Below are positions 1 through 45,677 of a DNA stretch of 45,677 nucleotides, one piece after another (positions within the stretch are counted from its first letter, which is position 1; every line of letters begins with the position of its first letter). Both the position numbers and the translations under genes were made by a program. The notes under the pieces are model-generated. The model was not told the DNA's origin. It saw nothing but the letters and a program-made list of their open reading frames with translations, and did not search any database. Origin of the DNA: Candidatus Saccharimonadota bacterium (lineage in GTDB: Bacteria > Patescibacteriota > Saccharimonadia > Saccharimonadales > Saccharimonadaceae); the NCBI GenBank assembly GCA_030529135.1, contig JAUMXO010000004.1, positions 1 to 45,677 on the forward strand, written 5' to 3'.

Positions 1-84
1 TTCTAGTTGTAATATAACTTACTACTACATCATCATCTTCTTCATTATCATTATCATTATCATCTCCTCCTCTTACGTTGCGAA

Positions 85-108
85 ATACAACCTGTGGGTT
101 GTATTTTT
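85..108 (+). terminator. Hairpin plus T-run, rightward
   Basis: A perfect 8-bp stem (ATACAACC 85-92, GGTTGTAT 97-104) with a 4-nt loop is followed by a T-run, as in an intrinsic terminator read on the + strand. It would end transcription entering from the left of the window. It lies back to back with a related hairpin acting on the other strand (111-132). Confidence 0.6.
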
Positions 109-110
109 AT

Positions 111-132
111 AAAAACACAACCTGTAAGTTGT
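111..132 (-). terminator. Hairpin plus T-run, leftward
   Basis: On the minus strand ACAAC and GTTGT (117-121 and 128-132) form a short stem followed by five T (the A-run 111-115). It is placed to terminate the leftward gene ending at 183. Its core, ACAACCTGT..GTTGT, is a near copy of the hairpin at 85-104. Confidence 0.5.
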
Positions 133-182
133 AAAAACTGCAGAATTTTTGATGAAATTTTTCCATTTTTGGCATTTTTTCG

Positions 183-734
183 CTATTTTTCCACCATTTT
201 AGCTTTTTTTCGAGCTTTTTTGTCTAGAGGTTTATCTGACATATCTTCTTCATCCTCATTTTCTTCGTTATCGGTGTCTTCGCTATTATTATCCTGAAAT
301 GATTTTTTGATGTCTTCTACGGTTTCTTCGCTTTCGACTAAACCTTCTTCCTCATCAAAATTGAAGGCTTGGACGGGTTTTAGAAAATCGGCTGTGTCGT
401 CCTTTTTGATGGGTTTTTTGACGTTATCGATAGTTTTAACTTTTTTTGGTTTTGGAGCAGGCTCTACTTTTTCCATTTCTTCTGTCTCAATAACGTCAAT
501 TTCTTCATCTTCAGAGTCAATAGTGTCCCAGATGCTAGTAGTAGGAGCGGCTGCAAAATCCTCTGGGCTGATGGTTTTTTGATTATCGGTGGTTTTTAAA
601 GCAGATTTTTTGGCAACTTTTTTATTAGTGGTTTTGGTAGATTTTTTGGTAGTAGTTTTGATCACACTAGTTTTAGCTGCGCTAACTTTAGCCGCATGAG
701 TAGAAAGCCCATCAATTGATTTATTACTAGTCAT
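183..734 (-). CDS. Lys-rich/acidic low-complexity protein, unknown function
   Basis: This 183-aa protein matches no family I recognise. Residues 1-50 are rich in Lys, Thr, Ala and Ser (repeated TTKK / KKSTK / KKVAKK patterns, reminiscent of histone-like or nucleic-acid-binding basic tails). Residues 70-160 are strongly acidic (Asp/Glu runs), and the last 20 residues are basic again. There is no signal peptide or membrane segment, and it is probably largely disordered and cytoplasmic. The start is the ATG at 734, 8 nt from a TATAAT read on the minus strand, so the message may be leaderless. It diverges from the LexA-like gene at 751 with only 16 bp between start codons, so the two are probably controlled together. 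The terminator at 111-132 follows it. A nucleoid- or RNA-binding role is speculation from charge alone. Confidence 0.65.
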   Translation of the reverse strand: MTSNKSIDGLSTHAAKVSAAKTSVIKTTTKKSTKTTNKKVAKKSALKTTDNQKTISPEDFAAAPTTSIWDTIDSEDEEIDVIETEEMEKVEPAPKPKKVKTIDNVKKPIKKDDTADFLKPVQAFNFDEEEGLVESEETVEDIKKSFQDNNSEDTDNEENEDEEDMSDKPLDKKARKKAKMVEK

Positions 735-750
735 TGTATATAATTATAAC
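735..750. promoter_or_regulatory. 16-bp divergent promoter with palindromic -10
   Basis: The whole intergenic space between two divergent ATGs holds the self-complementary TATAATTATA (739-748). It supplies a TATAAT to each strand. The rightward -10 ends 6 nt before ATG 751 and the leftward one 8 nt before ATG 734, the usual -10 to +1 distance, so both mRNAs would begin at or beside the start codon. There is no room for a ribosome binding site. Confidence 0.65.
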
Positions 751-1080
751 ATGAACGCGGTCAAACTTACCAAAAAACAATTAGCAGTTTTTGATTTTAT
801 TCAGGATTTTACAGAAGAAAATGGCCATTCGCCTTCGTATCGGGAAATTATGGAAGGACTGGGGTTGACTTCGGTTTCGGCAGTAGCAGAGCATATTGAT
901 AATTTAGTAGAGAAGGGAGCGCTCAGAAAAACTCCTGGGGAAGCAAGATCGCTTGAGGTGTTGGACTATAAGCATACTGAAACAGTAAATTTGTTTAAGG
1001 CTAAGTTAATTGATGCGAGCGAAGAAGATAAGGTTATTCTGTTGAAGGCGGCAGAGATTCTGGGGTTGGATTTGGATTAG
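751..1080 (+). CDS. LexA-like winged-helix regulator without protease domain
   Basis: A 109-aa protein whose residues 1-70 match the LexA N-terminal winged-helix DNA-binding domain: LTKKQLAVFDFI, then GHSPSYREI and a recognition-helix region GLTSVSAVAEHIDNLVEKG, then the wing RKTPGEARSLEV. Full LexA is about 200 aa. The S24 autoprotease domain, with its Ala-Gly cleavage site and Ser/Lys dyad, is absent and replaced by about 38 predicted helical residues ending LGLDLD. It should therefore bind DNA but cannot self-cleave. The start ATG lies 6 nt after a TATAAT, consistent with leaderless translation. The 3' end overlaps the convergent CotH-like gene by 47 bp. It may regulate its own divergent promoter. 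No obvious GAAC-N4-GTTC box is present there. Confidence 0.85.
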   Translation: MNAVKLTKKQLAVFDFIQDFTEENGHSPSYREIMEGLGLTSVSAVAEHIDNLVEKGALRKTPGEARSLEVLDYKHTETVNLFKAKLIDASEEDKVILLKAAEILGLDLD

Positions 1081-2482
1081 ACTCTGCGGATGGCTCTGCT
1101 AGGTCTATTGGTTCTGTATATTCTACATTTGGTAGCTCTTCTGTTGGTTTTTTATCTAGGGGTTTGGAATTTACGCCATAAGTTTGTTCGAAATGATCGT
1201 AGCGTTTAGATACCCAATCAATGAGATAATCAACTTCGTCGTCAAAGTTGGTTTTTAGTTTCCAACGTTCTTGGTCTCGATGAGCGGCATCGCGGATATA
1301 ATTGGCTTGACTTCGAATGTAATTTAAAAGCTCTTCTTTTTTGCCGGACAAGGTTGACTGATAGATCTCTTTGACGCGAGCTTCGAATTCGGGAATGTCC
1401 ATGAGATCGTAGAAGAGGGTAGAAATACTGCTGGCGTGATGATTGGAAAGATCTTGGCCGTATAGGCTGACGTAGTCTTTAAGAGCGGTGTCGACGCTAG
1501 GTAAAAAGAAAGAATTTCGTTTTATGCCATCAGTGTGCCAGAGAAGATTAGCGAATGCAAAGTCAAAATCCCAGCCAGGTCCAGTATGGATTTTGTCATT
1601 TTTTCCATCTTGGTAGAAGAAGAGACTAGAACTGTAAGCATCTGGATTGTTAGTGAATTCGCTAAGTAAATAATATTCAACAAAAGAATCAACATCAATT
1701 AAACCACTAATTTTTGTAAAATCTTTTTTATTGATGGCGAGATTTAGTTCAGAAAGCTTCTCTGCTAAGTTTTTCGTGGCTGAATTAGCATTATCTTGAT
1801 TAACGGCATCATGGGTGATAATGCAATTTTTTTTGTTATCATAGAAGCATTCGTCTTCTGAAGTATGGAGATTGTCTAATTCTCCGATGATGCCATCGGA
1901 ATTTTGAAGGAAAATGCGAGATTTATCAATTTCGACTTTTTCACTAATATAATATAGGCCGTAATAAACGTTATCAAAATATAATTCAGCGAAATTGCCG
2001 TTCAACGCATAATCTTTATTGAAAATTCGCTCTAAATAATAAGCGATGTCTGTGCGAAGATATGAGCGGTCTAGGAAATTGGTTATGAGTACCCATTTTT
2101 TGCTGGCATTTAAATCAAGCAGAGAAACTTTGTCGGTGAATTTGAGCTGATAGGGTTTTTTAATCTGGTTCCAATTAGCATTGCCGTGACCTTTAATTTC
2201 TACATTATCGTAGGTAGCAGATGTGTTTTTTGTGGTTAGGGTAATAGTATTATTGGGATATTTTATGCTATTTAGGTCCATATTAATTTGTTCAATGGTT
2301 ACATCTTCTAGTGAGATTTCTAATTTTGGAAAACTGTCTTTTTTGTTTATGAGAATAAGCTCAGTGATTTTAAAAATTGTGGCAAAAAGCACAAAAAAGA
2401 CAATAATTAAAAGGGAAATTTTGATAATAATTGGGTTTTTTGCGGATCTTTTTTTAGTGTTTACGCGTTTTTTGCGTTCCAT
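1034..2482 (-). CDS. CotH kinase family membrane-anchored protein
   Basis: A 482-aa protein with one N-terminal membrane anchor (about 18-42) after a Lys/Arg-rich start, so the main domain faces outside. Residues about 60-400 show CotH-family features: the early GHGNANWNQIKKPYQLKF segment, YFDNVYYGLY around 167, and GPGWDFDFAF around 297, the metal-binding DFD region of the CotH kinase-like fold. CotH proteins are atypical kinases that phosphorylate secreted or surface proteins. The last 45 residues are a Pro/Glu/Ser-rich tail. The final 47 bp overlap the convergent lexA-like gene. Upstream on the minus strand TGTTAAAAT ends 6 nt before the ATG, suggesting a leaderless start. A role modifying surface proteins is inferred. 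Confidence 0.8.
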   Translation of the reverse strand: MERKKRVNTKKRSAKNPIIIKISLLIIVFFVLFATIFKITELILINKKDSFPKLEISLEDVTIEQINMDLNSIKYPNNTITLTTKNTSATYDNVEIKGHGNANWNQIKKPYQLKFTDKVSLLDLNASKKWVLITNFLDRSYLRTDIAYYLERIFNKDYALNGNFAELYFDNVYYGLYYISEKVEIDKSRIFLQNSDGIIGELDNLHTSEDECFYDNKKNCIITHDAVNQDNANSATKNLAEKLSELNLAINKKDFTKISGLIDVDSFVEYYLLSEFTNNPDAYSSSLFFYQDGKNDKIHTGPGWDFDFAFANLLWHTDGIKRNSFFLPSVDTALKDYVSLYGQDLSNHHASSISTLFYDLMDIPEFEARVKEIYQSTLSGKKEELLNYIRSQANYIRDAAHRDQERWKLKTNFDDEVDYLIDWVSKRYDHFEQTYGVNSKPLDKKPTEELPNVEYTEPIDLAEPSAESNPNPTPESLPPSTE

Positions 2483-2497
2483 AAAAATATTTTAACA
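2483..2497 (-). promoter_or_regulatory. Extended -10 promoter of the CotH-like gene
   Basis: Read on the minus strand, TGTTAAAAT (TGN plus TAAAAT) is followed by six nucleotides and then the ATG at 2482. No Shine-Dalgarno sequence can fit, so the mRNA is probably leaderless. Confidence 0.5.
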
Positions 2498-2502
2498 TAT
2501 TT

Positions 2503-3447
2503 TTATTTTTTATGTTTACGGAAAGCGGCGTTGGCTTGGCGTAATGGCTTAGTGATTTTCCAGCTGAGGCTTAGCTCCATGTCGTGAATAATTTTATCTT
2601 TGATTGCTAGTTGTGCTTCTAAATTAGCAATGATTTGGTCTTTTGTGTTGATACTGGTGATGATCTTGTGATAATTTGTTTTTTTATGGGGATGAGGGAC
2701 GTTGGGTTTATCTTTCTTTTTGACTTGGAAGATGTTTTGAAAAGTAAAAATCTCATCACCACAGACTTGTTGAAAATAGGACGTGTCTAAATCAGAAGGA
2801 TGAACAGAGGTTTTGCTAATTAATTTAGGACTAAGCGTTGTATGGTAATGGTTATTAACATTTTCTATAAATTCATAAAATGAGCTTTCGGTCCAAAAAC
2901 GAAGATGAGTATTATCTAAGATACCAGTGTTGGCGTAGTTAAACCTTTCATCAATTAGATTGATAATTATATCGATATAAGCGATATTTGGAATACTAAT
3001 TAGAATTTTGCCGCCAGAGCTTAATTTTTTTGCTAAAACGGAGATGATGCATCCTGGGTCTACTAGATGTTCTATGATATCGCCGCAAATAATACAGTCG
3101 TAAGTGGTTCGATCTTTTAAAAAAGATAAATAAGCATCATTATGTTTATTGCCAAGCTCCATTAGGATAGTTTTATCGTAATACTTTTTGGCATATTTTA
3201 AAGCAGTACTATCTATGTCGATGCCGTGTATGATGCAATTTTGGTTTTCTTTAATTGCGCGTCCGATATACCCAACTCCACAGCCGACATCTAAAATACG
3301 TTTTGAACCGAGGGCATTTTTGGCTAAGATTGAATGGCTATCGGCGTCATTATTGATATCGACTCTGTAACCATTGACACTGTATTTATTATGGGTGGGC
3401 GGTTCGGATAAAGTATTTTTCTTGGCGTTGGCAAGAGTGGATTCCAT
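2503..3447 (-). CDS. SAM-dependent methyltransferase (class I)
   Basis: A 314-aa protein. Residues about 48-60 (ILDVGCGVGYIG) are motif I of a class I S-adenosylmethionine fold, followed by an acidic GIDID strand end, CGDIIEHL (motif IV region) and ILISIPN. This resembles the Methyltransf_23/11-type enzymes found in surface-polysaccharide loci. The C-terminus carries a short coiled coil (about 275-300) ending in LSWKITKPLR, a tail pattern common in glycan-modifying enzymes. The ATG at 3447 is chosen, not the longer reading from 3510. A TGTTATAAT on the minus strand ends 6 nt before it, and the extra 21 codons would run through the promoter of the divergent gene. It likely methylates a sugar or glycan terminus. 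The substrate is unknown. Confidence 0.82.
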   Translation of the reverse strand: MESTLANAKKNTLSEPPTHNKYSVNGYRVDINNDADSHSILAKNALGSKRILDVGCGVGYIGRAIKENQNCIIHGIDIDSTALKYAKKYYDKTILMELGNKHNDAYLSFLKDRTTYDCIICGDIIEHLVDPGCIISVLAKKLSSGGKILISIPNIAYIDIIINLIDERFNYANTGILDNTHLRFWTESSFYEFIENVNNHYHTTLSPKLISKTSVHPSDLDTSYFQQVCGDEIFTFQNIFQVKKKDKPNVPHPHKKTNYHKIITSINTKDQIIANLEAQLAIKDKIIHDMELSLSWKITKPLRQANAAFRKHKK

Positions 3448-3503
3448 AATTGAATTATAACATATATAGTGTTTTATGGTATAATTATAAGAAGGAGCAT
3501 CTG
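3448..3503. promoter_or_regulatory. Divergent promoters: methyltransferase and anchored protein
   Basis: Leftward: TGTTATAAT (complement of 3454-3462), six nucleotides from ATG 3447, leaderless type. Rightward: TGGTATAAT (3477-3485) followed by the ribosome site AAGGAG at 3492-3497 and ATG 3504, giving a short leader. The two promoter types thus sit side by side. Confidence 0.6.
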
Positions 3504-4043
3504 ATGCCAAAAAGAAAAAGAAATTTTAGATGGGCAAAATGGTTGATTCTTTTGGTACTAATTATTATTGTAATAGTGGTGACGATTTTAGTGAAAAATA
3601 GTTTTTCTAACGAAAAGACGTCAGATGGGAATAAAACGACTACAGGTACGACTAACGTTGATGATAAAAAAGAAGAAAAAGTTGAACAAGATGGTGAATC
3701 TGAACTAAAAAAAGAAAAAGTTGTGCAATACGAAGGGGAGAGTCCGAATAAATCGGAAAATTTGACGGGGTTAATTTCTTATACGGGTGTTAGTGGCGAT
3801 AAATTATTGATTAGGGTAAACATCGATCAATATTTGCAGTCTGGAACCTGCGCTTTGACAATTAGTGAAAATAATGTAGTCTATTATACACAATCGGTGG
3901 CAATTAAAGAATCGGTAACAACTTCTACATGTGATGGTTTTGAAATACCAGTAGAAAAATTACCGACCGGGGATTTGTCGGTGGAGATTGTATTGGATTC
4001 GAACGATAAAAGTGGTACAATAACTGGGAAGGCAAGGATATGA
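3504..4043 (+). CDS. Membrane-anchored extracellular protein, unknown function
   Basis: A 179-aa protein that I do not recognise. It has a basic N-terminus (KRKRNFRWAK), one strongly hydrophobic segment about residues 12-32, and then a charged Lys/Glu/Thr linker to about 85. The C-terminal domain (about 90-179) has alternating beta-strand character and two cysteines (SGTCAL, TSTCDG) that could form a disulfide outside the cell, perhaps an Ig-like fold. The start at 3504 is supported by AAGGAG 7 nt upstream. An earlier in-frame ATG at 3450 would lie inside the promoter. The stop overlaps the start of the lectin-like gene by 4 nt (ATGA), so translation is coupled and the two products probably work together at the surface. 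Confidence 0.7.
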   Translation: MPKRKRNFRWAKWLILLVLIIIVIVVTILVKNSFSNEKTSDGNKTTTGTTNVDDKKEEKVEQDGESELKKEKVVQYEGESPNKSENLTGLISYTGVSGDKLLIRVNIDQYLQSGTCALTISENNVVYYTQSVAIKESVTTSTCDGFEIPVEKLPTGDLSVEIVLDSNDKSGTITGKARI

Positions 4044-6232
4044 CAAACGGAAGAACAAGAAGAAGAGACTGGCGAAAATTTGGTTTTTTGGGGTTAGGAA
4101 TATTTGTGGCAGTATTTTTATTCTCATTCCTGGCACGGAATTTTGGTAAAACAGAGGAATCTGTTGATGCGGCAAATATGGGAAATTTTCAGGCGGGTTA
4201 TATTATATCAGATTTTCAGATGACAGATTATGAATCAATGACTGAGGCAGAAATCCAGAATTTTTTGTGGTCAAAAGGTAGGTGTTATAACACTAATTTT
4301 AGTGGAGTTGGTGCGCGAGTTGATTATTTTTCTGATGTTACACCGCCTACCACATGGCATGTATCAGATGGACATACAGTATGTCTGGCTGAGGAAAATA
4401 TGAGGGGGGAATCGGCTGCACATATTATTTGGCAGGCGGCGCAAGATTATCGGATTAATCCAAAAGTTTTGATAGTATTACTCCAAAAAGAAACGGGTGT
4501 AATTACGGATCCAATTCCAAATAGCTGGGATTATCAGAGAGCGACTGGTTACGGATGCCCTGATACTGCAGCGTGTTCTGATAAATATTATGGATTTAAA
4601 AATCAGGTAAGAAATGCGGCATATTTATTTAGGGTAGTGATGGATGGTAATTCGTCATATTTCCCGATAGGAAACAACGCAATACAATTTAAACCAAATT
4701 CAAATTGTGGTAGTTCAACAGTAAATATTCAGAATTTAGCTACTTCGGCATTATATAGATATACACCATATCAACCAAATGGAGCGGCGTTAGCGTCTTC
4801 CTATGGTTCTGGAGATGGTTGTTCTTCGTATGGAAACCGGAATTTTTATAGCTACTATGAAGATTGGTTTGGAAATATTACGGATGAGGGCTTGCCAGTG
4901 CCGGAGACATCTCATGTGGTAGAAGGTGAATATATAATACAATCTACGTTGAAAGAGGGGATGGTGATGGATGTAGCTGGTGGGTCAAGTAGTGATGGGG
5001 CAAATTTGCAGCTTTTCAGTAGTAACGGTTCAATAGCACAGAAATGGTTAATTGTAGATAATGGTGACGGAACTTATATGGTAAAGAATGCTGCTACAGG
5101 TAAGGTTTTGGATGTGGCAGGAGGACGTAGAAAGAATGGAACTAACGTGCAAACATTTACTTCGAATGATTCATGTGCACAAAAGTGGGCTATTACGAGA
5201 GATACTAACGGAGCGTATACATTTTATTCAGTTTGCTCAGGTAGAGTATTAGATGTGATGAATGGTTGGAGTAGTGATTGGACTAATATACAGATTTATG
5301 AGCCGAACAATACGGCTTCACAGAAATGGAATCTACTTTCTACTTCAGCACAGCTGGTGGGCGGTGGGGAGTATGTGATTACTTCTAATGTAGGTAATGG
5401 TATAGCTTTGGATGTAAATGGCGGTTCGAATAAAGATTTTGCTAACGTTCAAATTTATCAGACCAATGATACGGAAGCGCAAAATTGGCAAATGATTTAT
5501 AGTGCAGACGGGTATTATAGAGTGGTAAATGCTAGTTCTAGGAAAGGATTAGATGTAAGTAAGGGAGGGACTGTAAATGGTACTAATGTGCAACTTTATG
5601 AGGCAAATACTACTTGTTCGCAGAAGTGGCAAGTTGTGAAAAATAGTGATAATAGTTATTCCTTATATTCGGCTTGCTCGGGTTTGGCATTGGATATTAT
5701 GGGTGGTGATAAAAATAATGGTGCAAATGTCCAGATTTATGAGCCAAATGGCACTAATGCTCAAAAATGGACGTTTAAGATGGTGACGGCAACCGCTAGT
5801 AAGCTTGACGGAGTATATGCCATTAAGTCTAGTTTAGGAGAAAACATGGTGATCGATATTTCGTCTAATAATAGTGCTAATGGCACTAACATACAACAAT
5901 GGGATAGCAATAATTCTAATGCTCAGAAGTGGCAATTTAAGAGTGACGGAGCGGGGTATTATACGATTGTAAATCCAGCAAACGGAAAGGCATTGGATGT
6001 GGCAGGCGGTGGTGTAAAAAATAGTACGAATGTACATCTTTGGGAATCTAACGATACTTTGGCGCAAAAGTGGCAAATAGTATCTGAAGGTAATGATATT
6101 TATACAATTTATTCGGCTCGTTCAGGTTTAGTACTAGATGTAGCGTACGGCTCTGATAGAAACGGGGCAAACATTCAGACTTATGAATCAAACGGCACAA
6201 ATGCTCAGAGATGGAGATTACTGAGATTGTGA
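4040..6232 (+). CDS. Membrane-anchored lysozyme-like protein with three beta-trefoil lectin domains
   Basis: A 730-aa protein with a basic N-terminus and one membrane segment (about 13-32). Residues about 50-280 form a lysozyme/transglycosylase-like domain: AEIQNFLWSKG, then KVLIVLLQKETG with candidate catalytic Glu151, then RATGYGCPD and YYGFKNQV. Very similar segments occur in secreted actinobacterial proteins, as far as I recall. Residues about 293-730 contain nine repeats, each ending in a Q-x-W triplet (seven QKW, one QNW, one QRW), that is three ricin-type beta-trefoil domains of about 147 residues each. Such domains bind sugars. The likely job is to bind and perhaps cut glycan or peptidoglycan of the host or own wall. 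It is translationally coupled to the preceding anchored protein. Enzymatic activity is unproven. Confidence 0.85.
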   Translation: MTNGRTRRRDWRKFGFLGLGIFVAVFLFSFLARNFGKTEESVDAANMGNFQAGYIISDFQMTDYESMTEAEIQNFLWSKGRCYNTNFSGVGARVDYFSDVTPPTTWHVSDGHTVCLAEENMRGESAAHIIWQAAQDYRINPKVLIVLLQKETGVITDPIPNSWDYQRATGYGCPDTAACSDKYYGFKNQVRNAAYLFRVVMDGNSSYFPIGNNAIQFKPNSNCGSSTVNIQNLATSALYRYTPYQPNGAALASSYGSGDGCSSYGNRNFYSYYEDWFGNITDEGLPVPETSHVVEGEYIIQSTLKEGMVMDVAGGSSSDGANLQLFSSNGSIAQKWLIVDNGDGTYMVKNAATGKVLDVAGGRRKNGTNVQTFTSNDSCAQKWAITRDTNGAYTFYSVCSGRVLDVMNGWSSDWTNIQIYEPNNTASQKWNLLSTSAQLVGGGEYVITSNVGNGIALDVNGGSNKDFANVQIYQTNDTEAQNWQMIYSADGYYRVVNASSRKGLDVSKGGTVNGTNVQLYEANTTCSQKWQVVKNSDNSYSLYSACSGLALDIMGGDKNNGANVQIYEPNGTNAQKWTFKMVTATASKLDGVYAIKSSLGENMVIDISSNNSANGTNIQQWDSNNSNAQKWQFKSDGAGYYTIVNPANGKALDVAGGGVKNSTNVHLWESNDTLAQKWQIVSEGNDIYTIYSARSGLVLDVAYGSDRNGANIQTYESNGTNAQRWRLLRL

Positions 6233-6270
6233 AAACGGTAGAATATCGCTGATTTATTTTGATGAATGTA

Positions 6271-6298
6271 TGATATAATGAGATAAATTGGAGGAAAA
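6271..6298 (+). promoter_or_regulatory. Extended -10 promoter and RBS of the flavoprotein gene
   Basis: TGATATAAT (6271-6279) lies upstream of the ribosome site GGAGG (6290-6294) and ATG 6299. This gives a short, conventional leader. Confidence 0.55.
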
Positions 6299-7870
6299 AT
6301 GAGCAAAAAAACTGTAGCTATTGTGGGCGCAGGTCCGGCTGGTTTGACCGCAGCGTATGAGCTTCTAGATAAATCTAAAGACTATGATGTAGTAGTATTG
6401 GAAGAGTCTAATATGATTGGCGGAATCTCTCGGACAGTGAATTATAAAGGTAATCGAATGGATATGGGTGGACACAGATTCTTTTCTAAAGTGCCGGAAG
6501 TAAATATATGGTGGGAAAAGATGATGCCAACACAAGGTGCTCTTCCTTATGATGACAAAATTTTAGGACGGAAGTCGAACATAGAAAAAGGCGGTCCGGA
6601 TCCGGAAAAAACTGATAGAGTGATGCTTCGGCGTAATCGTTTGTCTCGGATTTTCTTCAATCAAAAGTTTTTCGATTATCCAGTATCGCTTAAAGCGTCT
6701 ACGATAAGGAATATGGGTTTAGGTACGACTTTTGTAGTAGGCGGTAGCTATATGAAGAGTACAGTACGTAAGCGCCCAGAAAAATCTTTGGAAGATTTTT
6801 ATATCAATCGTTTTGGTAAAAAGCTTTATTCGATGTTTTTTGAAAACTATACTGAGAATCTATGGGGAAGGCACCCGAGAGATATCTCTCCGGAATGGGG
6901 CGCACAGAGAGTTAAGGGCTTGTCAATATCGGCTATTTTGAAAGATATTTTTGGCAAGACTTTTAAAAAGAAGAATCGTAAAGTGGAAACTTCTTTGATT
7001 GAAGAATTTGCTTATCCTAAGCTTGGACCAGGGCAACTTTGGGAGCTTACTGCTAAAGAAGTAAAGAAAAAAGGCGGTGAGATTATTATGAATGCCAAAG
7101 TGGTAGGTGTAAAGAAGAACAAGAAAGACGTTTTAACTGGTGTGGTATATGAAAAAGATGGCAAAAAGGTTACGATGAAAGCTGACTATGTAATTTCTTC
7201 AATGCCAATCAAAGATTTAGTAGCGGCGATAAATGATGTACCGGCTAAGTATGCGAAGATCGCAGCCGGACTTCCATATAGAGATTATATGACGGTAGGA
7301 GTTTTGTCTCATAAGCTAGCGCTTAAAAATGAGACTGATATAAAAACTATTGGCGATATTGTTCCGGATAACTGGGTATATGTACATGATAAAAGTGTGA
7401 AAATGGGAAGATTCCAGATTTATAATAACTGGTCGCCGTATCTTGTAAAAGATATAGAAAATACTGTGTGGGTAGGTTTGGAATATTTTTGTAATGAGGG
7501 TGATAGGCTCTGGTCTATGACGGATGATGATTTTGCGAAGATGGCGATTGATGAGATGGTGAAAATAAATGTACTTGACAATAAAGATGAAGTGATGGAT
7601 TATCATGTGGAGAGGGTTAAAAAAGCCTATCCAGCTTATTTTGATACTTATGAGCATATTGACGATCTTAGATCATATCTTGATAAAATTCCTAATCTTT
7701 TCTGCGTGGGACGAAATGGACAACACCGTTATAATAATCTTGATCATTCCATGTGTACTTCTTTTGAAGCTGTGAAGAACATTCTGAATGGTTCTACAGA
7801 TAAGACAAATATTTGGGAAGTAAACACCGAAAAAGAATATCATGAAGAAAACGGGGGCAATAGTAATTAG
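6299..7870 (+). CDS. FAD/NAD(P)-dependent oxidoreductase (amine-oxidase-like), glycan locus
   Basis: A 523-aa flavoprotein. The N-terminus has the Rossmann dinucleotide motif [15 protein letters not shown] (about 6-20), an acidic strand end VLEES, and GGISRTV with the GGHRFFSK segment typical of UDP-galactopyranose-mutase/protoporphyrinogen-oxidase-like flavoproteins of polysaccharide clusters. The C-terminal [18 protein letters not shown] is the FAD-closing segment of that group. No membrane segment is evident. It has its own promoter and a strong ribosome site. Its stop overlaps the convergent membrane-protein gene by 4 nt. The chemistry is unknown; redox modification of a nucleotide- or lipid-linked sugar is inferred from family and context. 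Confidence 0.8.
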
Positions 7871-9552
7871 GCTTTAGCTTTATTTGACGGCAATTTATGA
7901 ATCGTCGTTTGTTTGATACCATAGATAGTTCTAATTAACACAATCGGAGCTGCTACCATAAATTGATACATGTATCGTACCATAATTCCTGGGCCAAATA
8001 ATATAACCGCCAAGAGCGATAGCAGTAAAACTATTGGGATCATTTCAGGTTTGGCTTTTTTATGTATAAGATAGAATGATACGAAAATTAATACCCAAAC
8101 ATACGTAGCAGGTGCAAAAATAAGTGAGATGATGGGATATTTTTGATGAGTACTGTCGGTAGCAACTGTCTCAAGACCGTCTTTTAACGCTGGAAATTTA
8201 CTGTCGTAATCTTTAACTTCAAAGTTTTGGACATCATGAAAATTTGTCATGAGGTAAGGTTTGCCTCCATAAATCTCTGCATGAGTAGTGTCATATGGAT
8301 ACCATGCTCCTAAGGTCATATTGCCATAGATATCAATATAATCGAGGGGATATTTGAAACCGTATTTAACCCAGGCTTTAAGAATATCTTTTTTGGTGGT
8401 ATGCCCATTATCTAGGGAAGTGTACCAGCTAACTTTTGCACCGTCGGCAACTTGTTTTTGACAGTGTGTACTAAAATTTTCTGCGAAATCGTCACGTGGA
8501 GCAATTCCGAAGATTATACCGCCACTTCCATATTCTGGAATTAGTTCTGGATGTGATGCTCCTAGACAAATCAAGCTTTGAACTGGTACAGACCAAGCTT
8601 CTGTAGATGGTGCCGGGTTTGCATTGGTAATAGCGTTTAGCCCAGTATTGATTAGAAAAGCAGAAAAAAGTGACGTGAGGCAAAGTACGGCGGTTTTTAG
8701 TCGGAGTTTCTTGTTGACTAAGAATATTGCAATTATCGTGAATAAGGTAAAGGCGTAGATTGCATAAGTTTTAAATAACATCATTAATATACAGAGCAAA
8801 ACTGTGATACAAGCGTTTTTTCTTGAAATATAGCCAGCATCTATGATGTCATAAATTTTTAGGATAATTAATAAAAATAGTCCGGAAAATATAGTGTCTT
8901 TTGTCATACTTATAGACATAATAGAATTAAATGGGACCAGCCCGAAAAAGATAATTAGAGCTATTTTTGTTATCTTGTTCGTTTTTTTGTTTGGAATGAA
9001 AGTTGAAATTTTTTCGATAGCATAGGCAAAAATAGCTGATGTAATTAGCATTTGAACGATTGAGAGTAGCGCCATACCAGCCTCTTGACTTCCGAATATG
9101 GTATTGCCGCTGATGAAGATTCCCTCCATAAAAAAAGTATGAAGAACTGGTTGCTGGGCGCTCATTTGAATTTCGGTAATTGCGGGGAATTGTGATTCGA
9201 CGTCGTAAGTCCAGATAGTTGGAAAATACGCTAGAAAAACTGGCAGCCAGAGCGCGAATATTATCCCCCATAAGACAAAAAAGTTCTTTTTTACGAAAGG
9301 TCTTTTATTTTTTAGAGTTGTTTTGTCGTAACGATTGTCGATTTTCTTAAAGAGAAAATTATTAAATAGAAATAAAATAAAAGTGTAAAAAAACAATGTT
9401 AGAAATTTGCCAATATTAAAATCTTCAATTGATTCATTATTAGCAAGCATTGCGCCATAAGTCAGTGCAAAGCCTCCTAATAGAGATAAAATTAATATAG
9501 CGGCGTGGCTTTTTGTAAATTTCATAAGGTTAGTTTTTGCAATAACGGTCAT
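7867..9552 (-). CDS. DUF6020-like polytopic membrane protein
   Basis: A 561-aa protein with about 12 hydrophobic helices. The segment after an early helix, [17 protein letters not shown], and following [12 protein letters not shown] match my memory of DUF6020 proteins, which resemble GT-C glycosyltransferases (acidic Asp in the first large external loop). A soluble loop of about 100 residues lies between late helices (about 330-460). Start ATG 9552: TGTTATAAT on the minus strand ends exactly 6 nt before it, so a leaderless mRNA is likely. It is divergent from the membrane protein at 9604 and convergent with the flavoprotein. Transfer of a sugar from a lipid carrier is plausible but not shown. 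Confidence 0.75.
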
Positions 9553-9603
9553 GGATTTATTATAACACGGATGTGTGGTATAATAGTGGGAGTTGGAGAG
9601 TAG
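9553..9603. promoter_or_regulatory. Divergent extended -10 promoters
   Basis: Leftward TGTTATAAT (complement of 9559-9567) is six nucleotides from ATG 9552. Rightward TGGTATAAT (9576-9584) is followed by TTGGAG and ATG 9604. The two -10 boxes are only 14 nt apart, so polymerase binding should be mutually exclusive. Confidence 0.6.
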
Positions 9604-11556
9604 ATGAAGAAGGAGTGCAAGATAAGAATGTGGTATGATGAGATTTTGTCACATTTAAGAGTGATGGTGCTTTTTTTGATAAAGTGGCGTTATCTAGTGG
9701 CGTTAGTGGTGTTTGCGGTTTGTGTGGCATTGAATTTACACGGCTCATCAATTAATGAGTATAACAAACTTTTTGTAAATTATGATCAGTACGAATCGGA
9801 GAGTGTAGTCTTAGGCAAGAGTAGGGGTGTAAGGAGTGATGAATGGTTGGTGCATGCTCCGTATTATATGTCGCAGCAATATAATAATTACGAGAAAGAT
9901 AGCGATTTCGTAAGTTTAGAGGGGCAAGATATGATCGTGGGATATAATGCCCCAGTAGCAGACGTCACTTTGATTGCTAAACCGTTTACGTGGGGATATG
10001 TACTGTTTGGGAATGAGAGGGGATTGTCTTGGTATTGGTGCTCTAAGTTGATACTTCTAATGTTGGTGACTTTTGAACTTTGTATGGTTGTGACAAGAAA
10101 AAATAAGAAGGTGTCGCTTCTCGGGATGTTTCTGGTAGCTTTTGCTCCGGCGGTGCAATGGTGGTTTGTGCCACATATGGTAGATGTGTTTTTCTGGGGG
10201 ATGGCGGTATTTGTGTTGGCGTATCATTTCTTTATGTCGGAGAAGTGGTTGAGGGTTTTATGGATGATACTTTTACCACTTGCGGTGATTACTTTCGTGC
10301 TGGCCTTATTCCCGTCACTTCAAATTTCGGTAGGACTCTTGATGCTGGCGCTATTTATTGCGTGTATGGTAAGAGATAGAGATAAAATTACTTTTAAGAA
10401 AAAAGATATTTGGCGTATCGTGGTGATGGGATTATTTGTGTTAGGAGTTTTGGGTTATACGATTTGGACAAGTAAAGATGCAGTAAAGGCGCTTTACAGT
10501 ACGGTTTATCCAGGTAAAAGAGTGGCGTTAGGTGGGGGCGCTGGTGTTAAAGCATTATTTACAGATTTGACTAGTTTCGCTCTGCCATTCAAAGAAATTA
10601 CATATTCTAATAGTTCGGAGGTCAGTACTTTTATCCATTTTGCGCCAATTTTCTTAATGCTTTATCCAGTAATTTGGAAAAAAATGAAAAAAGATAAAAA
10701 TATGATGGTAGGGAATGTACTGCTTGTTTGCGTAATCGTAATGGTAGTATTTATGCTGGTAGGATTTCCAGAGCTTTTAGCAAAAATAACCTTTTTCTCG
10801 TATATAAATAGGATGGATATGGCTTATGGGTTGGCAGCGACAATTTTTACAATTTGGGGAATAGACATGATATGGAAAAAGAAACTTTTCACATGGAAGC
10901 AAATATTGGGGGTATTAGCGATTTATGGATTCCTATATGTATGTTTTGTGGGGGCGGATGAGTTAACTTATTTTGGGTGGAAATATTATTTGGCGGCAAT
11001 AGCGGTACTTTTGATATTGGGCTATTTAATGCTAAGTGGCCATCAGAAAACATTTTTGATCGGTATGATAGCTTTAGTATTGGTTTCGGGAGCGACCGTG
11101 AATCCGATTGCGAGAGGGGTGAGTGCGTTATTTGATCATCCATTAGAACAAAAAATAAAGGAAATTGCTAGTGAGGATAAAGATGCGTATTGGCTTTCTG
11201 TTAATAATATCATTTTGCAGCAGGTTGGAATAGCTAATGGGGCTAAAATGCTTAATGCTGTAAACTTTTATCCAGATTTTGAAAAATGGAAGTTGGTTGA
11301 TGAAGATGGTGAATATAAAGATATTTATAATCGTTATGCGCATATTTCGGTGGCTCTGACGGATAAAGATACTGAATACGCTGTAGGTGCAACGCCAGAT
11401 TTGATAACGATAAAATTGAATTGTAAGGATGTTTTGAAATGGCCAGTAAAGTATTTGGTATCGGTTGGAAAATTGGAATCATGCACAGATAATTTTGAAA
11501 AAATTTATGATGACACAGAAGGCGAACATTATATTTATAGAAGGGTGAAGGAATGA
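9604..11556 (+). CDS. Large polytopic membrane protein, possible GT-C transferase
   Basis: A 650-aa protein with about 12 predicted membrane helices between residues 20 and 500, and a soluble C-terminal domain (about 515-650). The first large external loop contains SRGVRSDEWLVHAPYY, an acidic motif placed as in GT-C glycosyltransferases, followed by conserved-looking PFTWGYVLFG and AFAPAVQWWF. I recognise the general type seen in actinobacterial and CPR polysaccharide loci but not a named family. The start at 9604 has an upstream GGAG. An internal Met (MWYDE) 10 codons in is possible. Its stop overlaps the next glycosyltransferase by 4 nt, starting a tightly coupled operon. Sugar transfer from a polyprenyl-phosphate donor is inferred. 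Confidence 0.75.
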   Translation: MKKECKIRMWYDEILSHLRVMVLFLIKWRYLVALVVFAVCVALNLHGSSINEYNKLFVNYDQYESESVVLGKSRGVRSDEWLVHAPYYMSQQYNNYEKDSDFVSLEGQDMIVGYNAPVADVTLIAKPFTWGYVLFGNERGLSWYWCSKLILLMLVTFELCMVVTRKNKKVSLLGMFLVAFAPAVQWWFVPHMVDVFFWGMAVFVLAYHFFMSEKWLRVLWMILLPLAVITFVLALFPSLQISVGLLMLALFIACMVRDRDKITFKKKDIWRIVVMGLFVLGVLGYTIWTSKDAVKALYSTVYPGKRVALGGGAGVKALFTDLTSFALPFKEITYSNSSEVSTFIHFAPIFLMLYPVIWKKMKKDKNMMVGNVLLVCVIVMVVFMLVGFPELLAKITFFSYINRMDMAYGLAATIFTIWGIDMIWKKKLFTWKQILGVLAIYGFLYVCFVGADELTYFGWKYYLAAIAVLLILGYLMLSGHQKTFLIGMIALVLVSGATVNPIARGVSALFDHPLEQKIKEIASEDKDAYWLSVNNIILQQVGIANGAKMLNAVNFYPDFEKWKLVDEDGEYKDIYNRYAHISVALTDKDTEYAVGATPDLITIKLNCKDVLKWPVKYLVSVGKLESCTDNFEKIYDDTEGEHYIYRRVKE

Positions 11557-13400
11557 TAAGTTTAAAGAATTTTACAGTAACTTTGTATAGAGGAACAAAA
11601 AATACTTGGAGAAAATATCATTTTTTGATACCACCGAAAGTTTTGAAAAAAGACCTAAAGATACTTTGGAGAATTATAACAGAACGAAAAGGCGGATTGT
11701 TTTGGAATCCTGATTATGCAGAGGAATATAATGCTTGGCTTGTAAAAAATGAGAAAGGAAGAAAAACGCTTGAAGATTTTGCTTATCGGCCTTTGATTTC
11801 GGTACTAGTACCTGTATATAATGTAAAGAGTGAATACCTTAGAGAATGTATTGATTCGGTATTAAAGCAATCGTATGATAATTTTGAAGTTTGTATAGTA
11901 GACGATGCGTCAACTAAAAAAGATACACTAGATGTATTAAAGGAATATTCTGAAAATTCAAAGATACATATAGTACATAGAAAGAAAAATGGGCATATTT
12001 CTAGAGCTTCAAACGATGCGCTAAAAATGGCTAAAGGTGACTTCGTGGCTTTACTTGATAATGATGACGTTTTGGCTGAGAATGCACTTTACGAAGTAGT
12101 AAAAATTTTGAACGATGATAAAAAGATTGATTTTGTTTATTCGGATGAGGATAAGATAGGCTTAGATGGAAGAAGATGCTTTCCGCATTTTAAGCCGGAT
12201 TTCTCGCCAGATACCTTGCTTAGCCTTAATTATATTTGCCATTTGGCTGTAATTAGAACTAGTTTAGTGCGTAAGGTGGGCGGATTTACAGTTGGCTTAG
12301 AGGGTGCGCAAGATTATGATTTGTTCTTGAAAGTAACGGAAAAAACGAAGAAAATATATCATATTCCAAAGATTTTGTATCATTGGCGGATGTTGGCTGG
12401 TTCTACTTCTCTTAAACTCGACAATAAAGATTATGCAGCAGATAATGGGAAAAAAGCAATCGAAATGGCACTTAAGCGAAGAGGATTGAAGGCGCATATA
12501 GAAAAGGATTCAAAATCTATGTACTATAGAGTAATTTATGATTTTGATAAAGAGCCTTTAGTTTCCGTTCTTATTCCGACTAAGGATTACGCCGAAGTGA
12601 CTGAAAAATGCTTGAAGTCGGTTTACGATAAAACTAGATATAAGAATTTTGAGGTAATCGTAATAGATAATGGTAGCAAAAAGCCTGAGACTTTCGAGTT
12701 ATTTGAAAAATATAAGAAAAAACATAAGAATTTTCAAGTATTAAGAGAAAATATAGAGTTTAATTATTCTAGATTAAATAATCTAGCAGCCAAGGAAGCA
12801 AAGGGTGAATATTTAGTGTTACTAAATAATGATACAGAAATAATTACTCCAGGATGGTTGAAAATAATAGTGGGTTATGCGCTGCAGTCGCATGTAGGTG
12901 CGGTAGGGGCGAAGTTGATTTATCCAGATGAAACTTTACAGCATGCTGGTGTAATTTTGGGGCTTGGAGGGGTGGCGTCGCATGCGTATATTGGTGCTAG
13001 TCGAGACGATTTAGGAATTTACGGTAGATTAAGAGTACCATATGATTATGCAGCGGTGACCGGAGCGTGTTTGTGTGTAAATAAGAAAAAATTTAAGGAA
13101 GTTGGAGGGCTTGAGGAGGATCTGAAGGTGGCATATAACGATATAGATTTTTGCCTAAAACTTCTTGAAAAAGGCTATTATAATGTGTTTGCACCAATGG
13201 TGGAAGCCTATCATTACGAGTCCAAATCGAGAGGGTCGGATTTGGATCCAGATAAAGTAGATAGATTTAATCGTGAACAGGATTATATGTGGGAAAAATG
13301 GGGCGATACTCTTCGAGATGATAAATTCTATAATCCTAACTTTTCTAATCGAGGATGGTTTGCGTTAGATAAAGAGAAAAGGAAGAATAGGCGTGCGTAG
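11553..13400 (+). CDS. Tandem GT2 glycosyltransferase
   Basis: A 615-aa protein with two GT-A fold family 2 modules. Module 1 (about 80-300) starts ISVLVPVYN, has VDDAS and the metal/nucleotide motif LLDNDDVL. Module 2 (about 325-590) starts VSVLIPTKD, has VIDNGS and LLNNDTEI, and ends with YNDIDFCLKL. No membrane segment is seen. This architecture is common in rhamnan and O-antigen synthesis, where one polypeptide adds two successive sugars. It is coupled by a 4-nt overlap to the upstream membrane protein and by 8 nt to the following GT4-like gene. Rhamnose as donor sugar is suggested only by the rml genes downstream. Confidence 0.9.
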   Translation: MISLKNFTVTLYRGTKNTWRKYHFLIPPKVLKKDLKILWRIITERKGGLFWNPDYAEEYNAWLVKNEKGRKTLEDFAYRPLISVLVPVYNVKSEYLRECIDSVLKQSYDNFEVCIVDDASTKKDTLDVLKEYSENSKIHIVHRKKNGHISRASNDALKMAKGDFVALLDNDDVLAENALYEVVKILNDDKKIDFVYSDEDKIGLDGRRCFPHFKPDFSPDTLLSLNYICHLAVIRTSLVRKVGGFTVGLEGAQDYDLFLKVTEKTKKIYHIPKILYHWRMLAGSTSLKLDNKDYAADNGKKAIEMALKRRGLKAHIEKDSKSMYYRVIYDFDKEPLVSVLIPTKDYAEVTEKCLKSVYDKTRYKNFEVIVIDNGSKKPETFELFEKYKKKHKNFQVLRENIEFNYSRLNNLAAKEAKGEYLVLLNNDTEIITPGWLKIIVGYALQSHVGAVGAKLIYPDETLQHAGVILGLGGVASHAYIGASRDDLGIYGRLRVPYDYAAVTGACLCVNKKKFKEVGGLEEDLKVAYNDIDFCLKLLEKGYYNVFAPMVEAYHYESKSRGSDLDPDKVDRFNREQDYMWEKWGDTLRDDKFYNPNFSNRGWFALDKEKRKNRRA

Positions 13401-14454
13401 AACAAAAAAAGTTTTGTATTTAGTGGAGGATACAGAGAGTGCGCAATTTCGATATAGAGTAAAAAATGTAATAGAAGCATTGAAAGATTCTTCGATGTGG
13501 CTTGCTGATTCTGTGAAAACTGATGATTTTTCCGATTCAGACTTAGACGAAGTAGATTTAGTGGTAATACTAAGGCAGACTGAAAAGAACGGAAAAATTT
13601 TAAAGGCCATTGAAGCTGCACATAAACGGGGTTTAAAAGTTTTATTTGATCTTGATGATTTGATTTTTGATTATAGAGATCTTATGGTCTTGATGAAGGG
13701 GACTGGTAGTAAAAATATTGTATATTGGATGGGATATATATGGGGAATTAAAAGGATTGCGAAAAAAGTAGACGGATTTATTACGACAAATGGTTTTTTG
13801 GCGAAAAAAATAAAGAGGAGTTTTTCAAGACCTTGTTCAGTAATTTTGAATTCTTTAAATTCTAAACAAATTAAAGTTGCAAATGAAAGTTTGAAGGATA
13901 AAAAACACGACGGTTTTACAATCGGCTATTTTTCTGGTTCGCCGACACACACAAAGGATTTGCGGTTGATAGAGTCAGAAATATTTAAGTTTTTAGATAA
14001 GTATGAAGATGTAAAATTAGAGATTGTTGGCTACGTAGAGCCGTCTGTTGAGATGAAGAAAAGAATTGATGACAAACGAGTAGAAATTTTTGAGTTGGTA
14101 GATTATTTAGAGCAAATACGAATGACAGCTAAAGTAGATGTGAATATTGCACCGCTTGTTATAAATGATTTTACTAATTCGAAATCTGAATTGAAATTTT
14201 TTGAAGCAGCGGTGGTAGAGACGGTGACAATTGCGTCTCCTAACTACAGTTTTAAAAAAGCAATTTCTGATGGTGAAAACGGATTTTTGGCAAGGCCAGA
14301 TGAGTGGTGTAATAAGTTGGAGTATCTTTATGAAAATTCATCTGAAAGCCGAAAAATTGCGAAAAAGGCTTATGAATATGTGCTTAAAAATTACTATGGG
14401 GAAAAATTTACAAAAGAAGTGGAAGAAGCTTACAACTATTTTTTAGAATCGTGA
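13393..14454 (+). CDS. GT4-like glycosyltransferase
   Basis: A 353-aa protein starting at GTG 13393, overlapping the previous stop by 8 nt. The N-terminal half has LYLVEDTESAQFRYRV and a central LFDLDDLIFDYRDL. The C-terminal half has the GT-B nucleotide-sugar region with IGYFSGSPTHTKDL, LEIVGYV, and SELKFFEAAVVETVTIASP followed by GENGFLA. This is the E-x7-E pattern of retaining family 4 transferases. It is cytoplasmic, without membrane segments. It is the last gene of the 9604 operon before a new promoter at 14495. Probably adds a sugar to the glycan built by the neighbouring GT2 enzymes. Confidence 0.82.
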   Translation: MRRTKKVLYLVEDTESAQFRYRVKNVIEALKDSSMWLADSVKTDDFSDSDLDEVDLVVILRQTEKNGKILKAIEAAHKRGLKVLFDLDDLIFDYRDLMVLMKGTGSKNIVYWMGYIWGIKRIAKKVDGFITTNGFLAKKIKRSFSRPCSVILNSLNSKQIKVANESLKDKKHDGFTIGYFSGSPTHTKDLRLIESEIFKFLDKYEDVKLEIVGYVEPSVEMKKRIDDKRVEIFELVDYLEQIRMTAKVDVNIAPLVINDFTNSKSELKFFEAAVVETVTIASPNYSFKKAISDGENGFLARPDEWCNKLEYLYENSSESRKIAKKAYEYVLKNYYGEKFTKEVEEAYNYFLES

Positions 14455-14494
14455 TTTAAGAAGCTTAATAACTACGTTTTATTTTGAGTGCATA

Positions 14495-14524
14495 TGATAT
14501 AATTGTGTGGAGATAGGAGATAAA
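14495..14524 (+). promoter_or_regulatory. Extended -10 promoter and RBS of the epimerase gene
   Basis: TGATATAAT (14495-14503) is followed by AGGAGA (14515-14520) five nucleotides before ATG 14525. The spacing rules out the GTG at 14507 as the start because it would sit upstream of the predicted +1. Confidence 0.6.
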
Positions 14525-15562
14525 ATGAAAAAATATTTAATTACTGGTGGTGCTGGTTTTTATGGTAGTATTTTAAAAGAGCAGCTTTTGAAAGATGGGG
14601 ATTTTGTAGTTAGTGTTGATTTAGAACCAGATGAATATAAGCATAAGAATTTTGTGCCTATTAAGGGTGATATTAGAGATTTAAAATTGCTTGATAAATT
14701 AAATAAAGAATATAAATTTGATGCAGTATTTCATTGTGCAGCTTTGCTTGCTCATGAAGTAAAAGATAAGCACGAATTATGGACTTCTAATGTAGACGGC
14801 ACTGAGAATATGGCAAAATTTGCGATAAAAAATAAATGTAAAAAATTGATTTTTGTTTCTTCTAATTGTCTATGGGGTAAGAGTTTTGACTATTCAGTTA
14901 CTGAGGAGGAAAAACCGGAACCGGTAGAGATATATGGTAGATCGAAATTAATGGGAGAAAAAATTTTATTTAAGTATAAAGACAAACTTAACTCGGTGAT
15001 TTTTCGAAGCCCTACAATTATCGATGAGGGCAGGTTGGGGCTTCTGAGTTTACTGTTTGAATTTATCGACGATAATAAGAAGATACCAATTGTGGGTGAT
15101 GGTAATAATAAGTATAGTTTTATTTATGCAAAAGATATGGTTCAGGCGATGAAGCAGGCTCTTAAATATAATAAAACTGCAATTTTCAATATCGGCTCCG
15201 AGAATGTAAAAACTTTCAATGAAGTTTATGAGTATGTAATTAAAAAATCTGGTTCAAAATCTAGGTTGTGCCATTTTCCTAAGGCCCCGATGATTGCGGC
15301 AATGAAAGCTTGTTTTGCTTTGCATATTTCTCCGCTTGGGCCCTACCAATATAAAATGATTTCTTCTAGTTTTATTTTTGATACATCTAAAATTAAAAAA
15401 GAATTGAAATTCACTCCTACGTTAACCAATGAAGAAATGTTATATAAAGCGTATATGTATTATCATAAAAATAGAAAAGAAATCGAAAATCGAGAGGACG
15501 TTTCGGCGCATAAAAAGAATGCGAAAATGGGTGTTATTAAGCTGTTGAAGTGGATGATGTAA
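14525..15562 (+). CDS. NAD-dependent sugar epimerase/dehydratase (extended SDR)
   Basis: A 345-aa protein. The N-terminal TGGAGFYG is the GxxGxxG NAD-binding motif of extended short-chain dehydrogenases. Later come DIRD, FHCAAL, SSNCLWG (Ser/Thr region) and YGRSK (the catalytic Tyr-x3-Lys). These mark a nucleotide-sugar epimerase, dehydratase or reductase, not identical in motifs to RmlB, RmlD or GalE encoded nearby. The ATG at 14525 is preferred over GTG 14507 because a good ribosome site precedes it and GTG lies too near the -10. It has its own promoter. The specific sugar is unknown. Confidence 0.82.
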   Translation: MKKYLITGGAGFYGSILKEQLLKDGDFVVSVDLEPDEYKHKNFVPIKGDIRDLKLLDKLNKEYKFDAVFHCAALLAHEVKDKHELWTSNVDGTENMAKFAIKNKCKKLIFVSSNCLWGKSFDYSVTEEEKPEPVEIYGRSKLMGEKILFKYKDKLNSVIFRSPTIIDEGRLGLLSLLFEFIDDNKKIPIVGDGNNKYSFIYAKDMVQAMKQALKYNKTAIFNIGSENVKTFNEVYEYVIKKSGSKSRLCHFPKAPMIAAMKACFALHISPLGPYQYKMISSSFIFDTSKIKKELKFTPTLTNEEMLYKAYMYYHKNRKEIENREDVSAHKKNAKMGVIKLLKWMM

Positions 15563-15574
15563 GGTTTACAATCG

Positions 15575-15591
15575 TGATATAATTATAGGTG
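15575..15591 (+). promoter_or_regulatory. Extended -10 promoter, leaderless type
   Basis: TGATATAAT (15575-15583) ends 8 nt before ATG 15592 and 5 nt before GTG 15589. The -10 is again embedded in the palindrome TATAATTATA (15578-15587). No ribosome site fits. Confidence 0.6.
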
Positions 15592-16461
15592 ATGAGTAGC
15601 GAGGAAATAAAAAAAGAGTATAAAAAAGTTTCGGTGATTGTGCCAAATTATAATTATGCTAAATATTTGAAGTGGCGAATACTGAGTATTGCGCAACAGA
15701 CTTATCTGATTTACGAACTAATTGTGCTGGATGATGCGTCTACTGATGGTAGCAAAACAGTGATCAAAAAAATGGTAGCAGAAGCTGGGCGGATGAAGCC
15801 GGAAATGAAAATAAAGCTAATTTGGAATAAGAAAAATTCCGGAAAGGCAATCTCTCAATGGATAAAAGGCGTGGAGGCGGCTTCAGGTGATTATATTTGG
15901 ATAGCAGAGGCGGATGATATTTCTAGAAAGGATTTTCTTGTAGAAGTAATGAAGGGGTTTGAAAATCCAGACGTGGTTTTGTCTTATGCTGAATCGGCGA
16001 TTATTAATAAGTATGGAATCCTTTTGATGCCGAATTTTCGGAGGTCTAGAGATAAAGAAGGAACGGGACATTTTGCTAAGAGTTATATACGGTCTGGCCA
16101 AGATGAAATAAAAGAGATTATGGCAATTAGGTGCACAATTCCAAATGTGTCGGCAGTCGTATTTAAAAATACGCCGAATTTGCTCAGAAGTTTGAAACAG
16201 GCGGAAAAATTTGAACAGGTAGGGGATTGGTATTTGTATGCCAAACTGCTAGAAAAAGGAAAAATTTTCTACAATCGAAAAGCTTTGAATTTTTTCCGGC
16301 TACATAAAGAAAGCGCAACGAAACGTGGGGAAGTACATGTAAAAGAAGTTGCAATGATGCATGAGTATTTTAAAAATAAATACGATTTAGATAAAACTGT
16401 GTTGGGATGGATGGGTATGGAGATGAAGAGAATTAAAGCGAAGTATGGTATAATTGAATAA
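15592..16461 (+). CDS. GT2 glycosyltransferase
   Basis: A 289-aa GT-A family 2 enzyme: VSVIVPNYNYAKYL at about 15-28, LDDASTDGSK, and WIAEADD carrying the metal-binding acidic pair around 105. The C-terminal half includes GDWYLYAKLL and a motif with Phe-Arg-Leu-His near 240, typical of this group. There is no membrane segment. Start ATG 15592 directly follows an in-frame GTG at 15589. With a TATAAT ending at 15583 the mRNA would be leaderless and either codon could be used. The end of the gene contains the promoter of rmlA. Sugar and acceptor are unknown. Confidence 0.88.
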   Translation: MSSEEIKKEYKKVSVIVPNYNYAKYLKWRILSIAQQTYLIYELIVLDDASTDGSKTVIKKMVAEAGRMKPEMKIKLIWNKKNSGKAISQWIKGVEAASGDYIWIAEADDISRKDFLVEVMKGFENPDVVLSYAESAIINKYGILLMPNFRRSRDKEGTGHFAKSYIRSGQDEIKEIMAIRCTIPNVSAVVFKNTPNLLRSLKQAEKFEQVGDWYLYAKLLEKGKIFYNRKALNFFRLHKESATKRGEVHVKEVAMMHEYFKNKYDLDKTVLGWMGMEMKRIKAKYGIIE

Positions 16462-16481
16462 ATAATTGGAGTTATTTTTAG
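16446..16481 (+). promoter_or_regulatory. rml operon promoter inside upstream gene end
   Basis: TGGTATAAT (16446-16454) lies within the last codons of the GT2 gene. TTGGAG (about 16466-16471) then precedes ATG 16482. It allows the rhamnose genes to be transcribed separately from the upstream glycosyltransferase. Confidence 0.55.
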
Positions 16482-17366
16482 ATGAAAGGAATAATTTTGG
16501 CAGGGGGATCGGGGACTAGGCTTTATCCGTTAACACTCGGTACTTCTAAACAGATGCTTCCAGTATACGATAAGCCAATGATTTATTATCCTTTGTCTAC
16601 TTTGATGTTGGCGGGGATTAGGGATATTTTGATTATTTCTACACCAGACGATTTGCCGAATTTTGAGAGGCTTCTTGGTGACGGCTCTTCCATGGGGGTG
16701 AATTTATCTTATAAAGTGCAGCCTTCTCCAGATGGCTTAGCGCAGGCGTTTATTCTGGGAGAAGAATTTATAAATGGTGAACCATGCGCGATGATACTAG
16801 GCGACAATATATTTTATGGTTCTGGATTTACTGATACTTTGCAGGCGGTGGTTTCTGATGCCGAGTCTGGGCGAGCAACAGTGTTTGGCTATTATGTGAC
16901 TGACCCTGAGAGATTTGGAGTGGTGGAATTCGACAAAGATTGGCATGCTATATCAATCGAAGAAAAACCGGTAGAACCTAAGAGTAATTATGCAGTGACG
17001 GGACTTTATTTTTATCCTGGCGATGTGTCTAATAGAGCGTCGCAGGTAGTTCCATCCGATAGAGGAGAACTCGAAATTACTTCACTTAACGAGATGTATA
17101 TGAATGATGGACTTTTGAACGTACAACTTTTATCTCGTGGTTTTGCTTGGCTTGACACTGGGACAGTGGATTCTTTAGCGGATGCCTCAGACTTTGTAAG
17201 AGTGGTACAAAAGCGTCAAGGAGTACAAATCGCAGCACCAGAAGAAATTGCCTTTAAACACGATTGGATTTCAGAAGAGACTTTAAGGATGGCGGCAGAA
17301 AAATATAAAAAGACGGCTTACGGTCAGCATCTTTTGAAGGTAGCTGAGAGAAGGATGATGGACTAA
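16482..17366 (+). CDS. rmlA: Glucose-1-phosphate thymidylyltransferase RmlA
   Basis: A 294-aa enzyme making dTDP-glucose from dTTP and glucose-1-phosphate, the first step of dTDP-L-rhamnose synthesis. The N-terminal signature [11 protein letters not shown] and [16 protein letters not shown], then LGDNIFYG and the family EEKP motif, are all in place. The length is as expected for the short RmlA form. It is the first gene of rmlA-C-B-D. Its stop overlaps the rmlC start (TAATG). Expression is probably from the promoter at 16446-16454. In related bacteria the enzyme is feedback-inhibited by dTDP-rhamnose; nothing in the sequence shows this directly. Confidence 0.96.
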
Positions 17367-17920
17367 TGGGAAAGTTTAAATTTAATCCTACAAAGCTTGA
17401 TGGTGTGTATGTGATAGAGCCGGAGGTGTTTGGTGATGAGCGCGGATATTTTATGGAGACTTATTCGGCAGAAGAATTTAGGGAAGCGGGACTTGATTAT
17501 GATTTTGTGCAAGACAACCAATCATCTTCAAGGAAGGGAGTTTTAAGAGGACTTCATTTTCAAAAGAATCATCCGCAGGCGAAGTTGGTGCGGGTAATTT
17601 CTGGCGAAGTGTTTGATGTGGCGGTGGATCTTAGAGCTGATTCAGCTACTTATGGACAATGGGTGGGTGAATTATTATCTGCAGATAACAAAAAACAGTT
17701 AATGATTCCACGTGGTTTTGCGCATGGTTTTTTGGTAATTTCCGAAAAAGCGGAATTTGTGTATAAATGTGATGATGTTTACCATCCGGAAGATGAGGGT
17801 GGCGTAATGTATGATTCTTGTGGAATCGTTTGGCCGGAGATTGACGAGGAACTAGTTTTGTCAGAAAAAGACATGAAACATCCAAGGTTAGAAGATTTAA
17901 ATTTTAAATTTAATTTATAA
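17366..17920 (+). CDS. rmlC: dTDP-4-dehydrorhamnose 3,5-epimerase RmlC
   Basis: A 184-aa cupin epimerase, third step of the dTDP-L-rhamnose pathway. It shows FGDERGYFMETY, DNQSSSRKGVLRGLHFQ with the catalytic His, and PRGFAHGF, all hallmarks of RmlC, and is the usual length. It starts 1 nt into the rmlA stop codon, so it is translationally coupled. It is followed by a strong AAGGAGA site for rmlB. Confidence 0.96.
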   Translation: MGKFKFNPTKLDGVYVIEPEVFGDERGYFMETYSAEEFREAGLDYDFVQDNQSSSRKGVLRGLHFQKNHPQAKLVRVISGEVFDVAVDLRADSATYGQWVGELLSADNKKQLMIPRGFAHGFLVISEKAEFVYKCDDVYHPEDEGGVMYDSCGIVWPEIDEELVLSEKDMKHPRLEDLNFKFNL

Positions 17921-17931
17921 AGGAGATAAAA

Positions 17932-18972
17932 GTGGAGGATAAAAAGACAATAATTGTAACTGGTGGGGCGGGGTTTATTGGCTCTAACTTTGTGTATTAC
18001 ATGCTCAAAAAATATCCGTTTTATCGGATTGTATGTCTGGATGCTTTGACTTATGCTGGGAATTTGTCAACTCTTAAAAAAGCAATAAAAGACCATCCAG
18101 ATAATTTTCGTTTTGTGAAGGGGGATATTCGGGATGCAGAGCTAGTAGAGAGTTTATTCGTGGAAGAAAAACCAGATATTGTAGTGAACTTTGCTGCTGA
18201 AAGTCATGTAGACAGATCAATTTTGGACCCACAAGCATTTCTTCAGACGAATATTATGGGACCACAAGTTTTGATGGATGCTTGCAAGAAGCATAATGTG
18301 GAACGTTATCATCAGGTATCTACTGATGAGGTATATGGTGATTTGCCGCTTGATAGACCAGATTTATTCTTTACCGAAAATACTAATCTTCATGCGTCTT
18401 CGCCGTATTCAGCTTCTAAAGCTTCAGCGGATCTTGTAGTAATGGCATACCATAGAACTTATGGACTGCCGGTTTCTATTTCGAGATGTTCAAATAACTA
18501 TGGACCGTATCATTTCCCGGAAAAATTAATACCACTTATGATTATTAATGCACTTAATGATAAGCCTTTGCCAGTATATGGTGATGGGCTGAATGTACGT
18601 GATTGGCTTTATGTAGAAGACCATTGTAAAGCAATTGATATGATTATTCATGGTGATTGCAATGGGGAAGTGTTCAATGTGGGTGGTCATAACGAAATGG
18701 CAAATATTGATATCGTGAAACTGATTTTGAAAGAGCTTGGTAAACCAGAAAGTTTAATTACTTTTGTAGAAGATAGAAAAGGTCATGATAGAAGATATGC
18801 GATTGATCCGTCTAAAATTAAAAGAGAACTTGGTTGGGAACCAGAAACGAAATTTGAAAACGGAATCGTAAAAACTATTCAGTGGTATCTTGATCATAAA
18901 GATTGGTGGGAAGAGATTATTTCTGGTGAATATAAAAATTATTATGACAAGATGTATGGAGAAAAGAAATGA
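17932..18972 (+). CDS. rmlB: dTDP-glucose 4,6-dehydratase RmlB
   Basis: A 346-aa extended SDR enzyme, second step of dTDP-L-rhamnose synthesis. TGGAGFIGSN binds NAD, STDEVYGD carries the Thr-Asp-Glu catalytic trio, YSASKASAD holds the Tyr-x3-Lys, and NNYGPYHFPEKLIP is diagnostic. Start GTG 17932 is chosen because AAGGAGA lies just upstream and GTGGAG begins the conserved N-terminus. It overlaps rmlD by 4 nt. Confidence 0.96.
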   Translation: MEDKKTIIVTGGAGFIGSNFVYYMLKKYPFYRIVCLDALTYAGNLSTLKKAIKDHPDNFRFVKGDIRDAELVESLFVEEKPDIVVNFAAESHVDRSILDPQAFLQTNIMGPQVLMDACKKHNVERYHQVSTDEVYGDLPLDRPDLFFTENTNLHASSPYSASKASADLVVMAYHRTYGLPVSISRCSNNYGPYHFPEKLIPLMIINALNDKPLPVYGDGLNVRDWLYVEDHCKAIDMIIHGDCNGEVFNVGGHNEMANIDIVKLILKELGKPESLITFVEDRKGHDRRYAIDPSKIKRELGWEPETKFENGIVKTIQWYLDHKDWWEEIISGEYKNYYDKMYGEKK

Positions 18973-19865
18973 AAGTATTAGTAACAGGGACTTCAGGACA
19001 ACTAGGCTTCGATGTAATGATGGAACTTAAAAAGCGTGGACATGTGGGCATTGGTGCTGACAGATCTGAGTCGGACGCGGATTTTGAACACGTAGTTTTA
19101 GATATTACAGATGCTAAGAAGGTATCTGAAGTGGTTTCCGAAATTAAACCAGATGCAATTGTGCACTGTGCTGCATGGACGAATGTGGACGGAGCGGAAG
19201 ACTCTAACAACCGCGACACAGTAATGGCGGTAAATGTTGAAGGGACTAAGAATTTGGTTGAAGTAGCCAAAAAAGTGAGGGCTAAATTCATGTATATTTC
19301 TACGGATTATGTGTTCAATGGGCAGGGTGAGAGACCATGGGAGCCGGATGATAAAGATTATGCACCTCTTAATGTTTATGGAGAATCTAAACTAAATGGG
19401 GAACTAGAAGTTTCGAAAAATTTAGAGAAGTACTTTATCGTAAGGATTGCATGGGTGTTTGGAAAAAATGGGAAAAATTTCATTAAGACGATGATAAAAG
19501 TGGGTGAAACTCATTCAAAAGTAGAAGTAGTGGACGATCAGATTGGCACGCCGACTTATACATATGATCTTGCTAGACTCCTTGTTGATATGATCGAGAC
19601 AGATAAATATGGCTATTATCATGCGACTAATGAAGGTGGCTATATTTCTTGGGCAGACTTTGCAAAAGAGATCTATAAGCAAGCTGGTATGGATGTAAAA
19701 GTTGAACCAGTGACGACTGAAGAATATGAGATGAAGGCTGGCAAGACTGTAGCGAAAAGACCGTTTAACTCTAGACTTAATAAGACTAAGCTAAAAGAAG
19801 CTGATTTTGAGCCTTTACCAGATTGGAAAGATGCGGTGAAAAGATATATTGAGGAGATGGATTAA
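18969..19865 (+). CDS. rmlD: dTDP-4-dehydrorhamnose reductase RmlD
   Basis: A 298-aa SDR, final step giving dTDP-L-rhamnose. TGTSGQLGFDV is the cofactor motif, AAWTNVDGAE, STDYVFNG and YGESKLNGE (catalytic Tyr and Lys) follow, and DDQIGTPTYTYDLA is typical of RmlD. It is coupled to rmlB by ATGA and to the following membrane-protein gene by a 1-nt TAATG overlap. Together with rmlA, C and B the pathway is complete within 3.4 kb. Confidence 0.95.
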   Translation: MKVLVTGTSGQLGFDVMMELKKRGHVGIGADRSESDADFEHVVLDITDAKKVSEVVSEIKPDAIVHCAAWTNVDGAEDSNNRDTVMAVNVEGTKNLVEVAKKVRAKFMYISTDYVFNGQGERPWEPDDKDYAPLNVYGESKLNGELEVSKNLEKYFIVRIAWVFGKNGKNFIKTMIKVGETHSKVEVVDDQIGTPTYTYDLARLLVDMIETDKYGYYHATNEGGYISWADFAKEIYKQAGMDVKVEPVTTEEYEMKAGKTVAKRPFNSRLNKTKLKEADFEPLPDWKDAVKRYIEEMD

Positions 19866-21652
19866 TGTCTAAACTAGATTTTGCATATACAAAAATGCAA
19901 GAATTTGGTAAAAAGACTTTTTCATTTTTAGATCGACACAAGAAAGTATTTTTGACGATATTCATTGGATTAGTGTTGATTCGGCTATGGCTGTTTCTTA
20001 CAATGAACTGGTACGTGAATGCAGATACATATTACGATAGTAGATTAGAATTAAACTCAGCTATTTCAATGAGTTCATTTAAGTGGGCTGGAGCATATAG
20101 TAAGGTAACGCTTTGCAAAGGGTTGGCATTCCCGATTTTTCTGGCAACGCTCTTTCTAATGAGAATCCCTTATCCTGTGGGACTCTTTATATTAGTTTTG
20201 ATTGCGGCATTTTTGTTTGCACGAAGTTTGAAACCGGTGATAAAGAATGATTGGACAAGAAAGGTAATCTTTCTATTTATTCTGTATAGTCCTGTGGGGT
20301 TGGGTGGGGAAATGACATATCCGTATAGGAATGCATTACTTCCATGGGCAGTCTTGATTGTTATATCGGTTATAGTGGCAATATATCTTAGGCGAAATGC
20401 AAAAATCAAGAAGTTGTTACCTTGGGGTTTGATAGGATTAGTGTTCTCAGGATTCTTCTGGAATTTAAGAGAGGATAGTATATGGTTTTTGCCATTTATA
20501 TTAGGCGGTGCCATGGTTGCAATTTTGCATTTTTGGCTGGAGCGAAGAAAGCAAAAAAAGGTGGGATTAAAAAGATACCTTGCATTTATTGTAGTAACGT
20601 TGTTGCCGTTAGCAGGTATTTTGATTTGGAATATGGGAATTTCTATAGTTAACAGCAATGTTTATGGAGTGTATACTACTGAAGATAGGACAAAAACTTA
20701 TTCTGCAAAAACGCTCGGAGCTTTAATCAGAATAGACGATGGAGCGGACATGGAAAGTGATTATTGGGTGTCTTCTGAGGCACTGGAACTGGCTAAAAAA
20801 GCTAGCCCAACTTTTGCCTCTCTTAATATTCAAGCTTTTGACAATTGGTCTAAAATTGGAGATTTTTCAATTTGGGCTTTGAGGGATAGTGTGGCGGACA
20901 GTGGATATTATAAAGACGCAAAAGAAACTAACGATTTATATAAAAAGATTTATGAGGAACTTGAGGAAGGCTTTAAAAATGGGACTTTGAAGCGTAAAAA
21001 TGGAATACAGCTTTCGGATACGTCGGGACTTTATTCAATGAATGAAATGTTTAGGCCGATAGGGACTACATTTAAGAGTTTTGTGAACCATGCTTTTTAT
21101 GATGAATATGAAGCTAAATTGGAAGAATTAGTGAATGTTAAAGTTGATGGGGATATTGAGCTTTACGAAAATGAATTAGGAATAACGTTACTTAGGAGTG
21201 AAGAGGAGCTTGATGCGATTTCGGCAGACTCGAATACTAGGAAAAATAACGATAATTTGAGACGGTTGCTTAGAGTAAATAAAAAAGCTTCTAATATTAT
21301 TATTAAAATTTATAATGTAATTAGTCCGGTGCTTTTAACTTTAGCTATTGTTGGTGTTTTGCTAAAAGTGGTATTGATGATTAAAAATAAAAATTGTAGA
21401 AACTATAGTTTGGAGATAATTATAATGTTACTAGGCTTGGTACTTTTAGTGTTGTTCTATTCTTACATGGTGGGACTATGGGGATTAGGATATGATTTGA
21501 CAGCAGATTCATCTTTGTTTAAGTCTTACACTACGCCACAAACTATAATAGTGAGTTTAGTCGAAATGCTTGGTGTATTTTGTCTTATTACTAGCGTGAA
21601 AGAAATCTTTAGCAATAGGCTTAACACTAAAAAAACACGGAGGAAAAAATGA
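19865..21652 (+). CDS. Polytopic membrane protein, possible GT-C transferase
   Basis: A 595-aa protein of no family I can name. About nine to eleven hydrophobic helices are visible: one at about 28-45, then a cluster from 85 to 265, and two at the C-terminus (about 475-500 and 520-575). A large soluble stretch (about 270-465) lies between. The loop after the first helix, NADTYYDSRLEL, has the acidic character of a GT-C active-site loop. It is coupled to rmlD and to the following GT2 by overlaps, so it belongs to the rhamnose-glycan operon. Rhamnosyl or other lipid-linked sugar transfer is inferred; a flippase/polymerase role is an alternative. Confidence 0.7.
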   Translation: MSKLDFAYTKMQEFGKKTFSFLDRHKKVFLTIFIGLVLIRLWLFLTMNWYVNADTYYDSRLELNSAISMSSFKWAGAYSKVTLCKGLAFPIFLATLFLMRIPYPVGLFILVLIAAFLFARSLKPVIKNDWTRKVIFLFILYSPVGLGGEMTYPYRNALLPWAVLIVISVIVAIYLRRNAKIKKLLPWGLIGLVFSGFFWNLREDSIWFLPFILGGAMVAILHFWLERRKQKKVGLKRYLAFIVVTLLPLAGILIWNMGISIVNSNVYGVYTTEDRTKTYSAKTLGALIRIDDGADMESDYWVSSEALELAKKASPTFASLNIQAFDNWSKIGDFSIWALRDSVADSGYYKDAKETNDLYKKIYEELEEGFKNGTLKRKNGIQLSDTSGLYSMNEMFRPIGTTFKSFVNHAFYDEYEAKLEELVNVKVDGDIELYENELGITLLRSEEELDAISADSNTRKNNDNLRRLLRVNKKASNIIIKIYNVISPVLLTLAIVGVLLKVVLMIKNKNCRNYSLEIIIMLLGLVLLVLFYSYMVGLWGLGYDLTADSSLFKSYTTPQTIIVSLVEMLGVFCLITSVKEIFSNRLNTKKTRRKK

Positions 21653-22578
21653 AAAAGAAGATTGCGGTTTTGATCCCTTGTTATAATGAAAGTAAAACTA
21701 TTGGTAAAGTGGTAGAAGATTATAGTAAGGCACTCCCAGACGCAGAGATTTATGTGTATGATAATAATTCTTCCGATAATACAGCGGATATTGCTAAAAA
21801 AGCTGGAGCAACTGTAAAGTATGAACATAGACAGGGTAAAGGTAATGTAGTAAGGACTATGTTTAGGGATATTGAAGCAGATTGTTATTTGATGGTGGAT
21901 GGTGATGGGACTTATCCGGCGAGCTCAGCAAAAGAAATGTGTGGGGCGGTTTTGAATGATGGGATAGATATGGTGATAGGAGATCGATTGTCTTCTACTT
22001 ATTTCAAGGAAAATAAGCGTAGATTCCATGGTTTTGGAAATAGATTAGTTAGGTTTCTTATCAATTTGATTTTTAGAAGTCATGTTAGAGATATAATGAC
22101 TGGTTATCGAGCAATGTCTAGAGATTTTGTAAAAACTTGTCCTGTACTTTCAAAAGGTTTTGAGATTGAAACGGAGATGACAATTTTTGCTTTAGATAAG
22201 AACTTTTGTATAAAAGAAATTCCAGTGGATTATAGAGACCGTGAAGAAGGCAGCGAGTCAAAACTAAACACGATAAGTGACGGAATAAAAGTAGTGATGA
22301 TGATTGCGAGGTTGTTTGAAGAGTGTAAACCAATGTTGTTTTTTGGAATTGTAAGTTTAGTGTTATTTGTAATAGCGGTAGCTATGGTGATTCCGGTTTT
22401 GGGAGAATATTTTGAGACTGGGTTAGTGCTTAGATTTCCAACATTAATTGTTGCTGGGTTTCTAGCTATTGTGGCAATTTTGATGTTGATATGTGGGATT
22501 ATTCTTCAGGTGGTAGTGAGAAAACAAAAAGAAACTTTTGAGATAATGCTAACTCAGAGTAGAAATAGCAAAATCTAA
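21649..22578 (+). CDS. GT2 polyprenyl-phosphate-type glycosyltransferase with two C-terminal helices
   Basis: A 309-aa protein. The GT-A domain (1-220) starts IAVLIPCYNE, has DNNSSDNT, HRQGKGNVV and the Asp motif MVDGDGTYP, then DIMTGYRAMSRDF. This set matches dolichyl-phosphate mannose synthase-like and polyprenyl-phosphate glucose transferases. Two membrane helices follow (about 225-250 and 260-290). It would charge a polyprenyl phosphate with a sugar that GT-C enzymes then use outside, which fits its coupling to the GT-C-like gene upstream. Its 3' end overlaps the convergent ABC-transporter ATPase by 4 nt. Confidence 0.86.
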   Translation: MKKKIAVLIPCYNESKTIGKVVEDYSKALPDAEIYVYDNNSSDNTADIAKKAGATVKYEHRQGKGNVVRTMFRDIEADCYLMVDGDGTYPASSAKEMCGAVLNDGIDMVIGDRLSSTYFKENKRRFHGFGNRLVRFLINLIFRSHVRDIMTGYRAMSRDFVKTCPVLSKGFEIETEMTIFALDKNFCIKEIPVDYRDREEGSESKLNTISDGIKVVMMIARLFEECKPMLFFGIVSLVLFVIAVAMVIPVLGEYFETGLVLRFPTLIVAGFLAIVAILMLICGIILQVVVRKQKETFEIMLTQSRNSKI

Positions 22579-23321
22579 CTCCAGAGTTTTTCGTACGCAT
22601 CAGCAACTTTGTCTGGGGTGGAGTCTAGCTTGACTTTACCATCGTCAATCAAAATGGCGCGACTGCAGTATTTTCGTACGTTGCCCATGTCATGAGTGAC
22701 GAGGATGACGGTTTGTTTTCCTTTGATAGCTTCGAAGTATTCATTGCATTTTCTTTGAAATTCGGCATCGCCTACGGCAAGGACTTCATCTAGAAGTAGA
22801 ATATCACCCTTGGCGCGGATAGCAATGGAGAAAGCAAGACGGACTTGCATACCGGAGGAGAAGTTTTTGAGTTTTTGGTCCATGAATGGACGAAGCTCGG
22901 CAAAATCGACGATTTCATCGTACATAGTATCCATCTCTTTGTTTGAAAAGCCCAGAAGAGCACCATTTAGATAGACGTTTTCACGACCGGTAAGGTCCAT
23001 ATTAAAACCGACGCCGAGTTCGATGAAAGGAATAAGCGTGCCATTAATTTCTACTGCGCCTTTTTCGGGAAAGTAAATTTTGGCAAGAGTTTTTAAAAGT
23101 GTAGATTTGCCGGAGCCGTTACGACCGACAATACCGACAAATTCGTTTTTTCTAATATCAAAATTAATACCATTTAGGACTTTTTGGGTTTTGTATCCTT
23201 TGATACCTTTAAGGCGATTAAAGATAGCATTCTTAAGACCGCCAGCGCGTTCGGTAGGAAGTTTGAAACTTTTATGAAGATTTTTAACTGAAATGGCAAT
23301 AGGCATTTTTTCTGTACTCAT
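22575..23321 (-). CDS. Polysaccharide ABC exporter ATPase (Wzt/TagH/RgpD type)
   Basis: A 248-aa nucleotide-binding protein. Walker A is GRNGSGKST (about 65-73), the signature is NFSSGMQVRLAFS, Walker B is ILLLDEVLAVGD, followed by the switch His in LVTHDMG. The N-terminal VKNLHKSFKLP and the interval GTLIPFIELGVGFN are typical of O-antigen/teichoic acid exporters. It ends right after the ATPase core, so it lacks the C-terminal carbohydrate-binding domain of long Wzt proteins. Length therefore points to the shorter exporter type that does not read a capped chain end. It is adjacent to and overlapping its permease at 23321. Confidence 0.92.
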   Translation of the reverse strand: MSTEKMPIAISVKNLHKSFKLPTERAGGLKNAIFNRLKGIKGYKTQKVLNGINFDIRKNEFVGIVGRNGSGKSTLLKTLAKIYFPEKGAVEINGTLIPFIELGVGFNMDLTGRENVYLNGALLGFSNKEMDTMYDEIVDFAELRPFMDQKLKNFSSGMQVRLAFSIAIRAKGDILLLDEVLAVGDAEFQRKCNEYFEAIKGKQTVILVTHDMGNVRKYCSRAILIDDGKVKLDSTPDKVADAYEKLWS

Positions 23322-24139
23322 TAGATTTCCTCCGCGAATTTTTTGGATTTCTTACGGAAATACCAAGATCCCCATATGAGAATAACGATGACAATGATAA
23401 TAGGAATAAGTTTCCAGAAAAAATGTTCTTCGCCGACGTAATTCCAAGTAGTGATGGTTTGGTCGGTAATGAGGCAGTAGCGAATATCTTGAATAATTTG
23501 AGAAATTGGATTAATCAAGATAACCTTAGCGGCGACTTGACTGGTTTCTGCTACCATTGTGATTGGGTAAATAATAGGTACGGCATAGAATAGAGCTTGA
23601 GTAAGTACATCCCAAATTGAAGTAATGTCACGATATTTGACATTAATAGCGCCAAGTAAGAAAGAAATACCGAGTGCTAACATATATAATTCCAGAACTA
23701 GAATTGGGACGACCAACCAAGTCCATGACGGTATAACCCCATTAATAAGAGCGAAAATTATAACAACTCCAAGATTAATAAGGAGGTTAATAACGGCGGT
23801 TAGAGTAGCGGATACCACTACGATATATTTAGGAAAACAGAGCTTACGAATAAGATCGCCTCGAACGACGATAGCCTGAATACCCTGGTTGGTGCATTCC
23901 GTGAAAAAGCTCCATAAAGTAGTGCCAGCAAGGAGATAAACTGGATAATGTGGAATGTCACTGCCAAATCTGAGTAGTTTGGCAAAAACTACATATAAAA
24001 TAGCAAACATCATAAGCGGGCGAAGAAGCGCCCAGAGATATCCTAAAACAGAACCTTGGTATCGGAGCTTAAAATCAGTCTTAGTAAGTTCTTTTAATAG
24101 AACACGATTGTTTTTGTATAGAAAATTCGGGATTGCCAT
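23321..24139 (-). CDS. Polysaccharide ABC exporter permease (Wzm/TagG/RgpC type)
   Basis: A 272-aa ABC-2 membrane protein with about six helices. The N-terminal KELTKTDFKLRYQGSVLGYLWALLRPL is the cytosolic coupling segment typical of the family, and the C-terminal ends KKSKKFAEEI. With the ATPase at 22575 it would carry a lipid-linked polysaccharide across the membrane. Start ATG 24139 sits 9 nt from a TGATATAAT on the minus strand located just after galE, so the transporter can be transcribed independently. Confidence 0.92.
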   Translation of the reverse strand: MAIPNFLYKNNRVLLKELTKTDFKLRYQGSVLGYLWALLRPLMMFAILYVVFAKLLRFGSDIPHYPVYLLAGTTLWSFFTECTNQGIQAIVVRGDLIRKLCFPKYIVVVSATLTAVINLLINLGVVIIFALINGVIPSWTWLVVPILVLELYMLALGISFLLGAINVKYRDITSIWDVLTQALFYAVPIIYPITMVAETSQVAAKVILINPISQIIQDIRYCLITDQTITTWNYVGEEHFFWKLIPIIIVIVILIWGSWYFRKKSKKFAEEI

Positions 24140-24157
24140 ACCTATATAATTATATCA
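24140..24157 (-). promoter_or_regulatory. ABC exporter promoter, palindromic -10
   Basis: TGATATAAT (complement of 24149-24157) lies in the 20-nt gap after galE, inside the palindrome ATATAATTATAT, and ends 9 nt before ATG 24139. No Shine-Dalgarno sequence stands out, so a near-leaderless transcript is likely. Confidence 0.55.
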
Positions 24158-24159
24158 TA

Positions 24160-25161
24160 TCACTGATGGTTTTCTAAAAACGTAAGAGTGTCTTTTAAAG
24201 CATCTTCAATAGTGAGTTTAGTCTTCCAATTTAATTCTTTTTTGGCTTTTGAAGGATTGGCCCAAATTTCAGCAAGATCACCAGGACGACGAGCGACGAA
24301 TTTGTAGGGGAGGGATTTGCCGCTGATTTTTTCAAAAGCAGTAACTATTTCCAATACGGAAGTAGGGGTGCCAGTGCCTAGATTAAAGGCTTTGAAGCCA
24401 GGGGTCTCTAGGGCTTTAATGGCAGCAAGATGACCATTCGAAAGATCAGTCACATGGATAAAATCACGGCGACAGGTACCATCAGGTGTATTGTAGTCAT
24501 TGCCGTAGATACTAAGTTCCTTTAGTTCGCCGCTAGCGACTTTCATAACGTAGGGCATAAGATTATTAGGGATGCCATTTGGATCTTCGCCGATGAGCCC
24601 GGATGGGTGATTGCCAATGGGATTGAAATAACGAAGAGCAACAGTTGAAAAATTAGGGTCTGAAGCGCAAACGTCTTTTAAGATTTCCTCGATCATATAT
24701 TTAGTGCGGCCGTAAGGATTGGCGATATTTTGGCCCGTAGGCATAGTTTCTGTACGTTCTTTAGCCTCAGAATCACCATAAACGGTAGCAGAAGACGAAA
24801 AAATAATTTTTTCTACCTGAGAGTCTTGCATACATTTTAGCAAGTTAATGGTGCCAGTAATGTTTTCGTGATAGTAGAAAAGTGGTTTTTCGACAGACTC
24901 GGAAACGGATTTAAGTCCAGCAAAATGAATAACTAAATCAACCCCATGATTTTTAAAAATTTTTTGAATGGATTCATAATTAGTAAGGTCGTCTTGATAA
25001 AAGAGCGGAGTTTTGCCGGTAATTTTAGCAATTTTATTAATTGTAGAAGCTTTGCTGTTAATGAGGCTGTCTATTATAATTACCTCGTGCCCTTCATTTA
25101 GTAAGTCTACTGATACATGAGAGCCGATATAACCGGTGCCGCCAGTAACTAAAATTCTCAT
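24160..25161 (-). CDS. galE: UDP-glucose 4-epimerase GalE
   Basis: A 333-aa SDR enzyme interconverting UDP-glucose and UDP-galactose. It has TGGTGYIGSH at the N-terminus, SSSATVYGD, NPYGRTKYM with Tyr-x3-Lys, RYFNPIGNHPSG and RRDFIHVTDL, the standard GalE set at the usual length. It is coupled to the upstream gtrA-like gene by a 4-nt overlap (ATGA). It supplies galactose units to the glycan or lets the cell use galactose. Confidence 0.95.
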   Translation of the reverse strand: MRILVTGGTGYIGSHVSVDLLNEGHEVIIIDSLINSKASTINKIAKITGKTPLFYQDDLTNYESIQKIFKNHGVDLVIHFAGLKSVSESVEKPLFYYHENITGTINLLKCMQDSQVEKIIFSSSATVYGDSEAKERTETMPTGQNIANPYGRTKYMIEEILKDVCASDPNFSTVALRYFNPIGNHPSGLIGEDPNGIPNNLMPYVMKVASGELKELSIYGNDYNTPDGTCRRDFIHVTDLSNGHLAAIKALETPGFKAFNLGTGTPTSVLEIVTAFEKISGKSLPYKFVARRPGDLAEIWANPSKAKKELNWKTKLTIEDALKDTLTFLENHQ

Positions 25162-25688
25162 GCTTTTTCTTCCTTTTTTTCTGTTTTTTCCGTGGGTGAT
25201 TTTTTGCCAAAAACGAATTTATCGTAAAGAAGAAAGTTCATAATCATGGTGACAGCCGTGGTAAAAACAAAGGCGCCAGTGGATTGGATAAACTCGTAAG
25301 TAAAGTTAAAGTGGAGGCTTTGGCATACATCATAAACGAAACTATATAACGGAGTGAAAAGACTAAAAAATTGGGTAAGCCCCGGACCAATAGGAAAAGT
25401 AAGCAGTCCATTCCAGATAAAAAATTTGACGATGGCAATTTTTGATACGTTGCGTTCTTTCCAGGTAATTTTGGAATGAAGAATGTAAGCGAGGATGGTA
25501 GTGATTGCGGTGGCGATGAAGGTGGCTAACCAGAGCAGTTCCGAATTATTAAAGATAAAGTTAGAAAGAATACTGTATAAACCATAGTTAAAGACAGTTA
25601 AAATAATTCCTACTACTACATAACGTTTGGCATGCTGGGAAGTTTTAGGAACAGTCTTTGTCTTGTCTTCGTTCGTTTTGGGTTCCAT
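25158..25688 (-). CDS. GtrA family membrane protein (putative lipid-linked sugar flippase)
   Basis: A 176-aa protein with four hydrophobic helices (about 24-45, 53-72, 90-112, 135-155) between a Lys/Thr-rich N-terminus and a Lys/Glu C-terminus. The RYVVVGIILTVFNYGLYSIL start and helix spacing match the GtrA family, which is thought to flip polyprenyl-phosphate-linked glucose. Start ATG 25688 is 8 nt from the leftward -10, so translation may be leaderless. It is divergent from the GtrII-like gene, with GtrB-like next to that, so the three together form a split glucosylation module. Confidence 0.8.
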   Translation of the reverse strand: MEPKTNEDKTKTVPKTSQHAKRYVVVGIILTVFNYGLYSILSNFIFNNSELLWLATFIATAITTILAYILHSKITWKERNVSKIAIVKFFIWNGLLTFPIGPGLTQFFSLFTPLYSFVYDVCQSLHFNFTYEFIQSTGAFVFTTAVTMIMNFLLYDKFVFGKKSPTEKTEKKEEKA

Positions 25689-25727
25689 TGTTATTCATTA
25701 TACCACATCAGTGGTATAATAAAAGGT
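25689..25727. promoter_or_regulatory. Perfectly symmetric divergent promoter
   Basis: ATTATACCAC (25697-25706) and GTGGTATAAT (25711-25720) form a perfect 10-bp inverted repeat around ATCA. Each arm is an extended -10 (TGGTATAAT) for its own strand. They lie 8 nt from ATG 25688 and 7 nt from ATG 25728. The two start sites are thus mirror images and both leaderless. Confidence 0.7.
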
Positions 25728-27293
25728 ATGAGAAAGAAACTGAAACCGCTTCTTAAACCAACTTTGATTTTGTCTTTGATTTACCTGGTGGGGATGTCGG
25801 CGATTTTGCTGGCGAATGTACATTATGCAGATGATGTAGCGAGGACGAATTATGGTTATGCAGGTTGGTCGGCATTTAGTAGATATTCTAGTACGGTTTT
25901 GTCGCATGGGATTCATGCGGATAATTATTTGACTAATGTTGCACCTTTACCACAAATACTGGCAGCGGGAATTTTAGCGATTTCCTCGATAATCTTAATC
26001 TCAATTGTGAGTGGAAGAAAGATTTTTGAAGAGCCTTGGACAAAGTGGATTCTAAAATTAGTGGCGGTGGTACCTTTGGCGCTTTGCCCATACATGTTAG
26101 AATGTTTATCTTACCAATATGATGCGGTTTATATGGCACTTTCAGTATTTTTTGCGGTGATGCCGTTTATATTTTATAGGCAGAAAAAATGGCAATTTAT
26201 ACTAGCTTCAATAATAGGAATCTTAGGAGTTTGTACTACTTATCAGGCATCGATTGGGATTTATCCAATGATAATGATCTTTATAGCGATGAGAGATTGG
26301 AATATGGGTGTTCAAAAAAATAAAGAGATTATAAAGAACGTTTTGATTGCAGCGGCGGTATTTTTAATTACTTTGATAGTGTTTCAAAAAGTTTTAATGA
26401 CAACTAGAGATGTGTATGTTTCTAATGAATTGCCAGAGATTAGTGAATTTTTCCCGTCGCTATTTTCACATCTAGGGCATTATTTTGAGCTGCTAATTAT
26501 TGATTTTAAAATGATGTGGCTAGTGCTAATCGTGATTGTAATAATTGGTTTTATAATATTATTTACAAAGAGAAGCAAAAGAAATAAATTTGCGGCTTGT
26601 GTTTTTGGGACTACTGGTGCGGGACTGATGCTTTTGATGTGCTATTTGTTTTATGCGGCACTTGATAAACCGCTCTATACTACAAGAGCGATGTATGCGA
26701 TAGGAGCATTTGTTGCGATAATTTGTATCTATGTAGTATCTGGTGAAAAATTTAGAAAGATACCAGAAGAATTGAAGAAAAAATTGAAAAATAAAAATTC
26801 GAAAGCCATCAAGTTTGCATCTTTGGATTCGGAAGAAACCGTGTTTACGATTGCGGTATTAATTCTTGCTTGGTGTTTCTTCTCGTTTGCATTTACTTAC
26901 GGGAATGCTTTAAAAGAGCAGGACACCTTTAGAAACATGCAAGTAGATATGGTCATTTCGGATTTAAATACTTTAACGAACGATGGAAAGATTAAAAAGA
27001 TCCAAACGACTGGGCAAATTGGATTTGCACCAGCAATCGAGCACATGCCAGAAAAAGATTACTTTATTTTGAGAAGACTTTTAAAATCTAGTTTTGGTGC
27101 AGATGTGCCTTGGATGGCATATCGTTTGACGGAGGCTTCGGGACTTTCGAACTTGGTCTACGATAAAGACTTAGATTTAACGAAAAAAGATTTACCTATT
27201 TTGAAAGATACTACACTATATACAATACATGGCGATGCAGAAGGTATTTTAGTAAAATTTAAAGGCAAGGAATTCAACATATGGGAAAATTAA
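25728..27293 (+). CDS. GtrII-like glucosyltransferase (polytopic, GT-C)
   Basis: A 521-aa membrane protein with about ten helices. The loop after the first helix contains YADDVARTNYGYAGWSAFSRY, the Asp-Asp-x2-Arg and Gly-Trp pattern of the glucosyl transferase GtrII family (PF14264). It would transfer glucose from the lipid carrier to the exported glycan. The ATG at 25728 is used because it follows the -10 by 7 nt; the 32 codons further upstream would cross the promoter and the divergent gene start. It overlaps the GtrB-like gene by 13 nt. Confidence 0.8.
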   Translation: MRKKLKPLLKPTLILSLIYLVGMSAILLANVHYADDVARTNYGYAGWSAFSRYSSTVLSHGIHADNYLTNVAPLPQILAAGILAISSIILISIVSGRKIFEEPWTKWILKLVAVVPLALCPYMLECLSYQYDAVYMALSVFFAVMPFIFYRQKKWQFILASIIGILGVCTTYQASIGIYPMIMIFIAMRDWNMGVQKNKEIIKNVLIAAAVFLITLIVFQKVLMTTRDVYVSNELPEISEFFPSLFSHLGHYFELLIIDFKMMWLVLIVIVIIGFIILFTKRSKRNKFAACVFGTTGAGLMLLMCYLFYAALDKPLYTTRAMYAIGAFVAIICIYVVSGEKFRKIPEELKKKLKNKNSKAIKFASLDSEETVFTIAVLILAWCFFSFAFTYGNALKEQDTFRNMQVDMVISDLNTLTNDGKIKKIQTTGQIGFAPAIEHMPEKDYFILRRLLKSSFGADVPWMAYRLTEASGLSNLVYDKDLDLTKKDLPILKDTTLYTIHGDAEGILVKFKGKEFNIWEN

Positions 27294-28240
27294 TTTCAAT
27301 AGTAGTGCCAGTATATAATGAAGAAGATGGGATTCTAGAGTTTTTAGATAATGAGCTTTTTTCTGTGCTTAAAAGTTTAAATTATGATGTAGAAGTGATT
27401 ATTGTAGATGATGGATCGACCGATAAAACAATTGAAAAGATAAAATCTACTAAAATTTTAAACGATTTTTTGGTAAATATAATAGCTCTTACGCGGAATT
27501 TTGGAAAAGAGGTGGCTCTTACAGTAGGACTTGAAGCGGCAAACGGAAATGCGGTGATTATGGTGGATGCGGATGGGCAACACCCAGTAGAAGAAATACC
27601 AAAGATGTTACAAAAGTGGGAAGATGGGGCGGTAATTGTGACGGCAGTGAATACAGGGAATACCACTAAACATAAAATTCGTTCAAAAATATATTATAAG
27701 ATTATGCAAATGATGGGAAACAAAAATGTGATGCCAGGAGCAATGGATTTTAGATTGCTCGATCGGATAGTAGTAGATGAATTTAATCAATTGACAGAGA
27801 GAAATCGTTTGACGAGAGGGTTGATTGACTGGCTTGGGTTTCCGCAGGAATATATAAAAGTAAAAACTAAAGGACGCGAAAAAGGCCGGCCGACTTATAG
27901 CACAAAGAAATTAGCTGGGCTTGCACTTGACTCGGTGGTGTCATCTTCTAGAACTCCATTGGTGTTCTTCGGGCATTTAGGTATTTTTATTACGATTTTT
28001 TCGTTGTTTTTTGGATTATTTATTTTGATTGAGCAATATATTATGGGAGATCCTCTAAATCTTGATTGGAGTGGGGCGGTAGCGATGAGTGTGTTTATAT
28101 CGTTTCTTGTGGGTTTGGTTTTAATATCGCAATCAATTACGGCGCTTTATATTTCGCAGATTCATGCAGAAGCAAAGGGGCGGCCTCTATATGTAATAGA
28201 TAAGAAAAAATCTTTTGTGAGTAAAAATGTCAAAAGGTAA
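27281..28240 (+). CDS. GtrB-like polyprenyl-phosphate glucosyltransferase (GT2)
   Basis: A 319-aa protein. The catalytic domain has ISIVVPVYNEEDG, VDDGSTDKT, TRNFGKEVA and VDADGQHP, then GAMDFRLLDR, the diagnostic bactoprenol-glucosyltransferase (GtrB/DPM1) series. Two membrane helices follow (about 228-250 and 265-292). It would make polyprenyl-phosphate-glucose on the inner face for GtrA to flip and GtrII to use. It overlaps the gene before it by 13 nt and the deacetylase after it by 14 nt. Confidence 0.92.
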   Translation: MGKLISIVVPVYNEEDGILEFLDNELFSVLKSLNYDVEVIIVDDGSTDKTIEKIKSTKILNDFLVNIIALTRNFGKEVALTVGLEAANGNAVIMVDADGQHPVEEIPKMLQKWEDGAVIVTAVNTGNTTKHKIRSKIYYKIMQMMGNKNVMPGAMDFRLLDRIVVDEFNQLTERNRLTRGLIDWLGFPQEYIKVKTKGREKGRPTYSTKKLAGLALDSVVSSSRTPLVFFGHLGIFITIFSLFFGLFILIEQYIMGDPLNLDWSGAVAMSVFISFLVGLVLISQSITALYISQIHAEAKGRPLYVIDKKKSFVSKNVKR

Positions 28241-29018
28241 AGTTTTGCTTAGTTTTGACGTGGAAGAATTTGATTTGCCGCGTGAACATGGAGAAGAAAT
28301 ATCTCTTGAAAAAGGGGTAGAAGTGTCTAGCGGGGGACTCATGAAGATTTTAAATCTTCTGAAAAAGCATGGGGTAAAGGCGACATTTTTTACAACGGGG
28401 AATTTCGCTAAAATTAATCCGGATTTGGTTTTAAAAATTGTGGAAGACGGACATGAAATAGCGTGTCATGGTGTGGACCATTTTAAACCAAAAAAATCGG
28501 ATATAGAAGAGTCAAAAAAGGTAATAGAAAAAGTATCAAAAACGAAGGTGTTTGGTTATAGACAGCCGAGAATGTTCAAGATCTCTTATGAAGATTTAAA
28601 GAATAATGGGTATAAATACGATTCAAGTGTAAATCCAGCTTTTATACCAGGAAGATATAACCATTTTGATGTGCCAAGGAGACCATTTTTAAAAAACGGA
28701 GTTTTAGAAATTCCGACTTCTGTGGCGACATTTATGAGAATGCCTTTATTTTGGTTGACTTTGCATCTTTTTCCTAAAGGAATGTATTTAAAATTTGCGA
28801 AGATGTCAATAAAAAAGACGGGATATCTAGCAACTTATTTTCATCCATGGGAGTTTGCAGATGAACTAAAATCTTATAAGATAGTGCCATTTTATATCAA
28901 AAAAAATAGCGGAGATAAATTGATAGATAGGTTAGACTTTTTGATTTTGAATTTGAAAAAACAGGGATATGATTTTGAGACATATTTAGGCTACGCCTCC
29001 ACTCTCGACAAAAACTAG
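28227..29018 (+). CDS. Polysaccharide deacetylase (NodB-like)
   Basis: A 263-aa protein with the NodB carbohydrate-esterase fold. SFDVEEFD carries the first Asp, [12 protein letters not shown] is a core strand, and [11 protein letters not shown] supplies the two metal-binding His. FGYRQPRMF is the Arg motif and later YFHPWEF the His motif. There is no signal peptide, so it may act in the cytoplasm on a nucleotide- or lipid-linked sugar, or remain associated with the membrane enzymes. It is coupled to the gtrB-like gene. The glycan substrate is unknown. Confidence 0.87.
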
Positions 29019-29043
29019 TTTTTGGTGTATAATAGTTAGGTTT
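29005..29043 (+). promoter_or_regulatory. uvrA promoter with palindrome in spacer
   Basis: TCGACA (29005-29010), 17 nt, TATAAT (29028-29033), then ATG 29044. The 12-bp palindrome AAAACTAGTTTT (29011-29022) spans the stop of the upstream gene and sits between the two boxes, a classic operator position. Whether anything binds it is unknown. Confidence 0.45.
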
Positions 29044-31923
29044 ATGGAAGATAATTTTATACGGGTTAAGGGTGCAAGGCAAAACAATCTGAAGGATATA
29101 AATGTAGATATTCCAAGAGATAAATTGGTGATAATGACGGGGCTTTCTGGATCAGGAAAGTCTTCTCTTGCTTTTGATACAGTTTATGCAGAAGGGCAGA
29201 GAAGATATGTAGAATCTTTGTCTTCTTATGCGAGAATGTTTCTCGGGGTAATGGATAAGCCAGACGTGGACTCAATTACGGGGTTATCTCCAGCAATTTC
29301 GATTGATCAGAAATCTACTTCCAGAAATCCACGTTCGACAGTGGCGACGGTGACAGAAGTATATGATTATTTGAGGTTATTATTTGCAAGAGTGGGGGTA
29401 CCGCATTGTCCAATTTGTCATAAAGTGGTTTCGAGAAGGACAAACGAGGATATTGTAAATGAAGTAATGAAATTACCTTTGGGCTCGAAATTGATGCTAC
29501 TTGCACCGATTGTGGCGGCTAAAAAAGGTGAATTTTCGCATATACCAGAACAATATGTAGCTAAGGGCTTTTCTAGAGTAAGAGTAGACGGGATAGTATA
29601 CGCTTTAGAAGAGTTTCCAGAGTTAAACAAAAATGAACGCCATGATATTGAAATTGTAGTGGATCGATTTGTACTTTCGACAGAGCTTTTGTCTAGAATT
29701 TCTGGATCGATTGAGCAAGCTTTAGAGCTCGGAAATGGAATTATAAAAGTTTTAAAAATAAATGACAGGACGACAGCGGTGGGGGAGGCACATGTAGCTC
29801 CAGAGAATACAGAAGTGATTACATATTCGCAAAGATACGCTTGTTCGGAGCATCCAGATGAATTAATTCCGGAGCTTACACCTAGGCTATTCTCTTTTAA
29901 TGCGCCAGAGGGTGCGTGTTCAGATTGTACAGGGTTGGGATCAAAGATGGAAGTAGATCCGGCACTCGTGTTCAATAAGAATTTGACGATTGCAGAAGGT
30001 GGGATTAGGCCATTTAACCGAGTACAGCAAGAATCTTGGTGGTTGAAAAGAATAATGGCGGTAGGCAAAAAACATGGTTTTGATGTACAGACGCCAATTG
30101 GGGATTTGTCGGAAGAAGTTCGACATATGATTTTGTATGGTACGGGGGAGGAGAAATATGAAATGCGGATTAGTGGGTCTGGAAAATTCGCGGCGGGTAC
30201 GATTTACGAAACTACTTATGAAGGCGTGATTCCGATGTTAGAACGTCGCTATCATGACCCAAAGATTTCAGAGTTTACAAAACATGACATCGAGAGATTT
30301 ATGAGAGTAAGGGAATGTCAGACTTGCCATGGAGCGAGATTAAAACCGGCGGTACTTGCGGCAACGATACACGATTTAAACATTGTGGACATGTGTAATT
30401 TGGATGTAGATGCGACGCTTGAAGTGTTAGATAAAGATTTAAAATTTTCCGAGGAAGAGAAAATGATAGCGGCGCCAATTTTGAAAGAAATTCGAGAACG
30501 GGTAAAATTTATGAAAGATGTGGGTCTGGGATATTTGGAATTGGGACGATCGGCGAATACTCTTTCTGGTGGCGAAGCGCAGAGAATTAGATTGGCTACA
30601 CAAATCGGATCGGGATTAACTGGAGTTTTGTATGTTCTAGATGAACCTTCAATTGGTCTTCATCAGAGAGACAACGACAAATTAATTAATACTCTTAAGC
30701 ACCTACGTGATCTAAAAAATACAGTCTTAGTGGTAGAACATGACGAAGATACAATGTGGTCTTCTGATTACATTATCGATATTGGTCCAGGGGCTGGAGT
30801 GAATGGTGGAGAGCTAGTAGCATGCGGAACACCTGATGAAGTGGCGGCCAATCCGAATTCAATTACAGGAAAGTATTTATCTGGTAAATTGTCAATTCCG
30901 GTACCGAAAAAACGTAGAAAAATTAAAAAAGGATACGAATTGGTGGTGAAGGGTGCTAGGGAGAATAATCTAAAAAATATTGATGTGGCTTTTCCGCTTG
31001 GCATAATGACGGTGGTTTCGGGTGTGTCTGGATCAGGTAAGTCTACTTTAGTGAATGATATTTTATCTAATGAGCTTTTAGCACGGCTTCATCATGCACA
31101 GACGGTATCGGGGATCCACGACTCAATAGAGGGAATTGAAAATATTAATAAAATTATTGTAATAGATCAAAGTCCGATTGGGAGGACGCCACGATCCAAT
31201 CCGGCGACTTATACTGGTGTGTTTAATGCGATTCGTGAACTTTATGCTTCGCAGCCAGAGGCAGAAGTGCGTGGTTATAAAGCGGGTAGATTTTCATTTA
31301 ACGTTAAGGGCGGAAGATGTGAACATTGTCAGGGTGATGGTGTAAACAAAATTGAGATGCATTTTCTTCCTGACGTGTATGTGACCTGTCCGGCTTGTCA
31401 TGGTAAAAGATATAACTCAGAAGCTCTCGAAGTAAAATATAAAGGTAAAGATATTTCGCAAGTTCTTGATATGACAATTGATGAGGCAGTGGAGTTTTTT
31501 GGTTCGATTCCAGCGATTGCTAATAAGCTGAAGACGATTCAGGAAGTGGGGCTGGGGTATATCAAACTAGGCCAACCGGCTACGACCTTTTCTGGTGGTG
31601 AAGCGCAGAGAATTAAACTCGCGACGGAACTAGCGCGTAGGTCTACCGGAAAGACTCTTTATGTTTTGGATGAGCCAACCACTGGCCTTCATACAGATGA
31701 TGTAAAAAGATTGCTTGAGATTTTGAATAAATTGGTAGATGGTGGAAATTCGATGATTATTATTGAACATAATCTTCATGTAATAAAGTCAGCTGATTGG
31801 GTGATTGAGATGGGTCCAGAGGGAGGGCTTAAAGGTGGGAAGATTTGTGACGAAGGTACGCCGGAAGATTTGGCTAAGCGCGCCAAGACTCCAACTGGTG
31901 AATATTTGAAAAAATATTTGTGA
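29044..31923 (+). CDS. uvrA: Excinuclease ABC subunit A (UvrA)
   Basis: A 959-aa damage-recognition ATPase of nucleotide excision repair. It has two ABC modules. The first has Walker [13 protein letters not shown] near 32-43, a Zn-binding CPICH near 121 and [14 protein letters not shown]. The second has [13 protein letters not shown] near 661, the [17 protein letters not shown] zinc module near 755-785 and [13 protein letters not shown], both followed by LDEP Walker B. It is full length and intact. It loads UvrB, not encoded here. It is transcribed from its own promoter. The stop codon TGA forms part of the next gene's -10. Confidence 0.98.
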
Positions 31924-31948
31924 TATAATAAAAAAAGGAGTTATTTTT
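31921..31948 (+). promoter_or_regulatory. ackA promoter built on uvrA stop codon
   Basis: TGATATAAT (31921-31929) uses the uvrA TGA stop as its TGN element. AAAGGAG (31934-31940) then precedes ATG 31949 by 8 nt. Confidence 0.6.
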
Positions 31949-33148
31949 ATGGTAGCGAATAACACGAAGATATTTTTAGTATTAAATTCAGGGTCTTCAA
32001 GTGAGAAATTTTCTCTTTATGAAGGGGAAGATGAAATTTGCTCTTTGTATTTTGAAGGAATCGAAGAAGGTGGAAAGAAAAAATTTATTTGTACTGTTAC
32101 AAAAGCTGATGGTACAGAAGAGAAAATAAACAAAAAATGGGATTCGCTCGATAATGCTTTTTTGGAGGCTAAGACAATTTTTGAAAAAGAAGGGTTTATA
32201 AATGAGGCGCATCCACTAGATGGTATTTTGGTTCGGGCAGTGGCTGCTGGAAAATATTTTACCAAGAATCATATCGTAGATGCGAAGACTTTTGAAGAAT
32301 TAGAAAAAGCAAAAGTGACATTTCCTTTACATGTGCCCGGCACAATCAGAGGTCTTAAGAATGCGGCGAAAGCATTTCCGGGTGTACCGGTAATTACAAT
32401 GAGTGATTCGGAAGCTTTGACTCGTCCGTCTAGAAAAGATACTGATTATGCACTTCCGAAAGAAATCATTGATGAATATGGCTTTGGGCGTTGGGGTGCA
32501 CATGGCTCTTCCTATGGTTACGTAATGGGACGGATCAAAGAACTGGGAATTTTGAAGAAAAAAATGATTATTTGTCATCTAGGATCGGGCTGTTCGATGA
32601 CGGCATTTGAAGACGGTGAACCAGCTTACACGACAATGGGCGAGACTCCGCTTGAAGGTTTGATGTGTTCTACTCGTACTGGTACGATAGATGCTACAAT
32701 CGGGGCTTTGCTCGCAGAGAAATATGGAGTGAACCGGGCGATTGAGATTATGATGAAAGAATCTGGGCTTCTAGCGATTGGTGGTTCTAACGATATGCGT
32801 GAAATTATTGCAAATGCTGAAGAAGGTGATGAAGGTGCGGCAAAAGCTTACGATATGTTTATAGAAGGTATAGTAGGAAAAATTGGTGAGTTTGCGGCTA
32901 GGATGGGAGGACTTGATGCAATTGTATTTACAGCTACAATTGGCGAACGTTCGATTGCAGTAAGGAATTCGATCATGTCTCATCTGGAGTTTATGGGCTT
33001 TAAGATTAAAACTGGGGCTTCTTTGGATAAGAGTGCCGGATATACGAATATTGCTGATGAAGGTTCGAAGCCAGTGTATATAATACAGACTAACGAAGCA
33101 GCATATATGATTAAGAAAGCATCTGAACTTTTAGATGGTATGGAATAA
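31949..33148 (+). CDS. ackA: Acetate kinase family protein, divergent
   Basis: A 399-aa ASKHA-fold kinase that interconverts acetyl-phosphate plus ADP and acetate plus ATP. It shows VLNSGSSSEKF (phosphate-1), FPLHVPGTI, RWGAHGSSYG with the catalytic His, CHLGSGCS, TPLEGLMCSTRTGTID (catalytic Arg) and TNEAA near the end (catalytic Glu). Several family motifs differ from E. coli AckA as I remember it: HGGEK becomes AAGKY, FDTAFH becomes MSDSEAL, HLGNG becomes HLGSG, and FTGGIGEN becomes FTATIGER. The catalytic Asp, Arg and His appear kept. It probably provides substrate-level ATP in a fermentative cell, but another short-chain acid is possible. The last 14 nt overlap the TylF-like gene. Confidence 0.9.
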   Translation: MVANNTKIFLVLNSGSSSEKFSLYEGEDEICSLYFEGIEEGGKKKFICTVTKADGTEEKINKKWDSLDNAFLEAKTIFEKEGFINEAHPLDGILVRAVAAGKYFTKNHIVDAKTFEELEKAKVTFPLHVPGTIRGLKNAAKAFPGVPVITMSDSEALTRPSRKDTDYALPKEIIDEYGFGRWGAHGSSYGYVMGRIKELGILKKKMIICHLGSGCSMTAFEDGEPAYTTMGETPLEGLMCSTRTGTIDATIGALLAEKYGVNRAIEIMMKESGLLAIGGSNDMREIIANAEEGDEGAAKAYDMFIEGIVGKIGEFAARMGGLDAIVFTATIGERSIAVRNSIMSHLEFMGFKIKTGASLDKSAGYTNIADEGSKPVYIIQTNEAAYMIKKASELLDGME

Positions 33149-33704
33149 CGATCAGGTTTCTAGAAAAGAAACCGAATGCATTATAGAAGAAGCCAAAAAT
33201 TGCTTGAATCTTTCTGGTGATTTTGTGGAATTAGGTTGTTATAAGGGTGATACTTCCTTGCTGTTAGCTGAAGTTTTAAAAGGTTCTGATAAAAAACTTT
33301 GGATTTATGATTCTTTTGAAGGATTGCCGGAAAAAACTTCGGAAGATATTTCGCTACTGGGTCAAAATTTTAAAAGAGGAGAACTTCTAGTTTCTAAAAG
33401 AGAAGTGAAAGAGAGGTTTCTTCGTGCTGGGTTGAAGGTACCAATAATTAAAAAAGGATGGTTTAAAGATTTTTCGTCTGATGATTTGCCAGAAAAAATT
33501 GCGTTTTGTTTTCTTGATGGAGATTTTTATGAATCTATAAGAGATGGATTGAAGTTGATAGAAAATAAAATGGTGAAGGATGGAGTATTGATAGTACACG
33601 ACTATAACAATCCTGCGCTTCCGGGAGTGTCAAGGGCGGTAGATGAATGGGCTTCACTTGATATGATAATGCATTTAGAAAGTATGGCAATATTAAGATG
33701 GTGA
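33135..33704 (+). CDS. TylF/macrocin O-methyltransferase-like protein
   Basis: A 189-aa protein with a class I methyltransferase fold of the TylF type (PF05711). VELGCYKGDTS is motif I, LWIYDSFEGLPE the acidic strand 2 with the characteristic Asp-Ser-Phe-x-Gly, then FLDGDFYESI and VLIVHDYNNPALPGV. The start ATG 33135 lies inside the ackA end (14-nt overlap) with no clear ribosome site, so translation likely depends on ackA. TylF enzymes methylate sugar hydroxyls; here a surface glycan sugar is a reasonable but unproven substrate. Confidence 0.82.
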   Translation: MVWNNDQVSRKETECIIEEAKNCLNLSGDFVELGCYKGDTSLLLAEVLKGSDKKLWIYDSFEGLPEKTSEDISLLGQNFKRGELLVSKREVKERFLRAGLKVPIIKKGWFKDFSSDDLPEKIAFCFLDGDFYESIRDGLKLIENKMVKDGVLIVHDYNNPALPGVSRAVDEWASLDMIMHLESMAILRW

Positions 33705-33706
33705 TG

Positions 33707-33772
33707 TTGGCACTCGTGGGTTGCAAGTGCCAAAACCATGTGTTATAATGAAAATAGAAAAGGAGTAAAAAT
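33707..33772 (+). promoter_or_regulatory. CIRCE-like operator and sigma-70 promoter of groESL
   Basis: TTGGCACTC (33707-33715), nine nt, AAGTGCCAA (33725-33733) reproduces the 9-9-9 layout of the HrcA operator CIRCE (TTAGCACTC-N9-GAGTGCTAA), with a paired change in both arms. It overlaps the -35 TTGCAA (33721-33726). After a 17-nt spacer comes TATAAT (33744-33749), then AAAAGGAG and ATG 33773. Repression by HrcA is inferred; hrcA is not in the window. Confidence 0.75.
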
Positions 33773-34027
33773 ATGGCACTGAAACCATTGAATGATAGAG
33801 TGGTGGCAATAGTAGAGAAGCCACTAGAAAAAACTAAATCTGGAATACTTTTGGGTGAAGCCAAAGAAAAGCCAGCTTATGCTGTGGTGGAATCGGTGGG
33901 TCCTGATGTAAAGGGGGTAAAGAAAGGTGACAAGATCGTTTATAAGGAATATTCTACTACTGATATAAAAATAGATGAGAAAAATTATATCATCTTGAAA
34001 GAAGAAGATATTTTAGCTACTTTATAA
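33773..34027 (+). CDS. groES: Co-chaperonin GroES
   Basis: An 84-aa chaperonin lid subunit. PLNDRVVAI is the N-terminal signature, KTKSGILL corresponds to the mobile loop that docks GroEL, and VKKGDKIVYKEY and ILKEEDILATL complete the beta-barrel. It is about 10-13 residues shorter than E. coli GroES. The missing residues fall in the roof/dome loop, after SVGPDV. AAAAGGAG precedes the ATG. It is followed 17 nt later by groEL with the same ribosome site, forming one operon behind the CIRCE-like element. Confidence 0.95.
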   Translation: MALKPLNDRVVAIVEKPLEKTKSGILLGEAKEKPAYAVVESVGPDVKGVKKGDKIVYKEYSTTDIKIDEKNYIILKEEDILATL

Positions 34028-34044
34028 TTTAAAAAGGAGTAAAA

Positions 34045-35658
34045 ATGGCGAAAAAAATTTTTTATGAAGCAGAAGCGCGGGAAAAAGTGCTATCTGGAGC
34101 AAAACAATTATATGATGCAGTAAAAGTGACTTTTGGTCCAAAAGGTAAGAATGTAATTATTGAAAAAGATTATGGTGCGCCAGTAATTACGCATGATGGT
34201 GTAACTGTGGCAGAGGCGGTGGATTTACCTTCTAAAGAAGATACAATGGGTGAAGCGATAGGCGCTAAATTGATTAAGACTGCAGCCCAAAAATTAAATA
34301 AGGCTGCTGGTGATGGTACTACTACGGTGACCGTGCTTACATACAATATACTATCAGAAGCCAATAAGTTAATTGCGGCTGGCCTAAATCCAATGGAGCT
34401 TAGAAAAGGGATTGAAAAAGCTGGTGCAGAGATTATAAAGGGAATTGAAAAATCCGCTGAAAAGATTGAAGGAAATTCTAAAAAAGTAGCAGAAGTGGCG
34501 ACAATTTCAGCTGGTGATGCTGAAATTGGTGAATTGATTGCGGAAGTAATTTCAAAAATTGGTAAAGATGGTGTGGTGACAGTAGAGGCGGGCCAAGGGC
34601 TTGAAATGGAACAGGAAATCGTAGAAGGTTTTTCTTACGACAAGGGCTATGCATCGGCTTTCTTTGTAACTGATGTGAATCGACAAGAGGCAGTGTTTGA
34701 TAAACCTTTGATACTGGTGGCTGAAAATAAAATTTCGGCAGCTAATGATATTCTGCCGCTTCTAGAGAAATGTGCACAGGCTGGTAAAAAAGATTTGGTG
34801 ATTGTGGCTGAGGAAGTAGAGGGAGAAGCCTTATCGCTATTGGTGCTAAACAAGCTAAAAGGTGTATTCAATTCTTTGGTCCTTAAAGCTCCGTCTTTTG
34901 GCGACCGTCGTAAAGACATTATGGAAGATATTGCTATTTTGACTGATGCGACTGTAGTATCTAGCAACAAGGGTTTGAAGCTAGAAGAAGTGGGCTTAGA
35001 GGTGCTTGGCTCGGCAGGTAAGGTAATTGCAACAAAAGATGAAACTACTATTATTAAGGGGGCAGGAGCGAGAAATGAAGTCGGAGCTAGAATTGAATTG
35101 ATTAATTCTTTGGCGGAAAATGCAAAGACTGACTACGAAAGAGAAGAATTCGAAAAACGAGCGGCAGCGCTTTCTGGTAAAGTGGCAGTGATTAAAGTGG
35201 GTGGTGCTACTGAAACTGAAATTGATGAGAAAAAGTTTCGTGTGGATGATGCAGTGGCAGCCACGAAGGCTGCGCTTGCTGAAGGTATCGTTGCTGGTGG
35301 TGGCGTGACTTTAGTGAATCTAGCCAAGGACCTAGATGCTTCTGACAATGGTGCTAGAATTGTAAAAGAGGCTTTAAAAGCTCCGTTTATACACATCATG
35401 GAAAATGCTGGACTTAATGCACAGGCGCTCTTAGCTGAAGTAGAAAGTTCGTCCAAGCTTGGTTTTGGTGTAAACGTAATGGCTCCAGAAAAGGGCTTGA
35501 TAGATTTAAAGAAAGCTGGGGTGATTGATCCAGCTAAGGTAACTAAAGAAGCAGTAAAAAATGCTACTTCAATTGCAGCAACAGCAATTACGATGGGGGC
35601 CTTGATTTGTGAGATCCCGGAAGAAAAGCCAACTGCTGCAGCTCCAGAGATGTACTAA
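34045..35658 (+). CDS. groEL: Chaperonin GroEL
   Basis: A 537-aa ATP-driven chaperonin. It shows KVTFGPKGKNVIIE, the nucleotide loop GDGTTTVTVL, AGLNPMELRKGI, YDKGYASAFFVTD, KAPSFGDRRKDIMEDIA and VAGGGVTLV, all in order, with full length. The C-terminus is EKPTAAAPEMY rather than the Gly-Gly-Met repeat of many GroELs. An AAAAAGGAG ribosome site lies just upstream. It is co-transcribed with groES and possibly with the TetR-type gene 21 nt downstream. Confidence 0.98.
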   Translation: MAKKIFYEAEAREKVLSGAKQLYDAVKVTFGPKGKNVIIEKDYGAPVITHDGVTVAEAVDLPSKEDTMGEAIGAKLIKTAAQKLNKAAGDGTTTVTVLTYNILSEANKLIAAGLNPMELRKGIEKAGAEIIKGIEKSAEKIEGNSKKVAEVATISAGDAEIGELIAEVISKIGKDGVVTVEAGQGLEMEQEIVEGFSYDKGYASAFFVTDVNRQEAVFDKPLILVAENKISAANDILPLLEKCAQAGKKDLVIVAEEVEGEALSLLVLNKLKGVFNSLVLKAPSFGDRRKDIMEDIAILTDATVVSSNKGLKLEEVGLEVLGSAGKVIATKDETTIIKGAGARNEVGARIELINSLAENAKTDYEREEFEKRAAALSGKVAVIKVGGATETEIDEKKFRVDDAVAATKAALAEGIVAGGGVTLVNLAKDLDASDNGARIVKEALKAPFIHIMENAGLNAQALLAEVESSSKLGFGVNVMAPEKGLIDLKKAGVIDPAKVTKEAVKNATSIAATAITMGALICEIPEEKPTAAAPEMY

Positions 35659-35679
35659 TTAAAAAATAAGGGAAATCGG

Positions 35680-36252
35680 GTGGCAAAGAAGATCTTGTTA
35701 AAAAACAAGATGAAAAATCGTCGTTTCAGGAAAAACGAAGAAGCAATTATTGATGTCTTTTTGAATGATTATAAGAAAGGGATTACGGTGCAGAAAATGG
35801 CGAAAAAGGCAGGTCTAGGTAGAACGACTATTTATATTCATCATCATGCAACTCGAGAAATAATTTCAGATTATCATAAATATATATTAGCTCAATATCG
35901 TAAAGAAATTCAAAAGAAACTAAAAAAGAGAGATGTCCCTTTGAAAATGTTGTATTTTGATATGCTAATATTTATTTTAAGAAATAAAAAAATTTTTGGA
36001 ATGTTTTTACAATTTGGCAACAGGGATATTTTGATGGATATGATAAAAAAGATGGAATTAAAGATTGTAAAGTTTGCAAGATTGCCAAAAAATTCCGAAA
36101 AAATTTTAGGGATTTACGTCAGCGAAGTTGTGGAGTTGATATTTGAGTGGGGAAAAAGAGGGTTTTCTGAAAGAGAGTTGGAAAGCATTTTAAAAGACAT
36201 TATGTATCTTACCGAGACTTCTAGAAACAGATTGATGCCGATAAGTCAATAA
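35680..36252 (+). CDS. TetR-family transcriptional regulator
   Basis: A 190-aa protein. After a basic N-terminus (residues 1-20), the helix-turn-helix lies at about 22-62: AIIDVFLNDYKKGITVQKMAKKAGLGRTTIYIHHHATREII, with the TIYIHH part matching the TetR recognition helix (usual TxYxHF). The rest is helical ligand-binding-type sequence. The start GTG 35680 has only a weak upstream GGGA; an ATG 10 codons on is an alternative. It lies 21 nt after groEL and before a strong terminator (36251-36283), so it may be the third gene of the heat-shock operon. Its targets are unknown. Confidence 0.78.
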   Translation: MAKKILLKNKMKNRRFRKNEEAIIDVFLNDYKKGITVQKMAKKAGLGRTTIYIHHHATREIISDYHKYILAQYRKEIQKKLKKRDVPLKMLYFDMLIFILRNKKIFGMFLQFGNRDILMDMIKKMELKIVKFARLPKNSEKILGIYVSEVVELIFEWGKRGFSERELESILKDIMYLTETSRNRLMPISQ

Positions 36253-36283
36253 AAAACTGCGTAAGGTGGGTACGCAGTTTTTT
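36251..36283. terminator. Bidirectional intrinsic terminator
   Basis: A perfect 13-bp stem (AAAAAACTGCGTA 36251-36263, TACGCAGTTTTTT 36271-36283) with a 7-nt loop and T-runs on both strands. It separates the rightward groESL-tetR unit from the leftward gene ending at 36295 and can serve both. Confidence 0.9.
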
Positions 36284-36294
36284 AACGAGAGTAA

Positions 36295-36852
36295 TTACAT
36301 TTTGTCGATAGAGCTAATGATATAAAGAAGAGCTTCGGCGCGTTCGCGTTCGTCCTTGATCTCGGAAGCAGCACGATAAGCAGGTTCAATAACGCTAGAA
36401 TCGTGATAATTGCTAATGACGTCCTTATAGATATCGAATTTTTGCTCAGCTGGAACATCGATTTTGTCCAAGATTGGAGCGAGTTCGCGAAGAGCAGCTT
36501 CTTTAACCTGATCAATATCTAAATCGTGATTGCCATTTTCGACAAATGGTGTTTTTGGCTCGTTGTCGCTCTCAATTGGAGTTGGATTGATAATTTCTTC
36601 TGGTGCAGAAACTGGTTCAGCTGGTTTGACTGGTTCTGGCATTGGGGCCGGAGCTGGCATCGGAGCTGGCCTTGGGGCTGGTCTTGAAATTGGTTTTGGT
36701 GCTGTTGGCGTAACGCTTGGAAATGGTTCGGTTGGCGCTGGTGTAGCAGGTGTTGCTACCGGATCAGAAAATAGCGGATCGCCATTAGTAGTTTTTGTAA
36801 TATCGTCAATTGCTTTTTGTAGATCGTTGTCTACGGATGTATTTTGATTCAT
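36295..36852 (-). CDS. Pro/Ala-rich protein with helical C-terminal domain, unknown
   Basis: A 185-aa protein I do not recognise. Residues 1-30 are Asp/Asn/Thr-rich, 30-95 form a Pro/Ala spacer with PAP and PMP repeats (likely extended and disordered), and 105-185 form a helical domain beginning DLDIDQVKEAALREL and ending LLYIISSIDKM. There is no signal peptide or membrane helix. The ATG at 36852 follows GGGAG by 3 nt, and TGCTATAAT stands at the minus strand of 36884-36892. It shares the terminator at 36251-36283. The fold suggests a small cytoplasmic protein with a flexible arm. Confidence 0.7.
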   Translation of the reverse strand: MNQNTSVDNDLQKAIDDITKTTNGDPLFSDPVATPATPAPTEPFPSVTPTAPKPISRPAPRPAPMPAPAPMPEPVKPAEPVSAPEEIINPTPIESDNEPKTPFVENGNHDLDIDQVKEAALRELAPILDKIDVPAEQKFDIYKDVISNYHDSSVIEPAYRAASEIKDERERAEALLYIISSIDKM

Positions 36853-36892
36853 ATACTCCCACCTTAATAAATTACTTATGTTTATTATAGCA
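36853..36892 (-). promoter_or_regulatory. Extended -10 promoter of the Pro/Ala-rich gene
   Basis: TGCTATAAT (complement of 36884-36892) and the ribosome site GGGAG (complement of 36856-36860) lie upstream of ATG 36852, giving a leader of about 25 nt. Confidence 0.55.
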
Positions 36893-36901
36893 CACTTTTT
36901 A

Positions 36902-37369
36902 TTAAATGCGCAAGAAATTTACAATTTTATCCAATAAGTCTACTTTGACTTCCTCCATAGGAAGCCTAGCTCCTAATGCATCCACAATGGCTTCGCCGCT
37001 GCTTTCAGGAAAATAAATTTTAATACTTAATCCTAAACGTTTTTTGGGTATCAGAACGGCACTGTAATGTCCGTTTTCGTTAACGATACCGAAAGCGCGG
37101 TAATCATTAAAAGAATGCTTGATTTTGCCTTCTTTGATGCCACTGTTATTTAATGTGTAACGGATTTTGCGGGCGGGACGAAGATTAAAAACTAAAATAG
37201 CGATAGCGCTGACGATGATTAATACGAGAAAGCTCCAACCCTGAAGCCAGACGGCAAGGGCACCTAGTCCGGCTGTAACGATAAATAGTCCGAAGTACCA
37301 CCAGCCATTATGTGATTTTACGATATATTCTTCTGCCTCCCAAGATATAGATTCTGATTTATTTACCAT
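36902..37369 (-). CDS. Small two-helix membrane protein, unknown
   Basis: A 155-aa protein. Two adjacent membrane helices (about 24-42 and 46-65) are followed by a beta-rich cytoplasmic domain starting RPARKIRYTLNNSGI, with GKIKHSFNDYRAFGIV, reminiscent of a PH-like domain but not a confident match. ATG 37369 is chosen: TGCTATAAT on the minus strand ends exactly 6 nt before it. The upstream ATG at 37387 lies within that -10 region. The stop is 49 bp from the gene before it. No function can be assigned. Confidence 0.68.
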   Translation of the reverse strand: MVNKSESISWEAEEYIVKSHNGWWYFGLFIVTAGLGALAVWLQGWSFLVLIIVSAIAILVFNLRPARKIRYTLNNSGIKEGKIKHSFNDYRAFGIVNENGHYSAVLIPKKRLGLSIKIYFPESSGEAIVDALGARLPMEEVKVDLLDKIVNFLRI

Positions 37370-37384
37370 AACCTTATTATAGCA
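37370..37384 (-). promoter_or_regulatory. Extended -10 promoter, leaderless type
   Basis: TGCTATAAT (complement of 37376-37384) stands six nucleotides upstream of ATG 37369 with no ribosome site between. Confidence 0.6.
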
Positions 37385-37408
37385 CATCTTTGTTTTTTAA
37401 TTTAAATA

Positions 37409-37417
37409 TGATAGAAT
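37409..37417 (+). promoter_or_regulatory. tRNA-Ser promoter
   Basis: TGATAGAAT, an extended -10 with one mismatch, ends 9 nt before the first base of the tRNA gene. Confidence 0.4.
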
Positions 37418-37426
37418 AATAGCAAT

Positions 37427-37519
37427 GGAGGGTTACCCAAGTGGCTAAAGGGGACGGTTTGCTAAATCGTTAGTCTGGAGTGATCTGGAGCGGGAGTTCG
37501 AATCTCCCACCCTCCGCCA
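37427..37519 (+). tRNA. tRNA-Ser (anticodon GCU)
   Basis: The acceptor stem GGAGGGT (37427-37433) pairs with ACCCTCC (37509-37515), followed by discriminator G and an encoded CCA (37517-37519). The anticodon loop holds GCT at 37461-37463. The long variable arm (around 37473-37491) is typical of class II serine tRNA. The T-loop TTCGAAT is intact. It reads AGC/AGU codons. Confidence 0.96.
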
Positions 37520-37595
37520 TTTTTTGTGAGATAAAAAATGTCAAAGTTTTAGTGATGATGACAAAGATATGAGGCTGTACAAAAAAGTAAATGTG

Positions 37596-37610
37596 TGATA
37601 TAACTAGAAT
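37596..37610 (+). promoter_or_regulatory. Pilin promoter, leaderless type
   Basis: TGATATAAC (37596-37604) ends six nucleotides before ATG 37611, with no ribosome site. Confidence 0.5.
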
Positions 37611-37991
37611 ATGAGAAAGATACTAAAACTTATTTTACCATTATTAGTTTGTGTATTTACGATTGGCTTGTGTGTGGCTATGAGCACTGATACTTCGGCG
37701 ATGACGCTTCGCGAAGGGGCCGAAGCAGCCAAGTGCGATGAGTGTCCTGAAAATCTGTTTGGCGATGAAGGGGTATTTAAACAGATTACTAATATAGTGC
37801 TTTACATTGTGGGTGTGGTTGCGGTGATTATGTTGATTATTGGTGGTATTAAATATGTGGTGTCTGGTGGTGATGCGAAGAAAGTAACTGATGCTAAAAA
37901 TACTGTGCTATATGCAATTATTGGTCTAGTAATCGCTTTCCTCGCTTTTGCAATTGTAAATTTCGTAATTACTTCGTTGCCAAGTGCTTAA
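37611..37991 (+). CDS. VirB2/TrbC-family pilin-like protein
   Basis: A 126-aa protein with a signal-peptide-like N-terminus (helix about 5-25 ending STDTSA), a short acidic segment with two Cys (CDEC), and two membrane helices (about 62-80 and 98-118) joined by a cytosolic loop SGGDAKKVTDAKNTVLYAIIG. The two-helix hairpin with this SGD-x-K-x-AK-T loop matches the TrbC/VirB2 major pilin family (PF04956). The same loop recurs in three genes to the right. It likely sits in the membrane before assembly into a pilus. It starts 6 nt after the -10 and overlaps the convergent comF by 4 nt. Confidence 0.82.
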   Translation: MRKILKLILPLLVCVFTIGLCVAMSTDTSAMTLREGAEAAKCDECPENLFGDEGVFKQITNIVLYIVGVVAVIMLIIGGIKYVVSGGDAKKVTDAKNTVLYAIIGLVIAFLAFAIVNFVITSLPSA

Positions 37992-38722
37992 TCAGAATAA
38001 GCTAGTAGTGCTATAATGGTTTTTTGTGCTCCGGCGCGCCTAAGGATGTTTACGGCCGCCTTAATGGAGGCGCCAGTAGTCCAGACGTCGTCTAAAAGGA
38101 TGTAAGTACTATTAGGGTTAAGTGCTGTTTTTGAGTTTAAAGTGTAGGCTGACGGGGCTTGCAGAAGGCGTTGTTTCCTGGTGGCACCGACCTGGACGAT
38201 ATTTTTATTTCTGAGTAGAATGCGTTTTACTGGGATATGTCGAATTTTGGATAAGCGCTTGGCTATTAGGTAGGTATGGTCTAATCCTCGGCTACGGATG
38301 TGATTGGTAGCAGTAGGGAGGGGAACGAGGATGGAATTTCTAGGTAGAGTTTTTGGTAAGCTGATATCTAGAAGTTCGGCGAGCGGACGGGCAAGGGCAC
38401 GGACTGAATGGTATTTGTAATCGTGAATAAGACTACCGACTATACCGTTTCGATTAGAAACGACATAAATGGGGGGCAAATTTTTACAATTGAGACACAA
38501 ACCAGTAGGGTTTGATTTTTTACAATTAGAGCAAATGTTTTGATGGGATTTTAAAATGTTATTTTTACAACACTTGCAAAATGGTTCACCTAGACGCCCA
38601 CAACCTCTACAAGAGTGGGGTGAAAGTAGGTCTAGAAGGTTTGGAAATGTTGTATTTTTTACAATAATTGGCACAATTCTCTTGATTTTACTACAAAAGT
38701 GGTTTATAATAAAGCATAACAA
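37988..38722 (-). CDS. comF: ComF family phosphoribosyltransferase-like protein
   Basis: A 244-aa protein from ATG 38722 (or 228 aa from GTG 38674). The N-terminus carries a zinc-ribbon-like set CRGCG, CKCC, CSNC and CLNC. The middle has VPLPT, and the C-terminus the PRPP-binding loop ILLDDVWTTGAS. ComF is needed for DNA uptake in naturally competent bacteria, linked to ComFA at the inner membrane. The start is uncertain because the 38722 ATG sits inside the divergent hsp20 promoter region, while the GTG at 38674 comes shortly before the family's LLDLL segment. Its position among pilin genes supports a DNA-uptake link. Confidence 0.88.
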   Translation of the reverse strand: MLCFIINHFCSKIKRIVPIIVKNTTFPNLLDLLSPHSCRGCGRLGEPFCKCCKNNILKSHQNICSNCKKSNPTGLCLNCKNLPPIYVVSNRNGIVGSLIHDYKYHSVRALARPLAELLDISLPKTLPRNSILVPLPTATNHIRSRGLDHTYLIAKRLSKIRHIPVKRILLRNKNIVQVGATRKQRLLQAPSAYTLNSKTALNPNSTYILLDDVWTTGASIKAAVNILRRAGAQKTIIALLAYSD

Positions 38723-38738
38723 TATAAGTGGAGGAAAT
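38682..38738 (+). promoter_or_regulatory. hsp20 promoter with -35 and -10
   Basis: TTGATT (38682-38687), 17 nt, TATAAT (38705-38710), then GGAGG (38730-38734) and ATG 38739. Unlike most promoters here it relies on a -35 box rather than TGN. The boxes lie inside the 5' part of comF. No CIRCE repeat is visible. Confidence 0.6.
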
Positions 38739-39236
38739 ATGGCTCGTACAAATAGTGATGATTTGTTAGACGATGACCTAGCTGCAGCCTTTTTGGATGA
38801 GGAAGTAGCAGTTCCAGACGCGAAGGATGCGGCTCAGGAATTAGTGGCACCGGAAACTAGCGAACAACCAGCCGAAGACGAGTGGGCGAATGATACCGAC
38901 GATTTCCCAGGACAACTAGCAGTAGATGTCTATGAAACCGCCGATAAATTAGTGGTAAAAGCAAGAACTGCGGGGATTTCTAAATCCGATCTTGATGTGA
39001 GTATTGCTGATAATATTTTAACTATTTCTGGTGTGCTTTCTGGTGGGGAAGACGAACAGACTACTAGATGGCATATTCAAGAGTGCTATTGGGGAGAGTT
39101 TTCCAGGATGATTGCGCTTCCAGTCCAGGTGCGCGAAGATGAGAATAGCGTAAAAGCTGAGCTCAAAGACGGTGTTCTTACTATTACATTTGAGAAGGAA
39201 AAAGTAGAAGCGCCAAAAAGAATTGCAATTCAATAG
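38739..39236 (+). CDS. Hsp20 small heat-shock protein
   Basis: A 165-aa holdase chaperone. Residues 1-60 form an acidic, Asp/Glu/Ala-rich arm. The alpha-crystallin domain (about 66-160) shows LAVDVYETADKLVVKA, DNILTISG, the ECYWGEFSRMIALP segment and KDGVLTITFEK (the usual A/K-x-DGVLT signature). It ends with a short C-terminal tail AIQ. The ATG at 38739 is set by GGAGG 4 nt upstream; longer in-frame readings from 38556 would overlap comF. It is followed by a GC-rich terminator. Confidence 0.9.
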   Translation: MARTNSDDLLDDDLAAAFLDEEVAVPDAKDAAQELVAPETSEQPAEDEWANDTDDFPGQLAVDVYETADKLVVKARTAGISKSDLDVSIADNILTISGVLSGGEDEQTTRWHIQECYWGEFSRMIALPVQVREDENSVKAELKDGVLTITFEKEKVEAPKRIAIQ

Positions 39237-39279
39237 AGAGTGGGCGATTAAGCTGTGATACGCTTGGGTTGTACGAACG

Positions 39280-39307
39280 ATCGGACCTTCTGGGTCCGAT
39301 TTGTTTT
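39280..39307 (+). terminator. Intrinsic terminator after hsp20
   Basis: ATCGGACC (39280-39287) pairs with GGTCCGAT (39293-39300) over a 5-nt loop and is followed by TTGTTTT. It is a good rho-independent terminator for the hsp20 transcript. Confidence 0.8.
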
Positions 39308-39321
39308 ATCTGCAGATAAAA
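39304..39321. repeat. 18-bp perfect palindrome
   Basis: TTTTATCTGCAGATAAAA is fully self-complementary. It begins in the T-run of the hsp20 terminator and shares its last four A residues with the next, larger palindrome, so only one of the two hairpins can form at a time. Confidence 0.75.
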
Positions 39322-39357
39322 TAATAAATCCGGTTTTAAAACCGGATTTATTATTTT
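39318..39357. terminator. 40-bp perfect palindrome, bidirectional terminator
   Basis: Both halves (39318-39337 and 39338-39357) are exact reverse complements. The core is CCGG with T4/A4 at the centre and A/T-rich ends that give a T-run on either strand. It lies between convergent hsp20 (ends 39236) and a pilin gene (ends 39380), so it can end both transcripts. Confidence 0.75.
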
Positions 39358-39379
39358 GTGTAGCTGGATAGCTTAACTT

Positions 39380-39694
39380 TTACTTTGCGCCTATGATGTT
39401 GGTTATGACAAAGTTGACGATGGCAAAGGCAAGTACACAAACTACGAGGCCAATGACACCGTAGAGAATAGTATCTTTGGCTTTTTTGACCTTGCCGGCA
39501 TCGCCTGATGAGGTCATATAGTTAACGCCACCGATGATAATGACGATTACACAGACAAGTGCGAGTACGCCTACAACGGCATTGATGATTGCTATAATGG
39601 TATTCTGGAGAGAATCACCACTACCATACTTCTCACCGACTTGTTTTATATCTATTTTATCCCCTGCGCCAAAGTGGGTTAAAATGTTATTCAT
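39380..39694 (-). CDS. VirB2/TrbC-family pilin-like protein
   Basis: A 104-aa protein. After a polar 30-residue N-terminus without an obvious signal peptide come two membrane helices (about 32-55 and 77-100), joined by the loop SSGDAGKVKKAKDTILYGVIG, nearly identical in pattern to the other pilins here. The C-terminus ends FVITNIIGAK. ATG 39694 follows AAAGGA by 8 nt, and a TTGCAA-N17-TAAAAT promoter lies upstream. It is a structural pilus subunit candidate. Confidence 0.82.
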   Translation of the reverse strand: MNNILTHFGAGDKIDIKQVGEKYGSGDSLQNTIIAIINAVVGVLALVCVIVIIIGGVNYMTSSGDAGKVKKAKDTILYGVIGLVVCVLAFAIVNFVITNIIGAK

Positions 39695-39754
39695 TTTAAT
39701 TAATCCTTTATCTTAATTTAATACCATTTTATAACTTTTTTAAAAAGATTGCAA
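39695..39754 (-). promoter_or_regulatory. -35/-10 promoter of a pilin gene
   Basis: On the minus strand TTGCAA (39749-39754), a 17-nt spacer containing the A/T palindrome CTTTTTTAAAAAG region (39735-39747), TAAAAT (complement of 39726-39731), then AAAGGA (39703-39708) before ATG 39694. Confidence 0.45.
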
Positions 39755-39771
39755 GAGTTTTGTGGAGTGTC

Positions 39772-40227
39772 TTATGAACTAGAAATTGTTATGCTACTGA
39801 CTGCTGGTTCATCTTCTCCATCACTTTCTCCGCTACCTGAACCGTTAATCACTTTGGCGATGACAAAATTGACTATGGCGAAGGTTAACGCAGCAACAAT
39901 AAGTCCGATGGCTGCATAAAGGATGGTTTTTTTAGCTTTCTCTAGCTTGGCGGAGTCGCCAGAAGAAGTCATGAGACCGATTGCCCCTACTACAATATAG
40001 ATAGCAGCAACTGCACCAAGGATACCAACGACACCGTTGATGGCGCCAACGATGACATCTGAAATGTCGGTAGTAGACCCTCCACAACCATTAGCTGCTT
40101 TGACGTCAGGATCGGTATATTTGTCACATGCGTTGACCGCATAACTTGGGGTGATTGGTAAAAGAATAGAAGAGAATATTGTTATTAGAAAAACAGCAAT
40201 AATTCCGATTTTTTTAGGTAATTTCAT
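39772..40227 (-). CDS. VirB2/TrbC-family pilin-like protein with signal peptide
   Basis: A 151-aa protein. MKLPKKIG starts a signal peptide (helix about 7-25) with a likely cleavage near PSYAVNA. A short Cys-containing segment (ACDKY, NGCGG) is followed by two helices (about 62-85 and 103-125) with the loop SSGDSAKLEKAKKTILYAAIG, and a Ser/Gly/Glu-rich tail. The ATG at 40227 has a perfect AGGAGG just upstream inside the preceding gene (14-nt overlap), which rules out the longer reading from 40347. It is part of an operon with the double-pilin gene. Confidence 0.84.
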   Translation of the reverse strand: MKLPKKIGIIAVFLITIFSSILLPITPSYAVNACDKYTDPDVKAANGCGGSTTDISDVIVGAINGVVGILGAVAAIYIVVGAIGLMTSSGDSAKLEKAKKTILYAAIGLIVAALTFAIVNFVIAKVINGSGSGESDGEDEPAVSSITISSS

Positions 40228-40951
40228 TTTCCTCCTTATTGATATTAATACTAATTTTGGAATCAAGGGAAGATTGGCTAGAAGATCTGATGGTACTAGT
40301 AATAAATGCGGTGAGGATTTCAGCAAAAGCGACAATAAGTAGGCCAATTAGGGCATACATGATGGTGGTTTTGGCTTTTTGGAGTTTTGTAGGATCGCCA
40401 GAAGCGGTGATATATCCCCAAGCACCAACTACGACAAAAATAGCACACACTGCTCCGGCCATGCCGCCAACCCAGCCGATAATGTTAGAGACTATGCTTT
40501 CAGGATCGACGCACTGGCTATCCACGCACGTTCCTAAACTGCCACCACTGCCTATTAATGCAATTCGGATACTACTAAAAATAATATACGCGCAAATAAC
40601 GATGGCGATGCCAGTAAAAGCATGAACTAGGGTCTTTTTACCAATGGCGGCTTTGCCACTATCACCGGATGAAAACATATAAAGGTAGCCACCCCAGATA
40701 ACGTAGCCGAGTATAAGATAACCAGCAATGACTGTGATGTCAGTAAGAATGTTGGTGGCAATCTTAGCAATAGCAGTAACGAGCTGGTCTTCGCTTTTTA
40801 TGTCACTGAGATTTACGCCTTCATCCCATGGTGGCATGCCGAGAATGGCTTCGGTAGCATAAGTAGGGTTTGGGGTGGTTAAGCTAATGGTAGCAGATAT
40901 TACAGTAACAACCCCTAGAAAGACAACAATTTTTTTGAGAAAATTACTCAT
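40214..40951 (-). CDS. Double VirB2-like pilin protein (two pilin domains)
   Basis: A 245-aa protein with a signal peptide (residues about 5-32, ending NPTYATEA). Two VirB2-type hairpins follow in one chain. Copy 1 has helices about 66-90 and 108-130 with loop SSGDSGKAAIGKKTLVHAFTG. A linker with two Cys (GTCVDSQCVD) leads to copy 2, with helices about 155-177 and 195-215 and loop ASGDPTKLQKAKTTIMYALIG. Single-domain pilins of this family are about half as long. It could be a fused minor or tip subunit, or a membrane scaffold. It leads the operon with the pilin at 39772 and diverges from the VirB6-like gene. Confidence 0.8.
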   Translation of the reverse strand: MSNFLKKIVVFLGVVTVISATISLTTPNPTYATEAILGMPPWDEGVNLSDIKSEDQLVTAIAKIATNILTDITVIAGYLILGYVIWGGYLYMFSSGDSGKAAIGKKTLVHAFTGIAIVICAYIIFSSIRIALIGSGGSLGTCVDSQCVDPESIVSNIIGWVGGMAGAVCAIFVVVGAWGYITASGDPTKLQKAKTTIMYALIGLLIVAFAEILTAFITSTIRSSSQSSLDSKISININKEENEIT

Positions 40952-41068
40952 ATATTTAAATAATAACGATATTTTGAAGAAAAGTCAATAAAATAGGGGG
41001 TATAAACATTGACAAAAGTGCTTATGTGTGCTATAATGGTTGACAAGCCTAATTGGAAGGCGATTTTT
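40952..41068. promoter_or_regulatory. Divergent consensus promoters of the T4SS block
   Basis: Leftward: TTGACT (complement of 40983-40988), 17 nt, TATTAT (complement of 40960-40965), ATG 40951. Rightward: TTGACA (41009-41014), 17 nt ending TGTGC, TATAAT (41032-41037), then GGAAGG (41055-41060) and ATG 41069. The rightward one is the only exact consensus -35/-10 pair at 17 nt in the window and also has the TGN element. Confidence 0.75.
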
Positions 41069-44000
41069 ATGATGATAGTAAAAAAATACCTGGAAAAAGG
41101 CATTAAAAATAAGGTTTTTGGGTGTTTTTTTGCTATTTTCCTAATGCTTTCTGGTCTTTTTGGAGCTATTCCTGGAACAATAAATAATGTATATGCTGAA
41201 CCAGAGGAAGAAACTCCGGCAGCGGAGGAAGAAAAAGCCGATGGTTCGGCAGATATGAATGCAACCTGTAAAGATAGCTTAGGGTCTTTGGGATGGCTGG
41301 TCTGTCCTACAACGGAAAAAATTTCGCATGCGACGGATTTTTTGTATGACAAAATTGAAGATATATTAGAGATAAATCCGGTGGAAGCGAAGGATGGTTC
41401 GCCAGTATATGAAATTTGGAAATATTTTCAAGGTGCAACAAACGTTTTGTTTGCGTTGTTCTTATTAATAGTAGTACTCTCGCAAATTACTGGGGTAGGG
41501 ATTACTAATTATGGCATAAAGAAGACGTTGCCGAAATTGATTATTGCGGCAATACTTGTAAATCTATCGTTCTTTATTTGTTCGCTAGCTGTAGACGTGT
41601 CAAATATTTTTGGGGGAGGAATAAGAGGATTATTTGATTCTATTGCGGCGAGTGCTTCTGCTAATATAGAATCGAGTTCAATAGATGCGGGGGTCGGATT
41701 ATCTGAAGCATATTCTGCGATGGCGGGCGGTACAGCTCTTACGATAGGTGGGCTGGCAATAGCTTTTGAAACAGGAGCGATTTGGATGTTGATACCACTG
41801 GTTTTTGGTGCATTAGTCTCTGTGGTGATTGGGCTGATTACGATTGCAATGCGGCAGGCAGTAGTGACGCTACTTATTATGATTGCGCCTATTGCAATGG
41901 TGGCTTATATCTTGCCAAATACAGAGCCGTGGTTCAAAAAATGGCGACATATGCTGATCCAGATGATTATATTCTATCCGGCTTTTTCACTCTTATTTGG
42001 GGCTTCGAGTGTAGCGGGATGGGCGATTATCGTATCTTCGCAGAATAATGGTTTTGGTGTATTGATTGGAATGGCAGTGCAAATTTTCCCACTTTTCTTC
42101 TCCTGGAGCTTGATGAAGATGTCTGGTACGATACTTGGGACGATTAATTCCAAGCTTAACAGTCTTGCGAGTGGTGCGATTGGCGGAGTGCGCGGTTGGG
42201 CAACTTCTCATCAAACACTTTCTAGACAAAAACATCTAGCATCTCCGAATGCTTATAGCCCATCTATGAAATTACAGCAGTATTTATCTGATAGAAAGAT
42301 TGCGAGAGAAGAAGAAACAAGAGAACATACTGAGACCATAAAAAATAGAGGTATGTATTATGCTGCAAATAGAAATTATAAAAATGGTATACCGACTAAG
42401 GAAGCGGAGGGGGCTTATGAGGCACAAGCTCGTAATATGAGATATCAAGAGGGGATTTTGAGACATAAGAATAATATGAATAAGGGGCTTGGTCAGCTAG
42501 AGGCCTTAAAGGAAAATGGTACTATAGCGCAAAAAGCAAGGATTAACGAACTTGATGTTGATAACGTAAAAGCTTCAGATAATTTGAAGATGGAGCAAGC
42601 ACGTGGTGAGAGGATTGATTACAAGAACGCGGTTGGTTTCCATAATAGGATGGAAGCGGCAATGAACGCGCATATGGATGATTTGCAGTCACGAGGTAGA
42701 TTATTGAATGCACAAGGAAACCCTGTAATAGACCCTGAGTATGTGAGACATTTTGCGTCTGGTAGTACGGAGGAAAAGATTGCATCTGATAGATATAATG
42801 AACTTTCTAAAATTATGGAGGGCAATGCTCAAGATGCGCACTATGCGGCAGCTGTAGCGGCACATGCTTATGATACACAGAATAAGATTATGGCAACCAA
42901 GATGCAAAAATATTTTGAGCTAACTCCGCCAACTAAAGATGTAATGTATAGATTAGATGAGTTGACAAAAGTGGCTTCCACTACAGAAAATAAAATAAAA
43001 GCGGCAGAGAATATTGATGCGATTATCGCTGGGCTTAGAGTGCTTAATGCACGTGGTGATACTGATTTGGTTAAATATGAGATGGATAATATCTTGGATA
43101 AATCTATCGGTGGTGGAATCCAACTTGGTACACACGCATCGCAAGCTTTGGCTTCATTCTTGATGTTTGAAGTAAAAGATAGTGACCCATGGCTTCGACG
43201 ATTTGGTAAGTATATAAACTTAGAAACTGCGCAAGTTTATAATGGAGATAAGCGGAAAAATCGGGATTTTGATTATGAAGAATATGTTAGAGGTTATCAT
43301 ACGGAATTAAACGAAGAAACCGGTCAATTGGAACAGGTCTTTGCTAAAAAGGGTATGGTAGAACTGATGGAAGGTACTTCACTTGACAACATTGAACGAA
43401 CGGCGCTTTCTAATTTTGACGAGAGTTTGAGAAAAGCTTATACGAGTTATGAGAATGGTCAGGCGAATTTGAATGTAAAAGAATATCTTGAAAGGCGAAA
43501 AGAAGTGCAGACGGCAATTGGTCCACAATTTATCTCGGCAAGCCTGAAATATTTGTCTGGTAGCGAGCAATTAGTCAGTGCAGTAAAGTTTTTGACTGGG
43601 TATAAGAAAAAAACAGGTGTTGAAACTTATGTAGGCGAGGATGGTAAAGAGTATAGTCGTGCTGTAGCTAAGTGGGTGCCTGAATGGGAGAATCTTGACA
43701 ACGATACGCAGGATGAGATGAAAAAGTTCTTTGAGAAGCAAACTCTAGATTATATTGCTGCACAGACTCCATCGCAGATTTTGGGACTCAGGTCTGATTA
43801 TAAGGATCCACTCTTTGGCCATTTGGCAGATTCTTATATGGAGCCGGAAGATATAGAGGAGTGGGACGAAGACGCTATTCTTGAACGTGAAAATTATATG
43901 AGGGAATGGTCTGATATCCAGACTAGGTATGGAGATTTGCCTAATGATGAGGCGAAGACTAAACGAGATAAGGATGAGAAGGATCTTAGAAAGAGAATGG

Positions 44001-44494
44001 CTGGTGCGCAGCTTAGACGGATACTTGATGGTAAAGGTAAATTGAATCAAATATATAGAACGAGACGTTCTGGCGCGGCAAACAATGCTAAAGACTGGGT
44101 AAGAGAATTGCTTGATCTTGATAACGAAGTGGTAATTACGGCAAAGTTAGAAAATGATAGGCGTAAACTTAGAGAAGAGTATGACAGGGCTAAAAAAGAG
44201 AAGGCACAGAATCAAAAAGATGGTGATACTGTGGATGATAATTCTTCAAGAATATACACTACTGATGAGATGAACGACTTTGTAACTCACGTTGAGCAGT
44301 TATGGGATGAATTGAAGAATGAAGATGATGAAGTTTTTTATAGAGAATCATTAAAATATATTAGAAAAGAAATTGGCGGAGGAAGTTTTATTGCAATTCA
44401 GTACAGAAAGTATAGAGAAGATGATCCATATGCTGACGGTGAAACGCTTAGGGATTATTTGGAAGGTTTGTTAAATAATCCGGACAACTATTAA
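41069..44494 (+). CDS. VirB6/TrbL-like T4SS membrane protein with giant C-terminal tail
   Basis: A 1141-aa protein. There is a signal-like helix (about 14-34), then an acidic segment and a Cys pair. Membrane helices lie at about 122-142, 153-178, 225-290 (several) and 295-355, a layout like VirB6/TrbL inner-membrane channel proteins. Residues about 360-1141 are soluble, highly charged, helical and Ala/Glu/Lys/Asn-rich, far longer than a usual VirB6. The start ATG 41069 is set by GGAAGG and the promoter; the in-frame TTG at 41009 is the -35 box. It precedes a PrgI gene and a probable VirB4 gene. The tail may reach into the cytoplasm or, if topology is reversed, outside. Confidence 0.78.
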   Translation: MMIVKKYLEKGIKNKVFGCFFAIFLMLSGLFGAIPGTINNVYAEPEEETPAAEEEKADGSADMNATCKDSLGSLGWLVCPTTEKISHATDFLYDKIEDILEINPVEAKDGSPVYEIWKYFQGATNVLFALFLLIVVLSQITGVGITNYGIKKTLPKLIIAAILVNLSFFICSLAVDVSNIFGGGIRGLFDSIAASASANIESSSIDAGVGLSEAYSAMAGGTALTIGGLAIAFETGAIWMLIPLVFGALVSVVIGLITIAMRQAVVTLLIMIAPIAMVAYILPNTEPWFKKWRHMLIQMIIFYPAFSLLFGASSVAGWAIIVSSQNNGFGVLIGMAVQIFPLFFSWSLMKMSGTILGTINSKLNSLASGAIGGVRGWATSHQTLSRQKHLASPNAYSPSMKLQQYLSDRKIAREEETREHTETIKNRGMYYAANRNYKNGIPTKEAEGAYEAQARNMRYQEGILRHKNNMNKGLGQLEALKENGTIAQKARINELDVDNVKASDNLKMEQARGERIDYKNAVGFHNRMEAAMNAHMDDLQSRGRLLNAQGNPVIDPEYVRHFASGSTEEKIASDRYNELSKIMEGNAQDAHYAAAVAAHAYDTQNKIMATKMQKYFELTPPTKDVMYRLDELTKVASTTENKIKAAENIDAIIAGLRVLNARGDTDLVKYEMDNILDKSIGGGIQLGTHASQALASFLMFEVKDSDPWLRRFGKYINLETAQVYNGDKRKNRDFDYEEYVRGYHTELNEETGQLEQVFAKKGMVELMEGTSLDNIERTALSNFDESLRKAYTSYENGQANLNVKEYLERRKEVQTAIGPQFISASLKYLSGSEQLVSAVKFLTGYKKKTGVETYVGEDGKEYSRAVAKWVPEWENLDNDTQDEMKKFFEKQTLDYIAAQTPSQILGLRSDYKDPLFGHLADSYMEPEDIEEWDEDAILERENYMREWSDIQTRYGDLPNDEAKTKRDKDEKDLRKRMAGAQLRRILDGKGKLNQIYRTRRSGAANNAKDWVRELLDLDNEVVITAKLENDRRKLREEYDRAKKEKAQNQKDGDTVDDNSSRIYTTDEMNDFVTHVEQLWDELKNEDDEVFYRESLKYIRKEIGGGSFIAIQYRKYREDDPYADGETLRDYLEGLLNNPDNY

Positions 44495-44521
44495 ACTTGT
44501 TTATGTTTATATTGAAGATTA

Positions 44522-44536
44522 TGGTATAATTAGTAT
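44522..44536 (+). promoter_or_regulatory. PrgI-family gene promoter, leaderless type
   Basis: TGGTATAAT (44522-44530) ends six nucleotides before ATG 44537; no ribosome site fits. It gives the PrgI gene a transcript separate from the VirB6-like gene. Confidence 0.62.
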
Positions 44537-45598
44537 ATGGCGCAGTATAAAGTGCCTCAGGATGTTGAGGCGGACGATAAGTTGCTCGGACCGTTCAGTT
44601 TTCGGCAGTTCGTTTATCTTTTGATTGCTGCTGGATTGGGGGCGATGGCGGTGGGGCTTTTCCAACTATTTCCATTGCTTGCGATTTTACCAATTCTTCC
44701 TGCGGTATTTTTCTTAGCGCTGGCTTTGCCGCTCAAAAAAGATCAGCCGATGGAAACATACCTTGCGGCAGTAATTTCGTATTATTTAAAACCACATTCG
44801 AGATGGTGGATGCCAGGGCAGAGGGAAACCACGATTTTAATTACGGCGCCTAAGAAAGTAGACGAGAATAGGACGAGAGATATTTCTGGTGAAGAGGCTA
44901 CACATAGATTGTCATTTCTCGCAGATATTGTAGATACTGGTGGTTATGCGATCAAAGGTATGGGGTCTAGCCCAATACGAGAAGATTTGATGGCAGAAGC
45001 AAATGCAACTCCAGATATGTTTGAAACTTATCAATCTCAAGTACTTAATCGTGTGATTGACCAGGATAAGATGAGCCGTCATGAGACTGCGGTTAGGGAA
45101 ATGAAAGAAGCGATTAAGAGAAATACGGATGCAGGAAAAATTCCAGACGAACCAGAACCAGAACCAGTCAAAAAAGAAATTACGCCGGAGCAAAAAGAAC
45201 CGGCTAACAAAGGACCAGAAGAAGAACGAATGTTATATGAACCGATATTAAGGCCAGCTTCGAAAGATGACAAGAAGAAGCTAAGAGATTCTATAAATTA
45301 TAATTTGCGTGATTCTGCAGTTTTGAAGCCAGACATTGATATTGATAGTACTGATGTAGTGGTAAGACCGCAATTAAATATAGACAAAGGATTAAACGAA
45401 GAAGAAAAATCTGAAGAGGAGATGTCTGGAGACAGAAGTGAATCCGAAAACGAAGAAAAATCTTCCACAAAACCGGTTAATGATAGTATAATGGAGTTAG
45501 CAAATAACAAAGATTTTTCAGTTGCGACCATTGCAAAAGAAGCTAATAGAATAAACAGAAAGGAAAAGGGTGAGGAAGTCTTTATCTCGCTGCACTAA
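44537..45598 (+). CDS. PrgI family protein (T4SS-associated)
   Basis: A 353-aa protein. The first 110 residues match the PrgI family (PF12666): MAQYKVPQDVEADDKLLGPFS, RQFVYLL, two helices (about 25-45 and 48-66), then PMETYLAAVISYYLKPHSRWW. PrgI proteins lie beside VirB4 in Gram-positive conjugation modules (VirB3-like role). The remaining 240 residues are a charged cytoplasmic extension rich in Glu, Lys and Pro, with short EPEPEP repeats. Start ATG 44537 is 6 nt after the -10, so the mRNA is likely leaderless. It is followed after 3 nt by the next gene. Confidence 0.9.
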   Translation: MAQYKVPQDVEADDKLLGPFSFRQFVYLLIAAGLGAMAVGLFQLFPLLAILPILPAVFFLALALPLKKDQPMETYLAAVISYYLKPHSRWWMPGQRETTILITAPKKVDENRTRDISGEEATHRLSFLADIVDTGGYAIKGMGSSPIREDLMAEANATPDMFETYQSQVLNRVIDQDKMSRHETAVREMKEAIKRNTDAGKIPDEPEPEPVKKEITPEQKEPANKGPEEERMLYEPILRPASKDDKKKLRDSINYNLRDSAVLKPDIDIDSTDVVVRPQLNIDKGLNEEEKSEEEMSGDRSESENEEKSSTKPVNDSIMELANNKDFSVATIAKEANRINRKEKGEEVFISLH

Positions 45599-45601
45599 GT
45601 T

Positions 45602-45677
45602 ATGAATCCACAACAACCACAACAGATTTTACCAAATCAAAATGTGCCTCAACAACCACAACAGATTTTGCCAGGAC
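45602..45677 (+). CDS. Start of probable VirB4-type ATPase gene (partial)
   Basis: The open frame begins at ATG 45602, 3 nt after the PrgI stop, and runs off the window after 25 codons. It reads MNPQQPQQILPNQNVPQQPQ and continues in a Gln/Pro-rich manner with a repeated PQQPQQILP unit. No catalytic motif is in view. A VirB4/TraC ATPase is expected here because PrgI genes normally precede it. That identity is inference from order only. There is no clear ribosome site, so it is probably coupled to the PrgI gene. Confidence 0.5.
   Translation, partial: MNPQQPQQILPNQNVPQQPQQILPG
45611..45669 (+). repeat. 20-bp direct repeat in gene start
   Basis: CAACAACCACAACAGATTTT occurs exactly at 45611-45630 and 45650-45669, offset 39 nt (13 codons), encoding the repeated Gln/Pro unit. 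The in-frame offset means copy-number change would lengthen the N-terminus without a frameshift. Confidence 0.7.

Follow-up and report, generated by a model that had tools for sequence, protein, structure and literature searches.

A Patescibacteria-type T4SS with a pilin array, and the comF gene beside it, in a member of Saccharibacteria

Genes and operons of the locus

We analysed a stretch of 45,677 nucleotides (the window), namely positions 1-45677 of a contig of 74 kb. The genome, of 787 kb, consists of 23 contigs and is 97% complete. VirB4 of this genome is 94% identical to VirB4 of Saccharibacteria MAGs from the ruminant gut. The window contains four pilin genes, comF, hsp20, a VirB6/TrbL-like gene, prgI and the start of a TrsD-like gene. 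The contig runs beyond the window end, and the remaining half of the T4SS cluster can be read there: VirB4, a lysozyme/NlpC-P60-like wall hydrolase, dnaJ and rny, in this order. The gene types of the cluster were checked by profile searches.

All four pilin-like genes named in an earlier note on this DNA score above the cut-off of PF18895 (T4SS_pilin), but the number of pilin domains is five, one of the genes being double. The VirB2-like gene 1 (37611-37991, plus strand, 126 aa; E 5.2e-14) lies on the outer side of comF; a pilin in this position is usual in close relatives and mostly missing elsewhere in the order. The other three are on the minus strand. Gene 2 (39380-39694, 104 aa; E 2.3e-15), also VirB2-like, matches NF045849 as well, with 59.9 bits at a cut-off of 40. 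The VirB2-like gene 3 has an ORF of 191 aa (39772-40347; E 1.2e-9), whose mechanically assigned start falls inside gene 4 and whose true start is probably further in. Gene 4 (40214-40951, 245 aa) is the tandem double-domain gene, with two stretches matching PF18895 (E 1.2e-20). Multi-domain pilin ORFs are found in close relatives too (63 of 496 pilin ORFs), and PF18895 pilin matches are present in 132 of the 149 genomes of the order. In addition, contig C19 (L007, 13439-13843) carries an orphan T4SS_pilin-like gene immediately 3' of a sigma factor gene.

The VirB6-like channel protein of the earlier note is a candidate with a weak profile match (PF04610, E 5.6e-4; 20.2 bits, below the cut-off of 25.9). 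Its gene (41069-44494, plus strand) encodes a polytopic VirB6/TrbL-like protein with a long hydrophilic C-terminal region; both length and placement fit, as the relatives read have it with the pilins on one side and PrgI on the other. The ORF is open from 41009, where its listed TTG start coincides with the -35 box of a promoter-like site, and the gene likely starts at the ATG at 41069. This site, a sigma-70 promoter of the consensus extended -10 type by sequence (41009-41037, plus strand; TTGACA-17-TATAAT, 12/12 match), would serve a virB6-prgI-trsD-virB4 operon. At a match of at least 11/12, it is seen in 66 of 67 close relatives, compared to 1 of 67 shuffles. Order-wide conservation was considered and rejected, with 2/25 beyond the close relatives, where the test is weak, as the profile match begins far inside the gene. 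For the pilin genes, a promoter-like site lies on the minus strand at 40988-40960 (TTGACT-17-TATTAT, 10/12 match). Since the promoter-like sites face opposite ways, we infer two divergent operons, the pilins being read one way and virB6-prgI-trsD-virB4 the other way.

PrgI, similar to VirB3 (44537-45598, plus strand), was recognised correctly in the earlier note: it exceeds the PF12666 cut-off of 27 with 45.7 bits (E 9.9e-12) and has a C-terminal extension of ∼260 aa. By contrast, the ORF starting at 45602, which had been taken for the beginning of VirB4, is TrsD-like (45602-45677 in the window, plus strand; NF041427, E 1.3e-7, though below the curated cut-off). It crosses a scaffold gap of 10 N, at which the window stops, and ends at contig position 46541. 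VirB4 proper is at contig positions 46537-48357 (NF045971, 388 bits, cut-off 325). The TrsD-like protein is related to the N-terminal part of VirB4, and this part is apparently carried here on the separate trsD gene.

Further downstream are a gene for a secreted protein of 426 aa (contig 48391-49671), dnaJ (49730-50641) and rny (51103-52620). A Pfam search with the 426-aa protein gave no match, so we used its fold for identification. A family model built from 18 relatives (pLDDT 76, pTM 0.49) had as its top Foldseek matches the cell-wall hydrolases 4fdy (1.5e-4) and 4hpe (2.8e-4), followed by further NlpC/P60 and lytic-transglycosylase matches, and the Cys and His of the NlpC/P60 part are invariant. 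The assignment of the modelled protein as a two-domain VirB1-like wall hydrolase is thus strongly supported. Only 40 of 78 close loci showed a homologue downstream.

Relation to known systems and the question of conjugation

The cluster is similar to the T4SS of Candidatus Southlakia epibionticum ML1 (SEML1_0006-0019) and to the Patescibacteria VirB4 clade (PMC10633639, PMC12102498). The likeness lies in a chromosomal location, a pilin array, VirB6 (here a candidate), PrgI, TrsD, VirB4 and a downstream wall hydrolase, with no adjacent coupling protein or relaxase. Unlike Southlakia, the window has four pilin genes, one of them a tandem fusion and one an extra pilin beyond comF, features known here from the sequence. 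FATA-like T4SS with pilin arrays occur phylum-wide in Patescibacteria (PMC12102498). With the MPF-FATA systems (pGO1/TrsD, pCF10/PrgI, the C. difficile CTn), the locus shares VirB4 above the NF045971 cut-off, TrsD and PrgI; a further likeness is the predicted two-domain wall hydrolase, whose best fold matches are NlpC/P60 hydrolases of Gram-positives. In contrast to these systems, it has neither a relaxase nor an adjacent VirD4, and it has VirB2-like pilins, which are missing from FATA (PMC12102498). Almost certainly, the locus is the already described Patescibacteria T4SS, an MPF-FATA type extended by a pilin array; the window cluster is an ordinary member and an instance of this published system.

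The earlier note saw no relaxase or conjugation gene and argued against conjugation, and both statements hold. There is no relaxase gene in the window or just downstream, and no coupling protein in the window or within ∼8 kb past virB4. VirB4 and a wall hydrolase do follow the window, as had been anticipated, but VirD4, anticipated together with them, is not adjacent, and nothing conjugative lies there. The relaxase profile PF03432 had no match in the 149 genomes of the order, that of the window included. PF13814 matched in 29 of 149 genomes and had no match in the window genome, and PF01076 had no match in the window genome either, a weak result, as the control was also empty. This agrees with published descriptions (PMC10633639, PMC12102498), in particular of saccharibacterial T4SS without recognisable coupling and relaxase proteins (PMC10633639).

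Coupling genes are often distant from their T4SS. A VirD4-like coupling-type ATPase of 996 aa is encoded on contig C9 (L008, 2986-5976), near cell-wall and division genes and far from the T4SS, and could act on it in trans. A conjugation machine comprised of the cluster, an unrecognised relaxase and this distant protein would accord with the homology of the cluster to conjugation machinery. We consider it extremely improbable: apart from the empty relaxase searches, the T4SS is chromosomal and present in nearly the whole order with conserved synteny, the T4CP homologue of S. epibionticum is non-essential, and Saccharibacteria carry separate element-like T4SS loci. The locus is probably a T4SS of Saccharibacteria that is chromosomal, retained by vertical descent and non-conjugative.

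A second, sporadic T4SS type was observed in G147:C1 (L161, 6447-16951), with VirD4, a CHAP hydrolase, a pilin-VirB6 fusion and a reverse transcriptase. Its VirB4 is ∼41% identical, and a Replic_Relax match is located ∼12 kb off; this is probably a conjugative element.

comF, hsp20 and the Com genes across the order

The comF ORF (37988-38722, minus strand) is ComFC-like (TIGR00201, E 3.6e-20) and of the usual type, with both the zinc-ribbon cysteines and the PRTase motif ILLDDVWTTGAS; the GTG near 38659 probably marks its true start. comF and the outer pilin gene 1 run towards each other, and their ORFs share 4 bp; on the other side of comF, divergently oriented, is hsp20, a small heat-shock protein gene (38739-39236, plus strand; PF00011, E 4.6e-19). 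In the promoter scan, hsp20 had its own promoter-like site (38682-38710), and a terminator-like hairpin with a 10-pair stem and a T-rich tail (39279-39301, plus strand) separates it from the pilin genes. Given these promoter-like sites and the hairpin, comF is probably not co-transcribed with either T4SS operon. comF does lie within the locus, as the earlier note had it, but forms no operon with the pilins, and hsp20 between them had been overlooked. Other chaperone genes flank the cluster, with groES/groEL (33773-35658) ahead of it and dnaJ after it.

Almost every region read from the order shows the same gene order: up161 (a relative of window positions 36902-37387), comF, hsp20, pilins, VirB6, PrgI, TrsD, VirB4. 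hsp20 adjoins comF in nearly all relatives read, and of the 67 genomes with comF and virB4 on one contig, 64 have comF upstream of virB4 and on the other strand. The position of comF within the cluster is a trait of the close relatives of the window, which usually have the extra outer pilin; elsewhere it is mostly found at the cluster border. In three genomes (G014, G034, G127), comF and hsp20 are paired at a distance from the T4SS.

The earlier note had inferred DNA uptake from comF. In that case T4SS and comF, together with ComEC, would form an uptake machine like the ComB system of Helicobacter. Indeed, comF adjoins the pilins throughout the order, and comF, recG and radA near T4SS genes have been mentioned, for the class ABY1 only (PMC12102498). 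Still, the distribution of the Com genes points elsewhere. Of the 149 genomes of the order, 135 have virB4-like matches and 117 comF-profile matches (103 strong). We counted comF, comEC and dprA in the 91 virB4-positive genomes with completeness of at least 95%: 67 have both comF and comEC, four comF only, three comEC only and 17 neither. All three genes are present in 66 and all three are missing in 15 of these genomes, which keep virB4 by selection of the sample; most of the regions read that lack comF do show the other T4SS genes. comEC and virB4 are unlinked in good genomes (p 0.40; the Fisher p-values ignore kinship).

Moreover, deletions, frameshifts or stops affect comF in situ where the T4SS next to it is intact. 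In some relatives it is cleanly gone between up161 and hsp20, with no masked bases, and G120, G126 and G140 retain broken remnants of it, with the T4SS intact. In genus g8 of the window's family, comF has an in-frame TGA in all four genomes (G106, G133, G137, G139). Stop recoding was rejected as the cause, as virB4 is open in the same genomes. The TGA sites differ (L202-L205), except that they coincide in two near-identical genomes, and the comEC frames of G106 and G137 are shortened. Among sister genomes, G102 has none of the three Com genes and its congeners G098 and G113 have them; all three keep virB4. On the VirB4 tree, the state with all three lost requires eight changes, at least three of them on well-supported branches. 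The tree-corrected sign test, which rests on few well-supported independent pairs, gave three in the same direction and none in the opposite one (p 0.25). The association of comF with comEC is therefore strong by genome counts and consistent in direction, and it is not significant after tree correction.

Absence calls are blurred by metagenome-assembled genomes, profile thresholds and N stretches, so virB4-negative genomes were left out of the interpretation. In G147:C1 (L136, 1-5504), the T4SS core reads N, imitating absence of virB4. Joint absence of the T4SS and comF, as in G020, G068, G132 and others, was rejected as a case of co-loss, since N stretches mimic absence and adjacent genes vanish together. 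G020, G068 and G132 are good genomes with no virB4, pilin or comF matches, in which comEC and dprA are present.

Since relatives drop comF along with comEC and dprA and keep the machine, comF is probably not a T4SS part; it probably works in ComEC/DprA transformation, has hsp20 as its partner gene and only neighbours the T4SS. Published genetics are in line with this: in Southlakia, the T4SS is essential, whereas comEC, comF and dprA are dispensable, with comEC required for transformation (PMC10633639; Wang 2023; Quinonero-Coronel 2025), and a review has concluded that T4SS essentiality cannot stem from interaction with ComEC (PMC12857230). Transformation needs ComEC, and loss of comEC, comF and dprA is tolerated while that of the T4SS is not; DNA uptake via comF is therefore unsupported. 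In the window genome, ComEC, DprA and the T4P ATPases, the last of these being usual uptake parts like ComEC, are encoded elsewhere. Taken with the 15 genomes that have virB4 only and with comF decaying beside intact T4SS, this makes an uptake machine built on comF very unlikely.

Genomes that have the T4SS and lack the Com genes are, in effect, natural transformation knock-outs that keep the machine. In three papers (PMC10633639, PMC12102498, PMC12857230), we did not find stated either the order-wide comF-hsp20-pilin order or the joint loss of comF, comEC and dprA with the T4SS kept. What we add here is the association of comF, the order-wide comF-hsp20 order beside the pilins, and the loss of Com genes with the T4SS retained. 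These parasites cannot do without their T4SS, and experiments on it can be framed better once comF is no longer taken to prove DNA uptake.

Possible mode of action

A role in interaction with the host, which the earlier note had suggested in the form of attachment, is supported by published work on S. epibionticum, which cannot grow on its host without the T4SS cluster orthologous to that of the window (PMC10633639). The gene content points most likely to a contact-dependent translocation machine used on the host. Where the epibiont touches its host cell, the pilins may build a short filament or conduit, and the wall hydrolase would open the wall. PrgI/VirB3 would act as an anchor and the VirB6-like protein as the channel, with VirB4 powering assembly and the transfer of macromolecules between epibiont and host. 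As the parts are those of export systems, protein export is favoured, and the cargo would most likely be protein; both direction and cargo are deduced from the parts. Taken as a whole, this mode of action is the best explanation and seems rather probable.

A T4SS could also act inwards. Import of macromolecules by the T4SS has been proposed (PMC12102498), and an essential system with no relaxase in an auxotroph would suit it: host DNA or other macromolecules would be drawn in without ComF and ComEC, as in the archaeal Ced system, to feed a nucleotide auxotroph. The archaeal Ced/Ted systems likewise have a VirB4-type ATPase and no relaxase, but their accessory genes differ, no import component was recognised here, and VirB4 of the window genome fits the exporting conjugation family (388 bits) far better than CedB (45.9 bits). 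We regard import as unlikely. Still to be accounted for is why comF stays next to the T4SS throughout the order. An inward T4SS that draws in host DNA or macromolecules without ComEC, with comF-hsp20 as a relic or a regulatory link, is quite unlikely.

Contact-dependent translocation also has to be weighed against a pilus for attachment only, an adhesive pilin filament that moves no cargo. The pilin array consists of diverse paralogues, and known T4SS pili serve mainly attachment (PMC12857230), so that such a filament is conceivable. However, the full channel set of VirB6, PrgI, TrsD and VirB4 is kept together with the pilins, which makes attachment as the sole function quite improbable, and the thick pilus that cryo-ET shows in TM7x is, in the judgement of its describers, unlikely to belong to a T4SS (PMC12206443).
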